Below are positions 1 to 64,000 of a stretch of 64,000 bases of DNA, piece after piece. Within the stretch, counting starts at the first letter, position 1; each line of letters opens with the position of its first letter. Source of the stretch: Kosakonia radicincitans DSM 16656. Its GTDB lineage: Bacteria > Pseudomonadota > Gammaproteobacteria > Enterobacterales > Enterobacteriaceae. The stretch lies in assembly GCF_000280495.2 (NCBI RefSeq), contig NZ_CP018016.1, positions 5,022,001 to 5,086,000 on the forward strand. The letters are read 5' to 3'. Made by a program: the position numbers and the translations under genes. The notes under the pieces were generated by a model, which saw only the letters and a list, made by a program, of their open reading frames with translations, ran no database searches and was not told the DNA's origin.

Positions 1-531
1 CGCCCCCTGAGTATCAATCAGTACACGATAATAAAGTTCCTTCAGAATACCCGGCCCCAGAATTCTGCTTTGCTCTTCATCAGAAAGTGCCACCAGCAGG
101 CGATAAACCGTATCGGCCAGCTCTTCTCCCAGCGGAGTGGAAAACAGGATCCCTGCCTTCTCACCTCCTTTTCCTTCGCCCATTTCAATCAGTAATTCGG
201 CAATAGTGGCGACATCAAGCGATACAGACATCGCCAGCAGAGGTTCTTGCTGGCTGGCCGTCGTCTGGCTGGTGAACGGCAGAGGTGCCGAGACAACCAG
301 ATAGTGCCCGGGATCGTAGGTAAATTCCTGCCCGCCCATCAAACCGGTTTTCTTTCCCTGCAGAACAATAACAATGCATGGTTCATAAAGGACAGGCGTA
401 TGGGGCATCGACTCATTGGCCCGCAACAGTTTTATCTCCTTCATCCCGGTGCGCGTGTAGCCTTCATCAGGCGCCAGCGCCAGCAAAGCAGGGATCATTT
501 TCCGCATAAGGCTTGAGGTAACGCCGGACAT
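1..531 (-). CDS. AraC-family transcriptional regulator, N-terminal part (cut by window edge)
   Basis: This gene reads leftward off the window, so only about 177 N-terminal codons are visible and the HTH domain is missing. The visible part is an AraC_N-type ligand-binding domain: it has the 'TPVLYEPCIVIVLQGK' block and ends in 'LYYRVLIDTQGA', just where the linker to the HTH begins. It is clearly paralogous to the complete regulator at 47959-48894, which shares the same blocks. The ATG at 529-531 starts MSGVTSS. It is divergent from the SDR gene at 697, the arrangement usual for AraC_N regulators that control a neighbouring dehydrogenase. The ligand is unknown. The family call is firm and the role is inferred. 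Confidence 0.85.
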   Translation of the reverse strand, partial: MSGVTSSLMRKMIPALLALAPDEGYTRTGMKEIKLLRANESMPHTPVLYEPCIVIVLQGKKTGLMGGQEFTYDPGHYLVVSAPLPFTSQTTASQQEPLLAMSVSLDVATIAELLIEMGEGKGGEKAGILFSTPLGEELADTVYRLLVALSDEEQSRILGPGILKELYYRVLIDTQGA

Positions 532-696
532 TGCGCCTCCTGTATATGAAAAGATAAATTTCACCGCCATCAGCAGGTTTCCAAACCGAATTCTGACAGA
601 AATAGATAATCTTTGTACAGGAACCTTCATTGTTGCATTGCGCTGCTTCTCATACCCTTTTGCGGACAACGTGACACAGCATGTGAGGAACAAAAA
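532..696. promoter_or_regulatory. Divergent promoter region between araC-type and SDR genes
   Basis: This 165-nt non-coding gap separates two divergent genes and must carry both promoters and presumably the AraC-type operator. A Shine-Dalgarno stretch (TGAGGA, about 684-689) precedes the SDR start. I see no clear operator repeat. Confidence 0.5.
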
Positions 697-1443
697 ATGG
701 CAGATTTTTTGGGATTAGCGAACCGAGTGGCGATTGTCACAGGAGCCGCAGGGGATATTGGCAAAGCCACTGTAAAACTTCTCGTCAGCCATGGCGCGAA
801 GGTAATCGCGCTGGATATCGACCCGGCGGTTCATGCGCTGGCGCAGCGCAATCAGGTGGCGACACAACGTTGCGACGTCAGCCAGGAAGCGGAAGTCATC
901 AGCGCGGTCGCTCTCGCGCAGGCTGAATTCGGCGGCGTGGATATTCTCATCAACAATGCGGGCAAGACCCTGAATAAACTGGCGACTGAAACCTCCGTTG
1001 AAGAATGGGACAGCATTATGACCATCAATGCCAGAGGCTATTTTCTCCTGAGCCGGGAAAGCCTGAAGGTGATGCAGCCCCGCAGGCAAGGCGCGATTGT
1101 CAATGTGGCGTCCGTGGTCAGCATGGTGGGCATGAAAACCACGGCTGCTTACTCGGCCTCTAAAGGCGCAATTGCCCAACTGACGAAAGTGCTGGCGCTG
1201 GAGGCTGCTGAGTATGGCATCCGGGTTAATGCCGTCGCTCCCGGCGTCGTCGAAACGAATATTCTTTCCGGCATCGTGGAAGACAGCCGCGCCACGCTGG
1301 CCAGCTACGGCCACGTTCATCCACTTGGGCGGGTGGCTCAGCCGAAAGAGATTGCTGAAGCGATTATCTGGCTGGCATCGCCGAAAGCCAGCTTCGTGAC
1401 GGGAACAGTATTAATGGCTGACGGCGGTTATACCGCACAATAA
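697..1443 (+). CDS. SDR-family NAD(P)-dependent oxidoreductase
   Basis: A classical short-chain dehydrogenase of 248 residues. It has the cofactor loop TGAAGDIGKA near the N-terminus, the NNAG motif, the catalytic YSASK pair preceded by a Ser-rich strand, and the C-terminal 'SFVTGTVLMADGGYTAQ' typical of FabG-like enzymes. An upstream in-frame ATG at 613 would add 28 residues unrelated to SDR proteins; the ATG at 697 has a GAGGA ribosome site and starts at the normal place (MADFLGLANRVAIVTG), so it is preferred. It is followed after 10 nt by a second SDR gene, likely co-transcribed, and lies divergent from an AraC-type regulator. The substrate cannot be told. Confidence 0.9.
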   Translation: MADFLGLANRVAIVTGAAGDIGKATVKLLVSHGAKVIALDIDPAVHALAQRNQVATQRCDVSQEAEVISAVALAQAEFGGVDILINNAGKTLNKLATETSVEEWDSIMTINARGYFLLSRESLKVMQPRRQGAIVNVASVVSMVGMKTTAAYSASKGAIAQLTKVLALEAAEYGIRVNAVAPGVVETNILSGIVEDSRATLASYGHVHPLGRVAQPKEIAEAIIWLASPKASFVTGTVLMADGGYTAQ

Positions 1444-1453
1444 CCGGGAGACA

Positions 1454-2170
1454 ATGATGAAAAAGCAGAGCATTTTGATTGTCGGGTCTGAGAAAGGGCT
1501 GGGGCTGGGGCTGACAGAAGCCTATCTGGAGCGCGGCTGGGAAGTTTTTGCCACCCACTTACCGGCGGCGGACACCTCTTCACTGCTAGCCCTGGGAGAG
1601 ACTTACCCAGGCCATCTCACCACCAGCGAGATTGATGTCACCGATACGTCCCATATCGGGCCGCTTATCGGCAAGATGCGTGAACGGCAGTTTGACATTA
1701 TTTTTATGGTTGCCGGTATGTACGGCCCTTTGCATCAGTCCGTGTTACAGGCTTCTGACGCTGAATTTCAGCAAATCATGATGACCAATGCTTTTGGCCC
1801 TGCCCGCCTGGCCCGGCACCTCCTGCCGATGCTTAAGCCGGATGGAAGCCTGGTTTTTATGTCGTCGCACCGGGGCAGTATTGCCGGCAATACCGAACCG
1901 GGGATAGGTCTTGAGCTTTACCGGGCCAGTAAAGCGGCGCTGAATATGCTCGCTCGCTGCATTTATATGGATATCAGCCAGGGAGCGCAGACGGTTCTGT
2001 CCATTCATCCCGGCTGGGTGACGACAGCGATGGGCACGCTGGACGGTACAGTGGATGCCGAGATCGATGTGAGCACCAGCGTCAACGGCATGGTCAGTGT
2101 GATTGAGCAACACCGGAACGCCAGAAGCCATCTCTTCCTCGATTACGAGAACAACAGTTGGCCCTGGTGA
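1454..2170 (+). CDS. SDR-family oxidoreductase (second gene of pair)
   Basis: A 238-residue short-chain dehydrogenase. The N-terminal nucleotide loop is GSEKGLGLGL, a divergent form of TGxxxGxG. The core has a VAGMYGP segment in place of NNAG, a Ser pair (MSSHRGS) and the catalytic YRASK motif. The C-terminus is shorter than in FabG-type enzymes and resembles SDRs related to the carbonyl reductase/CsgA group. The ATG at 1454 follows a GGGAG ribosome site and a second ATG follows at once. It lies 10 nt after the first SDR and is probably in the same transcript. The substrate is unknown. Confidence 0.88.
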   Translation: MMKKQSILIVGSEKGLGLGLTEAYLERGWEVFATHLPAADTSSLLALGETYPGHLTTSEIDVTDTSHIGPLIGKMRERQFDIIFMVAGMYGPLHQSVLQASDAEFQQIMMTNAFGPARLARHLLPMLKPDGSLVFMSSHRGSIAGNTEPGIGLELYRASKAALNMLARCIYMDISQGAQTVLSIHPGWVTTAMGTLDGTVDAEIDVSTSVNGMVSVIEQHRNARSHLFLDYENNSWPW

Positions 2171-2230
2171 TAACGGACAAAGCCGCCTCTTTTTATCGTT
2201 TTGGAACCCTGCGTTCGCATATGAAAATGA

Positions 2231-2353
2231 CCCACTCCCCAGGCCAACCGGTATGTTACCCCGACGGGCAAAACATCCCTGAATAACGCCTTGAAAATGG
2301 ATGAGAAAAAGGCGCTGAAGCTTCTGGAGAAAATATTTAACGGCGGGTCTTGA
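2231..2353 (+). pseudogene. Possible decayed coding remnant
   Basis: A 40-codon open stretch has a protein-like, lysine- and leucine-rich sequence (DEKKALKLLEKIF followed by NGGS and a stop) but no start codon, because a stop lies just before it. It may be the C-terminal stump of a lost gene. I do not recognise the family and a chance open frame is quite possible. Confidence 0.25.
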
Positions 2354-2780
2354 GGAGAGGGATTTCTTCGCCTGCTTACAGAATAAATAAAGGCCTCACA
2401 TCATTATGCTTATTGCATCAGTACGGGCGCGATAATTAGCGCACTTTCATGAGATATATTTCGTTCAGCCAAACCGCGCTTTATTTCCCGACATAGTTTA
2501 TGCGGGTATTATATCGGGCGTGATGATAAGTGAGAGCGATTCCACCGCGCCAGCCTGAAATAATGTGAAAACCATCACACCGCTTAGCGCTAATTCATGT
2601 TAAGCGGCTATAAGTATTTCGTTCTTATGGCCGAAATGATTACCGTGAATACGTTTATCTATTTGCTAAAGTTTAACATGCCAATGATTTTTCCGGAGAA
2701 TAACTTTATATCTATCATGGCGTTAACCTCTCAACAACAAAAATGAAATATATAATTTCACATATATCAATATTATCGAT
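2354..2780. other. AT-rich non-coding stretch upstream of chemoreceptor
   Basis: About 430 nt with many stops on both strands and no gene I can support. It is more AT-rich than the neighbouring genes. It contains the upstream region of the methyl-accepting protein gene. Confidence 0.5.
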
Positions 2781-2808
2781 TAATTATTTCTCTTACCTCT
2801 CCCGATAA
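2781..2808 (+). promoter_or_regulatory. Candidate sigma-28 (FliA) promoter
   Basis: TAAT at 2781-2784 and CCCGATAA at 2801-2808 are separated by 16 nt. This is close to the FliA consensus TAAA-N15-GCCGATAA. It lies 75 nt before the chemoreceptor start. Chemoreceptor genes are often class 3 flagellar genes, which supports the call; no mapping data exist here. Confidence 0.55.
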
Positions 2809-2883
2809 AGAAATTAAGCGCAGTCTGATACCCGCAGACCTGCGCAATACCTGCCCTATACAACAACAACAGGTTAGCATGCT

Positions 2884-4425
2884 ATGAAATTATCCTTTGC
2901 GCATAAACTGTGGCTTCCACTTGCTGTCGCACTGCTAAGCCTTGCCGGGTCATTATTCTTTGGCTCAGTAAAAATTAAAGATGACCAGCTGGCGCTACGA
3001 AAAAAGGAATTAATGTATGTTTCCCAGTTAGCCCTTAGCGTGGTGAAAACGCAGGCTACACTTGTTGATAAGGGGCTGATATCAAAAGAGGAAGCACAAC
3101 AGCGTTCAATCCAGATCATTAAAGACTTACGCTATGGCGACACAGGATATTTTACTATTCTGAATAACCAGGCGCAGGTCATTATGCATCCCATTAATGC
3201 CGCGTTAATTGGCAAAGGGCCGGATATTGCCGATGCAAATGGCGTCTATATTTTCAGGGATATGGTCAAGGTGACGGAGGATGGCCATGATGGTTTTACC
3301 GCCTATGATTTTCCGCGGCCGGGAGACACCGTACCAAAACCCAAAATTGCCTATAACATTCCATGGTCTCCCTGGGGATGGATTATTACGACGGGTCTTT
3401 ATGTTGATGATATTCAGGACGTCTTTCTCAGTTCTCTTTACCAGAATATCGCGCAATTTATCGCTATCAGCATTCTGCTCTCGATACTGGTTTATCTGAT
3501 TAACCGCAGCACGCTGAAAACACTGGGCGGAGAACCGCGTTATGCGGCTGAGGTCGTGTCGCGAATTGCCGCCGGGGATTTATCGCAGAGCGTGAATAAA
3601 AAAGCCAGTGATAACGCCAGCCTGTTACATGAGATGGGGGTGATGCGCGAGCAACTGACTTCCGTTATTGCGGAGATCCGCGATGGTGCTGAGAGGATCA
3701 ACACCAATACCCAGGATATCGTTGCCGGTAATCAGGAAATCGCCGGGCACACCGATCAGCAGGCGGTATCTCTGGAAAAAACCTCCTCCAGCATGGAAGA
3801 GATCACCGCAGCCGTAAAACAAAATGCTGAAAACGCAGGACAGGCGCGTGAACTGGCGCGTGGCGCGGTGGATATTGCCTCACGCGGGGGTGTGATGATG
3901 CAGAATGTCAATGACACCATGAACGGTATTTCTGAAAGCGCAGGTAAAATTGCCAGTATCATCGATGTGGTAAACAGCATTGCTTTTCAAACCAACATTC
4001 TCGCGCTGAATGCGGCAGTTGAAGCGGCCAGGGCCGGAGAACAGGGGAAAGGCTTTGCCGTGGTGGCCAGCGAGGTACGCAACTTATCCTTACGCAGTTC
4101 TCAGGCAGCCCAGGAGATTAAAGAGTTGATTGAGGAGTCCGTCAGCCGCGTCAACAGTGGCTCGTCGCAGATTAAAATCGCCGGAAATAATATCGACGAG
4201 ATGATTGAAGCCGTGCAGCGTGTTTCGGACATTATGTCGGAAATCTCCGTCGCGACTGATGAACAGAGCATCGGCATTAGCCAGGTCAACGAAGCCATCG
4301 TACAAATCGATTCTGTCACCCATCAGAATGCGCAGCTGGTTCAGCAGGCGGTCATTGCCGCGAATGCGCTGGAAAAACAAACCCGGCGGCTCACGCAGAC
4401 CGTGGCTTTCTTCACTACGGCTTGA
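2884..4425 (+). CDS. Methyl-accepting chemotaxis protein with single Cache sensor
   Basis: A transmembrane chemoreceptor of 513 residues. It has a first membrane helix (about residues 9-28), a periplasmic sensor of single-Cache type with the conserved GYFTILNNQAQVIMHP and WGWIITTGLY blocks (about 30-185), a second helix (about 188-206), a HAMP region, and a long coiled-coil signalling domain. The signalling tip is the highly conserved IAFQTNILALNAAVEAARAG block (from about residue 366). The protein ends TQTVAFFTTA, so it lacks the NWETF-type tail that tethers CheR and CheB in Tar/Tsr. A FliA-like promoter precedes it and the ribosome site is weak. Ligands of Cache receptors are often carboxylates or amino acids; the ligand here is unknown. 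Confidence 0.95.
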   Translation: MKLSFAHKLWLPLAVALLSLAGSLFFGSVKIKDDQLALRKKELMYVSQLALSVVKTQATLVDKGLISKEEAQQRSIQIIKDLRYGDTGYFTILNNQAQVIMHPINAALIGKGPDIADANGVYIFRDMVKVTEDGHDGFTAYDFPRPGDTVPKPKIAYNIPWSPWGWIITTGLYVDDIQDVFLSSLYQNIAQFIAISILLSILVYLINRSTLKTLGGEPRYAAEVVSRIAAGDLSQSVNKKASDNASLLHEMGVMREQLTSVIAEIRDGAERINTNTQDIVAGNQEIAGHTDQQAVSLEKTSSSMEEITAAVKQNAENAGQARELARGAVDIASRGGVMMQNVNDTMNGISESAGKIASIIDVVNSIAFQTNILALNAAVEAARAGEQGKGFAVVASEVRNLSLRSSQAAQEIKELIEESVSRVNSGSSQIKIAGNNIDEMIEAVQRVSDIMSEISVATDEQSIGISQVNEAIVQIDSVTHQNAQLVQQAVIAANALEKQTRRLTQTVAFFTTA

Positions 4426-4453
4426 TAAAGGGGATCAAGAAATCTGCCTTGAA

Positions 4454-4489
4454 CCGCGCAACGACAGTTTGTATTGCTGCGTTGCGCGG
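4454..4489. terminator. Hairpin after chemoreceptor gene
   Basis: A perfect 10-bp inverted repeat (CCGCGCAACG with CGTTGCGCGG, 16-nt loop) lies 28 nt after the receptor stop. There is no T-tract, so it may be a weak terminator or a stabilising hairpin. Confidence 0.45.
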
Positions 4490-4502
4490 GATCAGGGGCG
4501 GT

Positions 4503-4514
4503 AGGCCGGACTCG
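4503..4514. repeat. 12-nt copy of the leuX 3' end (possible att half-site)
   Basis: AGGCCGGACTCG here is identical to 7439-7450 inside the 3' part of leuX, in the same orientation. Base composition turns AT-rich directly after it. That fits a distal attachment scar of an element integrated at leuX. The first ten bases also fit a REP-type GTAGGCCGGA, so a chance match is possible. Confidence 0.35.
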
Positions 4515-4666
4515 TCTTTCAAACTTAACAAACTGAATTATAAGTGATTAATTATTGATATTTTGGTTGTGTATACTCAGTTATATACTCAACAGCTTTC
4601 TTTCCAAAATCACCAAGTAACAAAGTATATAAACCAACTCAGATATGATGCAGCAATTATACCCGA
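4515..4666. other. AT-rich non-coding flank left of the IS element
   Basis: About 150 nt of AT-rich sequence without a gene. It contains short repeats of the TATACTCA type (near 4573 and 4585). It is probably foreign DNA of the leuX island. Confidence 0.4.
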
Positions 4667-4737
4667 TGACCTGCTCCCCATTGATTAACACACAACGATG
4701 TTAGTAATGTCTTCATCAGCAACATGAGGACAACCCC

Positions 4738-5001
4738 ATGAAGAAGCGTTTTTCCGACGAACAGATCATCAATATTCTTCGCGAAGCCGAGGCGGGTGTT
4801 TCTGCCCGCGAACTCTGCCGTAAGTACGCCATCTCCGACGCCACGTTTTATACGTGGCGTAAGAAGTTTGGTGGCATGGAAGTACCTGAAGTAAAAAGGC
4901 TTAAGTCACCTGAAGAAGAGAACGCCCGCCTCAGGAAACTGCTCGCCGAAGCCATGCTGGATAAAGAGGCACTACAGGTGGCTCTGGGCCGAAAGTACTG
5001 A
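4738..5001 (+). CDS. IS3-family transposase OrfA
   Basis: An 87-residue HTH_Tnp_1-type DNA-binding protein (FSDEQIINILREAEAG, then the recognition segment SDATFYTWRKKFGG) followed by a leucine-zipper helix (EENARLRKLLAEAMLDKEAL). Near its stop the codons CGA AAG (4990-4995) form an A-AAG slip site that could give -1 frameshifting into OrfB and so the OrfAB transposase. The SD-like AGGA is at about 4727. Confidence 0.95.
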   Translation: MKKRFSDEQIINILREAEAGVSARELCRKYAISDATFYTWRKKFGGMEVPEVKRLKSPEEENARLRKLLAEAMLDKEALQVALGRKY

Positions 5002-5024
5002 CGACAGACCAGAAGCGGGAAGCC

Positions 5025-5858
5025 GTGACAGTGATGTGCAAAGCGACAGATCTGTCGCAACGGCGTGCCTGCAGGCTGACAGGTTTGTCCCTGTCGACCT
5101 GCCGTTATGATGCGCACCGCCCGGCTACTGATACGTATCTGTCTGCACGTATCACCGAACTGGCAATGGAACGCCGACGTTTCGGTTACCGGCGTATCTG
5201 GCAGCTTCTGCGTCGTGAAGGCCTTTGCGTTAACCACAAACGGGTCTACCGCATTTATCATCTCAAGGGTCTGGGCGTAAAACGCAGACGGCGCCGTAAG
5301 GGGCTGGCAACTGAGCGGCTTCCGCTGTTGCGTCCGGCAGGGCCCAACCTGACGCGGTCAATGGATTTTGTCATGGATGCGCTGGCCAGTGGTCGCCGGA
5401 TTAAATGCCTGACCTGCGTTGATGATTTCACGAAGGAGTGTCTGACGATCAGCGTTGCTTTCGGGATTACAGGCGTTCAGGTATCACGCATTCTGGACAG
5501 CGTTGCGCTGTTTCGTGGCTATCCGGCGACGATAAGAACAGATCAGGGGCCTGACTTTACCTGCCGTGCGCTGGATCAGTGGGCCTTTGAACATAGTATT
5601 GAGCTGCGGCTTATTCAGCCGGGCAAGCCGACACAGAATGGCTTTATCGAGAGTTTTAATGGTCGTTTTCGCGATGAATGCCTGAATGAGCACTGGTTCC
5701 ACGATATTGTTCATGCAAAAGCAATTATAAGCGCATGGCGGCGGGACTATAACGAATGCCGGCCTCATTCTTCGTTGAATTATCAGACCCCTTCAGAGTT
5801 TGCAGCGGGATGGCGAAACGGAGAATACGGGAGTAAATCAACCGACATTACTAACTGA
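5025..5858 (+). CDS. IS3-family transposase OrfB (DDE integrase)
   Basis: A 277-residue rve-type integrase. The catalytic acidic residues are seen in SMDFVMDAL (first Asp), RTDQGPDF (second Asp) and GFIESFNGRFRDECLNE (Glu). The N-terminal part is the HTH_21 domain (RRRFGYRRIWQLLRREG). It opens at GTG 5025, but in vivo it is more likely made as the OrfAB frameshift product, because the frame stays open upstream of 5025 past the slip site. No internal stop is present, so the element may be active. Confidence 0.95.
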   Translation: MTVMCKATDLSQRRACRLTGLSLSTCRYDAHRPATDTYLSARITELAMERRRFGYRRIWQLLRREGLCVNHKRVYRIYHLKGLGVKRRRRRKGLATERLPLLRPAGPNLTRSMDFVMDALASGRRIKCLTCVDDFTKECLTISVAFGITGVQVSRILDSVALFRGYPATIRTDQGPDFTCRALDQWAFEHSIELRLIQPGKPTQNGFIESFNGRFRDECLNEHWFHDIVHAKAIISAWRRDYNECRPHSSLNYQTPSEFAAGWRNGEYGSKSTDITN

Positions 5859-6007
5859 TTATTGTGTTTAATACTGGGGGCAGGTCATAGTGATTGGAGC
5901 CTGTTCATAATGTCTACCTAAGCATTCATTTATGTGCATCCTACTACATCGGTTGATAATGTGGCTACAGGCTTTGAGAGGATGAGACGAGGGGGCGCAA
6001 CACCCCC

Positions 6008-6364
6008 TTATTCTTTGGGATAAGAAAGTTCAGCAGTGATTAAATGTGACCCTGATTTATCAGATTGGACGTCATACGCGAAGTTATACCGCTCTCCAGA
6101 CGTAAACTTAAATCCGAATACAGGAAGACACTCACCCTTCGGTACATAAACAGGCTTGTCGTCGAAAATCTTGTGAAGAGAGTCACTATTATCACTATTG
6201 ATTTGAATAGCAGTGATCCGTTCCTGCGGCTCCAGTGGTGACACCACACAAACTTGATTATTTTTGATAAATGCCGTTGTAGATTCACGACCTACCATTC
6301 GATCACCAGGCCCAGGGCATCCCATTAAGAGAAATACAACACCCAGCAACATTTTGTTCTTCAT
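6008..6364 (-). CDS. Putative T6SS immunity periplasmic lipoprotein
   Basis: A small lipoprotein of 118 residues. The N-terminus MKNKMLLGVVFLLMGCPGPG is a lipoprotein signal with a lipobox ending in Cys-16. The mature part is a short beta-rich domain with the pair FIKNNQVCV and PKGECLPVFGF, so it has two further cysteines. It matches my recollection of the enterobacterial family described as putative T6SS immunity periplasmic lipoproteins. A longer open frame reaches 6475, but the ATG at 6364 begins the signal peptide and lies only 2 nt after the stop of the upstream metallopeptidase-like gene, so the two are translationally coupled. The effector-immunity role is inferred. Confidence 0.75.
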   Translation of the reverse strand: MKNKMLLGVVFLLMGCPGPGDRMVGRESTTAFIKNNQVCVVSPLEPQERITAIQINSDNSDSLHKIFDDKPVYVPKGECLPVFGFKFTSGERYNFAYDVQSDKSGSHLITAELSYPKE

Positions 6365-6366
6365 GT

Positions 6367-6909
6367 TTAACGCCCCTTCCCTGTTACGATTTTCTGGTAA
6401 AGCGAGGGGACATCCTGCAACATATCTACGCCTCTGTACATCCCCATGCGCCCAGGCCTTTGATAATAAGACCACTTACTGATCCCATAAACCAGCAGTA
6501 ACCAGTAATCAGCTAAAATAGAGGCTTGCTGTTCAAGAGAGTAATCAGTGAGCTTTTCTTTATCCAGCCTGTAGGTATATTCAGCAGCCCAGCTAAATGC
6601 ACCCCGCATTCTCACCCATTGCCCGTGTTGGTGTTGCCAGGCATGCCCCAGCTCATGGATGAAAACATATTTATCTTCAACGAAAACCGAGTTTGCGGAA
6701 AAGTCTTCCCTATACATAGATTTTCTGTACCACAACTCCCCGTTGGGAGTCATCGCGTAGTTTTGTTTCTGTAGGCCGAACGGTAAATAGCTGTCACAAT
6801 GAATCCAGACACGGCTATAAACTATCGAATCACCGAACACCCTACGAGCCATTGCAATCTCGCCTAACGTCATCCGGCGTAATGTTCCTTCCTCTGCCTG
6901 TGCGCTCAT
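6367..6909 (-). CDS. VgrG-associated HExxH zinc-peptidase-like protein (putative T6SS effector)
   Basis: A 180-residue protein with the zinc motif HELGHAWQHQHG in its middle and a conserved downstream EQQASILADYW segment that can give the third (Glu) ligand. The N-terminus MSAQAEEGTLRRMTLGE recalls short proteins annotated as 'vgr-related protein' or Rhs-linked in Enterobacteriaceae, which usually sit next to vgrG. No vgrG, rhs, hcp or tss gene is present here, so this is an orphan. The start has a strong AGGAGGA ribosome site. The gene is AT-richer than its surroundings and shares an island with an IS element. A toxin role cut off from its delivery gene is inferred from family context and from the coupled lipoprotein. 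Confidence 0.75.
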   Translation of the reverse strand: MSAQAEEGTLRRMTLGEIAMARRVFGDSIVYSRVWIHCDSYLPFGLQKQNYAMTPNGELWYRKSMYREDFSANSVFVEDKYVFIHELGHAWQHQHGQWVRMRGAFSWAAEYTYRLDKEKLTDYSLEQQASILADYWLLLVYGISKWSYYQRPGRMGMYRGVDMLQDVPSLYQKIVTGKGR

Positions 6910-7429
6910 AAACTGTCCTCCTTGTATGATTTATATCAGGGTATCCAGGGAGCATAAAACGCGCAACTAACAGATTTTGGACAATAGAAGCCATAAAGCC
7001 CCGTTGGTGATACAGCAACAAGCGGAGCGTAGCGACTTCATCAGACTGTCAGAGGGTTCACACCTTATCAGGGTGCTCGTGTACCGTTAGGAGCGTGAGC
7101 GAAACGCTGATAGAGCCTACATGTCGTTTGTAGGTACGTTTATCCACCATAAACCTGTTTACGTGGCTCATAAGGCCGCACATCGGGCTTAAATGCGTGT
7201 GATCAATCTGTTTTGGTATGGAGTTTAGAGACGGCGGCACGTCTTCCGGCTTCAAAGGAAAAGCGATACAAGGTTGAGCCTGGTAACTACTTGCCACTGC
7301 GTGCTAACGTACCAAAAGCCATTAACAATCACAGTGGCTTTTGTACTTGATAGGGAACTGACATTTCTTATATGCAAATGAGACAGGTTTTTCACACTAG
7401 CTCATTGTTTTTAAAGGAATTTAGTGACT
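6910..7429. other. Non-coding island DNA between effector gene and leuX
   Basis: About 520 nt with no coding region I can support. It must carry the promoter of the effector/lipoprotein pair. No integrase gene is present between leuX and the effector gene, although leuX islands normally keep one there. Confidence 0.5.
7309..7346. terminator. Long hairpin near the leuX 3' side
   Basis: GTAC plus AAAAGCCA pairs with TGGCTTTT plus GTAC, a 12-bp stem with one bulged C and a 13-nt loop. It lies about 85 nt beyond the leuX 3' end and could end leuX transcription or a lost island gene. Confidence 0.4.
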
Positions 7430-7514
7430 TGGTGCCGAAGGCCGGACTCGAACCGGCACGTATTTCTACGGTTGATTTTGAATCAACTGCGTCTACCGAT
7501 TTCGCCACTTCGGC
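7430..7514 (-). tRNA. leuX: tRNA-Leu (anticodon CAA)
   Basis: An 85-nt tRNA read on the minus strand, with an encoded CCA end at 7430-7432. The acceptor stem is GCCGAAG/CTTCGGC, the anticodon stem is GTTGA/TCAAC around the loop TTCAAAA (anticodon CAA), it has a long variable arm, and the T-loop is GGTTCGAGTCC. As far as I recall the E. coli leuX sequence, it is identical. Its place next to ahr (yjgB) is conserved. leuX is a well-known target of P4-type integrases and pathogenicity islands. The accessory DNA at 1-7429 lies on its 3' side, where such elements insert. Confidence 0.98.
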
Positions 7515-7541
7515 ACTGAAGGGGATGCGGAAACGTGTGGG

Positions 7542-7569
7542 ATTATACCTGCCGTTCGCGGCTATGCAA
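7542..7569 (-). promoter_or_regulatory. leuX promoter
   Basis: On the minus strand a perfect -10 TATAAT (7542-7547) lies 16 nt from a -35 TTGCAT (7564-7569). A GC-rich discriminator (CCCACACG) follows, as expected for a stringently controlled tRNA promoter. Confidence 0.75.
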
Positions 7570-7925
7570 GCCACGATATCGCGTTCAGTTGCTAAGTGAT
7601 GAAAAAACCAGCGTTGCGTCAAGCTGTTGGTACTCCCTTTTCCTGTCGCAGTGCTTTATCCGCTACATTAACCCGTCTTTCGAAATTCCCTGTCTCCTCT
7701 ACCACGTTATTTATCATCCTCACCCTGCTAATTATTTATAAAATAGCGAAACGGTCATTTTTAATATATGATATTTTAATAAACAGATTATCTATTTCAT
7801 TTTCGCTAATTTGCCATATCGGTTAAAAGACCTATGACAATTAGCCTGTTTCATTTTTTTCATTTCATTTAATACTCTGATGATTACCAGGCTCATTGAC
7901 GAACGCTATTACGTGGAGATGACGC
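7570..7925. other. AT-rich region upstream of LuxR-type gene
   Basis: About 350 nt, strongly AT-rich from 7730, with no supported gene. It probably carries the promoter of the regulator at 7926. AT-rich upstream DNA of this kind is often bound by H-NS; that is inference. Confidence 0.45.
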
Positions 7926-8525
7926 ATGCATGTACTCATGATTGACAAGCAGTCGATATTTATTGAAGGAATGGCATCAGTACTTTCGCACTTTATCCCA
8001 AATGTGAAGATTCGAGGGCTGAATAATCAGAATGAAATTAATGAAACACTAAATGAATTTCCCGCATCGTTAATTCTGCTGGATGGTGACGGAAATAAAA
8101 CAGAGAGTCTTGAATTACTCGATACGCTGGCATTGCACCACCCCACTATTCCGGTGGTGATGCTGATGAATAAATGCCAGCCGACATTACTCAGGCAGTT
8201 TCTGCATCACCATGCGATTGCGTTTGTCAGGCGTGATTCTCCGCCGGAAACCATCGCGCAGACGCTGCGTACCGCGTCGCTGGGAATGCTCTGCTTCCCG
8301 CAGGAAAGCATCACGCTGCTGGATGGCGGACACGGCGCGATTGCGCGGCTCAGCGAGCGTCAGCGTGAAATCCTCAAGCTGCTGGCTGCCGGGGAATCCA
8401 ACAAGCAAATCAGCCGCCAGTTAAATATCAGCGCCGGTACAGTGAAAGCGCATCTGGAATCTATTTTCCGCCGTCTGAATGTGAATAACCGCACTCAAGC
8501 CGCGATGATGTATTCGGACGAATAG
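7926..8525 (+). CDS. LuxR/NarL-family response regulator
   Basis: A 199-residue protein with an N-terminal receiver-like domain (about 1-120) and a C-terminal LuxR HTH (LSERQREILKLLAAGESNKQ, with the recognition helix in SAGTVKAHLESIFRRLNV). The phosphoacceptor position is probably the first Asp of LILLDGDG (about residue 54), and the usual acidic pair near the N-terminus is reduced to MIDK, so it may not be a normal phospho-switch. No sensor kinase gene is nearby. A GGAG ribosome site precedes the ATG. It converges on the DUF2589/lysis operon, whose last gene ends 140 nt away, and could regulate it, but nothing in the sequence proves that. Confidence 0.88.
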   Translation: MHVLMIDKQSIFIEGMASVLSHFIPNVKIRGLNNQNEINETLNEFPASLILLDGDGNKTESLELLDTLALHHPTIPVVMLMNKCQPTLLRQFLHHHAIAFVRRDSPPETIAQTLRTASLGMLCFPQESITLLDGGHGAIARLSERQREILKLLAAGESNKQISRQLNISAGTVKAHLESIFRRLNVNNRTQAAMMYSDE

Positions 8526-8582
8526 CCCAGCCTGAATTTTTATTAACAGTTAATTGTTGCTACATGTTCCCGTGAGCAAATA

Positions 8583-8614
8583 CAGGAGCACTATGCCCGT
8601 GCATAATGCTCCTG
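8583..8614. terminator. Hairpin between convergent genes
   Basis: CAGGAGCA pairs with TGCTCCTG around a 16-nt loop between the stop codons of two convergent transcripts. No T-tract is present. It may serve as a weak bidirectional terminator. Confidence 0.45.
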
Positions 8615-8665
8615 CCAGAGATATTTAACATCAGCATTTACAGCAGCGCAGATGCACTGTGACTC

Positions 8666-9046
8666 TTATTTGGCGGACGTTGTCTTGCGGGGTGCTCTGG
8701 AAGATGTCGCTTTTTTAACCGCCGACGTTTTTTTACGTACTGGTGTTTTTTTCGGCTTCTCATCTTTACGCATCGTGTGGCAGAAATAATAAATAGCAAT
8801 CACGCCGACACCGACATCTTTTAATATCCAGAACGGCAGTTCTTGCGCCATTAACATGACATTGAACAGCAAATAGGGAAGATTGAGAAACCCCTGAACG
8901 GTAAATCCTAACGCAGTAATTAATAATCCAATGCGATACCACACAGGGATATTGGGCATACGGGAGCTGAGGGCGCTGACAAAAATAATCACCGCAATCG
9001 CCCCATCCACCAGCGTGGCCGCCCAGAAAATGAGTTTCAACGTCAT
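8666..9046 (-). CDS. Small three-helix membrane protein with basic tail, holin-like
   Basis: A 126-residue protein with three predicted membrane helices (about 5-27, 38-60 and 75-92) and a strongly basic Lys/Thr/Ala-rich cytoplasmic tail of about 35 residues. Three helices with a charged C-terminus are the layout of class I holins, but I do not recognise a named family. It is the last gene of the DUF2589 operon. Its ATG overlaps the stop of the upstream membrane-protein gene by 4 nt (ATGA), so they are coupled. The holin role is inferred from the topology and the endolysin upstream. Confidence 0.65.
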   Translation of the reverse strand: MTLKLIFWAATLVDGAIAVIIFVSALSSRMPNIPVWYRIGLLITALGFTVQGFLNLPYLLFNVMLMAQELPFWILKDVGVGVIAIYYFCHTMRKDEKPKKTPVRKKTSAVKKATSSRAPRKTTSAK

Positions 9047-9456
9047 GATGGATCTCCCGATTTAGGGCGTCGTGGCGCGCGGCGGCGCGATGGGGTGGCT
9101 TTTACGCCACGGGCGACGCGTTTTAGCTCGCCGGCAACCTGTAAAATATCGTGCCCTTCCCGACGGTTAAAAAAATTCGCCAGCCAGGCAATCATCCCGA
9201 CGCTGATCGCGCCGACAAAATAGCCAATGCCCATCGCGATATCGCTATCTTTGAAGTTCATCCCCAGCCAGCGCGCAATAAAGCCGCCCAGCGTGAAGGT
9301 CGTGCTGACGCTTATAGCCCCGATGATCACCCCTGCCGCCAGCCGACCGTGCTGATGCAATTTTTTTGGTTGCCAGAAAAACGAGACGCTCAGCCCGCCA
9401 AATAACCCGGCGAGCGCGGCCAGTCCCTGACTTAACATCTGAATGCCGTCAACCAT
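9043..9456 (-). CDS. Small three-helix membrane protein, holin-like
   Basis: A 137-residue protein with predicted helices at about 8-28, 40-63 and 72-95, rich in Gly and Ala, then a soluble tail that ends in the basic run RRRAPRRPKSG. The frame is open to 9522, but the ATG at 9456 (MVDGIQML) follows a strong GAGGAGGAG ribosome site and is preferred. It shares layout, not sequence, with the gene that overlaps it at 9043. Together they could be a holin/antiholin pair for the signal-less endolysin of this operon. No family name is recognised. Confidence 0.65.
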   Translation of the reverse strand: MVDGIQMLSQGLAALAGLFGGLSVSFFWQPKKLHQHGRLAAGVIIGAISVSTTFTLGGFIARWLGMNFKDSDIAMGIGYFVGAISVGMIAWLANFFNRREGHDILQVAGELKRVARGVKATPSRRRAPRRPKSGDPS

Positions 9457-9512
9457 GGCAATCTCCTCCTCAACAGGCGGCCTCAACGAATAGGATGAGG
9501 CCGCAATACTGA

Positions 9513-9983
9513 CTACTGGCAAGGAGGAAGCGTGACGGTTGTCGCGTCATTATCTGTAGTGAGATAACGCGTCGCGCTTTCCGGGCTGTAGATCAGATGT
9601 TTGTTACTGCGCAGACCGCGTACGCTATCGACATCGGCGCTGTACCATTTTCCTTTCCCCGGCGCAGGCTTGCCGGTCCAGGGATCGCCGCCCAACACTT
9701 TCTTGTTCAGCGCCCAGATGTTCCACAGCGAATCTTCCGCCTTCCCACTCCAGCCCAATTTGAGCGCCTGTTCGCGGGTCACGTACTCAGCGGGCAGCAC
9801 ATCATCACGATTTAGCGTTTTGAGCAGAGCCGTCAGTTTCTTCTCATCCTGCACGGTCTTGTTGTTCTGTTTCGCCAGTTGCTGGTTGGCCGCCTGTACC
9901 ACCGCGCTGCATTGCGGTAAGTCGGCATACGCCGGTACAGCGGTTAACACAGCCAGAAACAGTATCGACAGTGTGTATTTCAT
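9513..9983 (-). CDS. Exported barnase-like ribonuclease homologue, catalytic residues changed
   Basis: A 156-residue protein with a Sec signal peptide (about residues 1-20, ending VPAYA). The mature part follows the barnase layout: LPAEYVTREQALKLGW, then an LGGD block, then KWYSADVDSVRGLRSNKHLIYS and TTDND. Aligned by eye to Bacillus barnase, Glu73 falls on Ser115, Arg83 on Arg125, Arg87 on His129 and His102 on Asn145. The general base and acid are therefore lost. Cys25 and Cys155 near the two ends could form a disulfide. It is probably not an active barnase; binding, inhibition or a changed chemistry are open. A GGAGGG ribosome site precedes the ATG. Confidence 0.75.
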   Translation of the reverse strand: MKYTLSILFLAVLTAVPAYADLPQCSAVVQAANQQLAKQNNKTVQDEKKLTALLKTLNRDDVLPAEYVTREQALKLGWSGKAEDSLWNIWALNKKVLGGDPWTGKPAPGKGKWYSADVDSVRGLRSNKHLIYSPESATRYLTTDNDATTVTLPPCQ

Positions 9984-10002
9984 GGGAATCCCTCCAGTCA
10001 GT

Positions 10003-10458
10003 TCAGTTTACGGGGGCCATAAACAGCGCACGTTCCGCGTCACGGCGACGGGTCAAGCCAGCGAGAATTTTGCCGCCAGCTTTATTCCAGCGCGGAAGCT
10101 GATCCGCCGCCTCCTGGTATTGCCCCTGGTTGAGCAGGCGCAGCAGCGTCGAGTTCTGCAAATTGCCCAGCCCGACGTTAAAGGCGAACGCCACCAGCGC
10201 ATCGAACTGGTTCTGGTTGAGATCGACCGTCACGAGGCGATGAACCCCGCGCTCGGTCATCCCCAGATCCGCCCGCAACAAATCTTCCGCTTCCACCTTG
10301 CTTAACGCTTGCGGGAAATTCTCATGGGGCAGAATCAAATGGCCGTAGCCGATGGTCCATTTACCGACCGCATCGCGGTACTTCTCCAGGCTTAGCCCTT
10401 CAAAAGACTTAATTAATGTCAACCCGGCCGCGCCGGTGTTTGCTGGTTGATTAGCCAT
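10003..10458 (-). CDS. T4-type endolysin (GH24 lysozyme), no signal peptide
   Basis: A 151-residue glycoside hydrolase 24 muramidase. The catalytic triad of T4 lysozyme (Glu11-Asp20-Thr26) is matched in spacing by Glu20 (SFEG), Asp29 (YRDAVG) and Thr35 (WTIGYGH). The C-terminal half has the FNVGLGNLQNSTLLRLLNQG block. Earlier GTG/ATG codons in frame lie on top of the ribosome site; the ATG at 10458 is 8 nt from GAGGAG and is chosen. There is no signal or SAR helix, so it would need a holin to reach the wall, and two holin-like genes follow downstream. It overlaps the end of the DUF2589 gene upstream. No phage structural gene is near. Confidence 0.9.
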   Translation of the reverse strand: MANQPANTGAAGLTLIKSFEGLSLEKYRDAVGKWTIGYGHLILPHENFPQALSKVEAEDLLRADLGMTERGVHRLVTVDLNQNQFDALVAFAFNVGLGNLQNSTLLRLLNQGQYQEAADQLPRWNKAGGKILAGLTRRRDAERALFMAPVN

Positions 10459-11149
10459 TGTCATCACTCCTCACGTTAGATTGGGGAAGAACTTGTCGGG
10501 TGTACTCTTCAATCAGCCGCATCACGCTTTCCGGTGGTTCCAGCACGGTGAACTGCATCTCAATGTCCACATGTCCGCTGTCACGACCGCTGCCTTCGCG
10601 GCTCGGCGGCGACATGCTGACAAGGAAACGGCCAACCGTGTCATCGGGCGTACCGGAAACCGCGCTCTGCTGCTCAACGGCATCGGTTCGTACTGTCAAA
10701 AAGACCTTCATTTTTTCCAGCATCAGCCCGCGCGGCGTGGAGAGCGCCACCAGCGGCAAGGCAAAGTGATGTTGATCATCCAGCGCCATTTCGACGACTT
10801 TTGGCACCAGCCTGCCGTCATCGCTGTGCTCAAAAAAGGGGTCCAGCGCCTGCATGTATTGATGCGCGATAAGCTGGTTTGCCGCCGAAGCGGCGTGCTG
10901 CATCCCGCGCGTGATATCCGCCAGCGAGAGAGATGCCCCAACCGGACCGCCGGGTGGCGGGCTTTCCGGCGGCGGCGGATCGGGCGGTAGATCCGAAGAG
11001 GGCGGATCCGCAGGCGGCAACCCGCCGGTCTCTTCTGTCGGCGGATCGTCGGGCGACATTCCGGCGCGCTCGTCCGGCGGAGCCGTAGGCTGCTCGCTCG
11101 CCTTCTCTTGCGTATTCCGGTTGCCGCGAAGCCAGTCTTTCATTGACAT
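10451..11149 (-). CDS. DUF2589-like protein with proline-rich N-terminus
   Basis: A 232-residue protein. Residues 1-75 are disordered, rich in Pro, Asp and Glu with repeated DPP motifs. The rest resembles DUF2589: SLADITRGMQHAASAANQLI followed by beta-rich sequence with VEMALDD, LALPLVAL-like and LEKMKVFLTVRTD segments and a C-terminal EPPESVMRLIEEYTRQV helix. The same PPEALMRVIDFL-type helix ends the neighbouring DUF2589 protein, so the two are distant paralogues. Its function is unknown. The start has a GGAG site 54 nt after the first gene, and its end overlaps the endolysin gene. Confidence 0.7.
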   Translation of the reverse strand: MSMKDWLRGNRNTQEKASEQPTAPPDERAGMSPDDPPTEETGGLPPADPPSSDLPPDPPPPESPPPGGPVGASLSLADITRGMQHAASAANQLIAHQYMQALDPFFEHSDDGRLVPKVVEMALDDQHHFALPLVALSTPRGLMLEKMKVFLTVRTDAVEQQSAVSGTPDDTVGRFLVSMSPPSREGSGRDSGHVDIEMQFTVLEPPESVMRLIEEYTRQVLPQSNVRSDDNG

Positions 11150-11203
11150 AGTGCGCTCCGTGAAAAATGAGGCTGCAACGCAGCCTCAGCGTGAACATCA
11201 GAA

Positions 11204-11851
11204 TTAACGCGTTGCGTCAGCCGGAGCTTTTTCAGCGCCAGCAGGCGTTTCGGGGTAGGCATCAAGCTGTTTCGATTCCAGCTTTTGCGCCTCAGACGGC
11301 AGAACAGCCGGGCGTGTTGCGGCATCCGTCAGGAAATCAATCACGCGCATCAGCGCTTCCGGCGGCGGCTGACGTTTGACCTGGGTGTGGATGCTGTATT
11401 TCGCGCGGGTATCGGTGGAGCGGGTTTGCTGATCTTTGTGCGAAACACGTCCGCTGATTTTGACGCTGAACGGTCCCCAGCCGACGGACGCTTCCAGCGA
11501 GGCTTCCGCTTCTGTCTGGCTGCTGCTGGCTTCGCTCTGCGAGACTTCCAGTTCGAAATCGATGGTCCCTTCTTCGATGCTGATGTTCGGGTGAGAGATG
11601 GCCGCCAGCAGCGGGATGCGCATGGTTTTTTTCACCACGCCCTGAATCACGCCTTTGTCGTCAACCACGGTTTCGTCGTAATCGAACTGCACCGACTCCG
11701 CTTTACCATCCTTAATACAGACAGAGAGCAGGAAGTCGGCATAGGCCTTACTCGCCTGTACCTGTGCTTTGATCATTGCCTGCAACGGGCCGCCGATCAT
11801 ATGTTCCAGCGGTAGTGCATTAATGACCGATCCAATGAATTGTGAATCCAT
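11204..11851 (-). CDS. DUF2589 family protein
   Basis: A 215-residue protein that starts the operon. It has the N-terminal helix typical of DUF2589 (LPLEHMIGGPLQAMIKAQVQ), then a beta-rich region with alternating Ser/Glu (SQSEASSSQTEAEASLEASV) and the PPEALMRVIDFLTDA helix. The C-terminal 40 residues are low complexity. A CAGGAGT ribosome site fixes the start at 11851, although the frame is open further. The biochemical role of the family is not known to me. Its pairing here with an endolysin, a barnase-like protein and two holin-like proteins is the main clue. It is divergent from ahr. Confidence 0.8.
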   Translation of the reverse strand: MDSQFIGSVINALPLEHMIGGPLQAMIKAQVQASKAYADFLLSVCIKDGKAESVQFDYDETVVDDKGVIQGVVKKTMRIPLLAAISHPNISIEEGTIDFELEVSQSEASSSQTEAEASLEASVGWGPFSVKISGRVSHKDQQTRSTDTRAKYSIHTQVKRQPPPEALMRVIDFLTDAATRPAVLPSEAQKLESKQLDAYPETPAGAEKAPADATR

Positions 11852-12086
11852 AATGCGTACTCCTGTGAGTTGTACAGAAACATCGTGTTGCGAATTCGCA
11901 GGACCCACACTACAGGCCGGGAAAGTCTGAAAATATTGGCTGGATGACGGGTTAAAACAGGGGAAATGGCCCAGGGCAGAAGGCATGGCTTTGGCGAAAC
12001 GGGCGGTCTGACGCGCGACATTCTGCCGGAGAAGCGCCAGATGCCCTACACTTCATGCGTCCCCCTCAAAACCTAAGGAATCCGTA
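11852..12086. promoter_or_regulatory. Divergent region between DUF2589 operon and ahr
   Basis: These 235 nt separate two divergent transcripts and must carry both promoters. The ribosome site for ahr is AAGGAA, about 8 nt before its ATG. I see no convincing -35/-10 pair or operator. Confidence 0.45.
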
Positions 12087-13124
12087 ATGAGCATCATCAA
12101 AAGTTACGCTGCACCGCAGGCCGGCGCCGCGCTTGAATTGCAGGAATACGATGCCGGCCCGCTGGCGGCAGAAGATGTGGAAGTGCAGGTGGATTATTGC
12201 GGTATCTGCCATTCAGACTTGTCGATGATCGACAACGAATGGGGCTTCTCCCAGTACCCGCTGGTTGCCGGGCATGAAGTGATTGGCCGCGTGGTGGAAC
12301 TGGGTAGCGCTGCACAAAACAAAGGGTTAAAAGTGGGCCAGCGAGTGGGAATCGGCTGGACGGCGCGCAGCTGCGGGCACTGCGATGCCTGTATCGACGG
12401 CAACCATATCAACTGCCTGGAAGGCGCGGTGCCGACCATTCTGAATCGCGGTGGTTTTGCCGATAAGCTCCGCGCCGACTGGCAGTGGGTGATCCCGCTG
12501 CCGGATAGCATCGATATCGAAACCGCCGGGCCGCTGCTGTGCGGGGGCATTACCGTGTTTAAACCGCTGCTGATGCACAACATCACCGCCACCAGCCGCG
12601 TTGGCGTGATTGGGATTGGCGGCCTCGGGCATATCGCCATCAAGCTGCTGCATGCAATGGGTTGTGAAGTGACGGCGTTCAGTTCAAATCCGGCGAAAGA
12701 AGCGGAAGTGCGGATTATGGGTGCCGACTATGTCGTGAACAGCCGCGATCCGGAAGCATTAAAAGCGCTGGCCGGTCAGTACGATCTGATCATCAACACC
12801 GTTAACGTCGATCTTAACTGGCAGCCTTATTTTGAAGCGCTGACCCACGGCGGCCATTTCCACACGGTGGGTGCCGTGCTGAAGCCGCTGGAAGTCCCGG
12901 CATTTACCCTGATCGCCGGTGACCGCAGCGTTTCGGGTTCGGCAACCGGCACGCCATTTGAGCTGCGCAAGCTGATGAAGTTTGCCGGACGCGCTAAAGT
13001 CGCGCCAACCACCGAGATGTTCCCGATGTCGCGAATCAATGAAGCCTTGCAGCACGTGCGCGACGGGAAAGCCCGCTACCGCGTGGTGTTGAAAGCAGAT
13101 TTCCAGAACGGAGTGGAAGCGTAG
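12087..13124 (+). CDS. ahr: NADPH-dependent aldehyde reductase Ahr (zinc-type MDR)
   Basis: A 345-residue medium-chain dehydrogenase that reduces aldehydes to alcohols with NADPH. It has the catalytic zinc site CGICHSD with GHEVIGRV, the structural zinc cysteines in [15 protein letters not shown], and the Rossmann motif [11 protein letters not shown]. Sequence and position next to leuX match E. coli YjgB/Ahr (339 residues). An AAGGAA ribosome site precedes the ATG and a strong terminator follows the gene, so it is monocistronic. Confidence 0.95.
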
Positions 13125-13163
13125 CTTTGCCCGATCCGCAAAGGGATCGCGCAGGGGAGTGAT

Positions 13164-13190
13164 AAGGGGGACGCTGTGGTCCCCCTTTTT
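13164..13190 (+). terminator. Rho-independent terminator after ahr
   Basis: AAGGGGGA pairs with TCCCCCTT around an 8-nt loop and runs into TTTTT. It lies 40 nt after the ahr stop. Confidence 0.88.
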
Positions 13191-13328
13191 ACGTTCACGC
13201 TGGCGAGATTTCAGAAACCACAGAATGCCGATCAACGAAACCACTCCACAACGGTGAAATAAATGCCGGATGGCGGGTCGCTCTGACATGTGGTGTGTAA
13301 GCCCGGTAAGCCACCGGGCAAGTGTGCT

Positions 13329-14963
13329 TTATTTCGCGATAGCAGCAAACACTTCGGCAATCGCCACCGCGCCGGGATCGCTCACGCCATCAAGGTTTTC
13401 ACGGTTAACGTACGACGAGCGCCCGGCCCCTGCTTTTTGCATCGTTGCCGTACTGGCTGCCCCGCTTTTCGCCGCAGAGACTGCGGCATTTAGCCCGTTA
13501 TCGCGCAACGCTTCCAGCGCCGGTTGCAGCGCATCGATCAGCGTACGATCGCCCAGATCCGCCCCGCCGTAGTGCTTCATCTGTTTTAGCCCCAGCAGTA
13601 ACGCCTCTGGCAACGCTGTACCGTTATGTATCGCCTGGCCTGCCGCAGTGAAGAAGATCGACATCAGCACGCCGCTGGAGCCGCCCATTACCGTCGCCAG
13701 CCGTTCGCCGATCAGTTGCAGCAACTGCGCGGTGTTATTCAGCGGCAGCGCCTCTTCTTCCAGCAGCCGGGCAATCTCACGCGCGCCTTCGGCGAAGGTC
13801 GAACCGGTATCGCCATCGCCCACTTTCGCATCCAGCGCGTTCAGGCGATTTTCCAGGCCAATCAACGTCTGCACCGCCGTACCGACCAGCGCTTTTACCT
13901 GTGGATTGTCTGAAGGTTCAATCTCCAGCCCGTCATACACCGCACTGTGCTGCTGGGTTTTCATCGGCGCGAACGCCACCGGTTTTTGCCAGCCAACGGT
14001 TTGCACATTCGCGCAAATCGCCTGCTCGAACGCGTCATTCAGGCGCAGCAACGACAGGGAAAAACCTTTCATATCCAGCGAACTGACCAGCGGCGCAGGG
14101 CCAATCAAATACGCAATTTGATCTTTCAACGCCGAATGCGCCAGCTCTTTGGTCAGCAGCGCCATTTCAAGCGCCGACACGCCGCCAAGGTTGTTGATCA
14201 GCACGGCGACACGATCGTCGCCCACCGCTGCTTTCAGCGGTTTCACCAGCGTGTCGATAAGCGACTTGCTGTTCTGTGTGTCGACAATTGAAGCGCCCGG
14301 CTCGCCGTGAATCCCCAGCCCCAGCTCGACCTTGCCGCGCTGAATACGCCCTTCCTCTTCGCTGCCCGGCAGGTTGCAGGTCTCCATCGCCAGCCCAAGG
14401 CTGTAGACGTTATCGCAGGCCTTTTGCGCGATGTCGCGCACTTCACTCAGCGATTTCCCCTGATCGGCGGCATGGCCGGCAATCTTATGCACCAGCGCCG
14501 TTCCGGCGATGCCGCGCGGCTGTTTGTTATCCGGCAGCGCGATGTCGTCGGCGACGATCACCATCTCGACTTTCAGGCCGTAGCGCTTGGCTTTTTCCGC
14601 CGCAAGGCCGAAGTTAAGCCGGTCGCCGGTGTAGTTTTTAACAATCAACAGGCAACCGCGATCGCCGGTCACCGCCACGATGGCGTTCAGCACCGCATCG
14701 ACGCTGGGCGAAGCAAACACATCACCGCAGACGGCGGCGGTCAGCATGCCTTTGCCGACAAAGCCAGCATGTGCCGGTTCATGGCCGGAACCCCCACCGG
14801 AAATCACCGCTACGCGGCTTTTATCCCAGTCAGCACGGGCCACAATGCGAATGGCGGGATCAATATCGAGTCGGACAAGGTTGCCGTGCGGGGCGGATAT
14901 CACTAAGCCTTCAATGGCGTCATTGACCAGTTGTTTGCGGTCATTGAAAAAGAACCTGGACAT
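13329..14963 (-). CDS. Dihydroxyacetone kinase, ATP-dependent single-chain type
   Basis: A 544-residue enzyme that phosphorylates dihydroxyacetone (and glyceraldehyde) with ATP. The DhaK part (about 1-330) has SGGGSGHEPAHAG and the substrate-binding His in LGLGIHGEPG (His219, matching His220 of the Citrobacter freundii enzyme). The DhaL part (about 345-540) has the metal-binding DAKVGDGDTGSTF and MGGSSGVLMSIF motifs. This is the fused, ATP-using form, not the PTS-dependent DhaKLM of E. coli. It stands alone between ahr and lptG, where E. coli has yjgR and idn genes. AGGGAAATT before the ATG is the ribosome site. Confidence 0.95.
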   Translation of the reverse strand: MSRFFFNDRKQLVNDAIEGLVISAPHGNLVRLDIDPAIRIVARADWDKSRVAVISGGGSGHEPAHAGFVGKGMLTAAVCGDVFASPSVDAVLNAIVAVTGDRGCLLIVKNYTGDRLNFGLAAEKAKRYGLKVEMVIVADDIALPDNKQPRGIAGTALVHKIAGHAADQGKSLSEVRDIAQKACDNVYSLGLAMETCNLPGSEEEGRIQRGKVELGLGIHGEPGASIVDTQNSKSLIDTLVKPLKAAVGDDRVAVLINNLGGVSALEMALLTKELAHSALKDQIAYLIGPAPLVSSLDMKGFSLSLLRLNDAFEQAICANVQTVGWQKPVAFAPMKTQQHSAVYDGLEIEPSDNPQVKALVGTAVQTLIGLENRLNALDAKVGDGDTGSTFAEGAREIARLLEEEALPLNNTAQLLQLIGERLATVMGGSSGVLMSIFFTAAGQAIHNGTALPEALLLGLKQMKHYGGADLGDRTLIDALQPALEALRDNGLNAAVSAAKSGAASTATMQKAGAGRSSYVNRENLDGVSDPGAVAIAEVFAAIAK

Positions 14964-15107
14964 AATTTCCCTAAATGTTGTGAATCGTTACTCAATCATA
15001 GCCCGAAGCACAATGGACGTGGCAAAGAACAGAATTTACTGAAAGCCATTATGGCGTGGTACGCCCCGGATGCGGGTAAGCCACTGCAACATATCTGCTC
15101 CTTTGGC
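14964..15107. other. Intergenic region between DHA kinase and lptG terminator
   Basis: A short non-coding gap that must contain the promoter of the minus-strand DHA kinase gene. No clear operator is visible. Confidence 0.35.
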
Positions 15108-15135
15108 GAAAAAAAGAGAGGCCGCAGCCTCTCTT
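15108..15135 (-). terminator. Rho-independent terminator of lptFG
   Basis: On the minus strand AAGAGAGGC pairs with GCCTCTCTT across a 4-nt loop and is followed by a run of T. It lies 26 nt after the lptG stop. Confidence 0.88.
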
Positions 15136-15161
15136 ATGTAATACAGAACATCATTGATGTA

Positions 15162-16244
15162 TTAGCTTTTGCGCATCATCAGCCACAAGCTAATCAGGAA
15201 GAACAAGCCGCTCGGCAGCAGCGCGCCGACCACTGGTGGAATGCCATACACCAGCGTCAGCGGGCCGAAAATCTGATCCAGCACGTAGAAAACAAAGCCG
15301 AAGCTGATGCCGGTCACCACGCGCACACCCATCGCCACGCTACGCAGCGGGCCAAAGATAAACGACAGTGCCATCAGCATCATGACCGCCACCGACAGCG
15401 GCTGGAAGATTTTGCTCCACATATTGAGCTGATAACGGCCGGAATCCTGGCCGCTCGACTTCAGGTACTTCACATAGTTGTGCAGACCGCTGATGGAGAG
15501 CGCATCCGGATCCAGCGCCACTACGCCGAGTTTGTCCGGCGTGAGGTTGGTTTTCCAGGTCCCGCTGACGGTCTGCGAGCCGGTCACTTGTTTCGGATCG
15601 GTCAGGTTTGATTCATCCACCTGCGACAGCCGCCAGATTTTGTTCTCCGCATCGAATTTAGCTGACGCGGCGTAGCGCACCGATTGCAAACGACGCTGAT
15701 CGTTGAAGGCATAAATACTGACGCCGCCAAGCTCATCATCACCTTTCACACGTTCGATGTAGATAAAGTTGTTGCCGTCTTTCGCCCACAGCCCGGCCTG
15801 CGTGGAGAGCAGCGAGCCGCCATACATCGACTGCGCACGCTGGTTACGCGCCATCTGCTCGCCCTGCGGCGCAACCCATTCGCCAATCGCCATGGTCAGC
15901 AGGACCAGCGGAATAGCGGTTTTCATCACCGACAGCGCCACCTGCATGCGGGTGTAGCCGGAAGCTTGCATTACCACCAGCTCGCTGCGCTGCGCCAGCA
16001 TGCCCAGACCGAGCAGCGCGCCAAGCAGCGCGGCCATCGGGAAGAAGATCTGGATATCTTTCGGCACGCTGAGAATGGTGTACATCCCGGCGCCCAGCGC
16101 GTCGTAACTCCCCTGCCCGGCTTTTTTCAACTGATCGACAAATTTGATAATGCCGGAGAGCGACACCAGCATGAACAGCGTCATCATGATGGTGGAAAAG
16201 ATGGTTTTCCCGATATAGCGGTCAAGTACGCCAAAAGCCTGCAT
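15162..16244 (-). CDS. lptG: LPS export ABC transporter permease LptG
   Basis: A 360-residue inner-membrane permease that, with LptF and the LptB ATPase, extracts lipopolysaccharide from the inner membrane and feeds it to the LptCADE bridge. It has the LptF/LptG (YjgP/YjgQ) layout: one N-terminal helix (FSTIMMTLFMLVSLSGIIKF), two helices after it, a large periplasmic beta-jellyroll domain (about 130-260), and three C-terminal helices. Its ATG overlaps the lptF stop by one base (TAATG), so the pair is translationally coupled. Confidence 0.97.
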   Translation of the reverse strand: MQAFGVLDRYIGKTIFSTIMMTLFMLVSLSGIIKFVDQLKKAGQGSYDALGAGMYTILSVPKDIQIFFPMAALLGALLGLGMLAQRSELVVMQASGYTRMQVALSVMKTAIPLVLLTMAIGEWVAPQGEQMARNQRAQSMYGGSLLSTQAGLWAKDGNNFIYIERVKGDDELGGVSIYAFNDQRRLQSVRYAASAKFDAENKIWRLSQVDESNLTDPKQVTGSQTVSGTWKTNLTPDKLGVVALDPDALSISGLHNYVKYLKSSGQDSGRYQLNMWSKIFQPLSVAVMMLMALSFIFGPLRSVAMGVRVVTGISFGFVFYVLDQIFGPLTLVYGIPPVVGALLPSGLFFLISLWLMMRKS

Positions 16245-17344
16245 TATACCGCTCCTCTACGCGTAAAACGGGCGCGAACCCGGCGCATCGGCACCGTATC
16301 CCACAGGTTCAGCACCACAGCCAGCGCCAGGTAGACCAGGTTAACCGTCCACATCCAGATCATCGGATCCAGCTTACCCTTCGCGCCGTTTGAGCGAAGC
16401 GTGGTCTGCAACAGGAAGAACACGAGATACAGCAGCATCGCGGGCAGCATCGATAACACGCGTCCCTGACGCGGGTTAACCACGCTCAGCGGCACGACCA
16501 TCAGCGCCATCATCACCACGGTAAAGATCAGCGTTAAGCGCCAGTGCAGCTCCGCGCTGGCGCGCGGGTTGTCCGTATTGAACAACGTACGCATGTCCAT
16601 CTGTTCGGTATCGCTTGGATCGAGCGCAACGGTCTGGTGACCAATAATTGCCTGGTAGTTCTGGAAATCAGTGATGCGGAAGTCGCGCAACATGGCGGTA
16701 CCCTCAAAGCGTGTGCCGGTGTTGAGCGTCACCACCTGGGAACCATCTTTATGCTGGGAAAGCTGGCCGGAATCCGCCACCACCACTGACGGGCGTGCGT
16801 TGCCTTTGGGGCGGATCTGCGCAAGAAATACGTTGTGAAAGCGGTTGCCTTCGACACCTTCAATAAACAGCACCGAGTTGCCGTCTGTCGCCTGCTGGAA
16901 CTGCCCCTGCGCCAGCGCCGCCATACCAGGGTTCGCTTTGGCATCCGCCAGTACCTGATCCTGATGACGGGATGACCATGGACCAGCCCACATTACGTTA
17001 ACCGCAGCGATAATGCCGGTAAACAGCGCCAGCACCATGGCGGCTTTGATCAGCACCGCACGGCTGAGACCGCAGGCGTGCATCACCGTGATTTCACTTT
17101 CGGTATAGAGTTTGCCCAGCGTCATTAGCAGGCCAAGGAACAGACTCAACGGCAGGATAAGCTGCGCCATCTCCGGCACGCCCAGCCCCAGCAGCGAGAG
17201 CACGAGGTTTGTTGGGATTTCGCCATCAGCGGCTGCGCCTAAAATCCTCACCAGTTTCTGACAAAAGAAAATCAGAAGCAGGATGAATAGGATCGCAAGC
17301 TGGCTTTTTAGCGTCTCCCGCACCAGATATCTTATGATTATCAC
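16244..17344 (-). CDS. lptF: LPS export ABC transporter permease LptF
   Basis: A 366-residue partner of LptG in the LptB2FG complex that moves LPS out of the inner membrane. It begins MIIIRYLVRETLKSQLAILF and has three N-terminal helices, a periplasmic domain and three C-terminal helices, as in E. coli LptF (366 residues). It is the first gene of the lptFG operon, divergent from pepA. Confidence 0.97.
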   Translation of the reverse strand: MIIIRYLVRETLKSQLAILFILLLIFFCQKLVRILGAAADGEIPTNLVLSLLGLGVPEMAQLILPLSLFLGLLMTLGKLYTESEITVMHACGLSRAVLIKAAMVLALFTGIIAAVNVMWAGPWSSRHQDQVLADAKANPGMAALAQGQFQQATDGNSVLFIEGVEGNRFHNVFLAQIRPKGNARPSVVVADSGQLSQHKDGSQVVTLNTGTRFEGTAMLRDFRITDFQNYQAIIGHQTVALDPSDTEQMDMRTLFNTDNPRASAELHWRLTLIFTVVMMALMVVPLSVVNPRQGRVLSMLPAMLLYLVFFLLQTTLRSNGAKGKLDPMIWMWTVNLVYLALAVVLNLWDTVPMRRVRARFTRRGAV

Positions 17345-19123
<1,779 letters not shown>

Positions 19124-19129
19124 GTCGTC

Positions 19130-19185
19130 AATGCCGGATGGCTATGATTGCCGGATGGCGGCTATGCCCTGTCCGGCCTGGAACC
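19130..19185. repeat. REP/BIME-type palindromic repeat
   Basis: Two GCCGGATGGC-type units and a GTCCGGCCT complement lie directly after pepA. This is the usual enterobacterial REP signature. Confidence 0.65.
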
Positions 19186-19200
19186 TCGCGCAATGTGAAC

Positions 19201-19407
19201 TCTATACCCTATGGATTTCGCGTTGCATCGCGGCGGCAACTGAGCAAATCCCCAGGAGCATAGAAAACTATGTGACTGGGGTGCGCAACAAATCTGCCGG
19301 GAGCAGATTTGAACGCTGCCTGCAGCGGCCCCTTGAGGGCGAGGCCCAGGGATGGGCCGAGTATTCGCAGCCAACAAAGAGGCAGCGTGAAAGACGACGG
19401 GTATAGA
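19201..19407. repeat. Dispersed intergenic repeat, copy 1, with terminal inverted repeats
   Basis: The element is bounded by TCTATACCC (19201) and its complement GGGTATAGA (19399-19407). Its core hairpin has stems CCCCAG/CTGGGG and CATAG/CTATG, separated by gag and tga bulges (19250-19281). The same core, with compensatory base changes, recurs upstream of nrdG (46771-46872). An extra block of about 80 nt (GCCGGGAGCAGATTTGAACG onward) sits in the middle. It resembles the ~130-nt intergenic repeats of enterobacteria. It ends just before holC. Confidence 0.7.
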
Positions 19408-19408
19408 T

Positions 19409-19852
19409 ATGAAAAATGCGACCTTTTACCTTCTGGACAACGATAACGCCGTTGACGGCTTAAGCGCCGTCGAGCAACTGGTGTGTGAAATTGCCGCAGA
19501 ACGTTGGCGTAACGGCAAGCGCGTGCTGATTGCCTGTGCCGATGAGCAGCAGGCGATTCGGCTGGATGAAGCATTATGGGCGCGCCCGGCAGAGAGTTTT
19601 GTGCCGCACAATCTGGCAGGCGAAGGTCCGCGCGGCGGCGCGCCGGTCGAACTGGCCTGGCCGCAAAAGCGCAACAGCAGCCCGCGCGATATTCTCATCA
19701 GCCTGAGCGCGGAATTTGCAGATTTTGCCACCGCTTTCACAGAAGTGGTAGACTTCGTCCCTTACGAAGACTCTCTGAAACAACTGGCGCGCGAACGCTA
19801 TAAAGCCTACCGCGTGGCCGGTTTCAACCTGAACACGGCAACCTGGAAATAA
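19409..19852 (+). CDS. holC: DNA polymerase III subunit chi
   Basis: A 147-residue chi subunit of the clamp-loader complex. It links the polymerase III holoenzyme to SSB and to psi (HolD). The sequence [11 protein letters not shown] and [21 protein letters not shown] is characteristic and the length equals that of E. coli HolC. The stop overlaps the valS start (TAATG), so the two genes are coupled. Confidence 0.97.
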
Positions 19853-22707
19853 TGGAAAAGACATACAACCCCAAAGATATCGAACAGCCGCTGTACGAGC
19901 AGTGGGAAAAGCAGGGCTATTTCAAACCGAACGGTGATGAAAGCCAGGAAAGCTTCTGCATCATGATCCCGCCGCCGAACGTCACCGGCAGTTTGCATAT
20001 GGGCCACGCCTTCCAGCAGACCATCATGGACACCATGATCCGCTACCAGCGCATGCAGGGGAAAAACACCCTGTGGCAGGTGGGTACTGACCATGCTGGT
20101 ATCGCAACCCAGATGGTGGTTGAACGTAAAATTGCCGCAGAAGAAGGGAAAACCCGCCACGATTACGGTCGCGACGCGTTTATCGACAAAATCTGGCAGT
20201 GGAAAGCCGAATCCGGCGGCACCATCACCAACCAGATGCGCCGTCTTGGCAACTCCGTGGACTGGGAGCGCGAGCGCTTCACCATGGATGAAGGCCTCTC
20301 CAACGCGGTCAAAGAGGTGTTTGTCCGCCTGTATAAAGAAGATCTGATTTACCGTGGCAAACGCCTGGTGAACTGGGATCCGAAACTGCGCACCGCGATT
20401 TCCGACCTCGAAGTGGAAAACCGCGAGTCGAAAGGCTCAATGTGGCATATCCGCTATCCGCTGGCCGATGGCGCAAAAACCGCTGACGGTAAAGATTATC
20501 TGGTGGTTGCCACCACTCGTCCGGAAACCCTGCTGGGCGATACCGGCGTGGCCGTCAACCCGGAAGATCCGCGTTACAAAGATCTGATTGGCAAGTTCGT
20601 AGTGCTGCCGCTGGTTAACCGTCGCATTCCGATTGTTGGCGATGAACACGCCGATATGGAAAAAGGCACCGGCTGCGTGAAAATCACCCCGGCGCACGAC
20701 TTTAACGACTACGAAGTGGGCCGTCGCCACAAGCTGCCGATGATCAACATCCTGACCTTTGACGGCGATATCCGTGAAAGCGCGCAGGTTTATGATACTA
20801 ACGGCAACGAATCCGACGTTTACCCGGCGGATATCCCGGCAGAATTCCAGAAGCTGGAGCGTTTTGCCGCGCGTAAAGCAATGGTTGCCGCCGTGGACGC
20901 GCTGGGCCTGCTGGAAGAGATTAAACCGCACGACCTGACCGTTCCGTACGGCGATCGTGGCGGCGTGGTTATCGAACCGATGCTGACCGACCAGTGGTAC
21001 GTGCGTGCCGATGTGCTGGCGAAACCGGCGGTTGAAGCGGTGGAAAACGGCGACATCCAGTTCGTGCCGAAGCAGTACGAAAACATGTACTTCTCCTGGA
21101 TGCGCGATATTCAGGACTGGTGTATCTCCCGCCAGTTGTGGTGGGGTCACCGCATTCCGGCGTGGTATGACAACGAGGGCAACGTCTACGTTGGCCGCAG
21201 CGAAGAGGAAGTGCGTCAGGAAAACAACCTGGCCGCCGATATCGCGCTGCGTCAGGACGAAGACGTGCTGGATACCTGGTTCTCCTCCGCGCTGTGGACC
21301 TTCTCCACGCTCGGCTGGCCGGAAAACACCGATGCGCTGCGTCAGTTCCATCCGACCAGCGTGATGGTCTCCGGCTTCGACATCATCTTCTTCTGGATCG
21401 CGCGCATGATCATGATGACCATGCATTTCATCAAAGATGAAAACGGCAAGCCTCAGGTGCCGTTCAAGACCGTCTACATGACCGGTCTTATCCGCGATGA
21501 CGAAGGGCAGAAGATGTCCAAATCGAAAGGTAACGTGATTGACCCGCTGGATATGGTTGACGGTATTTCGCTGGCGGATCTGCTGGAGAAACGTACCGGC
21601 AACATGATGCAGCCGCAGCTGGCGGAGAAAATCCGTAAGCGCACCGAGAAACAGTTCCCGGATGGTATTGAACCGCACGGCACCGACGCCCTGCGCTTCA
21701 CGCTGGCGGCGCTGGCTTCCACCGGTCGCGATATCAACTGGGATATGAAGCGTCTGGAAGGTTACCGTAACTTCTGTAACAAGCTGTGGAACGCCAGCCG
21801 CTTTGTGCTGATGAACACCGAAGATCAGGATTGCGGCTTTAATGGCGGTGAAATGGTGCTGTCGCTGGCCGATCGCTGGATCCTCGCTGAATTCAACCAG
21901 ACCATCAAAGCGTACCGCGAAGCGCTGGACAACTTCCGCTTCGATATCGCCGCAGGGATTCTGTACGAATTCACCTGGAACCAGTTCTGCGACTGGTATC
22001 TGGAGCTGGCCAAACCGGTCATGAACGGTGGGTCAGAAACTGAACTGCGCGGCACCCGCAATACGCTGGTAACAGTGCTGGAAGGTTTGCTGCGCCTCGC
22101 GCATCCGATCATTCCGTTTATCACTGAAACCATCTGGCAGCGCGTGAAAGTGCTGAAAGGCATTACCGCTGACACCATCATGCTGCAGCCGTTCCCGCAG
22201 TACGATGCGTCGCAGGTTGACGAAAAAGCGCTGGCGGATACCGAGTGGCTGAAACAGGCGATCATCGCGGTACGTAATATCCGCGCTGAGATGAATATCG
22301 CGCCGGGCAAACCGCTGGATCTGCTGCTGCGCGGTTGCAGCGAAGAGGCGATGCGTCGCGTGAACGATAACCGCAACTTCCTGCAAACGCTGGCGCGTCT
22401 GGAAAGCATCACCGTGCTGCCAGCCGATGATAAGGGGCCGGTGTCGGTCACTAAAATTATCGATGGCGCAGAGCTGCTGATCCCGATGGCGGGTCTGATC
22501 GACAAAGAAGCCGAGCTGGCGCGTCTGGCAAAAGAAGTGGCGAAGGTCGAACAGGAAATTGGCCGTATCGAAAGCAAGCTGGGCAACGAAGGTTTTGTCG
22601 CGCGCGCACCGGAAGCGGTAATTGCGAAAGAGCGTGAAAAACTGGACGGTTACGCTCAGGCAAAAGCGAAGCTGATTGAACAGCAGGCGGTCATCGCTGC
22701 GCTGTAA
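19852..22707 (+). CDS. valS: Valyl-tRNA synthetase
   Basis: A 951-residue class I aminoacyl-tRNA synthetase that charges tRNA-Val and edits mischarged threonine. It has the HIGH-type motif HMGH ([16 protein letters not shown]), the large CP1 editing domain (about 190-400), the KMSKS motif as KMSKSKGN, an anticodon-binding domain, and the C-terminal coiled coil ([20 protein letters not shown]) that closes ValRS proteins. It starts on the overlapping ATG after holC and ends before a clear terminator. Confidence 0.99.
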
Positions 22708-22722
22708 TCCTCTTCAGGCATG

Positions 22723-22754
22723 AAAAAGCCGGGCTACGATGCCCGGCTTTTTTT
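22723..22754 (+). terminator. Rho-independent terminator after valS
   Basis: AAAAAGCCGGGC pairs with GCCCGGCTTTTT around a 6-nt loop and continues into a T-run. The A-tract on the other side would also let it work for the minus-strand yjgN transcript. Confidence 0.9.
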
Positions 22755-22788
22755 ATCCCGATAATCGACGTTTCGGCCAACACAACGC

Positions 22789-22826
22789 TGCCTGTAGGCC
22801 GGATAAGGCGTAGCCGCCATCCGGCA
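22789..22826. repeat. REP element
   Basis: TGTAGGCCGGATAAGGCG followed by GCCGCCATCCGGCA is a standard REP palindrome between convergent valS and yjgN. Confidence 0.8.
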
Positions 22827-22834
22827 CAATAAAC

Positions 22835-24037
22835 TCAGAACAGCGCCGGGTAGAACGACAGACCGCGCGCCAGCAGGCTGGCCGGATCCTTCGCCGGGTG
22901 TTGATCGTGGTTCTCCAGCGGTAATGACGACAGATCGCCGTGCAAATGCGTGTTTTCCAGCAGATAGCGGGTAAAACGCACGTTCGCCCATGGCCACGCC
23001 AGGAACAGCGTTACCGAGCACACCAGCAAATTAGTAACGGAGATCCAGAACACGCGCCCCAGCGTAACCGTGGAAGAGAAACGAATATTCCCTTCCAGCG
23101 CCAACTGGCTATAAAGGTAATTACGCAGCTTCACAAAGGCGAAAATATAACAAATGATCGCGCCGACGATATAAACCAGGTAGCTGAAGATCAATTTGCC
23201 ATAAAACGGCCCCATCAGCATCGCCAGTTGCTCCGGATTGTCGCCCACCGCATAAGCATATTGTGAAAGCATAAAGAAAGCCGGGATAGTGACATAAAGC
23301 GCGATGGCAATAAACGGTACAAACAGCAGCATCGACAGCACAATAATGGTGATGCACTTTTTCACTGCGAATTCGCCGGAGAATTTCAGCTTACCGTATT
23401 GCAGATTATTCACCAGCATACCAAACCACTGGGCAGTATATACGCCCTGCATTATCGCCACGCCCAGCAATAATACCAGGGTACCAGCGCCAATCATGGT
23501 GAAAATAGCGGTATACGAACCGCTACTCAGCGCCGAGGTGGTAAAGAATGAAAACACAATAATGGCAGCAGCCACAATCAGCAGCGGGCAGCCCATCATC
23601 ACCCACCACGCACGCAGCGGGCTGGCGTAAAAACTAAAGCGGACGCCGTTAATTTCCGTCATCAGAAATTGATAACGCAGGCCCTGAGTAATCAACCACG
23701 GGAAAAAGATCAGGAATAACGCCATCATGCACAGTTGCAGAACAATATTGCCATGCACCATGTTAATGATGAAAACCGCATACAGCACCAGCATGCACAG
23801 CCAGCCAACAAATACCGAACGCCCGGTCGCGTGGTAAGAAAAACGCGCACCAGCCAGTTCAGTATTGGCGTAGAAATAACGGCGGGCGCGGACTAACGCC
23901 CATGGCAAATATAACCCCAGCGTTATCATGGTTAGCAGAATATTAATCAGCCAGATCAGAAAATAGCCTCTACCACTTCCCTGAAAAAGGAAATGGCGTA
24001 CCGGCGTTGTCGCGGAATCCTGAGTATCGAAAGTCAT
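22835..24037 (-). CDS. yjgN: DUF898 family inner-membrane protein YjgN
   Basis: A 400-residue polytopic membrane protein of the DUF898 family, with about eight or nine helices in repeats of the type NILLTMITLGLYLPWALVRARRYFYANTEL. The function is not known. The frame is open to 24067, but the ATG at 24037 (MTFDTQDS) has an AAGGA site at the right distance and puts the first helix where E. coli YjgN has it. The position beside yjgM and valS is conserved. Confidence 0.92.
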   Translation of the reverse strand: MTFDTQDSATTPVRHFLFQGSGRGYFLIWLINILLTMITLGLYLPWALVRARRYFYANTELAGARFSYHATGRSVFVGWLCMLVLYAVFIINMVHGNIVLQLCMMALFLIFFPWLITQGLRYQFLMTEINGVRFSFYASPLRAWWVMMGCPLLIVAAAIIVFSFFTTSALSSGSYTAIFTMIGAGTLVLLLGVAIMQGVYTAQWFGMLVNNLQYGKLKFSGEFAVKKCITIIVLSMLLFVPFIAIALYVTIPAFFMLSQYAYAVGDNPEQLAMLMGPFYGKLIFSYLVYIVGAIICYIFAFVKLRNYLYSQLALEGNIRFSSTVTLGRVFWISVTNLLVCSVTLFLAWPWANVRFTRYLLENTHLHGDLSSLPLENHDQHPAKDPASLLARGLSFYPALF

Positions 24038-24231
24038 AACAATCCTTATCGCAAAAAAGAAAAGCACAGCCTAATAAGACGTAAAAATGTTACGGAATAG
24101 TTATTTCCAGCCTCAAGTTTAAATAGCTTACGGATAAAAAAATAGCGACCAATATTCCTGGTCTTGCCAGATTGCTGTGAGAGTGGTATTAAGCGTGATC
24201 ACGTGAAAAAGTAACCTAACAGAGAGCAGAG

Positions 24232-24735
24232 ATGAATGTGACCGCTCCGGTAGAGGTAAAAATGCGCCGAATTGCTGCAACAGACAATGCCGCAATCGCA
24301 TCTGTGATCCGCCAGGTATCGGCGGAATATGGCCTCACCGCCGATAAAGGCTACACCGTTGCCGACCCTGAACTGGATGAGCTTTATCAGCTTTATAGCA
24401 AGCCGGGTTACGCCTATTGGGTCGTCGAACTGAATGGCGAGGTCGTGGGCGGAGGCGGCGTTGCGCCGCTAAAATGTAGCGAGCCGGATATTTGCGAACT
24501 GCAAAAGATGTATTTCCTTCCCGCCGCACGTGGTCAGGGGCTGGCGAAAAAGCTGGCGCTGATGGCGATGGATCACGCCCGTACGCAGGGCTTTACTCGC
24601 TGTTACCTGGAAACGACCGCGTTTTTAACCGACGCCATAGGCCTGTATGAACATCTGGGGTTCGAACATATCGACGGGCCGCTGGGCTGCACCGGTCATG
24701 TTGACTGCGAAGTGCGCATGCTGAAAACGCTGTAA
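24232..24735 (+). CDS. yjgM: GNAT family N-acetyltransferase YjgM
   Basis: A 167-residue GNAT acetyltransferase. The acetyl-CoA loop is seen in [20 protein letters not shown], followed by the late beta-strand and helix [18 protein letters not shown]. Length and neighbours match E. coli YjgM, recently described as an O-acetylserine/methionine-related acetyltransferase in some work, but the substrate is not certain. AGAGAGCAGAG before the ATG gives a weak ribosome site. It is divergent from yjgN. Confidence 0.92.
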
Positions 24736-24774
24736 CGGTAAACGAGCGGGTAGCGCACCCGCTCCGAATGCTGA

Positions 24775-25599
24775 TTACGAGCGGCTCGCCTCAAGCATTA
24801 ATGAACGATACAGACCAGCTGCCCGCTCCTGCGGCAGCGCCTGCACCCCGTTCAAAATCTCCAGCATCATGTCGCAAACCACTTTCTCCTTGCCAGACGC
24901 CTTATCCGGATGGTTGAGCAATTGCACATCCTCCCCGTATTTGCTGTAGAGCTGACGCACAATCGGTTCGAGATCCGCCTGCGCCTGCTTCTCTTCTTGT
25001 GGCGTAATGGTGTGCTTATCCGGCCCGTAGGTCGCCTGTAGCATGGCGTAATCGGTGTCCAGACGGCGTTTCAGCGTCTCGCGCGAGTTAAGCGCCACCG
25101 GGTTAACGCCGCCTTTTACCTCCGGATAATGGAAACGAAAGCAGGCATCATCGCTGATTTTTTGCATTTCTACCGTTTGATCGATCAACACACGCGTTTC
25201 CGCGACCACCAGTTGATCTGACGCCAGCGGCATACGCTGCATTTGCAAAGCGCTAAACCGGGGCTGGATGGTGTCGATAATTTTTTGCTCATTGGCACCG
25301 GCTTTCATCAGCACCACCACCTGGTTACGCAGCTCGCTAAACAGCTTCGGTTCGTGTTCGGCCATTAATTGCCAGGTGGGAACTCGCTGCACCATCGCAT
25401 CAAACCGCGCCTCGGCGGTTTGCGCATTTTTTTGCGCCTGCAAATAGCGGATGTCGATAAAATTCCACAGGGCGATAAATACCGCCACCAGTACTGCCGC
25501 GCTGCCCTTACTTAGCCACCCTTTTTTTCGCATCAGCCCGGTGACAATGGTTATCGCCGCACCGGCATACGCCGCCATCAATACGTGCGTCCAGTTCAT
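24775..25599 (-). CDS. Hypothetical membrane-anchored protein
   Basis: A 274-residue protein that I do not recognise. The N-terminus has two predicted membrane helices (MAAYAGAAITIVTGLM and GSAAVLVAVFIALWNFIDI), then a soluble, mostly helical domain facing either side. The soluble part has two Cys (DDACFRFHYP and EKVVCDMMLEIL) and a region that may bind metals or ligands, but no known motif. It lies 22 nt downstream of miaE on the same strand and so may be co-transcribed with rraB-miaE. E. coli has no gene here. Confidence 0.75.
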   Translation of the reverse strand: MNWTHVLMAAYAGAAITIVTGLMRKKGWLSKGSAAVLVAVFIALWNFIDIRYLQAQKNAQTAEARFDAMVQRVPTWQLMAEHEPKLFSELRNQVVVLMKAGANEQKIIDTIQPRFSALQMQRMPLASDQLVVAETRVLIDQTVEMQKISDDACFRFHYPEVKGGVNPVALNSRETLKRRLDTDYAMLQATYGPDKHTITPQEEKQAQADLEPIVRQLYSKYGEDVQLLNHPDKASGKEKVVCDMMLEILNGVQALPQERAAGLYRSLMLEASRS

Positions 25600-25621
25600 C
25601 CTTTGTTCCCTTAACGTTGGA

Positions 25622-26380
25622 TTACACCGGCACGCCGCTGTGAAAACGGAACTCCGTATCCGGTGTTGAGATCAGCGCCGCTTCCACTTCGCCAAAATGG
25701 CGCACGCGCGGGCTGATATCGACAGTAGAAATCTGTTGTGCCAGCGCCAGATAATCCTGATAGTGACGCGCCTCTGAACGCAGCAGCGACAGATAAAAGC
25801 TCTGCAAATCCGCCTCCAGCCACGGCGCCAGCGCGGCAAAACGTTCGCAGGATCGGGCTTCAATGTAAGCGCCGCAAATGAGCTTATCGACCAAAGTGAG
25901 CGGCTCATGAGTGCGAACCTCTTTCAGCATGCCTTTGGCATAACGGCTGGCGGTGATTTTGACGTAGGGAATATTACGGGCGTTCATCGCTTCCCGCACC
26001 TGCCAGAAATGGTGCAGCTCCTCTTTAATCAGCAGCACCATGCTGTCGATAAGCTGGCGTCCCCAGGCATCGTCGGTCTGCGGCATGACGCTTTTGCCGA
26101 TCTGTTTATGCAGGGCGACAAAATCCGGTTCCGGCCCTTCGCGGAAGGCGAAGGCTTCGTAGGGTTTCAGCCACTCCAGTAGCGCATCCGAACCGGCTTT
26201 ATCCGCCACATATTTGCGTACCAGCAGCATGGCGGTTTGCGCCGCTTTCAGTTCGCAGATCATGTGGTCGGTCAGCAGCAGCGGCAGCATGGCCGGGTCG
26301 CGGGCTTTTTCTATCCAGGCGTTGGGTGTCGGGCAGTGGAGAAAATCTAAAACCGGGGCGAGTATTTGCGGGTAATCCAT
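25622..26380 (-). CDS. miaE: tRNA-(ms2io6A37) hydroxylase MiaE
   Basis: A 252-residue non-haem diiron monooxygenase that hydroxylates ms2i6A37 of tRNA to ms2io6A. The iron ligands can be seen as IKEELHHFWQV (Glu and ExxH), EARSCERF and RSEARHYQDYL. The frame is open to 26425, but MDYPQILAPVLDFLH with AAGGAACC upstream is the natural start. MiaE is present in Salmonella and relatives and missing from E. coli K-12, which helps place the organism. It follows rraB by 45 nt. Confidence 0.95.
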   Translation of the reverse strand: MDYPQILAPVLDFLHCPTPNAWIEKARDPAMLPLLLTDHMICELKAAQTAMLLVRKYVADKAGSDALLEWLKPYEAFAFREGPEPDFVALHKQIGKSVMPQTDDAWGRQLIDSMVLLIKEELHHFWQVREAMNARNIPYVKITASRYAKGMLKEVRTHEPLTLVDKLICGAYIEARSCERFAALAPWLEADLQSFYLSLLRSEARHYQDYLALAQQISTVDISPRVRHFGEVEAALISTPDTEFRFHSGVPV

Positions 26381-26425
26381 GGCGGTTCCTTGCTTTGCGG
26401 CAGCAGGCGCTGCCGCAACGGTCAC

Positions 26426-26860
26426 TCAGTGGCGCACGCCGTTGTCTTCTTCATCGACGTAATCGTCGTCGTCACCTTCTTCGCCGTCTTCGCCTTCTTC
26501 ACCGTCAGGATCTTCGTAGTAAGTCCCCCAACCGTCGTACTCAACGCCGATTTTCTCCGCGAGGTTGATCAGCTGTTCAACTTGCGTGTCGATAAGCTCG
26601 GCGTTCAGCGCGCATTCGCTCAGAACGTCGCAGCAAATCACCACTTCACCTTCGTCCAGCTCCAGCTCTTCCGGCTCAGTCACTTCATAACCCAGCTTGA
26701 ACGCTTCAACGGCAGCTTTTTCCAGCGTCTCAAAATCATCTGCCGACAGATGATGCTCAATGGTGTACAGCGCTTCAGGATCGCTGCCGTCTTCCAGCAA
26801 TTCTTCAATAATCAAACGCGTCTCTTCGCGCTGCTCTTCCAGGTGTTCCGGGTTCGCCAT
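26426..26860 (-). CDS. rraB: Regulator of RNase E activity B
   Basis: A 144-residue acidic protein that binds the C-terminal scaffold of RNase E and changes degradosome composition. The sequence [28 protein letters not shown] is the RraB signature, and it ends in a very acidic Asp/Glu-rich tail. The frame continues upstream to 26890; the ATG at 26860 matches the family start and follows GAGGAACGAGCC. It is divergent from argI, with rraB-miaE apparently one transcript. Confidence 0.96.
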
Positions 26861-26954
26861 GGCTCGTTCCTCATAATGTGGCAGATACACTTATTGTCAC
26901 ACACCGCCGCCGTTGCCTCCACTCCTCGCCGAAAAGATTTATCCGCCGGGGTTG

Positions 26955-26994
26955 CAAATGCATATTCATACATATAAATTGAATTTTAATTCAA
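26955..26994 (+). promoter_or_regulatory. Tandem ARG boxes (ArgR operator) of argI
   Basis: TTGAATTTTAATTCAA (26979-26994) is a near-perfect ARG-box palindrome, and a weaker box (AATGCATATTCATA) lies just upstream. Their centres are about 22 bp apart, the usual spacing for an ArgR hexamer. They lie 28 nt before the argI start. Confidence 0.9.
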
Positions 26995-27022
26995 CAAGTG
27001 GCCTTAGCCATGTGAGGAAAAC

Positions 27023-28027
27023 ATGTCTGCGTTTTACCAGAAACATTTTTTGAAACTGCTCGATTTTACACCTGCGGAAATCAATGCCCTGCTGCAACTC
27101 GCCTCGCAATTAAAAGCTGATAAGAAAAAAGGCCAGGAAGTGCAGAAACTTACCGGCAAAAACATCGCGCTCATCTTCGAAAAAGACTCTACCCGCACCC
27201 GATGCTCTTTCGAAGTTGCCGCATACGATCAGGGTGCCCGCGTTACTTATCTTGGGCCAAGCGGCAGCCAGATCGGCCATAAAGAATCGATTAAAGATAC
27301 CGCGCGCGTACTGGGTCGTATGTACGACGGCATTCAATATCGCGGCTACGGCCAGGAGATTGTCGAAACGCTGGCGCAATATGCAGGCGTGCCGGTGTGG
27401 AACGGTTTAACCAATGAGTTCCACCCGACGCAACTGCTGGCGGATCTGCTGACCATGCGCGAGCACCTGCCGGGCAAACCGTTCAACCAGATGACGCTGG
27501 TCTACGCCGGCGATGCGCGCAACAATATGGGCAACTCCATGCTGGAAGCGGCGGCGCTGGTCGGCCTGGATCTGCGTCTTGTTGCGCCGAAGGCCTGCTG
27601 GCCGGATGCCAGCCTGGTGGCGGAGTGCACCGCGCTGGCAGTGAAAAACGGTGGCAATATTCTGCTGACAGAAGATGTCGCCGCTGGCGTGAAGGGCGCA
27701 GATTTCATCTATACCGATGTCTGGGTATCGATGGGTGAAGCCAAAGAGAAATGGGCTGAACGCATCGCGCTACTGCGTCCTTACCAGGTGAACAGCATGA
27801 TGCTGTCGCTGACCGGCAACCCGCAGGTGAAATTCCTGCACTGTCTGCCGGCCTTCCATGACGATCAAACCACGCTCGGCAAGAAAATGGCGGAAGAATT
27901 TGGCCTGCACGGCGGTATGGAAGTCACCGATGAAGTGTTTGAATCACCAGCAAGCGTGGTATTCGACCAGGCGGAAAACCGGATGCACACCATCAAAGCC
28001 GTGATGGTGGCAACGCTCAGCCAGTAA
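27023..28027 (+). CDS. argI: Ornithine carbamoyltransferase, anabolic
   Basis: A 334-residue OTCase that makes citrulline from ornithine and carbamoyl phosphate in arginine synthesis. It has the carbamoyl-phosphate motif STRTRC, the HPTQ loop and the HCLP motif with the catalytic Cys. It is one of two OTCase genes in the window; the other (31355-32359) is in the deiminase operon. Tandem ARG boxes and the position next to rraB mark this one as biosynthetic argI. Confidence 0.98.
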
Positions 28028-28034
28028 GTTTTGC

Positions 28035-28056
28035 CCCTCACCCGCAGGGGTGAGGG
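28035..28056. terminator. Hairpin between convergent argI and tabA
   Basis: CCCTCACCC pairs with GGGTGAGGG around a short loop between two convergent stop codons. There is no T-run, so terminator strength is unclear. Confidence 0.55.
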
Positions 28057-28063
28057 AGCATTA

Positions 28064-28841
<778 letters not shown>

Positions 28842-28847
28842 ACTATT

Positions 28848-28864
28848 TTGCATATTTATTCTAA
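28848..28864 (+). promoter_or_regulatory. Candidate ARG box upstream of arcA
   Basis: TGCATATTTATTCTAA resembles the ARG-box consensus TGAATWWWWATTCA and the weaker argI box. It is followed by further half-sites. ArgR activation of deiminase operons is known in other bacteria. This is a candidate only. Confidence 0.4.
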
Positions 28865-28941
28865 TCATTACTATTAGCGCATAAAAATCAAGGCGTTACA
28901 CATCAATGAAATCCATACATGTCTACAAAATTATAACAACC

Positions 28942-28986
28942 GTGAATAATATCAGCCATTAATGCGTAGCCATTCATCTTTATAAT
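28942..28986 (+). promoter_or_regulatory. Candidate FNR-dependent promoter of arcACBD
   Basis: GTGAATAATATCAG (28942-28955) resembles the FNR site TTGATNNNNATCAA. A perfect -10 TATAAT lies at 28981-28986 with only a weak -35. The centre of the FNR-like site falls about 42-44 nt before the expected start of transcription, the class II position. It fits anaerobic induction of the deiminase pathway. The leader to the arcA start would be about 200 nt. Confidence 0.42.
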
Positions 28987-29193
28987 AAGGCTAATTATCT
29001 ATTCTCTGACGCGAATCATGCATTCGAACAACAGCCCTTTAATATCCCATCCGACGTGAGCACAATCACATTATTAATTCATACGACTTCTACTATGAGC
29101 CGTGAAATTAACAACCATTAACCCGCGAAGAAATTAAAAAGATTTCATCGCGCGCCCCCTTTTTATTCTTAAAAAACAGTTAAAGGAATAATT

Positions 29194-30414
29194 ATGGAAA
29201 AGCACTACGTCGGTTCTGAAATAGGTCAATTGCGAAGCGTTATGCTGCATCGCCCCAATTTAAGTCTGAAACGTTTAACCCCATCGAATTGCCAGGAATT
29301 ATTATTTGATGATGTGTTATCGGTCGAGCGCGCCGGCGAAGAGCACGACGCCTTCGCAAACACGCTGCGCGAGCAGGGTGTGGAAGTCCTGCTGTTAACC
29401 GACCTTCTGACACAAACGCTTGATATTGCTGAGGCGAAAGCCTGGTTGCTGGACATGCAGATCTCCGACTATCGCCTTGGCCCCGCCTTCGCCGCAGACG
29501 TACGCAGCTGGCTGGCAGATATGCCGCATCGCGAGCTGGCGCGGCGGCTCAGCGGCGGATTAACCTACGGAGAAATCCCGGCATTTATTAAAAATATGGT
29601 GGTGGATATCCACACGGCGAATGATTTTATTATGAAGCCGTTGCCCAACCATTTATTTACCCGCGATACATCCTGCTGGATTTATAACGGCGTATCGATT
29701 AACCCAATGGCCAAACCAGCTCGTCAGCGCGAAACAAATAATCTGCGCGCAATTTATCGCTGGCATCCGGCCTTCGCTGACGGTGAATTTATTAAATACT
29801 TTGGCGACGAGAATATTAATTATGACCATGCCACTTTAGAAGGCGGCGACGTATTAGTGATCGGTCGCGGCGCGGTATTAATTGGCTTGTCAGAACGTAC
29901 CACGCCGCAGGGCGTTGAGTTTCTTGCCAACAGCCTGTTCAAACATCGCCAGGCTGAACGGGTTATCGTCGTCGAACTCCCCAAACACCGCTCCTGTATG
30001 CATCTCGATACCGTGATGACGCATATCGATATTGACACCTTCTCCGTCTACCCGGAAGTGGTGCGCAAAGACGCACATTGCTGGACGCTCACCCCGGACG
30101 GACGCGGCGGCCTGCAACGCACGCAGGAGAACGATCTGCTGCACGCCATTGAGAAAGCGCTCGGCATTGACCAGATACGGCTCATCACCACCGGCGGCGA
30201 TGCCTTCGAAGCCGAACGCGAACAGTGGAATGACGCCAACAACGTCCTCACGCTGCGCCCCGGCGTGGTGGTGGGTTACGAACGCAATATCTGGACTAAC
30301 GAAAAATATGACAAAGCCGGGATCACCGTGCTGCCCATTCCTGGCGATGAGCTGGGACGCGGGCGCGGCGGTGCACGCTGCATGAGCTGCCCACTGGAAC
30401 GCGACGGAATTTGA
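29194..30414 (+). CDS. arcA: Arginine deiminase
   Basis: A 406-residue deiminase that converts arginine to citrulline and ammonia, the first step of the ADI pathway. It has the EGGD motif, the [13 protein letters not shown] block, the catalytic [10 protein letters not shown] segment and the nucleophile Cys near the C-terminus ([11 protein letters not shown]). It starts an operon with arcC, arcB and arcD. AAAGGAATAATT is its ribosome site. Confidence 0.98.
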
Positions 30415-30424
30415 AGGAGCCATC

Positions 30425-31336
30425 ATGGAAAGAAAACCTACGCTGGTTGTCGCACTCGGCGGCAACGCACTGCTGAAACGCGGTGAACCGCTGGAAGCGA
30501 ACATTCAGCGCCAGAACATTGATCTTGCCGCGCGCACCATCGCCGGGCTGACCGAGCAGTGGCGAGTGGTGCTGGTACACGGCAACGGGCCGCAGGTTGG
30601 TCTGCTGGCGCTGCAAAACAGCGCTTACGACAAAGTCACGCCCTACCCGCTCGACATTCTTGGCGCCGAAAGCCAGGGGATGATCGGCTACATGCTGCAA
30701 CAGTCGCTGAAAAACATCCTGCCGCAACGAGAGGTCAGCGTACTGCTCACGCAAGTGGAAGTGGATCCGGCCGACCCGGCATTCACCAACCCCACCAAAT
30801 ACATCGGCCCGGTTTACAGCGAAGCGCAAGCCCATGCGCTGCAGCAGGAAAAAGGCTGGGTCTTTAAGGCAGATGGCCACTACTTCCGCCGCGTGGTTCC
30901 CTCCCCGCAGCCCAAACGCATTGTCGAGAGCGACGCAATCAGTGCGCTGATAAACCGCGATCATCTGGTCATTTGCAATGGCGGAGGTGGCGTACCAGTG
31001 GTGGAAAACGCCAACGGCTACCACGGCATTGAAGCGGTGATCGACAAAGACCTGTCGGCGGCGCTGCTGGCACGGCAAATCGAAGCGGACGCTCTGCTGA
31101 TCCTCACCGATGCCGACGCGGTGTATCTCGACTGGGGCAAACCCACGCAGCGTCCGTTGGCGCAGGTAACCCCGGAAATGTTGCAAGAGATGCAGTTCGA
31201 CGCAGGCTCGATGGGGCCGAAAGTCGCCGCCTGCCGCCAGTTTGTCGAGGCCTGCAACGGCATCGCGGGCATTGGCGCACTGGTGGATGGCCCGGCCATT
31301 CTTGCCGGGGATAAAGGCACCTTAATTCGTCACTGA
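30425..31336 (+). CDS. arcC: Carbamate kinase
   Basis: A 303-residue amino acid kinase-fold enzyme that makes ATP from carbamoyl phosphate and ADP, the energy-yielding step of the ADI pathway. Motifs include VVALGGNALLKRGE, VLVHGNGPQVGLL and ILTDADAVYLDWG. It lies 10 nt after arcA with a GAAGGAG ribosome site. Confidence 0.98.
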   Translation: MERKPTLVVALGGNALLKRGEPLEANIQRQNIDLAARTIAGLTEQWRVVLVHGNGPQVGLLALQNSAYDKVTPYPLDILGAESQGMIGYMLQQSLKNILPQREVSVLLTQVEVDPADPAFTNPTKYIGPVYSEAQAHALQQEKGWVFKADGHYFRRVVPSPQPKRIVESDAISALINRDHLVICNGGGGVPVVENANGYHGIEAVIDKDLSAALLARQIEADALLILTDADAVYLDWGKPTQRPLAQVTPEMLQEMQFDAGSMGPKVAACRQFVEACNGIAGIGALVDGPAILAGDKGTLIRH

Positions 31337-31354
31337 TTTAAAAAGGAAGATCTC

Positions 31355-32359
31355 ATGAGTATCAATTTGAAAAATCGTAACTTTCTCAAACTGCTCGATT
31401 ACACACCGGCGGAAATCCAGTACCTGATCGATCTTGCTATCCGGTTGAAAGCTGACAAAAAAGCGGGCTGTGAGAAAAAAACGCTGGTTGGCAAAAACAT
31501 CGCGCTGATTTTTGAAAAAACCTCCACCCGCACCCGCTGCGCGTTCGAAGTGGGCGCTTTCGATCAGGGCGCGCAGGTGACCTATCTCGGGCCGAGCGGT
31601 TCACAGATCGGTCATAAAGAGTCAATGAAAGACACAGCACGCGTGCTGGGACGCATGTATGACGGCATCGAATATCGCGGTTATGGCCAGCAAATTGTGG
31701 AAGAGCTGGGCCAGTATGCCGGTGTTCCCGTATGGAACGGGCTGACCAACGAGTTTCACCCGACGCAGATCCTTGCCGATCTGATGACCATGCTCGAACA
31801 CGCGCCGGGCAAACGCCTGTCGGAACTGCGTTTTGCCTACCTCGGCGATGCGCGCAACAACATGGGTAACTCGCTGATGGTCGGCGCGGCAAAGATGGGC
31901 ATGGATATCCGGCTGGTCGCGCCGAGGTCGTTCTGGCCGGAAGCCGCGTTGGTTGAGCAATGCCAGTCCATCGCCCGTGAAACCGGTGCGCGCATCATGC
32001 TCACCGAAGAGGTGGAAGAAGGCGTGCAGGGCGTGGATTTCCTCTATACCGATGTGTGGGTGTCGATGGGCGAACCGAAAGAGGCCTGGTCCGAGCGCGT
32101 CAGCCTGATGAAACCCTATCAGGTCAATAGCGCGGTGGTGAAAGCCACCGGCAATCCGCAGGTGAAATTTATGCACTGTCTGCCCGCATTCCATAACGAG
32201 CACACCAAAGTGGGCGGCGAGATCGAAATGGCCTACGGCCTGAAAGGGCTGGAAGTCACGGAAGAGGTTTTCGAATCGCCGAACTCCATCGTCTTTGACG
32301 AAGCTGAAAACCGGATGCATACCATCAAAGCGGTTATGGTGGCGACACTCGGCGACTAA
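31355..32359 (+). CDS. arcB: Ornithine carbamoyltransferase, catabolic (ADI operon)
   Basis: A 334-residue OTCase with STRTRC, HPTQ and HCLP motifs. It is a close paralogue of argI in this window, of equal length and alignable end to end. Its place between arcC and arcD shows that it works in the catabolic direction, splitting citrulline to ornithine and carbamoyl phosphate. AAGGAAGA precedes the ATG, 18 nt after arcC. Confidence 0.97.
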
Positions 32360-32407
32360 CCACTCCCCCGGCACATCACGGGGTGTGCCGGGGTTAAGGA
32401 GCACATC

Positions 32408-33811
32408 ATGGGCAAGTTCAAATTCCCTTCCGCTTACACCATTCTCTTTGTGTTGATTGCCATTGTCGCCGCGCTCAGTTGGATCATTCCTGCGGGTCAG
32501 TATCATATGGCGATGAACCCCGCGCTCGGCAAAGAGGTGCCCGTTGCCGGAACCTATGCGCACGTTACCGCGCAACCGCAGGGGCTTATCGCGGTGATCA
32601 TGGCACCGATTAGCGGTCTGTACGATCCGGATACCGGACAGGCGGGCGCTATCGACGTGGCGTTGTTTATTCTGATCATCGGTGGCTTTCTGGGCATCGT
32701 CACCAAAACAGGCGCCATCGACGCCGGGATCGAGCGCGTCACCACGCGCTTACGCGGCCACGAAGAGTGGATGATCCCGATCCTGATGGCGCTGTTTGCC
32801 GCTGGCGGCACCATCTATGGCATGGCCGAAGAGTCATTGCCGTTTTATACGCTGTTGGTTCCCGTTATGCTTGCCGCCCGTTTTGATCCGGTCGTCGCCG
32901 CATCCACCGTTCTGCTCGGCGCGGGGATCGGCACGCTCGGATCAACCATCAACCCGTTTGCCACAGTGATCGCCGCCAACGCCGCCGGGATCCCGTTCAC
33001 CCACGGCATCGTCCTGCGTTTAGCGCTGCTGGTCATCGGTTGGGTGATTTGCGTCGGCTGGGTAATGCGCTATGCCCGCAAAGTCCGCGCGAACCCGGCA
33101 CTGTCGATCGTCGCAGATAAGCAGGATGAGGATCGGGCCTTCTTCCTTGGGAACAAATCCGCGGAGATGCTCGAATTTACGCCGCTTCGGAAGCTGATCC
33201 TGGTGATTTTCGCGCTGGCCTTTGTGGTGATGATTTATGGCGTCGCTGTGCTGGGTTGGTGGATGGCGCAGATCTCGGCGGTGTTCCTGGCGAGCGCAAT
33301 TATCGTTGGTCTGATAGACCGTATGAGCGAAGAGGAGCTGACGTCGACATTTATCAACGGCGCACGGGATCTGCTGGGCGTAGCGCTGATTATTGGAATT
33401 GCCCGCGGTATCGTAGTAATCATGGATAAGGGTATGATTACTCATACTATTTTGCACAGTGCCGAAGACATGGTCAGCGGGTTATCCACCGTCGCGTTTA
33501 TTAACGTTATGTACTGGCTGGAAGTGGTGTTGTCGTTTCTCGTGCCCTCTTCTTCCGGCCTTGCGGTTCTGACGATGCCGATAATGGCGCCTCTGGCCGA
33601 TTTCGCTAACGTCAACCGTGACCTGGTCGTCACCGCTTATCAATCCGCGTCCGGCATCGTCAACCTGGTAACCCCGACTTCCGCTGTGGTAATGGGGGGG
33701 CTGGCTATCGCCCATGTTCCTTACGTCCGTTATCTGAAGTGGGTTGCTCCGCTGTTGGCGATATTGACCGTGGTGATCATGGCGGCGCTGAGCCTTGGGG
33801 CCCTGCTGTAA
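32408..33811 (+). CDS. arcD: YfcC-family basic amino acid antiporter (ArcD-type)
   Basis: A 467-residue transporter with about twelve helices of the YfcC/DcuC-like family, which in enterobacterial ADI operons takes the place of the classic ArcD arginine/ornithine exchanger. The N-terminus KFPSAYTILFVLIAIVAALSWIIPAGQY and the loop MVPPSSSGLAVLTMPIMAPL-like segment are typical. The substrate is inferred from the operon. A hairpin terminator follows. Confidence 0.9.
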   Translation: MGKFKFPSAYTILFVLIAIVAALSWIIPAGQYHMAMNPALGKEVPVAGTYAHVTAQPQGLIAVIMAPISGLYDPDTGQAGAIDVALFILIIGGFLGIVTKTGAIDAGIERVTTRLRGHEEWMIPILMALFAAGGTIYGMAEESLPFYTLLVPVMLAARFDPVVAASTVLLGAGIGTLGSTINPFATVIAANAAGIPFTHGIVLRLALLVIGWVICVGWVMRYARKVRANPALSIVADKQDEDRAFFLGNKSAEMLEFTPLRKLILVIFALAFVVMIYGVAVLGWWMAQISAVFLASAIIVGLIDRMSEEELTSTFINGARDLLGVALIIGIARGIVVIMDKGMITHTILHSAEDMVSGLSTVAFINVMYWLEVVLSFLVPSSSGLAVLTMPIMAPLADFANVNRDLVVTAYQSASGIVNLVTPTSAVVMGGLAIAHVPYVRYLKWVAPLLAILTVVIMAALSLGALL

Positions 33812-33858
33812 CACGTCGGGTGGCTCAACGCCTAACCGGCCGTGCATAGAGTAACCAG

Positions 33859-33893
33859 GCCCGGCAGGCGTTGAGCTGCCGGGCATTTTGTTT
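33859..33893 (+). terminator. Rho-independent terminator after arcD
   Basis: GCCCGGCAG pairs with CTGCCGGGC around an 8-nt loop, followed by ATTTTGTTT. It ends the arcACBD transcript before the argR-like gene. Confidence 0.82.
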
Positions 33894-33916
33894 CGGCAAC
33901 TGATACGGGAAAAAAG

Positions 33917-34396
33917 ATGATGGAATATGGAGATTATTCACCGAAAGAGCAGCTTCAATTAGCCGTTTGCCAGCGACTGATTAGCGAAAAAAGCTACCTT
34001 TCGCAGGAAGCGATCCGTCGCGATTTGCAGTACCACGGTTTTGACGCTATTAGCCAGTCCACCGTGTCCCGCCTGTTGAAACTGCTCGGCGTGATAAAAA
34101 TCCGCAACGCCAAAGGACAAAAAATTTATGCGCTGAATCCGCAGCTGCGCCCGGTGCCGGACGCCGCCCGCACGGTCTCCGAAATGGTGGTCAGCGTCGA
34201 GCATAATAGCGAATTTATCCTTATTCACACCGTGGCCGGATATGGCCGCGCCGTGGCACGCATTCTGGATTATCACCAGTTGCCGGAAATCCTCGGCGTC
34301 GTGGCGGGGAGCAGCATTGTCTGGGTTGCGCCCAGAGAGGTAAAGCATACGGCGTTAGTGCATAAACAAATTAATTATCTACTTAGAACGCATTAA
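33917..34396 (+). CDS. ArgR-family regulator of the ADI operon
   Basis: A 159-residue ArgR paralogue. The N-terminal winged helix includes LQYHGFDAISQSTVSRLLKLLG and the C-terminal arginine-binding/oligomerisation domain includes SVEHNSEFILIHTVAGYGRAVARILD. The usual GTIAGDDT motif is changed to GVVAGSSIVWV, so the arginine site (which uses that Asp pair) may differ. It is encoded beside arcACBD, as in Salmonella, which suggests a dedicated regulator. It starts at tandem ATG codons 33917/33920. Confidence 0.93.
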   Translation: MMEYGDYSPKEQLQLAVCQRLISEKSYLSQEAIRRDLQYHGFDAISQSTVSRLLKLLGVIKIRNAKGQKIYALNPQLRPVPDAARTVSEMVVSVEHNSEFILIHTVAGYGRAVARILDYHQLPEILGVVAGSSIVWVAPREVKHTALVHKQINYLLRTH

Positions 34397-34442
34397 TATT
34401 CAAAGAGAACCGTTTGCACTGCGTAAAATGTGCATCAATCGC

Positions 34443-34470
34443 TTGATCCAAAAAAGCAGCTGCGTATAAT
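34443..34470 (+). promoter_or_regulatory. pyrLBI promoter
   Basis: TTGATC (34443-34448) and a perfect TATAAT (34465-34470) are 16 nt apart, 25 nt before the pyrL start, as in E. coli. Confidence 0.85.
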
Positions 34471-34495
34471 CCGGGACAATTTGCCGGGAGGAAGC

Positions 34496-34600
34496 ATGGT
34501 CCAGTGTGTACGACAAACTGTCTTACCGCGTCTGAAAAAGGGCGCTGGCCTGCCGTTTTTCTTTCCCGTTGCGAACCCTATTCCACAGCCCCTCTATTGA
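34496..34600 (+). CDS. pyrL: pyrBI operon leader peptide
   Basis: A 34-residue leader starting [15 protein letters not shown] and containing a GLPFFFP run, so many uridine-rich Phe codons. GGGAGGAAGC is its ribosome site. As in E. coli, ribosomes that follow a UTP-starved, pausing polymerase prevent the attenuator hairpin that overlaps the end of this frame. It is shorter than E. coli PyrL (44 residues), ending inside the hairpin. Confidence 0.93.
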
Positions 34601-34613
34601 GGGGCTTTTTTTT
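34587..34613 (+). terminator. pyrBI attenuator terminator
   Basis: AGCCCCTC pairs with GAGGGGCT around a 4-nt loop and is followed by a run of T. It overlaps the pyrL stop codon and lies 23 nt before pyrB, the known UTP-sensitive attenuator arrangement. Confidence 0.93.
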
Positions 34614-34635
34614 GCGCAGTCGTCAGGAGATAACC

Positions 34636-35571
34636 ATGGCTAATCCGCTATATCAGAAACATATCATTTCCATAAACGATCTCAGCCGCGAAGAACTGGA
34701 ACTGGTGCTTAACACCGCCGCACGACTGAAGGCCAACCCCCAGCCAGAGCTGCTCAAGCATAAAGTGATCGCCAGTTGCTTCTTTGAAGCCTCCACCCGT
34801 ACGCGTCTGTCATTTGAAACCTCCATGCACCGTCTCGGCGCGAGCGTGGTCGGCTTTTCCGACAGCAGCAACACCTCGCTGGGTAAGAAGGGCGAAACGC
34901 TGGCAGACACTATTTCGGTTATCAGCACCTATGTGGATGCCATCGTGATGCGCCACCCGCAGGAGGGCGCTGCGCGTCTGGCAACCGAATTTTCCGGCGG
35001 TATTCCGGTGCTGAACGCTGGCGACGGCGCCAACCAACATCCGACGCAAACGCTGCTCGATCTCTTCACCATCCAGGAGACGCAAGGGCGTCTTGAAAAC
35101 CTGCATATCGCCATGGTCGGTGACCTGAAATATGGCCGCACTGTGCATTCACTGGCGCAGGCGCTGGCAAAATTCAGCGGCAACCGCTTCTACTTTATCG
35201 CCCCGGATGCGCTGGCAATGCCGCAGTACATTCTGGATATGCTCGACGAGAAAGGAATGGCCTGGAGCGTGCATGCCAGCATCGAAGAGGTGATGGCGGA
35301 AGTGGATATTCTTTATATGACCCGCGTACAGAAAGAGCGTCTGGACCCGTCGGAATACGCCAACGTCAAAGCGCAGTTTGTTTTGCGCGCCAGCGATCTG
35401 ACCGGCGCACGCAGCAATATGAAGGTGCTGCATCCGCTGCCGCGCGTTGACGAGATCACCACCGACGTTGATAAAACGCCGCACGCCTGGTATTTCCAGC
35501 AGGCTGGCAACGGTATTTTCGCCCGCCAGGCTCTGCTGGCGCTGGTTCTCAATCGCGATTTGGCTCTGTAA
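34636..35571 (+). CDS. pyrB: Aspartate carbamoyltransferase catalytic subunit
   Basis: A 311-residue ATCase catalytic chain that makes carbamoyl aspartate in pyrimidine synthesis. It has [15 protein letters not shown], the [15 protein letters not shown] block and the HPLPRVDE segment. The frame is open from 34504, but that part is the pyrL/attenuator DNA; the ATG at 34636 follows AGGAG and gives the E. coli length. It is followed by pyrI after 13 nt. Confidence 0.98.
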
Positions 35572-35584
35572 GGGGGAAACGACA

Positions 35585-36046
35585 ATGACACACGATAATA
35601 AACTTCAGGTCGAAGCCATTAAACGCGGCACCGTGATTGACCACATCCCTGCCCGCGTCGGGTTCAAGCTGCTGACGCTGTTCAAACTGACGGAAACTGA
35701 CCAGCGCATTACCATCGGCCTTAACCTGCCGTCCGGCGAAATGGGCCGCAAGGATTTGATCAAAATAGAGAACACGTTTCTCACCGATGAGCAGGTCAAC
35801 CAGCTGGCGCTGTATGCGCCGCAGGCCACCGTTAACCGGATTGATGAGTATGAAGTGGTGGGCAAATCGCGCCCGAGCCTGCCGGAACGCATCAATGGCG
35901 TACTGGTGTGCCCGAACAGCAACTGCATCAGCCATGCCGAGCCGGTCACTTCCAGCTTTGCGGTGAAACAACGCGAGCAGGATATCGCGCTGAAGTGCAA
36001 ATACTGCGAGAAAGAGTTCTCGCATCACGTCGTGCTGGCCAATTAA
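35585..36046 (+). CDS. pyrI: Aspartate carbamoyltransferase regulatory subunit
   Basis: A 153-residue regulatory chain that binds CTP/ATP and gives ATCase its allosteric control. The four zinc cysteines are in CPNSNC and CKYCEKEF near the C-terminus. GGGGGAAACGACA precedes the ATG. Length equals that of E. coli PyrI. Confidence 0.98.
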
Positions 36047-36063
36047 CGCCCGGCCAGTAAAGA

Positions 36064-36097
36064 GGCGGTCTGTGCGATAACGTGTATAATGACCGCC
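36064..36097 (+). promoter_or_regulatory. ridA promoter flanked by inverted repeat
   Basis: A perfect TATAAT (36085-36090) lies between GGCGGTC (36064-36070) and its complement GACCGCC (36091-36097). The repeat may double as the end of the pyrBI transcript or an operator. Confidence 0.5.
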
Positions 36098-36128
36098 ACC
36101 TTATTACCGCTGATATTCAGGAAACATC

Positions 36129-36515
36129 ATGACTAAAGTTATCGCGACGGAAAATGCGCCAGCTGCCATCGGCCCTTATGTGCAGGCTGTTGATCTCGGC
36201 AATATGATCCTCACCTCCGGCCAGATCCCGGTCGATCCGACAACCGGTAGCGTGCCGGAAGATGTCGCTGCGCAGGCGCGCCAGTCTCTCGACAACGTGA
36301 AAGCGATCGTCGAGGCCGCCGGCCTGAAAGTGGGCGACATTGTGAAAACCACCGTGTTTGTGAAAGATCTGAACGATTTCGCCACCGTTAACGCCACTTA
36401 CGAAGCCTTTTTCGCCGAGCATAACGCTACCTTCCCGGCGCGTTCCTGCGTGGAAGTGGCACGCCTGCCGAAAGATGTGAAAATCGAGATTGAAGCGATC
36501 GCCGTACGTCGCTAA
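36129..36515 (+). CDS. ridA: 2-iminobutanoate/2-iminopropanoate deaminase RidA
   Basis: A 128-residue YjgF/RidA trimeric enzyme that hydrolyses reactive enamine/imine intermediates released by PLP enzymes such as threonine dehydratase. It has the signature APAAIGPYVQAV, GQIPVDP and the C-terminal ARLPKDVKIEIEAIA with the catalytic Arg. An AGGAAACATC ribosome site precedes the ATG. Confidence 0.98.
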   Translation: MTKVIATENAPAAIGPYVQAVDLGNMILTSGQIPVDPTTGSVPEDVAAQARQSLDNVKAIVEAAGLKVGDIVKTTVFVKDLNDFATVNATYEAFFAEHNATFPARSCVEVARLPKDVKIEIEAIAVRR

Positions 36516-36700
36516 TCCGCATACCGGGTGGCTGCGTAAACGTATCCGGCACGCCAGTTTGCAGGCCGGATAAGCGAGTCGCCATCCGGCCTGTAACACT
36601 CCGCACCTCAGCTAAGCCCGCCGTCATCCGGCACGCAACGCGGCAAAACGACTTTTTCCCCACCGAACGCAACACGATAAGCGAAGCGCCACCGGGCAAT
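36516..36700. repeat. REP/BIME cluster between ridA and mgtA
   Basis: Several REP half-units (GTATCCGGCA, GCAGGCCGGATAAGCG, GCCATCCGGCCTG, GTCATCCGGCA) lie between two convergent genes. Confidence 0.75.
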
Positions 36701-36707
36701 TAACGGG

Positions 36708-39416
36708 TTACTGCCAGCCATAGCGACGGCTGTAAAAACCTTTCACCCACTGGGTCAGCGTCATGTAACCAGCCAGAATCGCTACCAGCCACGGGAAGTA
36801 GCTCAGCGGCAGCGCCTGCAATTGCAGGTAGCTCGCCAGCGGCGAGAACGGCAGCGCAATGCCGACGCAAATCACCATCAGCGTCATGGCAATCAGCGGC
36901 CATGCGGCGCGGCTCTGGATAAACGGCACGCGACGGGTACGGATCATATGCACAATCAGCGTTTGCGACAGTAAACCAACCACAAACCAGCCAGACTGGA
37001 ACAGGGTTTGCGCTTCCGGCACATTGGCTTTGAATACCCACCACATCACGCAGAAGGTCACGATGTCGAAGATCGAACTGATCGGCCCGAAGAAGATCAT
37101 AAAACGCCCGAGATCTGCCGGGTTCCAGCGCTGCGGTTTGGCAATTTGTTCGTCGTCAACGTTATCAAACGGGATCGCCACCTGCGACACATCGTACAGC
37201 AGGTTCTGAATCAGTAAGTGCAATGGCAGCATCGGCAGGAACGGCAGGAAGGCGCTCGCCACCAGCACGCTGAAGACGTTACCAAAGTTAGAACTTGCCG
37301 TCATTTTGATGTATTTCAGCATGTTGGCGAAGGTCCGCCGCCCTTCAATAACGCCTTCTTCCAGCACCATCAGGCTCTTTTCCAGCAGGATGATATCGGC
37401 GGCTTCGCGGGCAATATCGACCGCGCTATCCACGGAAATACCGATATCTGCCGCACGCAGCGCCGGGGCATCGTTAATGCCGTCGCCCATAAAACCGACC
37501 ACATGTCCTTCGCGTTTCAGCAAGCGAACAATGCGCTCTTTGTGCAGCGGCGTCAGGCGGGCAAACAGCGTGATATGTTTCGCCATCTGCGCCAGTTCAT
37601 CATCGCTCATATGTTCGATTTCGCTGCCGGTCAGCGCATCACCCACTTCCAGCCCGACTTCATGACACACTTTAGCCGCCACCAGTTCGCTGTCGCCGGT
37701 GAGGATCTTAACGGTGATGCCGCTGGCTTTCAGCGCTTTCAGCGCCGGAGCGGTAGTTTCTTTCGGCGGATCGAGGAACGCAATGTAGCCTTCGAGGATC
37801 AGATCCGACTCATCCGCACGCTGATAATCTCCCGTGCGCGCGGGCAGGTATTTGGTCGCCACCGCCACCACGCGCAGCCCCTGACGGTTCAGGGTGCTGG
37901 TGACGCGTTCAATGCGCCGCAGCATGGTGTCATCCAGCGGGACAATCTCGCCATTAAAGCGGACCTGCGAGCACACACTGATAATTTCCGTTAGCGCGCC
38001 TTTGCAGATCAGTTGATGTACATCCGCCTGCTGGGCGACCACCACCGACATCCGGCGGCGTTCAAAATCAAACGGGATCTCATCCACTTTGCGCCAGTCC
38101 GAAGAGAGCGTCTGCGCCGCTTCCGCATCGACGCCTTCCAGCACAGCGGTATCCAGCAGGTTTTTCAACCCGGTCTGGTAGTGGCTGTTCAGCCATGCGC
38201 TGTGCAGCACCCATTCGCTGACTTTGCCGCTGATGTCGGTGTGCGTTTCCAGCACGATCTTATCCTGCGTCAGAGTGCCGGTTTTGTCGGTACACAGAAT
38301 ATCCATCGCGCCAAAGTTCTGGATCGCATCCAGATGTTTAACGATCACTTTCTGTTTTGACAGTTTCACCGCCCCGCGCGCCAGCGTCGAGGTCACAATC
38401 ATCGGCAACATTTCCGGCGTCAGGCCAACGGCAACCGAGAGGGCAAACAGCGCTGCTTCCCACCAGTCACCTTTGGTAAAGCCGTTGATCAACAAAACGA
38501 TCGGCGTCATCACCAGCATAAAGCGGATCAGCAGCATGCTGACGCGGCTGATCCCTTTCTGAAAGGCGTTCGGTTCGCTTTCCTGTTCGCTGACGCGCCC
38601 GGCCAGTTGCCCGAACCAGGTGTTGCCGCCGGTGCCAATCACCATGGCCTGCGCGGTTCCGCTCACCACATTGGTGCCCATAAAGCACAGCGTGTCGCAC
38701 TCAAGCGGGTTTTTCTGCGCCGTCTGGCGGCTGATCGCCACTTTTTCTACCGGCAGGGATTCACCGGTCAGCGAAGCCTGAGCAACGAACAGATCCCGCG
38801 CCTGCAAGACGCGCAGATCCGCCGGGATCATGTCGCCCGCCGCCAGCTTGACGATATCGCCCGGTACCAGTTGATCGATCGGGATCTCGCACCAGCTATT
38901 CTCGCCCTTTTCATTCACCACCCGCAGCACCGTCGCGGTGTTGCTGACCATCGCTTTCAGCGCATCTGCCGCTTTGGTGGAACGCGCTTCTTGCAGGAAG
39001 TTGAGCAGAGTGGAAATCGCCACCATCAGCGCAATCACACCAGCGGCGAACAGATCTTCCGAAGCATAGGAGATCACCCCAAGGCAGGTGAGCAGCAGGT
39101 TGAACGGGTTGCGGTAGCAGATCCACAGATGAACCCACCACGGTGACGGTTTCTGCGCCGGGATCAGGTTTTCACCGTGCGTTTCACGCGCCTGCGCCAC
39201 TTCCTGCTCAGTGAGCCCTTCCGGGTGGCTGGCAAAAGTTTGCCACAGCAGTGTCGGCTCCATTGCAGCAATCGACAGGCAGCGTTCGCCCATCGACGCG
39301 GGAATATCGCCGTGGTTAACGGTCTGTACGCCGGGCAGCGGATCGCGCTGTACCAGGCGACGCGGTAAATGGCGGTTCAGGCGAGCGAAGAGCTGCCGGG
39401 TGAAGTTTTTCAGCAT
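36708..39416 (-). CDS. mgtA: Magnesium-transporting P-type ATPase MgtA
   Basis: A 902-residue P-type ATPase (type IIIB) that imports Mg2+ under limitation. It has the phosphorylation motif DKTGTLTQDK, the TGES actuator loop (SLTGESLPVEK), the hinge MGDGINDAPALRAAD and ten membrane helices, and ends in YMTLTQWVKGFYSRRYGWQ as in E. coli MgtA. The frame is open to 39476; AAGGA sits 7 nt from the ATG at 39416 (MLKNFTRQL), which is chosen. It is controlled by the PhoP promoter and mgtL leader upstream. Confidence 0.98.
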   Translation of the reverse strand: MLKNFTRQLFARLNRHLPRRLVQRDPLPGVQTVNHGDIPASMGERCLSIAAMEPTLLWQTFASHPEGLTEQEVAQARETHGENLIPAQKPSPWWVHLWICYRNPFNLLLTCLGVISYASEDLFAAGVIALMVAISTLLNFLQEARSTKAADALKAMVSNTATVLRVVNEKGENSWCEIPIDQLVPGDIVKLAAGDMIPADLRVLQARDLFVAQASLTGESLPVEKVAISRQTAQKNPLECDTLCFMGTNVVSGTAQAMVIGTGGNTWFGQLAGRVSEQESEPNAFQKGISRVSMLLIRFMLVMTPIVLLINGFTKGDWWEAALFALSVAVGLTPEMLPMIVTSTLARGAVKLSKQKVIVKHLDAIQNFGAMDILCTDKTGTLTQDKIVLETHTDISGKVSEWVLHSAWLNSHYQTGLKNLLDTAVLEGVDAEAAQTLSSDWRKVDEIPFDFERRRMSVVVAQQADVHQLICKGALTEIISVCSQVRFNGEIVPLDDTMLRRIERVTSTLNRQGLRVVAVATKYLPARTGDYQRADESDLILEGYIAFLDPPKETTAPALKALKASGITVKILTGDSELVAAKVCHEVGLEVGDALTGSEIEHMSDDELAQMAKHITLFARLTPLHKERIVRLLKREGHVVGFMGDGINDAPALRAADIGISVDSAVDIAREAADIILLEKSLMVLEEGVIEGRRTFANMLKYIKMTASSNFGNVFSVLVASAFLPFLPMLPLHLLIQNLLYDVSQVAIPFDNVDDEQIAKPQRWNPADLGRFMIFFGPISSIFDIVTFCVMWWVFKANVPEAQTLFQSGWFVVGLLSQTLIVHMIRTRRVPFIQSRAAWPLIAMTLMVICVGIALPFSPLASYLQLQALPLSYFPWLVAILAGYMTLTQWVKGFYSRRYGWQ

Positions 39417-39658
39417 AGTCATATCCTTGCCCCCGCATCGCGCGGGTGCCTTCTGCACATCATCTTTCAGACCCAATCGCGGCGGCGAACCCAGGCGCTA
39501 AGCGAGGAATTCAATACCTGGCCGCCTCGATGCAGCATGAATGATGGGTGTAAATTTTACGCAAGTGACGTGGCAACGCCGCGCCAGCAGGCGTTTCTGT
39601 TTGGGCAGGGACAATAACGTCGCTGCCTTACGCATCCGGTAAGGCAGCAAAAGCAGGC
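39417..39658 (-). promoter_or_regulatory. mgtA leader with two mutually exclusive hairpins
   Basis: On the minus strand the end of mgtL (CCGGTAAG, 39658-39665) can pair with CTTACCGG (39636-39643). Alternatively, CTGCCTTAC (39639-39647) pairs with GTAAGGCAG (39623-39631). The two stems share 39639-39643, so only one can form. A ribosome paused in mgtL would block the first and favour the second. This matches the known logic of the mgtA Mg2+ and proline sensing leader. Confidence 0.7.
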
Positions 39659-39709
39659 TTACCGGGAAACAGTTCTCCATCGCGGGAGAGGTGTGGGATC
39701 GGGATCCAT
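39659..39709 (-). CDS. mgtL: mgtA leader peptide MgtL
   Basis: A 16-residue leader peptide with the sequence MDPDPTPLPRWRTVSR. It keeps the Asp-Pro-Asp-Pro-Thr-Pro-Leu-Pro core of E. coli/Salmonella MgtL, whose proline codons and EP-stalling motif couple translation to mgtA readthrough. GGAGG at 39713-39717 is a strong ribosome site. The C-terminal half differs from E. coli. It is too short for usual gene finders. Confidence 0.9.
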   Translation of the reverse strand: MDPDPTPLPRWRTVSR

Positions 39710-39762
39710 CTGGCCTCCGGTAAGTAAGGGTAAGAATTGCATTCGTATGATTACGTGGCGGT

Positions 39763-39797
39763 ATCATAGCCCCGCTGAATTAAACCAAACGTATACG
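39763..39797 (-). promoter_or_regulatory. PhoP-dependent promoter of mgtA
   Basis: On the minus strand a PhoP-type direct repeat (CGTATA-N5-GGTTTA, 39781-39797) lies 12 nt before a -10 TATGAT (39763-39768). Second half and spacing fit the class I PhoP box, which replaces the -35. Confidence 0.75.
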
Positions 39798-39916
39798 CAA
39801 CGATATTTAGCCGCACAAAGCGCATAAACCAGACTTTGCTCATTGCTGAGCGGTTGGAACCTGAACGAAACTCCTTTATTCTGCAATCCGCCTTAATAAG
39901 GAACAGGACAGGACGC

Positions 39917-40864
39917 ATGCAAAACCGGCTGACAATCAAAGACATTGCGCGCTTAAGCGGGGTGGGGAAATCCACCGTCTCCCGCGTGCTGAATAATGAA
40001 AGCGGCGTGAGCCAGCGGACACGCGAAAAAGTGGAGGCCATCGTCAATCAACACGGTTTCTCCCCTTCCCGTTCCGCACGCGCCATGCGCGGGCAAAGCG
40101 ACAAAGTAGTGGCGATTATCGTCTCGCGTCTCGATTCCCTGTCGGAAAACCTTGCGGTACAGACCATGCTCCCCGCCTTCTACGAACAGGGTTACGACCC
40201 GATCATGATGGAGAGCCAGTTTTCGCCGGAACTGGTCGGCGAGCATTTGCAGATGCTGAGCCACCGCAATATTGACGGCGTCGTGCTGTTTGGTTTTACC
40301 GGTATTACCGAAGAGCTGCTGGCCTCCTGGCAGTCATCGTTGGTACTGCTGGCGCGCGACGCGAACGGTTTTTCTTCGGTTTGTTACGACGACGAAGGCG
40401 CCATTGAGCTATTAATGGAAAAACTCTACGCTCAGGGCCATCGCCATATCAGCTTTATCGGCGTGCCGCACAGCGATGTCACGACCGGCAAACGCCGCCA
40501 CGATGCTTATCTGGCATGCTGCCAGCAATACCAGCTTGAACCACTCTCTGTGCTGCCTGGTCTTGCTATGAAGCAGGGTTACGACCATGTTGCTGAGGTG
40601 CTGACGCCGCAAACCACCGCGCTACTGTGCGCTACCGATACGCTGGCGCTTGGTGCCAGCAAATACTTGCAGCAACAGCGCATCGAAAACCTGCAACTTG
40701 CCAGCGTCGGTAATACGCCGTTGATGAAGTTTTTGCATCCGGAAATTGTTACCGTCGATCCCGGCTATGCCCAGGCAGGCCGCCAGGCCGCTGCCCAGTT
40801 AATAGAACAAGTTAATGGTCGCGCTGATTTACGGCAAATTGTGATCCCCGCCAGACTCGCCTGA
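39917..40864 (+). CDS. treR: Trehalose operon repressor TreR (LacI family)
   Basis: A 315-residue LacI/GalR repressor that senses trehalose 6-phosphate. The HTH is LTIKDIARLSGVGKSTVSRV and the hinge helix region is SPSRSARAMRGQS. The frame opens at 39836, but the ATG at 39917 starts the HTH and gives the E. coli length. The likely operator is the palindrome at 40903-40914 ahead of treB. Confidence 0.98.
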   Translation: MQNRLTIKDIARLSGVGKSTVSRVLNNESGVSQRTREKVEAIVNQHGFSPSRSARAMRGQSDKVVAIIVSRLDSLSENLAVQTMLPAFYEQGYDPIMMESQFSPELVGEHLQMLSHRNIDGVVLFGFTGITEELLASWQSSLVLLARDANGFSSVCYDDEGAIELLMEKLYAQGHRHISFIGVPHSDVTTGKRRHDAYLACCQQYQLEPLSVLPGLAMKQGYDHVAEVLTPQTTALLCATDTLALGASKYLQQQRIENLQLASVGNTPLMKFLHPEIVTVDPGYAQAGRQAAAQLIEQVNGRADLRQIVIPARLA

Positions 40865-40902
40865 TTGTGCCGTACGGTTTATTGTGATCCTCGCCCGGTT
40901 TC

Positions 40903-40914
40903 GGGAACGTTCCC
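40903..40914 (+). promoter_or_regulatory. TreR operator
   Basis: GGGAACGTTCCC is a perfect 12-bp palindrome of LacI-family type, 75 nt before treB, matching the known TreR site. A TGTGATCCTCGCCC half-site nearby (about 40883) may be a weak CRP site. Confidence 0.82.
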
Positions 40915-40989
40915 ATTTTCTATTTTTTTGCTCCTGGTTACGCTTTGCTCCGGTCATTACGCATCATTTCTCCTTCGAGAGGCACCTTG

Positions 40990-42408
40990 ATGGGCAAAGT
41001 AAATCAATCAGATATTGAGAAGTTGATCGCACTGGTGGGCGGACGCGAAAACATCGCTACTGTCAGCCACTGTATTACGCGGTTACGCTTCGTGTTGAAC
41101 AATCCGGCAGCGGCCAACCCGCAAGAGATTGAGCAGTTGCCGATGGTTAAAGGCTGTTTCACCAATGCCGGACAGTTTCAGGTGGTGATCGGCACCAACG
41201 TTGGCGACTACTATCAGGCGCTGCGCGAAGCCACCGGCCTGGCGCATGCTGATAAAGAGCAGGCCAAGCTGGCGGCGCGGCAAAATATGAAATGGCACGA
41301 GCGCCTGATCTCTCATTTTGCTGAGATCTTTTTCCCGCTTCTCCCGGCGCTGATCAGCGGAGGCCTGGTTCTCGGTTTTCGTAATGTGATCGGCGATGTG
41401 CCGATGAGCAATGGCCAGACGCTGGCGCAGATGTTCCCGTCGCTGAAAACGGTCTACGACTTCCTGTGGCTGATTGGCGAAGCGATTTTCTTCTATTTGC
41501 CGGTTGGCATCTGCTGGTCAGCGGTGCGCAAAATGGGCGGAACGCCGATCCTCGGGATCGTACTGGGCATAACGCTGGTGTCACCGCAGCTGATGAATGC
41601 CTATCTGCTGGGTTCGCAAACGCCGGAAGCATGGAATTTCGGCCTGTTTACCATCGCCAAAGTCGGTTATCAGGCGCAGGTTATCCCGGCGCTGCTGGCG
41701 GGTCTGATGCTGGGCGTGATTGAAACGCGCTTAAAACGCCTGGTGCCGGATTACCTCTATCTGGTGGTCGTACCGGTCTGCTCGTTAATCCTGGCGGTGT
41801 TCCTCGCCCACGCCTTTATCGGCCCGTTCGGCCGCATGATTGGCGATGGCGTGGCTTATACGGTTCGTCATCTGATGACCGGAAGCTTTGCCCCGATTGG
41901 CGCCGCGCTGTTTGGTTTTCTCTATGCGCCGCTGGTTATCACTGGCGTACATCAAACCACGCTGGCGATCGATATGCAGATGATCCAGAGCATGGGCGGA
42001 ACGCCGGTATGGCCGCTGATTGCGCTTTCCAATATCGCTCAGGGGTCAGCAGTGGTCGGTATCATCATCGCCAGCCGTAAACAAAATGAACGCGAGGTTT
42101 CCGTGCCTGCCGCCATCTCCGCCTTTTTAGGCGTCACCGAACCTGCGATGTACGGCATTAACCTGAAATACCGCTTCCCGATGCTGTGCGCCATGGTTGG
42201 CTCCGGCTTCGCCGGGTTGCTGTGCGGTCTGAACGGCGTAATGGCGAACGGTATCGGCGTCGGCGGTTTGCCGGGCATTCTCTCCATTCAACCCACCTAC
42301 TGGCAGGTCTTTACGCTTGCGATGGCCATCGCCGTGGTGATCCCTATTGCCCTCACTTCCTTTGTTTATCAGCGCAAGTTCCGTCAAGGCACTTTGCAGA
42401 TTGTGTAA
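40990..42408 (+). CDS. treB: PTS trehalose-specific EIIBC
   Basis: A 472-residue PTS permease that imports trehalose as trehalose 6-phosphate. The EIIB domain (1-85) has the phosphocysteine in TVSHCITRLRF and the EIIC domain follows with about ten helices. It lacks EIIA and uses Crr. The frame opens at 40945; the ATG at 40990 (MGKVNQSDIEK) matches E. coli TreB. Confidence 0.98.
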   Translation: MGKVNQSDIEKLIALVGGRENIATVSHCITRLRFVLNNPAAANPQEIEQLPMVKGCFTNAGQFQVVIGTNVGDYYQALREATGLAHADKEQAKLAARQNMKWHERLISHFAEIFFPLLPALISGGLVLGFRNVIGDVPMSNGQTLAQMFPSLKTVYDFLWLIGEAIFFYLPVGICWSAVRKMGGTPILGIVLGITLVSPQLMNAYLLGSQTPEAWNFGLFTIAKVGYQAQVIPALLAGLMLGVIETRLKRLVPDYLYLVVVPVCSLILAVFLAHAFIGPFGRMIGDGVAYTVRHLMTGSFAPIGAALFGFLYAPLVITGVHQTTLAIDMQMIQSMGGTPVWPLIALSNIAQGSAVVGIIIASRKQNEREVSVPAAISAFLGVTEPAMYGINLKYRFPMLCAMVGSGFAGLLCGLNGVMANGIGVGGLPGILSIQPTYWQVFTLAMAIAVVIPIALTSFVYQRKFRQGTLQIV

Positions 42409-42413
42409 TGTTT

Positions 42414-42441
42414 GGGGCGCGTTTGCGCCCCCTTTGTTTTC
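42414..42441 (+). terminator. Hairpin between treB and treC
   Basis: GGGGCGC pairs with GCGCCCC across a 4-nt loop, followed by a T-rich stretch (CTTTGTTTT). It probably gives partial termination, lowering treC relative to treB. Confidence 0.6.
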
Positions 42442-42453
42442 GCAGGAATTGCT

Positions 42454-44109
42454 ATGAATACCCTTCCCCATTGGTGGCAAAACGGCGTCATTTATCAGAT
42501 TTACCCAAAAAGTTTTCAGGACTCGACCGGCAGCGGTACCGGTGATTTACGCGGCGTTATCGCCCGCCTCGACTATTTGCAAACCCTGGGTGTGGATGCC
42601 ATCTGGCTGACACCGTTCTACATTTCCCCACAAATCGACAATGGTTACGACGTAGCGAATTACACCGCGATTGACCCCGCTTACGGTACGCTGGAAGACT
42701 TTGACGAACTGGTAGCACAGGCGCACCAACGCGGAATACGCCTGATTCTGGATATGGTGTTCAATCACACCTCAACGCAGCACGCCTGGTTTCAGGAGGC
42801 GCAGGATCCCACCAGCCCTTACCGCAATTTCTATATCTGGCGCGACGGCGAACCGGACGTACCACCAAACAACTGGCGTTCCAAATTCGGCGGCAGCGCG
42901 TGGCGCTGGCACAGCCAGAGCGGCCAGTACTATTTGCACCTTTTTGCGCCGGAGCAGGCCGATCTCAACTGGGAAAACCCGGCAGTCCGCGACGCGCTAA
43001 AAGAGGTCTGCGCTTTCTGGGCGGATCGCGGCGTTGACGGTTTACGTCTCGATGTCATCAATTTAATCTCCAAAGAGCAGGATTTCCCGGACGATCACGA
43101 CGGGGACGGGCGACGCTTTTATACTGATGGCCCGCGGGCGCACGAATTTCTGCAGGAGATGAGCCGCGAGGTTTTCCAGCCGCGCGAACTGATGACGGTG
43201 GGTGAAATGTCCTCTACCTCGCTGGCGAACTGTAAGCGCTATGGCGCGCTGGACGGCAGTGAACTGTCGATGACCTTTAATTTTCACCACCTGAAGGTGG
43301 ACTACCCCAACGGCGAAAAATGGGTTCTTGCCCGGCCGGATTATGCAGCGCTGAAAGCGCTGTTCCGCCACTGGCAGCAGGGGATGCATAACGTCGCATG
43401 GAATGCGCTGTTCTGGTGTAACCACGATCAGCCGCGCGTTGCGTCACGCTTTGGCGATGAAGGCATGCTGCGCGTTCCGTCTGCCAAAATGCTGGCGATG
43501 ATTTTGCACGGCATGCAGGGCACGCCCTATATCTATCAGGGCGAAGAGATTGGCATGACCAACCCGCACTTTTCCCGCATTACCGATTACCGCGACATCG
43601 AAAGCCACAATATGTTTGCTGAGCAGCGCGCCGCCGGACGTGAGGCGGAAGAACTGCTGGCGATTCTGGCCAGTAAATCCCGCGACAACAGCCGTACGCC
43701 GATGCAGTGGAGCGCCCGCAAAAATGCCGGCTTCACCACTGGCGACCCGTGGATTGGCCTGTGCGACAACTACCGTGAAATCAACGTTGAGAAGGCCATC
43801 AGCGATCCGGGCTCAGTGTTTTATACCTACCAGAAACTCATCCGTCTGCGTAAAACACTGCCGCTGCTCACCTGGGGCGATTATCAGGATCTGCTGCCCA
43901 CGCATCAGTATCTGTGGTGTTACCGCCGCCAGTGGCAGAGCGAAACGCTGCTGGTTATTGCTAATCTGAGCAACACATTTCAACCGTGGCATCCGGAAGA
44001 GATGCCCGGCGACTGGCAGGTTGTGATCAGCAACTATGCTGAAGTCTCCGCAAAACCTGGCGACATGGTACTTCGGCCGTTCGAGGCCGTGTGGTGGCGA
44101 CAGTCTTAG
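42454..44109 (+). CDS. treC: Trehalose-6-phosphate hydrolase
   Basis: A 551-residue GH13 alpha-glucosidase that splits trehalose 6-phosphate to glucose and glucose 6-phosphate. It has the family motifs DMVFNHTS, GLRLDVINL (nucleophile Asp), VGEMSS (acid Glu) and WCNHDQPR. The frame opens at 42412; CAGGAATTGCT before the ATG at 42454 and the E. coli length fix the start. Confidence 0.98.
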   Translation: MNTLPHWWQNGVIYQIYPKSFQDSTGSGTGDLRGVIARLDYLQTLGVDAIWLTPFYISPQIDNGYDVANYTAIDPAYGTLEDFDELVAQAHQRGIRLILDMVFNHTSTQHAWFQEAQDPTSPYRNFYIWRDGEPDVPPNNWRSKFGGSAWRWHSQSGQYYLHLFAPEQADLNWENPAVRDALKEVCAFWADRGVDGLRLDVINLISKEQDFPDDHDGDGRRFYTDGPRAHEFLQEMSREVFQPRELMTVGEMSSTSLANCKRYGALDGSELSMTFNFHHLKVDYPNGEKWVLARPDYAALKALFRHWQQGMHNVAWNALFWCNHDQPRVASRFGDEGMLRVPSAKMLAMILHGMQGTPYIYQGEEIGMTNPHFSRITDYRDIESHNMFAEQRAAGREAEELLAILASKSRDNSRTPMQWSARKNAGFTTGDPWIGLCDNYREINVEKAISDPGSVFYTYQKLIRLRKTLPLLTWGDYQDLLPTHQYLWCYRRQWQSETLLVIANLSNTFQPWHPEEMPGDWQVVISNYAEVSAKPGDMVLRPFEAVWWRQS

Positions 44110-44134
44110 ACTTATTCTACTAAACGCAAACACA

Positions 44135-44162
44135 ACAGCAGGCATAAGCCTGCTGTTTTTGT
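44135..44162 (+). terminator. Rho-independent terminator after treC
   Basis: ACAGCAGGC pairs with GCCTGCTGT around ATAA and runs into TTTTT. Confidence 0.92.
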
Positions 44163-44241
44163 TGCATTTTTAGTCAAAAGGAGAACGCTAAAATTTACAT
44201 TCCGCCAGGGTGCCCGTCCTCTGTGCTATCCAATTTTTACT

Positions 44242-44286
44242 TTGTCCTGAGTCAATAAAAACGCAAACATGTTTGATGCAAATCAC
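44242..44286 (+). promoter_or_regulatory. Two FNR sites of nrdDG
   Basis: TTGTCCTGAGTCAA (44242-44255) and TTGATGCAAATCAC (44273-44286) match the FNR consensus TTGATNNNNATCAA at 7 and 9 of 10 positions. Their centres are 31 bp apart, the spacing I recall for the FNR sites of E. coli nrdDG. They account for anaerobic induction. Confidence 0.75.
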
Positions 44287-44298
44287 TATATATAGAAA
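44283..44298 (+). promoter_or_regulatory. NrdR box of nrdDG
   Basis: CACTATATATAG fits the NrdR box ACACWATATATWGTGT and overlaps the downstream FNR site. A weaker second box may lie at about 44317-44332 (AACATCTTGTATT), roughly three helix turns away. Confidence 0.7.
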
Positions 44299-44378
44299 TT
44301 AGAATGCTCTCCGGCCCAACATCTTGTATTTTCCGTCTACTATTCAAACAAGCCGCCCCCACGGGAAGCTATACACAT

Positions 44379-44465
44379 TGTGGATAACGCGGGCCAAAAC
44401 GAGACAAACTCATTGGTTTTAGTAATGAATAGCTAAGCCATCAGTGCGTCTTCCATTGTGGATAA
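44379..44465 (+). promoter_or_regulatory. Two perfect DnaA boxes upstream of nrdD
   Basis: TGTGGATAA (complement of the DnaA box TTATCCACA) occurs at 44379-44387 and again at 44457-44465, same orientation, 78 bp apart. The second ends 24 nt before the nrdD start. DnaA controls aerobic nrdAB in E. coli; here it may act on the anaerobic reductase. Confidence 0.65.
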
Positions 44466-44489
44466 CCTGTTTTTTAAAATGGAGTAATC

Positions 44490-46625
44490 ATGACACCGCA
44501 TGTGATGAAACGAGATGGCTGTAAAGTGCCTTTCAAATCAGAGCGCATTCAAGAAGCGATTTTGCGTGCAGCTAAAGCAGCGGGAGTCGATGACGCAGAT
44601 TATTGCGCCACCGTCGCAGACGTAATCAGTCGTCAAATGCAGGATCGGTCGCAGGTTGATATCAGCGAGATCCAGACGGCCGTTGAAAACCAGTTGATGT
44701 CCGGGCCGTACAAACAACTGGCGCGCGCCTATATCGAATATCGCCACGATCGCGATATCGCGCGTGAAAAACGTGGCCGCCTGAACCAGGATATTCGCGG
44801 GCTTGTCGAGCAGACCAACTCGGCGCTGCTGAACGAGAACGCCAACAAAGACAGTAAAGTGATCCCGACGCAGCGCGATTTGCTGGCGGGGATTGTTGCC
44901 AAACACTATGCCCGTCAGCACTTGCTGCCGCGCGATGTCGTGCTGGCCCACGAACGCGGTGAAATCCACTATCACGATCTGGATTACTCGCCGTTCTTCC
45001 CGATGTTCAACTGCATGCTGATCGATCTGAAAGGCATGCTGACGCACGGCTTTAAAATGGGTAACGCGGAGATCGAGCCACCGAAATCGATCTCGACCGC
45101 GACCGCCGTCACCGCGCAGATCATCGCCCAGGTCGCCAGCCATATTTACGGCGGTACCACCATTAACCGTATCGATGAAGTGCTGGCGCCGTTTGTCACC
45201 GCCAGCTTCAAAAAACATCGCAAGGTAGCGGAAGAGTGGCAGATTCCGGACGCTGACGGCTACGCCCACAGCCGCACCGAGAAAGAGTGTTACGACGCGT
45301 TCCAGTCGCTGGAATATGAAGTCAACACGCTGCACACCGCTAACGGTCAGACGCCGTTCGTCACCTTTGGTTTCGGCCTGGGTACCAGTTGGGAATCCCG
45401 TCTGATTCAGCAATCCATTCTGCGTAACCGTATTGCAGGTCTGGGTAAAAACCGCAAAACCGCCGTGTTCCCGAAACTGGTGTTCGCCATCCGTGACGGT
45501 CTGAATCATAAGTTTGACGATCCGAATTATGACATCAAGCAGCTGGCGCTTGAGTGCGCAAGCAAGCGTATGTATCCGGATATTCTGAACTACGATCAAG
45601 TGGTTAAGGTCACCGGTTCGTTCAAAACGCCAATGGGCTGTCGCAGCTTCCTCGGCGTCTATGAAGAGAACGGCGAGCAGATCCACGACGGGCGTAATAA
45701 CCTGGGCGTTATCAGCCTGAACCTGCCACGCATTGCGCTGGAAGCGAAAGGCAACGAAGCGGCGTTCTGGAAACTGCTCGACAGCCGCCTGGAACTGGCG
45801 CGTAAAGCGCTGATGACTCGTATCGCCCGTCTGGAAGGTGTGAAAGCGCGCGTGGCGCCAATCCTTTACATGGAAGGCGCGTGTGGCGTACGTCTGAAAG
45901 CGGATGACGATATTTCCTCTATTTTCAAAAATGGTCGCGCGTCGATTTCACTGGGCTACATCGGCATTCACGAAACCATCAATGCGCTCTCGGGCAACAA
46001 GCATATTTACGACAGCGAAGCGCTGCGGGCTAAAGGCGTGGCGATTGTCGAACGCCTGCGCCAGGCGGTCGATCAGTGGAAAGAAGAGACCGGCTACGGC
46101 TTCAGCCTCTACAGCACGCCGAGCGAGAACCTGTGTGACCGCTTCTGCCGCCTTGATACCGCTGAGTTTGGTGTCGTGGATGGAGTGACCGACAAAGGCT
46201 ACTACACCAACAGCTTCCACCTCGACGTCGAGAAAAAGGTTAACCCGTACGACAAGATCGATTTCGAAGCGCCGTATCCGCCTTTGGCCAGTGGCGGTTT
46301 TATCTGCTACGGCGAGTATCCGAACATTCAGCACAACCTGCGGGCGCTGGAAGATGTCTGGGATTACAGCTATCAGCACGTACCGTATTACGGCACCAAT
46401 ACGCCCATTGATGAGTGTTACGAGTGCGGTTTTACCGGCGAGTTTGAGTGCACCAGTAAAGGCTTCACCTGCCCGAAATGCGGCAACCACGACGCCGCGC
46501 GCGTTTCGGTCACGCGCCGCGTTTGCGGTTATCTCGGCAGCCCGGATGCGCGTCCGTTTAACGCCGGTAAACAGGAAGAAGTTAAACGCCGCGTGAAACA
46601 CCTCGGTAACGGGCAACTCGGTTAA
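44490..46625 (+). CDS. nrdD: Anaerobic ribonucleoside-triphosphate reductase
   Basis: A 711-residue class III reductase that makes dNTPs without oxygen. It has an N-terminal ATP-cone (MTPHVMKRDGCKVPFKSERI), the ten-stranded barrel, a C-terminal zinc site (CYECGF and CPKCG), and the glycyl radical site in RRVCGYLGSPDARPFN. ATGGAGTAATC precedes the ATG. It works with the NrdG activase downstream. Confidence 0.98.
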   Translation: MTPHVMKRDGCKVPFKSERIQEAILRAAKAAGVDDADYCATVADVISRQMQDRSQVDISEIQTAVENQLMSGPYKQLARAYIEYRHDRDIAREKRGRLNQDIRGLVEQTNSALLNENANKDSKVIPTQRDLLAGIVAKHYARQHLLPRDVVLAHERGEIHYHDLDYSPFFPMFNCMLIDLKGMLTHGFKMGNAEIEPPKSISTATAVTAQIIAQVASHIYGGTTINRIDEVLAPFVTASFKKHRKVAEEWQIPDADGYAHSRTEKECYDAFQSLEYEVNTLHTANGQTPFVTFGFGLGTSWESRLIQQSILRNRIAGLGKNRKTAVFPKLVFAIRDGLNHKFDDPNYDIKQLALECASKRMYPDILNYDQVVKVTGSFKTPMGCRSFLGVYEENGEQIHDGRNNLGVISLNLPRIALEAKGNEAAFWKLLDSRLELARKALMTRIARLEGVKARVAPILYMEGACGVRLKADDDISSIFKNGRASISLGYIGIHETINALSGNKHIYDSEALRAKGVAIVERLRQAVDQWKEETGYGFSLYSTPSENLCDRFCRLDTAEFGVVDGVTDKGYYTNSFHLDVEKKVNPYDKIDFEAPYPPLASGGFICYGEYPNIQHNLRALEDVWDYSYQHVPYYGTNTPIDECYECGFTGEFECTSKGFTCPKCGNHDAARVSVTRRVCGYLGSPDARPFNAGKQEEVKRRVKHLGNGQLG

Positions 46626-46629
46626 CACC

Positions 46630-46740
46630 TCCGTTGCCCGGTGAATGACGTTTACCCGCGCCGGGCACACGGTCAATGAGGCCACCGTAGCTGATTGCCC
46701 GATGGCGCTACGCTTATCGGGCCTACGTTTTCTGCCGCTA
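46630..46740. repeat. REP element between nrdD and nrdG
   Basis: TGCCCGATGGCGCTACGC followed by TTATCGGGCCTACG is a REP palindrome, and a GTTGCCCGG/CCGGGCAC pair lies before it. Confidence 0.7.
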
Positions 46741-46770
46741 CAATTTTCCGTCTGATGCGTTTCCTCTAAG

Positions 46771-46872
46771 CAGTTGACGTTGTAGCAAGGCGGCAAACGA
46801 GTAAATCCCGGGGAGCTTACTCCAGTAAGTGACCCGGGTGCGCTCGAGCGGCCAACGCAGCTACAGCGCCAA
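46771..46872. repeat. Dispersed intergenic repeat, copy 2
   Basis: The core matches the repeat at 19201-19407: GTTG…AGGCGGCAAACGAG, then a hairpin with stems CCCGGG/CCCGGG and CTTAC/GTAAG, the same gag and tga bulges and a 4-nt loop (46807-46838). Both stems differ from copy 1 by paired changes. It ends directly before the nrdG ribosome site. Confidence 0.7.
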
Positions 46873-46887
46873 ATGCGACGAGGAAAA

Positions 46888-47352
46888 ATGAATTACCACC
46901 AATACTACCCTGTAGATATTGTTAATGGCCCCGGCACCCGCTGCACCCTGTTCGTCTCCGGCTGCGTACACGAATGCCCCGGCTGTTACAACAAAAGCAC
47001 GTGGCGGCTCAATTCCGGTGTTCCATTTACGCCGGAGATGGAAGATCGCATCATCGCCGATCTCAACGATACGCGCGTTAAACGCCAGGGCATTTCGCTC
47101 TCCGGCGGCGATCCGCTGCATCCGCAGAACGTGCCGGACATTTTAAAGCTGGTAACCCGCATTCGCGCCGAATGCCCCGGCAAAGATATCTGGGTGTGGA
47201 CCGGTTACAAAATGGATGAACTGAATACCGCCCAGCTTGAGGTGGTGGCCCTGATCAACGTGCTGATTGACGGCAAATTCGTTCAGGATCTGAAAGACCC
47301 GATGCTGATCTGGCGCGGCAGCAGCAACCAGGTTGTGCATCACTTGCGGTGA
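46888..47352 (+). CDS. nrdG: Anaerobic ribonucleotide reductase-activating protein
   Basis: A 154-residue radical-SAM activase that installs the glycyl radical in NrdD. The [4Fe-4S] cysteines are in CVHECPGC, and GGDPLHP is the SAM-binding segment. The frame opens at 46873; the ATG at 46888 (MNYHQYYPVDIVNG) has GAGGAAAA upstream and the E. coli length. Confidence 0.97.
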   Translation: MNYHQYYPVDIVNGPGTRCTLFVSGCVHECPGCYNKSTWRLNSGVPFTPEMEDRIIADLNDTRVKRQGISLSGGDPLHPQNVPDILKLVTRIRAECPGKDIWVWTGYKMDELNTAQLEVVALINVLIDGKFVQDLKDPMLIWRGSSNQVVHHLR

Positions 47353-47358
47353 ATACCG

Positions 47359-47642
47359 CTACAACCGCTTACGGGCGTGCCGGTAAGCGGCCGCCTTTTC
47401 TCGCTTTCCCACAGCGATAACAAACACCGTCACAACGTTATCGCGAACCTGATAAATCAGCCGGTAGCCAGACGACCTGAGTTTGATCTTATAGCAATCC
47501 GGAAAGTCATGCAGTCGGCAGCCTCAATCCGTGGTTGAACCAGAACGTCCGCAAGTTTCTTTTTGAATTGCGCTCTTACTGTCTCCCCCAGCTTTTCCCA
47601 CTCCCGGTATGCCCGCGGATCAAAGACCAGTTCATAGGTCAT
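47359..47642 (-). pseudogene. relE: RelE-family toxin, frameshifted
   Basis: The start MTYELVFDPRAYREWEKLG and the following ADVLVQPRIEA match RelE. After that the frame runs to an early stop at 47457. In the next frame the RelE sequence goes on unbroken (LHDFPDCYKIKLRSSGYRLI, then VFVIAVGKREKAA, ending KRL at 47359). One base seems to be missing near 47517-47525. The catalytic Arg/Tyr-bearing C-terminal half is thus lost unless this is a sequencing error. Its start overlaps the antitoxin gene by 11 nt. Confidence 0.88.
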
Positions 47643-47874
47643 CCAGATTAACCCTGATGCCTTTCTGCGGATTTGCCAGCCGCTCCCTGACGATTTTCAA
47701 CAGCGCTTCTTCATCGTCGCTCACCGTCACGGTCTTAATCGGCATACGTCCATTTTCCGCCACATACTGAAACAGCATACGAACAGCTTCCGTCGGCGTG
47801 ATATTGAGTTTTTCCAGCACGGTCCAGGCCTCTTCCTTGAGATTGTCATCCAGTCGTACATTTAGCGTGGCCAT
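47632..47874 (-). CDS. relB: RelB/DinJ-family antitoxin
   Basis: An 80-residue antitoxin. The N-terminal ribbon-helix-helix (MATLNVRLDDNLKEEAWTVL and TPTEAVRMLFQYVAENG) binds the operator, and the C-terminal tail would wrap RelE. The frame opens at 47916, but GGAGG before the ATG at 47874 fixes the start. It overlaps the toxin gene. With its toxin frameshifted, it may still act as a repressor or as an anti-addiction protein. Confidence 0.9.
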   Translation of the reverse strand: MATLNVRLDDNLKEEAWTVLEKLNITPTEAVRMLFQYVAENGRMPIKTVTVSDDEEALLKIVRERLANPQKGIRVNLDDL

Positions 47875-47898
47875 TATGCCTCCGGTAAAAAGAGAATG

Positions 47899-47931
47899 TG
47901 TAATGCAATATAGCATTACATTCGCATTACA
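47899..47931 (-). promoter_or_regulatory. relBE operator
   Basis: TGTAATGC and GCATTACA form an 8-bp inverted repeat with a 6-nt spacer (47899-47920). A third half-site GCATTACA follows at 47924-47931. It lies 25 nt before the antitoxin start, as expected for RelB autoregulation. Confidence 0.75.
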
Positions 47932-47958
47932 TGCAGTTCTGGTAAGCGGCTCAAAAAC

Positions 47959-48894
47959 TCAGTGCGAAGAGATAAAGTCAGAAGCCGGATGCGGCGGCGG
48001 GACGGCGAAACTCTGCTGCATTCTCTGCACTTCTTGCGCAGGCGGCAGACCAAACAACCGTTTGAACTCGCGATTAAATTGTGACGGGCTTTCATACCCC
48101 ACCGCATAGCTGGCTGCGGCAGCCGTCATCTCCTGGCGAACCATCAACATTCGCGCCTGGTGCAGCCGCACTGATTTGACATACTGCATTGGTGGCATGT
48201 GCGTCATCGTTTTGAAATGGCTATGAAATGTGGGCACGCTCATCCCCGCCTCGTCTGCCAGTTGTCTCAGGCTCAGCGGTTGATGATACGCAGCATGAAT
48301 ATGCCGTAGCACCTTACAAATCCTGCCGAATTGCCCCTGCAGCGCCAGCGCGGAACGCATGGCATGCCCCTGCGCCCCGGTTAATACGCGAAAATAGAGC
48401 TCGCGCACCAGCGCTGGCCCAAGGACCGACGCCTCCAGCGGGGAGCTTAGCGCCTCCAGCAACCGCAATACCGATTTCCGCATCCCGCCGTCCATCGGGC
48501 TGGACATCATACTTTGCGGCGCAGCCGCTGCATGCGTGGCTCCCTGCTGCTCAATATGGAGTAACAACTCTGCCGCGACCTGAAAATCGAGATGCATATA
48601 GATAGCCAGCAACGGGCGTTCGGCAGAAGCCTCGGTTTCCATCACAAAAGGCACCGGAACCGAAACGGCCAGATAATGCTGTTCATCATAAAGGTAGAGC
48701 TGCTCGCCGAAATAGCCGCGTTTACTGCCCTGGCAGACAATGACAATGCCGGGGTCGTAGAGGACGGGCGTTCTGGCAAGCGGGCGATCGGATCGCAGAA
48801 TACGGATATCCGCGAGCGCCGTCAGATTGTAGCCCTCCTGCGGAGCCAGTTCTTTCAATAGCGCCACCATTTGCGGCTGGTCGGGGAAATACAT
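47959..48894 (-). CDS. AraC-family transcriptional regulator (AraC_N type)
   Basis: A 311-residue regulator with an N-terminal AraC_N cupin-like domain (LYDPGIVIVCQGSKRGYFGE and FRVLTGAQGHAMRSALALQ) and a C-terminal double HTH (LSLRQLADEAGMSVPTFHSH and GYESPSQFNREFKRLFGLPP). The frame opens at 48954; the ATG at 48894 (MYFPDQPQ) fits the family start. It is a paralogue of the partial regulator at 1-531 and, like it, is divergent from an SDR gene. The likely target is the SDR gene at 49004. Confidence 0.93.
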   Translation of the reverse strand: MYFPDQPQMVALLKELAPQEGYNLTALADIRILRSDRPLARTPVLYDPGIVIVCQGSKRGYFGEQLYLYDEQHYLAVSVPVPFVMETEASAERPLLAIYMHLDFQVAAELLLHIEQQGATHAAAAPQSMMSSPMDGGMRKSVLRLLEALSSPLEASVLGPALVRELYFRVLTGAQGHAMRSALALQGQFGRICKVLRHIHAAYHQPLSLRQLADEAGMSVPTFHSHFKTMTHMPPMQYVKSVRLHQARMLMVRQEMTAAAASYAVGYESPSQFNREFKRLFGLPPAQEVQRMQQSFAVPPPHPASDFISSH

Positions 48895-49003
48895 CGTCAC
48901 ACAGTTACTCAGAATTTTAGGCAATAAAAAGAGAATATATGGCCTAAAAAACATCCAGTACAGACAATATTATGCAGCTTCCATTTTTCATGGGAGTACG
49001 ACA
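48895..49003. promoter_or_regulatory. Divergent promoter region, AraC/SDR pair
   Basis: A 109-nt AT-rich gap between divergent genes. It must hold both promoters; no clear operator is seen. Confidence 0.45.
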
Positions 49004-49837
49004 ATGTCCGCAGAAAAAATTGTTTTTATTACCGGTGTCAGCAGCGGTTTTGGCCGTGCGCTGGCGCAGGAAGCGCTGGCCGCAGGCTATCGCGTGATCG
49101 GTACGGTGCGCAATACAGAGGCAAAACACGCGTTTGAGGCGCTGTCATCCGGCCGCGCTTACGGGCGCATCCTGGATATCACGGATTTCTCCGCGATCGA
49201 CAGTGTCATTGCCGAAGCGCAAACCAGCGTGGGGCCAATTGATGTGCTGGTGAATAACGCGGGTTACGGTCATGAAGGAGTGATGGAGGAGTCATCGCTG
49301 GACGCCCTGCGCCACCAGTTTGAGGTTAACGTGTTCGGCGCCGTCGCCATGATGAAAGCGGTACTTCCAGGCATGCGCCAACGGCGTCGCGGGCACATCA
49401 TCAACATCACCTCAATGGGGGGATTTATTACTATGCCGGGCATTACTTACTACTGCGGCAGCAAATTTGCGCTGGAGGGGATTTCCGACGCGCTGGGCAA
49501 AGAGGTGCAGCCGTTTGGCATTTTCGTTACCGCCGTCGCGCCCGGTTCGTTTCGTACTGAATGGGCGGGCCGTTCGATGATCCGTTCGCCCCGCTCGATT
49601 GCCGATTACGATGCGATTTTCGATCCTATTCGCAAAGCGCGCGAGGAGAAAAGCGGCAAGCAACTGGGCGATACAGCAAAAGCCGCCCGTGCGATGCTGG
49701 CCATTATGCAAAGCGCTACGCCGCCTGCCCACCTGCTGTTAGGTAGCGATGCGCTCACGCTGGTGCGGGAGAAACTGGCGACGCTGACAACAGAAATCAA
49801 TGCCTGGGAGAGCGTGACACGTTCCACCGACGGGTAA
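49004..49837 (+). CDS. SDR-family oxidoreductase
   Basis: A 277-residue classical short-chain dehydrogenase. Motifs are TGVSSGFGRALAQEA, NNAGYGHEG, the strand INITSMGG and the catalytic YYCGSKFALEG. The C-terminal 80 residues resemble the retinol/steroid dehydrogenase-like 'oxidoreductase' subgroup common next to AraC_N regulators. GGGAGTACGACA precedes the ATG. Substrate unknown. Confidence 0.92.
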   Translation: MSAEKIVFITGVSSGFGRALAQEALAAGYRVIGTVRNTEAKHAFEALSSGRAYGRILDITDFSAIDSVIAEAQTSVGPIDVLVNNAGYGHEGVMEESSLDALRHQFEVNVFGAVAMMKAVLPGMRQRRRGHIINITSMGGFITMPGITYYCGSKFALEGISDALGKEVQPFGIFVTAVAPGSFRTEWAGRSMIRSPRSIADYDAIFDPIRKAREEKSGKQLGDTAKAARAMLAIMQSATPPAHLLLGSDALTLVREKLATLTTEINAWESVTRSTDG

Positions 49838-49846
49838 CCTCCTAAA

Positions 49847-49871
49847 CAACCGGGTAGCCACTACCCGGTTG
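49847..49871. terminator. Bidirectional hairpin between SDR and PRD regulator
   Basis: CAACCGGGTAG pairs with CTACCCGGTTG across CCA, an 11-bp stem between convergent stops. No long T-run is present. Confidence 0.65.
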
Positions 49872-49873
49872 TG

Positions 49874-51784
49874 TCAAAACCGGCTGACGCACTCCATCGC
49901 CACGCTTCGGAAGGCGGCGAAATTGGCGCAATCACAAAGCCTTGAAGCTGCGCGCTCGCGCAGGAAGGTGACAAAAATATCGTAGATCGCCATCGCCTCT
50001 TCATACTCGCTTTTACTGATCGCCAGCAGGAAGATGACATGCGCGATCTCCTCGCCCCACTGAATGCCTTTTGGTGCGAGCACGGTGTAGACAACGGTTT
50101 TTTTCGCCAGCAACCCCAGCGCATGCGGCAACGCGATGCCTTCGCCGAGCATGGTGCTGACAATCGCTTCACGCTCCACCACAGAATCCACAAACTCTGC
50201 GCCGACAAAACCTTCATCCTGAAGCTGATCGCAAAGGGTTTTAAACAGCGTCTGCTGATCCATCGCGCCGTCGATAATGCGGAAATGTGCGGCATCAAAA
50301 TACTTTTCCAGCATCCACGGGCGCGTTCTGTCCACCAGCACCAGTTTGCCAATCTGCTCCAGTTGGTAATCGGTGGGGAAAGGCGCGATGGTGACGATCG
50401 GTTTGTCTTTCTCGCTGATCCGCGCGGTGGAAATAACAAAATCTTCCGCAATACCATCGCACTGCTCGTAGTCGCGCAGCGTCACGGTGCGCGAGACAAC
50501 AATTTGCGGATATTTGCGCGCCAGCACCGCTTCAATCATCCGCACCATCGCATTTCCGGCATCGCACACCAGCAGCACGCGCGGCTGGCGCTGGTAGCCA
50601 ATGTTGTAGTGGCGCTCAAGCCCTACACCAATATGCAGCACCAGGAAGCCAATTTCGTTTTCGCTGATGACATACGGCGTATATTTGCCCCAACTGGATA
50701 CCGCCGCCAGCGTCATATCCCAGGCCATCGGATAATGCTGTTTGATGTTATCCAGCAACGGGTTAGGAATCATGATCTGGTAGCGCACGCGGGTGATCAT
50801 GGTTTTAATGTGCGTCAGTAAATCGGCGTGCAACTGATCGTCGTTTTGCAGGTTGTAGTTATAGTGCGTGTTGATATAGCCGAGAATGTAGTTCACCAGC
50901 GTTTCGTCGTCGTCCGCGCTAATCGCGCTCGGCGCAATCTCCTGCACGCGCCGCCCGGCAATATGCACCCGCAGCCAGTGCTCTTCCGACGCTGCCAGCG
51001 GTTTTCCCGCCAGTTGCTGTAGCGCGGCAGAAATGGCGCGCGCCGCATCGCGCACCTTCTCATCACCATCTTCGGCGGTAAATTCCGAGAGCGGATACCC
51101 TTCGCTGATACGCCGCACCGCCACTGCACAATAGAGGCGGATAAACAAATCGCCCTCATCAGTCAGGCGGATGTGATAACGGCTAAAGCAGTCATGCAGA
51201 ATGGCGGCCAGTGCTTCCGGCACGCCAGGATTGAGCGCCTCTTCGGTAATCAGCGGGTTGTGGGCGTTCTGCTGCGCCAGTTCAAACAGCAGATCCGTCA
51301 GACAGGCGCGCAGCGCCATCTCGCTGCCAAACAGCTTCATGCCGTGGCGCGGACGGGTTTCCAGCGTCAGGCGATAACGGGAAAACCACTCACGCACTTC
51401 GGTCATGTCATTTTGCAGCGTGGCGCGGCTGACAAACCACTCATCCGCCAGATCTTCCAGCTTCAGGGAAAAAGCCGAGGTCAGAAACCGCACCACCAGG
51501 TAGTGCACGCGTTCCGGCCCGCTGCGGGGAATGCGCAGCGCGCGCGGGCGGGTGGCCTGTAATGTCTGATAACGCGTTGCGTCATCGATCTTCAGTTGAT
51601 AACCGCTGCCGCGCGTCAAAATAAACTGTGCGCCGTGGTGCTCCAGCAGCGCATTTAAGGCGGTGATATCGGCCCGAACGGTACGCGTGGAGACCGACAG
51701 CCTTTGTGCCAGTTCATCCTGCGGCAGTGTCTCGTTTTGCAACATCATAAACAGCTGCGCTAAACGTTGGTTCGGGAATCGCAC
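49874..51784 (-). CDS. PRD-containing transcription regulator with EIIB and EIIA-like domains
   Basis: A 636-residue BglG/MtlR/LicR-type activator. In order it has two N-terminal HTH domains (LPQDELAQRLSVSTRTVRAD and LEDLADEWFVSRATLQND), PRD1 and PRD2 with conserved His residues, an EIIB-like domain (LLVCDAGNAMVRMI) and an EIIA-fructose/mannitol-like domain (GEGIALPHALGLL, with the phospho-His). Such proteins respond to PTS phosphorylation and activate a sugar operon. It starts at GTG 51784 with CCAGGAGACTGAC upstream. It is the last gene of the amino-sugar-acid operon, 14 nt after the lactonase, and is its likely regulator. Confidence 0.92.
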   Translation of the reverse strand: MRFPNQRLAQLFMMLQNETLPQDELAQRLSVSTRTVRADITALNALLEHHGAQFILTRGSGYQLKIDDATRYQTLQATRPRALRIPRSGPERVHYLVVRFLTSAFSLKLEDLADEWFVSRATLQNDMTEVREWFSRYRLTLETRPRHGMKLFGSEMALRACLTDLLFELAQQNAHNPLITEEALNPGVPEALAAILHDCFSRYHIRLTDEGDLFIRLYCAVAVRRISEGYPLSEFTAEDGDEKVRDAARAISAALQQLAGKPLAASEEHWLRVHIAGRRVQEIAPSAISADDDETLVNYILGYINTHYNYNLQNDDQLHADLLTHIKTMITRVRYQIMIPNPLLDNIKQHYPMAWDMTLAAVSSWGKYTPYVISENEIGFLVLHIGVGLERHYNIGYQRQPRVLLVCDAGNAMVRMIEAVLARKYPQIVVSRTVTLRDYEQCDGIAEDFVISTARISEKDKPIVTIAPFPTDYQLEQIGKLVLVDRTRPWMLEKYFDAAHFRIIDGAMDQQTLFKTLCDQLQDEGFVGAEFVDSVVEREAIVSTMLGEGIALPHALGLLAKKTVVYTVLAPKGIQWGEEIAHVIFLLAISKSEYEEAMAIYDIFVTFLRERAASRLCDCANFAAFRSVAMECVSRF

Positions 51785-51798
51785 GTCAGTCTCCTGGC

Positions 51799-52944
51799 TT
51801 AGTGAGAGGAAATGACCATCTGAGATGGGCTGCCCACCGGTGTGTAATCCGGCACAAAACTGAGCTTACCGTCCTTCGCAACGCGAAAACGGGTGATATT
51901 GTCGCTGCGTTGATTCATGACGTACAGCCAGCGCCCCTGTTTATCCAGCGTCAGCGAGCGCGGATAGTCGCCGCGCGTCCAGATATCATCCTGATGTGCC
52001 AGCGTGCCATCCGGCTGTACGCTAAAGTGCGCCACGCTGTTATGCAGACGGTTAGCCACATACAGTTGTTTTCCATCCCGGCTGAGTACCAGACCAGCGG
52101 CAAAGCTGGTGCCTTTGTACGTTGCTGGCAGTGCAGAGGTAGTTTTGCCCTCTTTCAGCGTTCCGGTTGCGCTGTCCAGCGTGTAATACGTCAACGTTGA
52201 AGCCTCTTCATTGATCAACCACAGCCCATCGCCTTTTGGCGTAAAGACAAAGTGACGCGGCCCGGCGCCTTTTGAAGACGCGTTGATAAAAGGTGGTTCG
52301 TTAGGCGTTAACTTGCCACTCTGCGCCTCCAGGCGGTACTGATAAATGCGATCCAGGCCCAGATCGGTTGAGAAGACAAATTTCCCTTGCGGATCGGCGG
52401 CAATCATATGCGCATGCGGGCCGTTATGATCGCTGATGGCAAAGCTGCCCCCCACGGCTGCTGCGGGTTTGGCGGCTCCCGGTTCGCCCTGATCCTGGTG
52501 GCTGTCCACCGCTTCGCCGAGGCTACCGTCAGCTTTTACCGGCAATACGGCAATCGAACCACTGACATAATTCGCCACCAGCAGATAGCGCCCATCCGGC
52601 GTCAGTGCCAGATAAACCGGCCCGGCACCGCCGGATGACACCTGGTTCAGTTCCTGCAATGCACCGTTATCGTCAATACGCAACGCCTGCACCACGCCCT
52701 TTTCCACTTCGCTGGCGACATACAACGTTTTGCCATCCTGCGAAACGGTAAGCTGCGCCGCATTCGGCAGCGTGCTGACCAGCGTTTTGTTTCCCAGCGC
52801 GCCGGATTGCGGGTCAACGGTAAAGCGGTAAACGCCTTCGCCGTTGGGGTTGTAGGTTCCCACCCAGGCGTACTGCGTCTGGGCTATGGCGCTGGTCGCC
52901 AGCAGGGAGAGTGAAGCAGCAAGCAGATGACGGGCAGTGTGCAT
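51799..52944 (-). CDS. Exported beta-propeller lactonase (6-phosphogluconolactonase-like)
   Basis: A 381-residue seven-bladed propeller of the lactonase (PF10282) family. It begins with a clear Sec signal peptide (MHTARHLLAASLSLLATSAI, then AQ), so it acts in the periplasm, unlike cytosolic Pgl. The mature part has the YAWVGTYNPNGEGVYRF, GAGPRHFVFTPKG and RSLTLDKQGRWLYVMNQ blocks. AAGGAGCCACC fixes the start at 52944; the open frame continues upstream. In this operon it may open an aldonolactone outside the cell membrane so that the acid can be taken up. That role is inferred. Confidence 0.87.
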   Translation of the reverse strand: MHTARHLLAASLSLLATSAIAQTQYAWVGTYNPNGEGVYRFTVDPQSGALGNKTLVSTLPNAAQLTVSQDGKTLYVASEVEKGVVQALRIDDNGALQELNQVSSGGAGPVYLALTPDGRYLLVANYVSGSIAVLPVKADGSLGEAVDSHQDQGEPGAAKPAAAVGGSFAISDHNGPHAHMIAADPQGKFVFSTDLGLDRIYQYRLEAQSGKLTPNEPPFINASSKGAGPRHFVFTPKGDGLWLINEEASTLTYYTLDSATGTLKEGKTTSALPATYKGTSFAAGLVLSRDGKQLYVANRLHNSVAHFSVQPDGTLAHQDDIWTRGDYPRSLTLDKQGRWLYVMNQRSDNITRFRVAKDGKLSFVPDYTPVGSPSQMVISSH

Positions 52945-52969
52945 GGTGGCTCCTTTATGGTGTGCGTTT

Positions 52970-52992
52970 CCCTCCCACAGGTTGCGGGAGGG
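52970..52992 (-). terminator. Hairpin between aldolase and lactonase genes
   Basis: CCCTCCC pairs with GGGAGGG around a 9-nt loop in the 56-nt gap. With no T-run it may act as a processing or partial termination site that sets lactonase and regulator levels apart from the upstream genes. Confidence 0.5.
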
Positions 52993-53000
52993 CAAAATGT

Positions 53001-53741
53001 TTACTTCACTAACGCTTTGGTCATTGCCAGTAACTGGCGTACATCAGCCGGACGGGTATCACCGCTCGCTTTATCGATAATCGAGCTGTAGATATGCGGG
53101 ATAATTTTGCTGACGCCCGCTTCCAGCGCGATGTGCAGGATTTCGCTGTAGTTCTCCAGATCGATACCGCCGGTCGGTTCCAGCCAGAAGTCATGGCGCG
53201 CACAGGCATCGGCAACCGCCTGAAATTCATCACGGCACTTCAGCCCGCCCATCGGGAAATATTTAATCGAGCTACCGCCCATATCCTTCAGCAGGGCAAT
53301 GGCGGTTTCCACCGGCACAATACCGTCGGCCGTCTGGCTGCTGAGCGGCCCGGTAGAGATTTTCACCAATCCTGGCGTGCCGGTCGGCGAGACCAGACCG
53401 TTAACCACTGTTTCATTCTGCCCAAGCAGCGCGCGGCTGGTTGCCACGCCGGTAAACACCTGGTTGACGTGCTGCGGCTGTACGTCGCGGGAGATGGCGC
53501 TGACCATCGCCGACTGGTTCGGATCGCCCGCGCCAAGGCCGACAGAGAGCGCATTATCGATACGCGCTGCGTAGTCGCGCATATCCGCCACTGCCGACGC
53601 TACGTCCGGGTAATTTTTGGACAGCACGCCGACCAGCACATGACCTTCAGCCGCTTCATAGATGGCGCTGGCATTCTCTTTGTTTCCCGCCAGCACATTC
53701 AGGCAAACGCGATCGCGGTAAAAGTTCGGGGTCAGTTTCAT
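53001..53741 (-). CDS. KDGP aldolase family protein (DgaF-like)
   Basis: A 246-residue aldolase of the family that includes Salmonella DgaF (2-dehydro-3-deoxy-6-phosphogluconate aldolase of D-glucosaminate breakdown). It would yield pyruvate and glyceraldehyde 3-phosphate. The Schiff-base Lys is probably in SSIKYFPMGGLK; the LEPTGGIDLENY block follows. Its ATG overlaps the stop of the DgaE-like gene by 4 nt. The family pairing with DgaE-like lyases is established; the exact substrate here is not. Confidence 0.88.
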   Translation of the reverse strand: MKLTPNFYRDRVCLNVLAGNKENASAIYEAAEGHVLVGVLSKNYPDVASAVADMRDYAARIDNALSVGLGAGDPNQSAMVSAISRDVQPQHVNQVFTGVATSRALLGQNETVVNGLVSPTGTPGLVKISTGPLSSQTADGIVPVETAIALLKDMGGSSIKYFPMGGLKCRDEFQAVADACARHDFWLEPTGGIDLENYSEILHIALEAGVSKIIPHIYSSIIDKASGDTRPADVRQLLAMTKALVK

Positions 53742-54853
53742 GCGTGTTGCTCCTTCAATTCTTCGGCGATGCGGCGATAAACAATCGCCAGTTGCTCAGC
53801 GCTCACGCTGCGCACATCGGCTTCGATAATGCCTTCATTGGCTTTGTAGCCACGGAAATAGATGGCGTATTCACCCTGTTTCAGCGCGCTGACCAGTTCG
53901 CCGGTGGCGATGCCGGTTACCGCCTCATCAAACTTGATTTCGCTGCGGGCAATGTCGCGCCCTGCGCTGTCCCATACCACGCATGCGCTCACGCCTTGCA
54001 GCGTATTGAGCTGGTCGATAAACGGCGTCATCTTGGCGACCATCTCCGCCCCGCTCTCTTTGCGGGCGCTCAGATAGTGTTCGATGGCGCAAGTCAGGCC
54101 AAGAATGCCCTCTTTGCCGACTTTCATGGCGCGGCCAATGCCCGCCGTCTGGCGTTTCACCCACTCAACGTACTGGGTTTTGCCGATCACCAGCCCGCTG
54201 GTTGGCCCTTCGATGGCCTTCGCGCCGCTGTAAATCACCAAATCGGCCCCGGCGCGGTAATAGCATTGCAGATCCTCTTCCGCTGCGGCATCGACAATCA
54301 ACGGCAGGTTATGCTTACGCGCCACCACCACCGCCTGCTCCACGCTGAGCATACTTTTTTGTACGCAGTGGTGTGATTTGATGTAGAGGATCGCGGCCGT
54401 GCGCGGCGAGATTGCCGCCGCCAGTTGATCGGCAGAGCATTCGTTGGCATAACCCGCTTCCACCACTTTCCCGCCGCCGAGCGCCACCATCGTGCCAACC
54501 GGTGCGCCGAAGTTCACGTTGTGACCGCGCGGCAGCACGATTTCGTTGTTCTCCATCACCGTGCTGTGCAGATTCTCCAGCAGCCAGTCGTTGTCGCGCA
54601 CCAGCACCGCAGCAACGGATTGTGCAATCCCCGCTGAAGCGCAGGAGACAACGGTCGCCGCTTCAACGTCCAGCAGCTTCGCAATGTATTCGCCGGTTTT
54701 GTTCACCAGATCTTTCATTTCGAAGTAGTGATTCATGCCGCCAAGCACGGCTTCTACGACTTCCGGGCGCGGGGTGGAAACGCCCAGCGCAGTCATCCGA
54801 CCGGAGGCGTTAATCACCTGTTTTAAATTGTACTTTTCATAAATCGAAGGCAT
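53738..54853 (-). CDS. DgaE-like PLP-dependent ammonia-lyase
   Basis: A 371-residue PLP enzyme related to SelA. It resembles DgaE, the D-glucosaminate-6-phosphate ammonia-lyase, which eliminates ammonia to give the 2-keto-3-deoxy acid. The PLP lysine is in VIYSGAKAIEGPTSG and the IVDAAAEEDL segment holds the cofactor Asp. A GTG at 54862 lies inside the ribosome site, so the ATG at 54853 is preferred. It overlaps the amidohydrolase gene end by 17 nt and the aldolase start by 4 nt. Confidence 0.88.
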   Translation of the reverse strand: MPSIYEKYNLKQVINASGRMTALGVSTPRPEVVEAVLGGMNHYFEMKDLVNKTGEYIAKLLDVEAATVVSCASAGIAQSVAAVLVRDNDWLLENLHSTVMENNEIVLPRGHNVNFGAPVGTMVALGGGKVVEAGYANECSADQLAAAISPRTAAILYIKSHHCVQKSMLSVEQAVVVARKHNLPLIVDAAAEEDLQCYYRAGADLVIYSGAKAIEGPTSGLVIGKTQYVEWVKRQTAGIGRAMKVGKEGILGLTCAIEHYLSARKESGAEMVAKMTPFIDQLNTLQGVSACVVWDSAGRDIARSEIKFDEAVTGIATGELVSALKQGEYAIYFRGYKANEGIIEADVRSVSAEQLAIVYRRIAEELKEQHA

Positions 54854-55970
54854 GTTCTGCACTCCCTTGTTCGGTCAGATAGCCTTTGCCCGCGCGAATG
54901 GCGGCCAGCGGCGTGAGTAACTGTTCGGCCTGCAGGCTGTCGTTTTCCGCATCGGTGAACAGTACCGACTGGCGACGCAGGTCAAAAATAGTCAGATCGG
55001 CGTCGAAGCCGACGGCAAGGCGCCCTTTATGCTTCAGACGCAGGCCAGCGGCGGCGTGGTCAGTCACGCAGGCAATCACCTGCGGCAGCGACAGGCCAAT
55101 GGCGAGGAATTTGGACATCACATTTGCCAGCGATCGTACCGGGCCGTCGATCCGGTTGCGGCAGTAGATATCGGAGCTGATGGTCTGCGGCAGAATGCCG
55201 AGGCTGATGGCCTGTCTGGCCACTGCAAAGCTGAAGCTGGCGCTGCCGTGCCCGACGTCAAGACGCACGCCGCGCGCAATGGCGCGCGCCACGGAAGCGC
55301 GTAATTCGCCACCCGGTGCCAGAATGCGGTTCGGTTTGCCGTTATAGCAGTGGGTAATGATGTCGCCGGAGGTCAGCAACTCCGCGATTTCATCGAGGTT
55401 CGGCGGGTTGTTGCCGATGTGTACCATCAACGGCAAATCGCCGTTGGCTTTCTGGATCGCCTTCGCGCGTTCCAGCGGCGTGATGCCGTTTTCGCCGACC
55501 ACGCTGCTGCTCATGCGCGCTTTCAGGCCGACGATAAAATCCGGGTGGCGTTTCACCGCGTCATGTACCGCGTTCGCGTCGATATTAGCCATGTTAGCCA
55601 GCTCGTTCTGGGCAATCAGCCCGACGCGGGAGATATTCAGCAGCGCATACACTTCGGTCGCCGCCTCGCGGGTAATGGCATAAAAATCATCGACATCATC
55701 AGCACCGGTACTGCCTGCATCAATCACCGTCGTCACGCCGGTGTTGATGCCGACGCTGTCCGGTTCATCATGGTAAATCGGCGAATTCGGGTAGCAGTGC
55801 ACGTGGGAATCAATCCACCCGGCGCTGACATAGTGTTCGCCGTGCAGATCGAGCGTTTTAACCGCCGGGCCGTTTATCTCGCCCAGCGCGGCGATTTTCC
55901 CTGCCTTGATGGCGATATCCGTCAGCGTATCGTCAACCAGACGCGCCCGGCGCAGGAGTAAATCAAACAT
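54837..55970 (-). CDS. Amidohydrolase/deacetylase family metallohydrolase
   Basis: A 377-residue amidohydrolase. Metal ligands are visible as HVHCYPN near residue 56, a likely carboxylated Lys in IVGLKARMS, MVHIGNN, ITHCYNG, and the catalytic Asp of the SSDIYCRN segment. The closest known relatives deacetylate N-acetyl compounds, and this type is a constant member of the SFCGS/DUF4310-4312 gene set. In the pathway it would free the amino group before the DgaE-like step. Its start follows GGAGATTCGC. Confidence 0.88.
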   Translation of the reverse strand: MFDLLLRRARLVDDTLTDIAIKAGKIAALGEINGPAVKTLDLHGEHYVSAGWIDSHVHCYPNSPIYHDEPDSVGINTGVTTVIDAGSTGADDVDDFYAITREAATEVYALLNISRVGLIAQNELANMANIDANAVHDAVKRHPDFIVGLKARMSSSVVGENGITPLERAKAIQKANGDLPLMVHIGNNPPNLDEIAELLTSGDIITHCYNGKPNRILAPGGELRASVARAIARGVRLDVGHGSASFSFAVARQAISLGILPQTISSDIYCRNRIDGPVRSLANVMSKFLAIGLSLPQVIACVTDHAAAGLRLKHKGRLAVGFDADLTIFDLRRQSVLFTDAENDSLQAEQLLTPLAAIRAGKGYLTEQGSAEHAFDL

Positions 55971-56012
55971 GCGAATCTCCAGTAATAACGGGCGCCGCAG
56001 CGCCCGTAGGGT

Positions 56013-56654
56013 TCAGAGGGCGACCGGGAAGATGGAGCCCAGCAGCATAGCGCCGAGGATCGCGCCGCCCGTAATCGGTTTCTGCCAGAGGTAGAACAGC
56101 AAAGCACCAACCAGCGAACCAATACCAATAGGAATGGAAGCGGTCATCGCGCTGAGGATAATCAGCGGCCCAAGGAAGCGGCCGGATGCGTTACCCGCGC
56201 CCATCATCACATCTGCGCCGTAGGTGGAATCGCTCTGGTTGATGGTGAACTTACGCGCCAGGATGATCAGGTAACCAATGGCCAGGCCAAGTACCAGGCC
56301 GGTTGCCAGCGAGGCGACAAAGTTTTCCACCGGGAAGAGGATCCCCGCGCCCAGTAACAGCGCCGGAACACCGAGGCCGACACCGGTCTGGATTGCGCCG
56401 CCGATATCAAGGATACCGACCAGCGAACCTTCGATAATGCGGGCGAACAGGAAGCTGGCGCCAAACGCAGCGACCGCGCCGTATACGCCGGTGTCCATGC
56501 CGGAACGCAGCATCGAGACAAACGCCACTTCGTTAAACGCGCCGATGCCGTACAGGTAGTACATATGTGTCCCGGCGAATACGCCGGAAGAGAGCAGGCC
56601 AACAAAGATCGGGAACGACCAGTCGGCGTACCAAAACCCTTTATTCTGTTCCAT
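56013..56654 (-). CDS. DUF4310 family membrane protein
   Basis: A 213-residue protein with about six membrane helices, rich in Gly and Ala (SFPIFVGLLSSGVFAGTHMY, then LGVPALLLGAGILFP and GSLVGALLFYLW). It belongs to DUF4310, first defined in the Enterococcus faecalis EF_0833 neighbourhood, whose function is unknown. It lies 9 nt after the DUF4311 gene with an AAGGAAGCGAA site. It is probably one membrane part of an uncharacterised transporter. Confidence 0.88.
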   Translation of the reverse strand: MEQNKGFWYADWSFPIFVGLLSSGVFAGTHMYYLYGIGAFNEVAFVSMLRSGMDTGVYGAVAAFGASFLFARIIEGSLVGILDIGGAIQTGVGLGVPALLLGAGILFPVENFVASLATGLVLGLAIGYLIILARKFTINQSDSTYGADVMMGAGNASGRFLGPLIILSAMTASIPIGIGSLVGALLFYLWQKPITGGAILGAMLLGSIFPVAL

Positions 56655-56663
56655 TTCGCTTCC

Positions 56664-57440
56664 TTATTTGCCGCTGAGCGAGTTGTGGATGAACTCCAGC
56701 CAGTTCGGCGCGCTCAGGTGGAAAGACTCGATCATTTTCAGATCGAAGCCGCGGAAGAACGCGCTCAGCACAAACAGCGCGACAATGGCCGTCATCATCA
56801 CTTTGGTGACGCGATTCCAGCCGCTCTCTTCCACACCTTTACCAATCAGAATGCCCAGTACCAGGCCCGGTACGGCGTTGCCCATAATCAGCTGCGCCGC
56901 GCCGCCAAAGACGGTCGCCCAGAAACCCGATTTTTTGCCTGCGTCGATGGCTGCCAGCCAGAAGATCACCGGCATGACGGTGTTCACCAGCAGGTTGGCC
57001 GCCGGAACCAGCACTTTAACGGCGGTGACCTGCAAGGCCGCCGGAACGGAGGACGCCGTCAGGTTAAGGAAGGTGACGACCACCATGCCAATCAGGCCGC
57101 AGGCAATCGCCATCTTTTTCGGATCGTGCAGGGTTTCGCCGACGTTACGGTTTTTCACCATCAACGCCGCCGCGCCCCAGTTCGGAATGATGCGGTGGTC
57201 AACGTCCTGGGTAAAAGAACCCGCCGCAACGGACGAGGCCCAGGCGTTAAAGAAGAAGCCTAAGCCGAATGAGAAATGCGATGCGGGATCGCCTTCGCAG
57301 GAGTTCAGTTCGCCCAGTGTACGAAATGCGCCCATCCCTTGAGTGGTCGGCGCATGGAACATGCGTGCAGCCCCCGCGCCAACACCGACGCCAACCAGGC
57401 CGCCGATGATGAGCGATTTTATTAGTATGATTAAGAACAT
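56664..57440 (-). CDS. DUF4311 family membrane protein
   Basis: A 258-residue polytopic protein with about six helices. It begins MFLIILIKSLIIGGLVGVGV and has a conserved loop ELNSCEGDPASHFSFGLGFF between helices, where the Cys, Asp, His and Ser are candidates for substrate contact. It belongs to DUF4311 (EF_0832 type). The frame opens at 57476; the ATG at 57440 follows GAGGG. It is the likely partner of DUF4310. Confidence 0.88.
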   Translation of the reverse strand: MFLIILIKSLIIGGLVGVGVGAGAARMFHAPTTQGMGAFRTLGELNSCEGDPASHFSFGLGFFFNAWASSVAAGSFTQDVDHRIIPNWGAAALMVKNRNVGETLHDPKKMAIACGLIGMVVVTFLNLTASSVPAALQVTAVKVLVPAANLLVNTVMPVIFWLAAIDAGKKSGFWATVFGGAAQLIMGNAVPGLVLGILIGKGVEESGWNRVTKVMMTAIVALFVLSAFFRGFDLKMIESFHLSAPNWLEFIHNSLSGK

Positions 57441-57491
57441 CAGTCTGCCCTCTTCTACCCAGCGGAGGTGATTCACCGGGTATGCGTTGAG

Positions 57492-57788
57492 TTATTTCGT
57501 GACGAAATCCACTTTATTGAGATTGATGGCGGTCACGTTGACGGTGACGTCCAGCTCCACGCTGTACGTCCGTCTTTCCCGACGCAGAAAGAGAAATAAA
57601 AACGCCTCTTTCCGTATCGTTTCCTGCGCATGAACAACCTGCACATCCTGTGGCTCGATACGCAGTAAAATCTGCGGCGACGCTTTCATCACCGCGGCCT
57701 GAACCTGGTTCAGCGCATCCGCGAAGGCGCGCGCTTTCGCCTCGCCTTTTCCCTTAACCCTGACCGTGGTGGTGAACTGTTCTTTCAT
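57492..57788 (-). CDS. DUF4312 family protein
   Basis: A small soluble protein of 98 residues with an alpha/beta layout (FTTTVRVKGKGEAKARAFADAL, then LLRIEPQDVQVVHAQET and a beta-rich end). It belongs to DUF4312 (EF_0831 type), function unknown. The ATG at 57788 lies 2 nt after the SFCGS gene stop, so it is coupled. It may be a soluble part of the transporter. Confidence 0.87.
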   Translation of the reverse strand: MKEQFTTTVRVKGKGEAKARAFADALNQVQAAVMKASPQILLRIEPQDVQVVHAQETIRKEAFLFLFLRRERRTYSVELDVTVNVTAINLNKVDFVTK

Positions 57789-57790
57789 GG

Positions 57791-58153
57791 TTATGCGCCG
57801 TATTTTTTCTGCCACGCCTGCACCAGGCGCTCGCCTAATTCTTCTTTGTCCATAAAACCAAAGCCGAGAACATTGCAGCCCTCATTAATGGCGGTAACGC
57901 CCTCTTCCACGGAGCGCATACCATATTTGGCTTTATAGCCGTGTTTGTTCTGCGCGGTGATGGCACCCGCGCCGCCACTGCCGCAAAACGAAATACCGAA
58001 GGTGGCGTTTTCTGATTTCATCACGTCACCCAGTTTCATATCCGCCGCGACACCCGGCACCACCACGGCGCGGCCGCCCGCTTTTTCAACGCCAGCTGCG
58101 ACTTTCTGGCCTTTGCCAAGACGATCGCCAATCACTACGGTAATTTGTTCCAT
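57791..58153 (-). CDS. SFCGS family glycine-rich protein
   Basis: A 120-residue soluble protein named for its motif, here GISFCGSGGAGAITAQNKHG. The fold looks like a small alpha/beta domain (MEQITVVIGDRLGKGQKVAA start) similar in size to PTS EIIB. The single motif Cys could be a phospho-acceptor or ligand contact, which is speculation. GAGGAGCAAAAA fixes the ATG at 58153 inside a longer open frame. It belongs to the EF_0830/AHA_3911 family, found with DUF4310-4312. Confidence 0.88.
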   Translation of the reverse strand: MEQITVVIGDRLGKGQKVAAGVEKAGGRAVVVPGVAADMKLGDVMKSENATFGISFCGSGGAGAITAQNKHGYKAKYGMRSVEEGVTAINEGCNVLGFGFMDKEELGERLVQAWQKKYGA

Positions 58154-58163
58154 TTTTTGCTCC

Positions 58164-58484
58164 TCAGAGGTTTTCTTTTGCCACTTCGAAGTGCACCGAC
58201 AGCAGCCAGGCTTCTTCTTCCGGAAGATTGCCAAACGCTGCCACCACTTCACGGGCCAGGTTCATTGATTCAGGCGAGATTTCATCAAACAGGCTGGCAT
58301 CCACTTCCGGCAGCGGTTCGCCGGTCACCGACCGGTGCGCCATCGCGCGAACATGGGAGGTCAGCATCTGCTGCTGTACCGCATTCGGCGTAATGCCGTG
58401 ATTGCTCAGCAGCGCATAGACCTGCGTCAACATGCGCCCGGCAAGGGAGGCTGTTTGCTCCGCCCGATCTTGGGCATCGTTCAT
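58164..58484 (-). CDS. Small PRD-domain protein (EF_0829/AHA_3910 type)
   Basis: A 106-residue protein made of one PRD-like helical bundle (NHGITPNAVQQQMLTSHVRA and EEEAWLLSVHFEVAKEN, with conserved His residues). No DNA-binding domain is fused to it. Free PRD modules of this kind accompany the SFCGS gene set and may be PTS-phosphorylated modulators; E. coli yhfY in the yhf cluster is a comparable case. GGAG lies 6 nt before the ATG at 58484. It is the first gene of the operon. Confidence 0.83.
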   Translation of the reverse strand: MNDAQDRAEQTASLAGRMLTQVYALLSNHGITPNAVQQQMLTSHVRAMAHRSVTGEPLPEVDASLFDEISPESMNLAREVVAAFGNLPEEEAWLLSVHFEVAKENL

Positions 58485-58570
58485 TACCGCTCCGTTATTC
58501 ACTCGTCGTACCCCATTCATCTCGTTGAGATAAAACTAACGTTGCGGGTTACGAGTTTGTAGCGAGGAGT

Positions 58571-58590
58571 TTTCCACTTCAAAGTGGAAA
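58571..58590 (-). promoter_or_regulatory. Perfect 20-bp palindrome upstream of the ten-gene operon
   Basis: TTTCCACTT and AAGTGGAAA are perfect 9-bp arms around CA. It lies 87 nt before the first start codon. It is a good candidate operator for the PRD regulator at the operon's end. Confidence 0.6.
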
Positions 58591-58600
58591 GGGAAAAGGC

Positions 58601-58622
58601 GTTAGTGATCTGCGCCACATAA
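58601..58622 (-). promoter_or_regulatory. Candidate CRP site of the ten-gene operon
   Basis: On the minus strand TGTGG-N6-TCACT matches the CRP core TGTGA-N6-TCACA at 8 of 10 positions. It lies about 30 bp upstream of the 20-bp palindrome, consistent with catabolite control of a sugar-acid operon. Confidence 0.45.
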
Positions 58623-58752
58623 ATCGTCAGGGAAGAGATATATCACTGCGCAGGCATCACAGATTGACGCAAAAGAAGCGGAAAAACGTCCCTCATGGAG
58701 CAGAAAAAAACGCGGAAGCCGAAGGGAAAAGCGTGAGCACAATAAGGTTTTC

Positions 58753-59646
58753 TTATTGCTGATCCGCCTTCAGTTCACGCAGAAGATGATCGGTGAAAGA
58801 GGCGACCAGTGGTTGCAGCGGACGGCCAGGCAAACGCAGCAGATGCATCGGTCTTGGCGGCGGCAGCCACTCTGGCAGCACTCTGCACAGCCGACCGGCG
58901 TCAATGTCCCGTTGCAGCGTGATAAAAGCATGCTGCACAATCCCCAGCCCGCTGAGCGCCGCCTGGCGCAACGCCTCACCGGAGTCGACCATCAGCCGGG
59001 GCGCGATCGCAATCTCCTGCGTGCCGGATGGCCCTTCCAGTTGCCAGCGATGATCCGAGCGCCACTGGCTGAAGCTGACGCAGTGATGGTGCTTTAGCTC
59101 GTCCGGCGAACCGGGCACACCGTGGCGAGCCAGATAGTCCGGCGAGGCTGCAAGTAACATGCGATACGGCGGAAGGGGAATGGCAACGCTACCGTCATCG
59201 TTAATGGCACCGATCCGAATCGCCAACTGAAAGCGCTCTTCAATTAGCGAGACTTTACGGTCGCTGAGCACCATCTCCGCATTCACGCCCGGATAATGCT
59301 GCAAAAAACGCGACAGGATCGGCGTCAGCACCCGATTCCCCCAGGCAACCGGCGCGCTGATGCGCAGCAACCCGGAGACATTTTCATACAACTCGCTTGC
59401 CAGCCCATCCGCGTCACGCACCGTGGCAAGAATTTGCAGCCCATACTGGTAGAAACGCTGGCCCGCATCCGTTAACCCCTGGCGCCGCGTGGTGCGATGC
59501 AGCAACTGACAGCCCGTTCGTAGCTCCAGCTCGCGCACGTGTTTGCCCACCATCGCGGGCGTGATCCCCAGCGTTTCTGCCGCCGCCGTAAAGCTGCCGC
59601 GGGTCACCGTCGTGACAAACGATTCAACGCATTTCAAATAATCCAT
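58753..59646 (-). CDS. LysR-family transcriptional regulator
   Basis: A 297-residue LysR protein: HTH MDYLKCVESFVTTVTRGSFT-type start and a C-terminal effector domain. The frame opens at 59661, but MDYLKCV is the family start. It is divergent from the quinone reductase-like gene at 59754, the usual regulator/target layout. It belongs to the DsdC/YafC-like clade that often controls a nearby oxidoreductase. Confidence 0.92.
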   Translation of the reverse strand: MDYLKCVESFVTTVTRGSFTAAAETLGITPAMVGKHVRELELRTGCQLLHRTTRRQGLTDAGQRFYQYGLQILATVRDADGLASELYENVSGLLRISAPVAWGNRVLTPILSRFLQHYPGVNAEMVLSDRKVSLIEERFQLAIRIGAINDDGSVAIPLPPYRMLLAASPDYLARHGVPGSPDELKHHHCVSFSQWRSDHRWQLEGPSGTQEIAIAPRLMVDSGEALRQAALSGLGIVQHAFITLQRDIDAGRLCRVLPEWLPPPRPMHLLRLPGRPLQPLVASFTDHLLRELKADQQ

Positions 59647-59753
59647 TTTTCGCCATTCCAAATTTTTAGTATCAAATGAAGATAATAAACCCGCATTTAT
59701 CCTCGTATAGCGGCGAGAAATAATAATGTGGTTATCATCTGCGGGATTTTTTC

Positions 59754-60716
59754 ATGATGCAATCGCTGGTTTTTGATCAATTTGGTTCCCCCGAAGTGCT
59801 GTGGTTGCGCACCAGCCCTGCGCCGGAACCGGGCGAAGGCGAACTGTTGGTGGAGGTTTCCGCCGCCGGGCTGAACTTTGCCGATATCTATCGTCGCCAG
59901 GGGCGTTATCCGCTGGCGGGAACGGCGCCGTGGGTTGCCGGTTACGAAGGCGCGGGGCGCGTGCTCAATGTCGGCGGCGGCGTGGAAGGCTGGCAGGTGG
60001 GCGATCGCGTCGGCTTTGCCGATGTTCCGCTGGCGCATGCCAGCCATATTCTGGTGCCGCAGGATCATGCTATTCGCCTGAGTGACTGGATTTCGGAAGC
60101 GGAAGCCGCATCGATATTGTTACAGGGCTTAACGGCGGATTATCTGTTGCATGACATCTTACTTGTTGAACCGGGCATGCATGTTGCGGTGCTGGCGGCA
60201 GCGGGCGGTGTTGGCAATCTGCTGACGCAAATGCTGGTGGCGCGCGGTGTGCATGTTTTCGCTGTCGCCTCCAGTAAAAGCAAACAGGCCGCCTGCCTGA
60301 ACAATGGTGCCGAGGTCGCGACCGATTATTACGGCTGGTCAGAACAGGTACGCGCCTGGCATTCATCAGGCTGCGATATCGTTTTTGATTCGGTGGGCAG
60401 CACGCTGCTGGAAAGTCTGCAGAGCCTGAAAGATGGCGGCCGGGTGGTGCTCTTTGGTATGTCTGGTGGCAAGATCCCGGCCTTTGATCCAACCGGATTG
60501 CTACTGAAATCCGCCGGCGTTATCGGCGCCGATCTCTGGACGTACCTTACCTCGCAACAAGAAAGACAGCGCCGCGCAGATAGGCTGTTTGCGCTATTGA
60601 AAGCCGGGGATATCACGTTACCCACGGTGACATCATTTCCGCTGTCCCGCGGTAAAGAGGCGCATAGCCTGCTGGAGAACCGGTTGTTTAGCGGCAAGGT
60701 AATGTTGATTCCGTAA
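59754..60716 (+). CDS. Zinc-free quinone oxidoreductase (MDR family)
   Basis: A 320-residue medium-chain reductase of the quinone oxidoreductase type: N-terminal GroES-like fold (GLNFADIYRRQGRYPLAG), a Rossmann domain with AAAGGVGNLLTQMLV, no zinc-binding cysteines. It probably reduces quinones or enones with NADPH. The start at tandem ATG codons 59754/59757 has a poor ribosome site. It is divergent from a LysR regulator that likely controls it. Confidence 0.9.
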   Translation: MMQSLVFDQFGSPEVLWLRTSPAPEPGEGELLVEVSAAGLNFADIYRRQGRYPLAGTAPWVAGYEGAGRVLNVGGGVEGWQVGDRVGFADVPLAHASHILVPQDHAIRLSDWISEAEAASILLQGLTADYLLHDILLVEPGMHVAVLAAAGGVGNLLTQMLVARGVHVFAVASSKSKQAACLNNGAEVATDYYGWSEQVRAWHSSGCDIVFDSVGSTLLESLQSLKDGGRVVLFGMSGGKIPAFDPTGLLLKSAGVIGADLWTYLTSQQERQRRADRLFALLKAGDITLPTVTSFPLSRGKEAHSLLENRLFSGKVMLIP

Positions 60717-60779
60717 TCGGCGGGATCAACATACCGGATGGCGGCTTCGCTCCAGGGAATGGGCGCTCTGCGATAAACA

Positions 60780-61991
60780 TTATGCTGTCGCAGGCGCCAG
60801 CCTGCGCGATAACGCAATCCCGGCATAAAACAGCGCAAAACAGAATACGCTCACCAGTATCAACACGACGGGTACGTCCGTTGGAGGCATAAACGCAAGC
60901 AGCACGCCTGTCACTGCCGGATTTACCGCTCCGCCAAGGCTGCCCATGTTCTGAAATGAGAAATAAAAGGCTCTCTCTGCAGGTGGCGCAATCTGGTCAA
61001 TGACCCGATATTGCAACGGGGCAAAAATAATCTCGCCGAACGAGAAAAAAAACATTCCCGCGATCCAGACGACCCGGCTTTCACCGGCGACGCTGAAGAT
61101 AAATAACCCCACTACCAGGCATATTGTCCCTGCCAGGAATCCCATGGCGAATGAGTACTTACTCATGAGATTGCCAGTAATGTACTGGAACAACACAACC
61201 GTAATCGCGTTGGTGGTAATCAGAACAGAGACAATATTCCCCACGGTTACCGCATCATGATTCACCATCAGAATTTGTGAAATACAACTGGCAAACCGCT
61301 CAAACACGAAAGAGGCAAGGAAAATAGCCAGCGTGAAAACCAAAAGAATAATAAGCCGCTGTTTATCACGCGCGGATGTATGCAATGAAGGAGACGCCGC
61401 GGCTAACGGCTGTGTTCTCATCGTCAAACCCGCCGTCGCGACAATGGCCAGCATGCCCAGGATGGCAGATAAAAGAAAAGGGAAATAGACATGATTTCCC
61501 ACCAGCCAGGCGCCGATTAATGGCCCAACCATCCAGCCGATGTTGATAAACGTATAGTTCAGGGAAAAAACGCGGGTTTTCTCCTCATCACTGAAATGGT
61601 CAGAAATAAAGCACTTAATGATCGTGGAATATAATGCGTAGCAGCAGGTTATCAACGTAAAGCAGATAACAAAAACAGCCGCAGAGTAGAAATACCCGAG
61701 AATTAAAAATGAGAAGGAAAAAATAAGCAGCGATAATGTCAATAATAATTTATGGCTGAAAAGGTTAGCCAACTTTCCACTGACGATACTCAATAAAATC
61801 CCGACAACAATGGCCAGTGTGAGTATGTTGCCGGTATTAAGGATAGACATTCCCAACTGGTTATGTAAAAACAGCGGCAAAAACGGGAGAGTCACGCCTC
61901 TCCCGACTGTCGCAATAAAAGACCCAGTCACCAGCATTGCAATATTACGTCTGCCGGTGAGCGGATAATCTATGGCATTTTCGTTAATCAA
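60780..61991 (-). CDS. MFS transporter (likely exporter)
   Basis: A 403-residue protein with twelve predicted helices of the major facilitator superfamily. The loop-2/3 motif is reduced to GKLANLFSHK. It starts at TTG 61991 (LINENAIDYPL…), which overlaps the stop of the upstream ATP-grasp remnant (TTGA) and has GGAG 8 nt before it; the longer frame to 62042 runs through that remnant. MFS exporters often close small ATP-grasp/PLP biosynthetic clusters, and here the synthetic genes are broken. It is AT-richer than the core genes. Confidence 0.85.
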   Translation of the reverse strand: MINENAIDYPLTGRRNIAMLVTGSFIATVGRGVTLPFLPLFLHNQLGMSILNTGNILTLAIVVGILLSIVSGKLANLFSHKLLLTLSLLIFSFSFLILGYFYSAAVFVICFTLITCCYALYSTIIKCFISDHFSDEEKTRVFSLNYTFINIGWMVGPLIGAWLVGNHVYFPFLLSAILGMLAIVATAGLTMRTQPLAAASPSLHTSARDKQRLIILLVFTLAIFLASFVFERFASCISQILMVNHDAVTVGNIVSVLITTNAITVVLFQYITGNLMSKYSFAMGFLAGTICLVVGLFIFSVAGESRVVWIAGMFFFSFGEIIFAPLQYRVIDQIAPPAERAFYFSFQNMGSLGGAVNPAVTGVLLAFMPPTDVPVVLILVSVFCFALFYAGIALSRRLAPATA

Positions 61992-62240
61992 TGGAGTAAC
62001 TCCAGTTCCATCTCCTGTTGAACCTGCGCAAAAAAACCGCACAGATCGTTTTCCAGCATCTGATGGTTCGGATAAATAACCTGTTCGTTCAATGGCACGC
62101 CGGAATGAATATCAGCAAGCCAGCGGAATATATTGTTTCCAGAGACATTGTTATAAAGGACAGGCATATAGCCACCCATAATTCTCGGGTTAACTTCGAC
62201 AAGCACCGGTCCTGATTTCATCAGGATCAATTCAATATCG
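61988..62240 (-). pseudogene. ATP-grasp ligase, C-terminal remnant
   Basis: About 80 residues with the metal-binding ATP-grasp end LILMKSGPVLVEVNPRIMGG, then a normal-looking C-terminus ending MELELLH. A full ATP-grasp ligase has about 400 residues, so the N-terminal four-fifths are missing. The reading frame joins, at about 62240, to a fragment of a cysteine-synthase-like gene. It is a deletion product. Confidence 0.8.
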
Positions 62241-62355
62241 ATCCTCCGGGGTTGAATGATTCCAGCTTGACATAAAGATGAGAATTGAACTGCCGGTCTT
62301 TAAGAATCTCCATCAATGGCGTATTGCCAATTGAATCCGTGATATCACCTGTCAT
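62227..62355 (-). pseudogene. Cysteine-synthase-like PLP enzyme, N-terminal remnant
   Basis: The 42-codon frame from ATG 62355 reads MTGDITDSIGNTPLMEIL and goes on to VKLESFNPGGSI, the typical start of cysteine synthase/SbnA-type proteins (SIGNTPL … LExFNPGGSIKDR). It breaks right at NPGGSI, one residue before the PLP lysine motif, and stops after two more codons. The rest is deleted and the sequence enters the ATP-grasp remnant. Confidence 0.78.
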
Positions 62356-62393
62356 AGGTATTTAATCCATCAAATTGTCACAAAAATAATACA

Positions 62394-62450
62394 GCCAGCC
62401 ACCATAAGCCAGCCACCATAAGCCAGCCACCATAAGCCAGCCTTATAAGG
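62394..62450. repeat. Tandem repeat of a 14-nt unit
   Basis: GCCAGCCACCATAA occurs three times in a row (62394-62407, 62408-62421, 62422-62435), followed by a partial fourth (GCCAGCC) and a small palindrome TTATAAGG. It lies 40 nt upstream of the remnant PLP gene and may be a slippage product. Confidence 0.85.
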
Positions 62451-63006
62451 CTATGCCCCAAATTAATAACAGTCAATCAACAGGCACTACTGCTCAAATA
62501 ATCGCCTCATTGTTTTTATACATATTTTTCATGTGGTTACAATAAAATCACTTATAGACAACAAATGATAACAGTGACAATCAGATAAAAATTAGAATGT
62601 ATTTTTATAACCGTGCAAAAAGACAGGATATTCAACCAGACAGAGTCTGGCGAATAAGTTTTATTGTTCATATTGCGATTACAGCGAAATATTGTTTGCA
62701 ACGCAGAGATCCCTTCATGGAATTATTCTAATCTTTGTATTCGGCATTTGTGATAATTTCATCGCGTTAAAATAAGGCAAATAATCTTCACCTATGATAC
62801 TGCATAAGTAATATTCCGGTGTGTTTTCTGGAATATTTCGGATAACGATTTAATATGACAAGAAATAGAGCCATCAAATGTGGTCATTATCGGCTAAATA
62901 CGGAAAGGCATACGGGGGATAAAAAAGTGTCTCTGTGACGGGGATAAGGGGGAAAACCGCTGTCTCTCCCCCTGAGTAATGCTTTATACGTATTGCTCAA
63001 AGCCGA
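62451..63006. other. AT-rich non-coding region upstream of cybC 3' end
   Basis: About 550 nt, clearly AT-rich, with no gene on either strand. It probably marks the right edge of the accessory block between nrdG and cybC, which adjoin in E. coli. Nothing else can be supported in it. Confidence 0.5.
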
Positions 63007-63393
63007 TTAACGGTACTTCTTGTGATAGGTGTTGCGCGTGTCAGCAAACCCTTTCGCTGCCGCCTGCGCTTCTTTCACTTTGCCTTCGTTGGCCAGCTTC
63101 AGCGCACCGTCAATTTGACCCACCAGGATATCAAAACCGTGCCGGAAATCTTTCATCTCGGCGCTGTCCGGCGCTTTGCCTTCCAGCTTCGGCGGTGTGG
63201 CTTTTTGTGCATCCAGCGCAGCGGTACGCATTTTGGTTAACGCATCTTTCATTTCGGTGGCGTCACTGGTTTTCTGCACCACTTTGAGATTTTCGTTGAG
63301 GGTATCCATATCATCACCGAGATCGGCGGCAAACACCGTCGAACCAACAAACAATGACGACACAGCAAGGATCGCTAACAGATTTTTACGCAT
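63007..63393 (-). CDS. cybC: Soluble cytochrome b562
   Basis: A 128-residue periplasmic four-helix haem protein. The signal peptide [22 protein letters not shown] is cut before ADLGDDM; mature Met7 and the His of RNTYHKKYR near the C-terminus are the haem ligands. Unlike in E. coli K-12, where cybC is often truncated, the gene is complete. GGAAGTGAGCA precedes the ATG. It follows pmbA on the same strand. Confidence 0.97.
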
Positions 63394-63453
63394 TGCTCAC
63401 TTCCTTTTTATTATTCACGCTTAAGGCGCACTGCTTTGCGCCACGGAGTAATG

Positions 63454-64000
63454 TTATTGTCCGGCGATTTTCATCTCCGGTAACAACACTGAACCACACT
63501 GAATGTTACTGCGCTGTTCAATATCGTCACCGATGGTAACAATATTGCGCCACATCTCTTTTAAGTTGCCAGCGATGGTAATTTCGCTCACCGGATACTG
63601 AATTTCACCATTTTCTACCCAGAAACCGGAAGCACCACGGGAATAATCGCCGGTAATACCGCTCACGCCCTGGCCCATCAGTTCGGTCACCACCAGACCG
63701 GTGCCCATCTCTTTCAGCATCTGCTCAAAGCTCAGGCCCCGCCCGGCAATGCGCCAGTTGTGAATACCACCAGCGTGGCCGGTGCTTTTCAACCCCAGTT
63801 TACGCGCGGAATAGTTGGTCAGCAGCCACTGCATCAATACGCCATCTTTGATGATATCGCGGCGTTCGGTACGCACGCCTTCACTGTCGAACGGCGTCGA
63901 AGCCAGCCCTTTACGCAGGTGCGGATGCTCTTCAATGGTCAGCCATTCCGGCAGGATCTGTTTGCCGAGATAGTCGAGCAGGAAAGTCGATTTACGGTAC
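63454..64000 (-). CDS. pmbA: Metalloprotease PmbA/TldE, C-terminal part (cut by window edge)
   Basis: About 181 C-terminal residues of TldE/PmbA, which with TldD forms a peptidase that matures microcin B17 and degrades CcdA. The visible part has the [20 protein letters not shown] segment, [13 protein letters not shown] and the family end [13 protein letters not shown]. The N-terminus lies beyond the window. The pmbA-cybC order is as in E. coli. Confidence 0.96.

What the first reader, a model, noticed from the sequence alone, without database searches (positions are those of the whole stretch)
49874..58484. Ten-gene operon with an uncharacterised four-part transporter and an amino-sugar-acid pathway
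Ten minus-strand genes with gaps of 2-57 nt or overlaps combine a free PRD protein, SFCGS protein, DUF4312, DUF4311, DUF4310, an amidohydrolase, a DgaE-like ammonia-lyase, a DgaF-like aldolase, an exported lactonase and a PRD/EIIB/EIIA regulator. The families DUF4310-4312 and SFCGS have no assigned function, but their fixed company suggests that two membrane proteins and two small soluble ones form a transporter, perhaps phospho-dependent as the PRD/EII regulator hints. Chemistry suggests lactone opening, uptake, N-deacetylation, ammonia elimination and aldol cleavage, for example of an N-acetylglucosaminate-type acid. The substrate is inference.
Basis: partly seen in the sequence, partly recalled or inferred. 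Interest (0 to 1): 0.85.

Follow-up and report, generated by a model that had tools for sequence, protein, structure and literature searches.

The report
Amino-sugar-acid operon with unusual transporter
This is a conserved gene set that probably lets bacteria take up and eat an acid form of an amino sugar, using a transporter of a kind nobody has characterised and that seems to be tied to the cell's sugar-phosphorylating system.

Summary
Ten minus-strand genes (49874-58520) are as described. Nine recur across Bacillota and Proteobacteria (all nine in 64 of 84 loci); the exported lactonase was found in 1 of 84. NCBIfam already lists seven as families of unknown function.
New here:
[quoted passage not shown]).
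(2) A kinase is linked in 2 of 55 cassettes without MupG, against 15 of 17 with it. Two sister Bartonella plasmids add an HPr-Enzyme I gene. Both favour PTS-coupled uptake.
(3) In three genomes the transporter genes stand apart and the enzymes lie elsewhere.
(4) SFCGS has a predicted RpiB fold with an invariant Cys; DUF4312 looks dodecin-like.
(5) The free PRD protein is fused to the regulator in one locus.
(6) PRD and SFCGS resemble E. coli YhfY and YhfU.
The membrane proteins match no known fold. A link to LPMO was tested and not supported. Transport and substrate are inference.

The parts
58164..58520 (-). free PRD-domain protein (TIGR03582); the start may be as late as 58484
   Evidence: 141.1 bits, cut-off 69.35; both PRD histidines invariant in 77 of 77 rows, the window and 76 loci; fused to the regulator in L054
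57791..58153 (-). SFCGS protein (TIGR03577/PF14272), predicted RpiB/LacAB fold; proposed Cys phospho-carrier of the transporter; the ORF extends to 58252
57492..57788 (-). DUF4312 (TIGR03578), predicted dodecin-like fold; the ORF extends to 57815
56664..57440 (-). DUF4311 membrane protein (TIGR03580), proposed permease subunit; the ORF extends to 57476
   Evidence: 514.1 bits; hydropathy
56013..56654 (-). DUF4310 membrane protein (TIGR03579), proposed permease subunit
   Evidence: 395.1 bits; hydropathy
54837..55970 (-). amidohydrolase/deacetylase (TIGR03583, EF_0837 family); proposed N-deacylase
   Evidence: 566.6 bits; relatives 8wzy and 2ics; H56, H58, K150, H184, H207, D267 invariant in 77 rows
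53738..54853 (-). DgaE-family PLP ammonia-lyase (TIGR01437); the ORF extends to 54862
   Evidence: 604.9 bits; [quoted passage not shown]
53001..53741 (-). DgaF-like 2-dehydro-3-deoxy-phosphogluconate aldolase
   Evidence: 388.3 bits, cut-off 300; 3m0z
51799..52944 (-). beta-propeller lactonase with an N-terminal signal-like stretch (read by eye), lineage-specific; the ORF extends to 52995
   Evidence: PF10282 330.2 bits; seed matched in 1 of 84 loci
49874..51784 (-). HTH-Mga-PRD-EIIB-EIIA regulator
   Evidence: PRD His in 72 of 72, EIIB-type Cys in 64 of 72, EIIA His in 17 of 72 regulator rows

Best explanation
The operon takes up and degrades a 2-amino-2-deoxy aldonic acid, most likely in N-acetylated form (for example N-acetyl-D-glucosaminate). 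Uptake is by a new type of permease: DUF4311 and DUF4310 form the membrane channel, SFCGS (an RpiB-fold protein with one invariant Cys) and DUF4312 (dodecin-like) are its soluble parts, and uptake is coupled to phosphorylation through the PTS (PEP, Enzyme I, HPr). The amidohydrolase then removes the acyl group, the DgaE-family lyase eliminates ammonia to give KDPG, and the DgaF-like aldolase splits it to pyruvate and glyceraldehyde-3-phosphate. In this lineage an exported lactonase opens the lactone first. The PRD/EII regulator, with the free PRD protein as a detached extra PRD, reads the PTS phosphorylation state. Shown by sequence: conserved company, lyase residues, an HPr-EI gene in two sister plasmids. 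Predicted: the folds. Inferred: transport, phosphoryl coupling, acyl group, exact sugar acid.
For: Lyase: His162, His163 and the phosphate cluster Arg301/332/346 of the Salmonella enzyme (named in passages of PMC9529869) and its PLP lysine (Lys213 in the alignment; the passage prints Lys-217) align with identical residues in the window protein. The three Arg, His163 and the Lys hold in 76 of 76 lyases, His162 in 75 of 76. Aldolase over the DgaF cut-off. A KDG-kinase-like gene is linked in 15 of 17 complete loci with MupG but 2 of 55 without, Fisher p 1.5e-11, not corrected for kinship; 12 incomplete loci dropped. An HPr-EI fusion lies directly downstream in the Bartonella HY406 plasmid, and a ptsP gene of the same length in HY761. 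Regulator-PRD-SFCGS-4312-4311-4310 stands without enzymes in L053 and L056, and in L054 with PRD fused to the regulator. In these 3 of 3 genomes the amidohydrolase-lyase-aldolase genes lie elsewhere between MupG and kinase genes; one (G657) also has lyase-aldolase next to mannose-type EIIC/EIID genes. The Salmonella lyase is likewise fed by a PTS, DgaABCD (PMC9529869 passages).
Against: No biochemical data. DUF4311/DUF4310 show no similarity to mannose-type EIIC or EIID, and their model is poor and matches no solved fold. No recognised EIIA or EIIB is common to all cassettes: the EIIA His of the regulator is in 17 of 72 rows only. The two Bartonella plasmids share identical proteins, so they are one event, and HPr-EI could serve the PRD regulator alone. 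A kinase elsewhere in the genome was not excluded. The Arg triad is equally conserved in the MupG loci (17 of 17) and is also present in the less similar 8t7j chain, so it marks the wider family and does not separate the modes. The lyase is below the DgaE model cut-off.
Confidence: 0.55

Rival explanations
1. DUF4310/4311 are an ion-driven (non-PTS) permease. The acid enters unphosphorylated and a kinase encoded elsewhere phosphorylates it or KDG. The PTS link is only regulatory, through the PRD regulator and the free PRD.
For: The characterised Ong route takes N-acetylglucosaminate up by an SSS transporter and phosphorylates KDG afterwards (PMC9537276 passages). No PTS permease homology was found (mannose type only). 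PRD domains are known as regulatory (recalled), and PRD is fused to the regulator in L054.
Against: The lyase keeps the arginine cluster modelled to bind substrate phosphate. 53 of 55 complete non-MupG cassettes have no linked kinase of the type sought. SFCGS and DUF4312 stay with the membrane genes even where the enzymes are not linked.
Confidence: 0.3
2. SFCGS is a true sugar-phosphate isomerase of the RpiB/LacAB family and a pathway enzyme, not part of the transporter.
Against: His99 and the C-terminal part of RpiB that carries phosphate-site arginines (roles recalled) have no counterpart, and a profile search of solved chains found nothing at E up to 1. The proposed route needs no isomerase. 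SFCGS travels with the permease genes where the enzymes are not linked. The YhfU family, also next to a membrane protein gene, keeps the Cys loop but not the Asp.
Confidence: 0.12
3. The route is of this type but the substrate is not an N-acetyl amino-sugar acid: another N-acyl or O-acyl derivative, or glucosaminate carried on a glycoside, as the MupG variants suggest.
For: The amidohydrolase family has no settled substrate in what I saw; PDB relatives are labelled dihydroorotase or adenine deaminase. That a relative is an ester hydrolase is recalled only. 18 of 84 loci match MupG, 17 of these also the EIIC, which in L035 is of the lactose/cellobiose type.
Against: The lyase and aldolase chemistry points to a 2-amino aldonate core. 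An acyl hydrolase just before the lyase most simply makes the free amine.
Confidence: 0.35

Closest known systems
Salmonella dga operon (DgaABCD mannose-type PTS, DgaE, DgaF), as described in passages of PMC9529869; the original paper was seen only as a reference entry
   Same: DgaE-family lyase with the same catalytic and phosphate-site residues; DgaF-class aldolase; role in amino-sugar-acid use
   Different: mannose-type EII proteins replaced by DUF4310/4311/4312/SFCGS; an added amidohydrolase; a PRD/EII regulator
EF_0829-EF_0839 / AHA_3910-3917 families (NCBIfam TIGR03577-TIGR03583), function unassigned
   Same: this is that cassette; seven window proteins pass those models' cut-offs
   Different: the window adds an exported lactonase; the E. 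faecalis record adds EIIC, an EIIB-sized protein, MupG and a sugar kinase
E. coli K-12 yhf operon (yhfS to yhfZ), annotated as putative or uncharacterised
   Same: PRD protein YhfY, Cys-loop protein YhfU and a large membrane protein YhfT encoded together with PLP and hydrolase enzymes
   Different: different enzymes; no DUF4312 among the annotated genes; YhfT has no detectable profile similarity to DUF4310/4311
Ong pathway of Pseudoalteromonas (PMC9537276, passages read)
   Same: deacetylation, deamination and KDG-6-phosphate formation from N-acetylglucosaminate
   Different: SSS transporter, a fold-type III PLP deaminase, phosphorylation only at KDG
RpiB/LacAB isomerases
   Same: predicted fold and Cys loop of SFCGS
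   Different: His99 and the C-terminal arm missing in SFCGS

Membership tests
[quoted passage not shown]
   380.6 bits, cut-off 600; it passes the wider TIGR01437 model, 604.9 against 385.3
[quoted passage not shown]
   all identical in the window; Arg226 is Lys in the window
DgaF KDPG aldolase | score over the NF047796 cut-off | tested here: met
   388.3 bits, cut-off 300
PTS permease | homology to a known EIIC/EIID family | tested here: inconclusive
   no signal by hhalign, tested against mannose-type EIIC and EIID only; no fold match for a weak model
PTS permease | PEP/EI/HPr-dependent phosphorylation of the substrate | not testable with these tools
   only indirect: linked HPr-EI in two sister plasmids, lyase phosphate site
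PTS permease | conserved phospho-accepting His and Cys carriers | tested here: inconclusive
   free PRD His in 77 of 77, SFCGS Cys in 44 of 44 rows; no recognised EIIA/EIIB common to all cassettes
RpiB/LacAB isomerase | RpiB fold | tested here: met
RpiB/LacAB isomerase | full catalytic set, recalled as Asp9, Cys66, His99 and C-terminal Arg | tested here: not met
   Cys and Asp aligned; His99 and the C-terminal arm absent
Dodecin | beta-alpha-beta-beta fold and family sequence | tested here: inconclusive
YhfTU-type system | homologous PRD protein, small Cys-loop protein and membrane protein encoded together | tested here: inconclusive
   PRD/YhfY P 1.6e-7 (only 3 YhfY rows; both are PRD domains); SFCGS/YhfU P 1.9e-4, probability 48%; YhfT no signal

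The most novel reading that the evidence does not exclude
DUF4310-4312 with SFCGS is a previously unrecognised superfamily of PTS permease in which an RpiB-fold protein, not a classical EIIB, carries phosphate on its invariant Cys (perhaps received from the free PRD protein or the regulator's EIIA) and hands it to the sugar acid crossing DUF4311/DUF4310. E. coli K-12 YhfU-YhfT would be a distant branch of the same superfamily.
Probability: 0.25. Interest if true: 0.88.

Novelty: new variant of a known kind. Interest (0 to 1): 0.62.

Why it matters
Four protein families of unknown function get a concrete, testable role, and one of them a predicted fold with a candidate reactive residue. They are widespread: a DUF4311 match in 96 of 198 sampled genomes of this family and at least 499 encoding places in a one-genome-per-species collection. 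If the coupling is right, the PTS has a permease type that homology searches miss. The possible kinship with YhfT/YhfU would open an unassigned operon of E. coli K-12 to the same tests.

Tried and rejected
Weak secondary DUF4311 hits in relatives looked at first like a link to other transporters. The two ORFs I could read (L040, L042) were a DjlA-like protein (name recalled), so I dropped the lead; L041 gave no ORF and E. coli's own weak control hit was not checked.

DUF4311 and DUF4310 as paralogues of each other, or as halves of YhfT: suggested by a MAFFT misalignment, not supported by hhalign. In window-shuffle tests 45 of 300 shuffles reached the D4311/D4310 score, 135 of 300 D4311/YhfT, and 5 of 300 D4310/YhfT, against 7 of 300 for SFCGS/YhfU and 10 of 300 for PRD/YhfY; I treat all of these as weak.

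LPMO-made N-acetylglucosaminate as the general substrate: the window's genome has an LPMO, but of 198 family genomes (same draw size and handles) 22 of 37 LPMO carriers have a DUF4311 match and only 22 of 96 with a match have an LPMO. In a subset with listed sizes, 24 genomes of 3 Mb or more, LPMO is in 8 of 19 with and 4 of 5 without the cassette. Not supported. Chitin as the E. faecalis source stays an untested idea.

The free PRD as an EIIA substitute: its two His are invariant, but the fusion to the regulator in L054, and a PRD gene that overlaps the regulator or starts within 40 nt of it in 46 loci, favour a regulatory role.

Enzyme-free cassettes as proof of other substrates: rejected, because 3 of 3 such genomes have the enzymes elsewhere. 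L077 was not tested; its contig ends.

DUF4312 as a sequence relative of dodecins: hhalign gave P 0.029 over 30 columns. SFCGS profile against solved chains: nothing at E up to 1. Promoter and terminator scan of the operon: one promoter-like site against 4.5 expected, 16 terminator-like against 10, not informative.

Papers (open PMC library only): DUF4310, DUF4311 and DUF4312 occur in none, and the SFCGS hits were unrelated. EF locus tags gave seven papers, of which passages of two were read: PMC7701990 suggests EF0839 may belong to amino-sugar metabolism and reports a possible fitness effect, and PMC2912369 lists an EF0839/EF2975 promoter active in urine. PMC7396535 passages call duplicated E. 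faecalis genes dgaE and dgaF. PMC11653859 passages could not confirm a GlcNAc1A route in Aeromonas. AHA/TIGR tags gave only two unrelated papers; cog3964 and related names one dihydroorotase paper, listing only. E. coli genomes hold no close copy of 53001-58520 at megablast sensitivity.
Full report
Observation. Seven of them pass NCBIfam models of unknown function named after Enterococcus faecalis EF_0829 to EF_0839 and Aeromonas AHA_3910 to AHA_3917, so the genes' association is not new to curators. In the open PMC library searched, no paper uses the names DUF4310, DUF4311 or DUF4312, and the SFCGS hits were unrelated. One paper suggests in passing that EF0839 may belong to amino-sugar metabolism (PMC7701990, passages).

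Spread. In 198 sampled genomes of the window's family, 96 have a DUF4311 match; one of these (G567) is only a short weak hit and one (G488) is broken. In 369 sampled genomes of the class only the window's own matched. With four plasmid records this gives 84 loci, from Enterococcus, Lactobacillus relatives, Bacillus, Chromobacterium, Providencia, Klebsiella, Aeromonas, Bartonella and others. SFCGS-4312-4311-4310 are adjacent in that order in 78 of 84, and 64 of 84 hold all nine core genes; of the 67 loci with at least 4 kb before and 7 kb after DUF4311, 56 do. The lactonase seed matched in 1 of 84, the Klebsiella record L038.

Enzymes. [quoted passage not shown] Passages of PMC9529869, on the Salmonella enzyme, name His162, His163 and, from manual docking, an Arg301/332/346 cluster near the substrate phosphate. 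The window has the same residues, and in 76 lyases of more than 340 residues from the loci the three Arg, His163 and the PLP Lys are invariant and His162 is in 75. The carboxylate-site Arg226 is Lys in 60 of 76 and in the window. A less similar solved protein, 8t7j, also has Arg at the three places, so the cluster marks the wider family. The lyase fails the DgaE equivalog cut-off. The aldolase passes the DgaF cut-off and matches 3m0z. The amidohydrolase matches 8wzy and E. faecalis 2ics with HxH, Lys, His, His, Asp invariant in 77 rows. Deacylation is the simplest role but is inference.

Why phosphorylating uptake. In 72 loci with both lyase and aldolase, a KDG-kinase-like gene is linked in 15 of 17 with MupG but 2 of 55 without (p 1.5e-11, not corrected for kinship, 12 incomplete loci dropped). 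The kinase call rests on L035, whose protein scores best against KDG-kinase-containing models but below their cut-offs. Of the 18 loci with MupG, 17 also match the EIIC, in L035 of the lactose/cellobiose type, so there a glycoside with an unphosphorylated aglycone would need the kinase. The other cassettes would not if uptake itself phosphorylates. The Bartonella HY406 plasmid ends the cassette with an HPr-Enzyme I fusion (511.4 bits, cut-off 341.7, and 75.4, cut-off 47.9); HY761 has a ptsP of the same length, not scanned, and shares identical proteins, so the two count as one event. Against this, HPr-EI may act only on the regulator, kinases elsewhere were not excluded, and the Arg cluster is also kept in the MupG loci.

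Modules. In L053 and L056 the unit regulator-PRD-SFCGS-4312-4311-4310 stands alone; L054 is the same with PRD fused to the regulator. In all three genomes the amidohydrolase-lyase-aldolase genes lie elsewhere between MupG and kinase genes, and one of them also has a lyase-aldolase pair beside mannose-type EIIC/EIID genes. This separates a transporter module from an enzyme module and shows the lyase-aldolase pair combined with a classical PTS as well.

Regulation. The regulator's two PRD histidines are invariant in 72 rows, the EIIB-type Cys is in 64, the EIIA His in 17, all of the latter from Proteobacteria. The free PRD protein keeps both His in 77 of 77 rows.

Relation to yhf. The PRD protein resembles YhfY (P 1.6e-7) and SFCGS resembles YhfU (P 1.9e-4, probability 48%) by hhalign. 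DUF2620 and SFCGS models hit each other's members weakly. In Cetobacterium the order is YhfZ-PRD-DUF2620-YhfT. This is a lead, not a proof.

Source of the substrate. The own genome has one LPMO and two PQQ membrane dehydrogenases over the cut-off, and only one EIIC and one EIID of the mannose type. Across the family, LPMO and cassette do not go together, so LPMO products are not supported as the general source. Periplasmic oxidation of an amino sugar followed by the exported lactonase is a possible source here, by inference only.

Verdict. An ordinary-looking catabolic operon whose transporter is the unusual part.

Noticed in passing
L036 6051-10062 and L146 13409-17420: Bartonella HY406 and HY761 plasmids carry the cassette with a linked ptsP gene (an HPr-Enzyme I fusion in HY406), beside type VI secretion genes.
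   Followed up: partly
L035 13548-16283 and 19253-20263: In 18 of 84 loci, largely Enterococcus and Lactococcus, MupG and usually an EIIC and a KDG-kinase-like gene are added to the cassette: possibly a route for a phosphorylated glycoside of the same sugar acid.
   Followed up: partly
L035 18497-19253: The DgaF gene of this E. faecalis record matches as two separate ORFs (163 and 84 aa) and no gene is listed there.
   Followed up: no
L043 (G488 C1 4582193-4582808): DUF4311 is broken into pieces with stop codons in this relative.
   Followed up: no
L004 4936-12345: The E. coli K-12 yhf operon (yhfS to yhfZ) has a similar set of parts to this cassette and no assigned function in the record.
   Followed up: partly
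window 47959-49837 and 58753-60716: The flanks (by eye an AraC-type and an SDR gene; a LysR-type and a quinone-oxidoreductase-type gene) differ from the Klebsiella flanks in L038, so the cassette sits at different sites.
   Followed up: no
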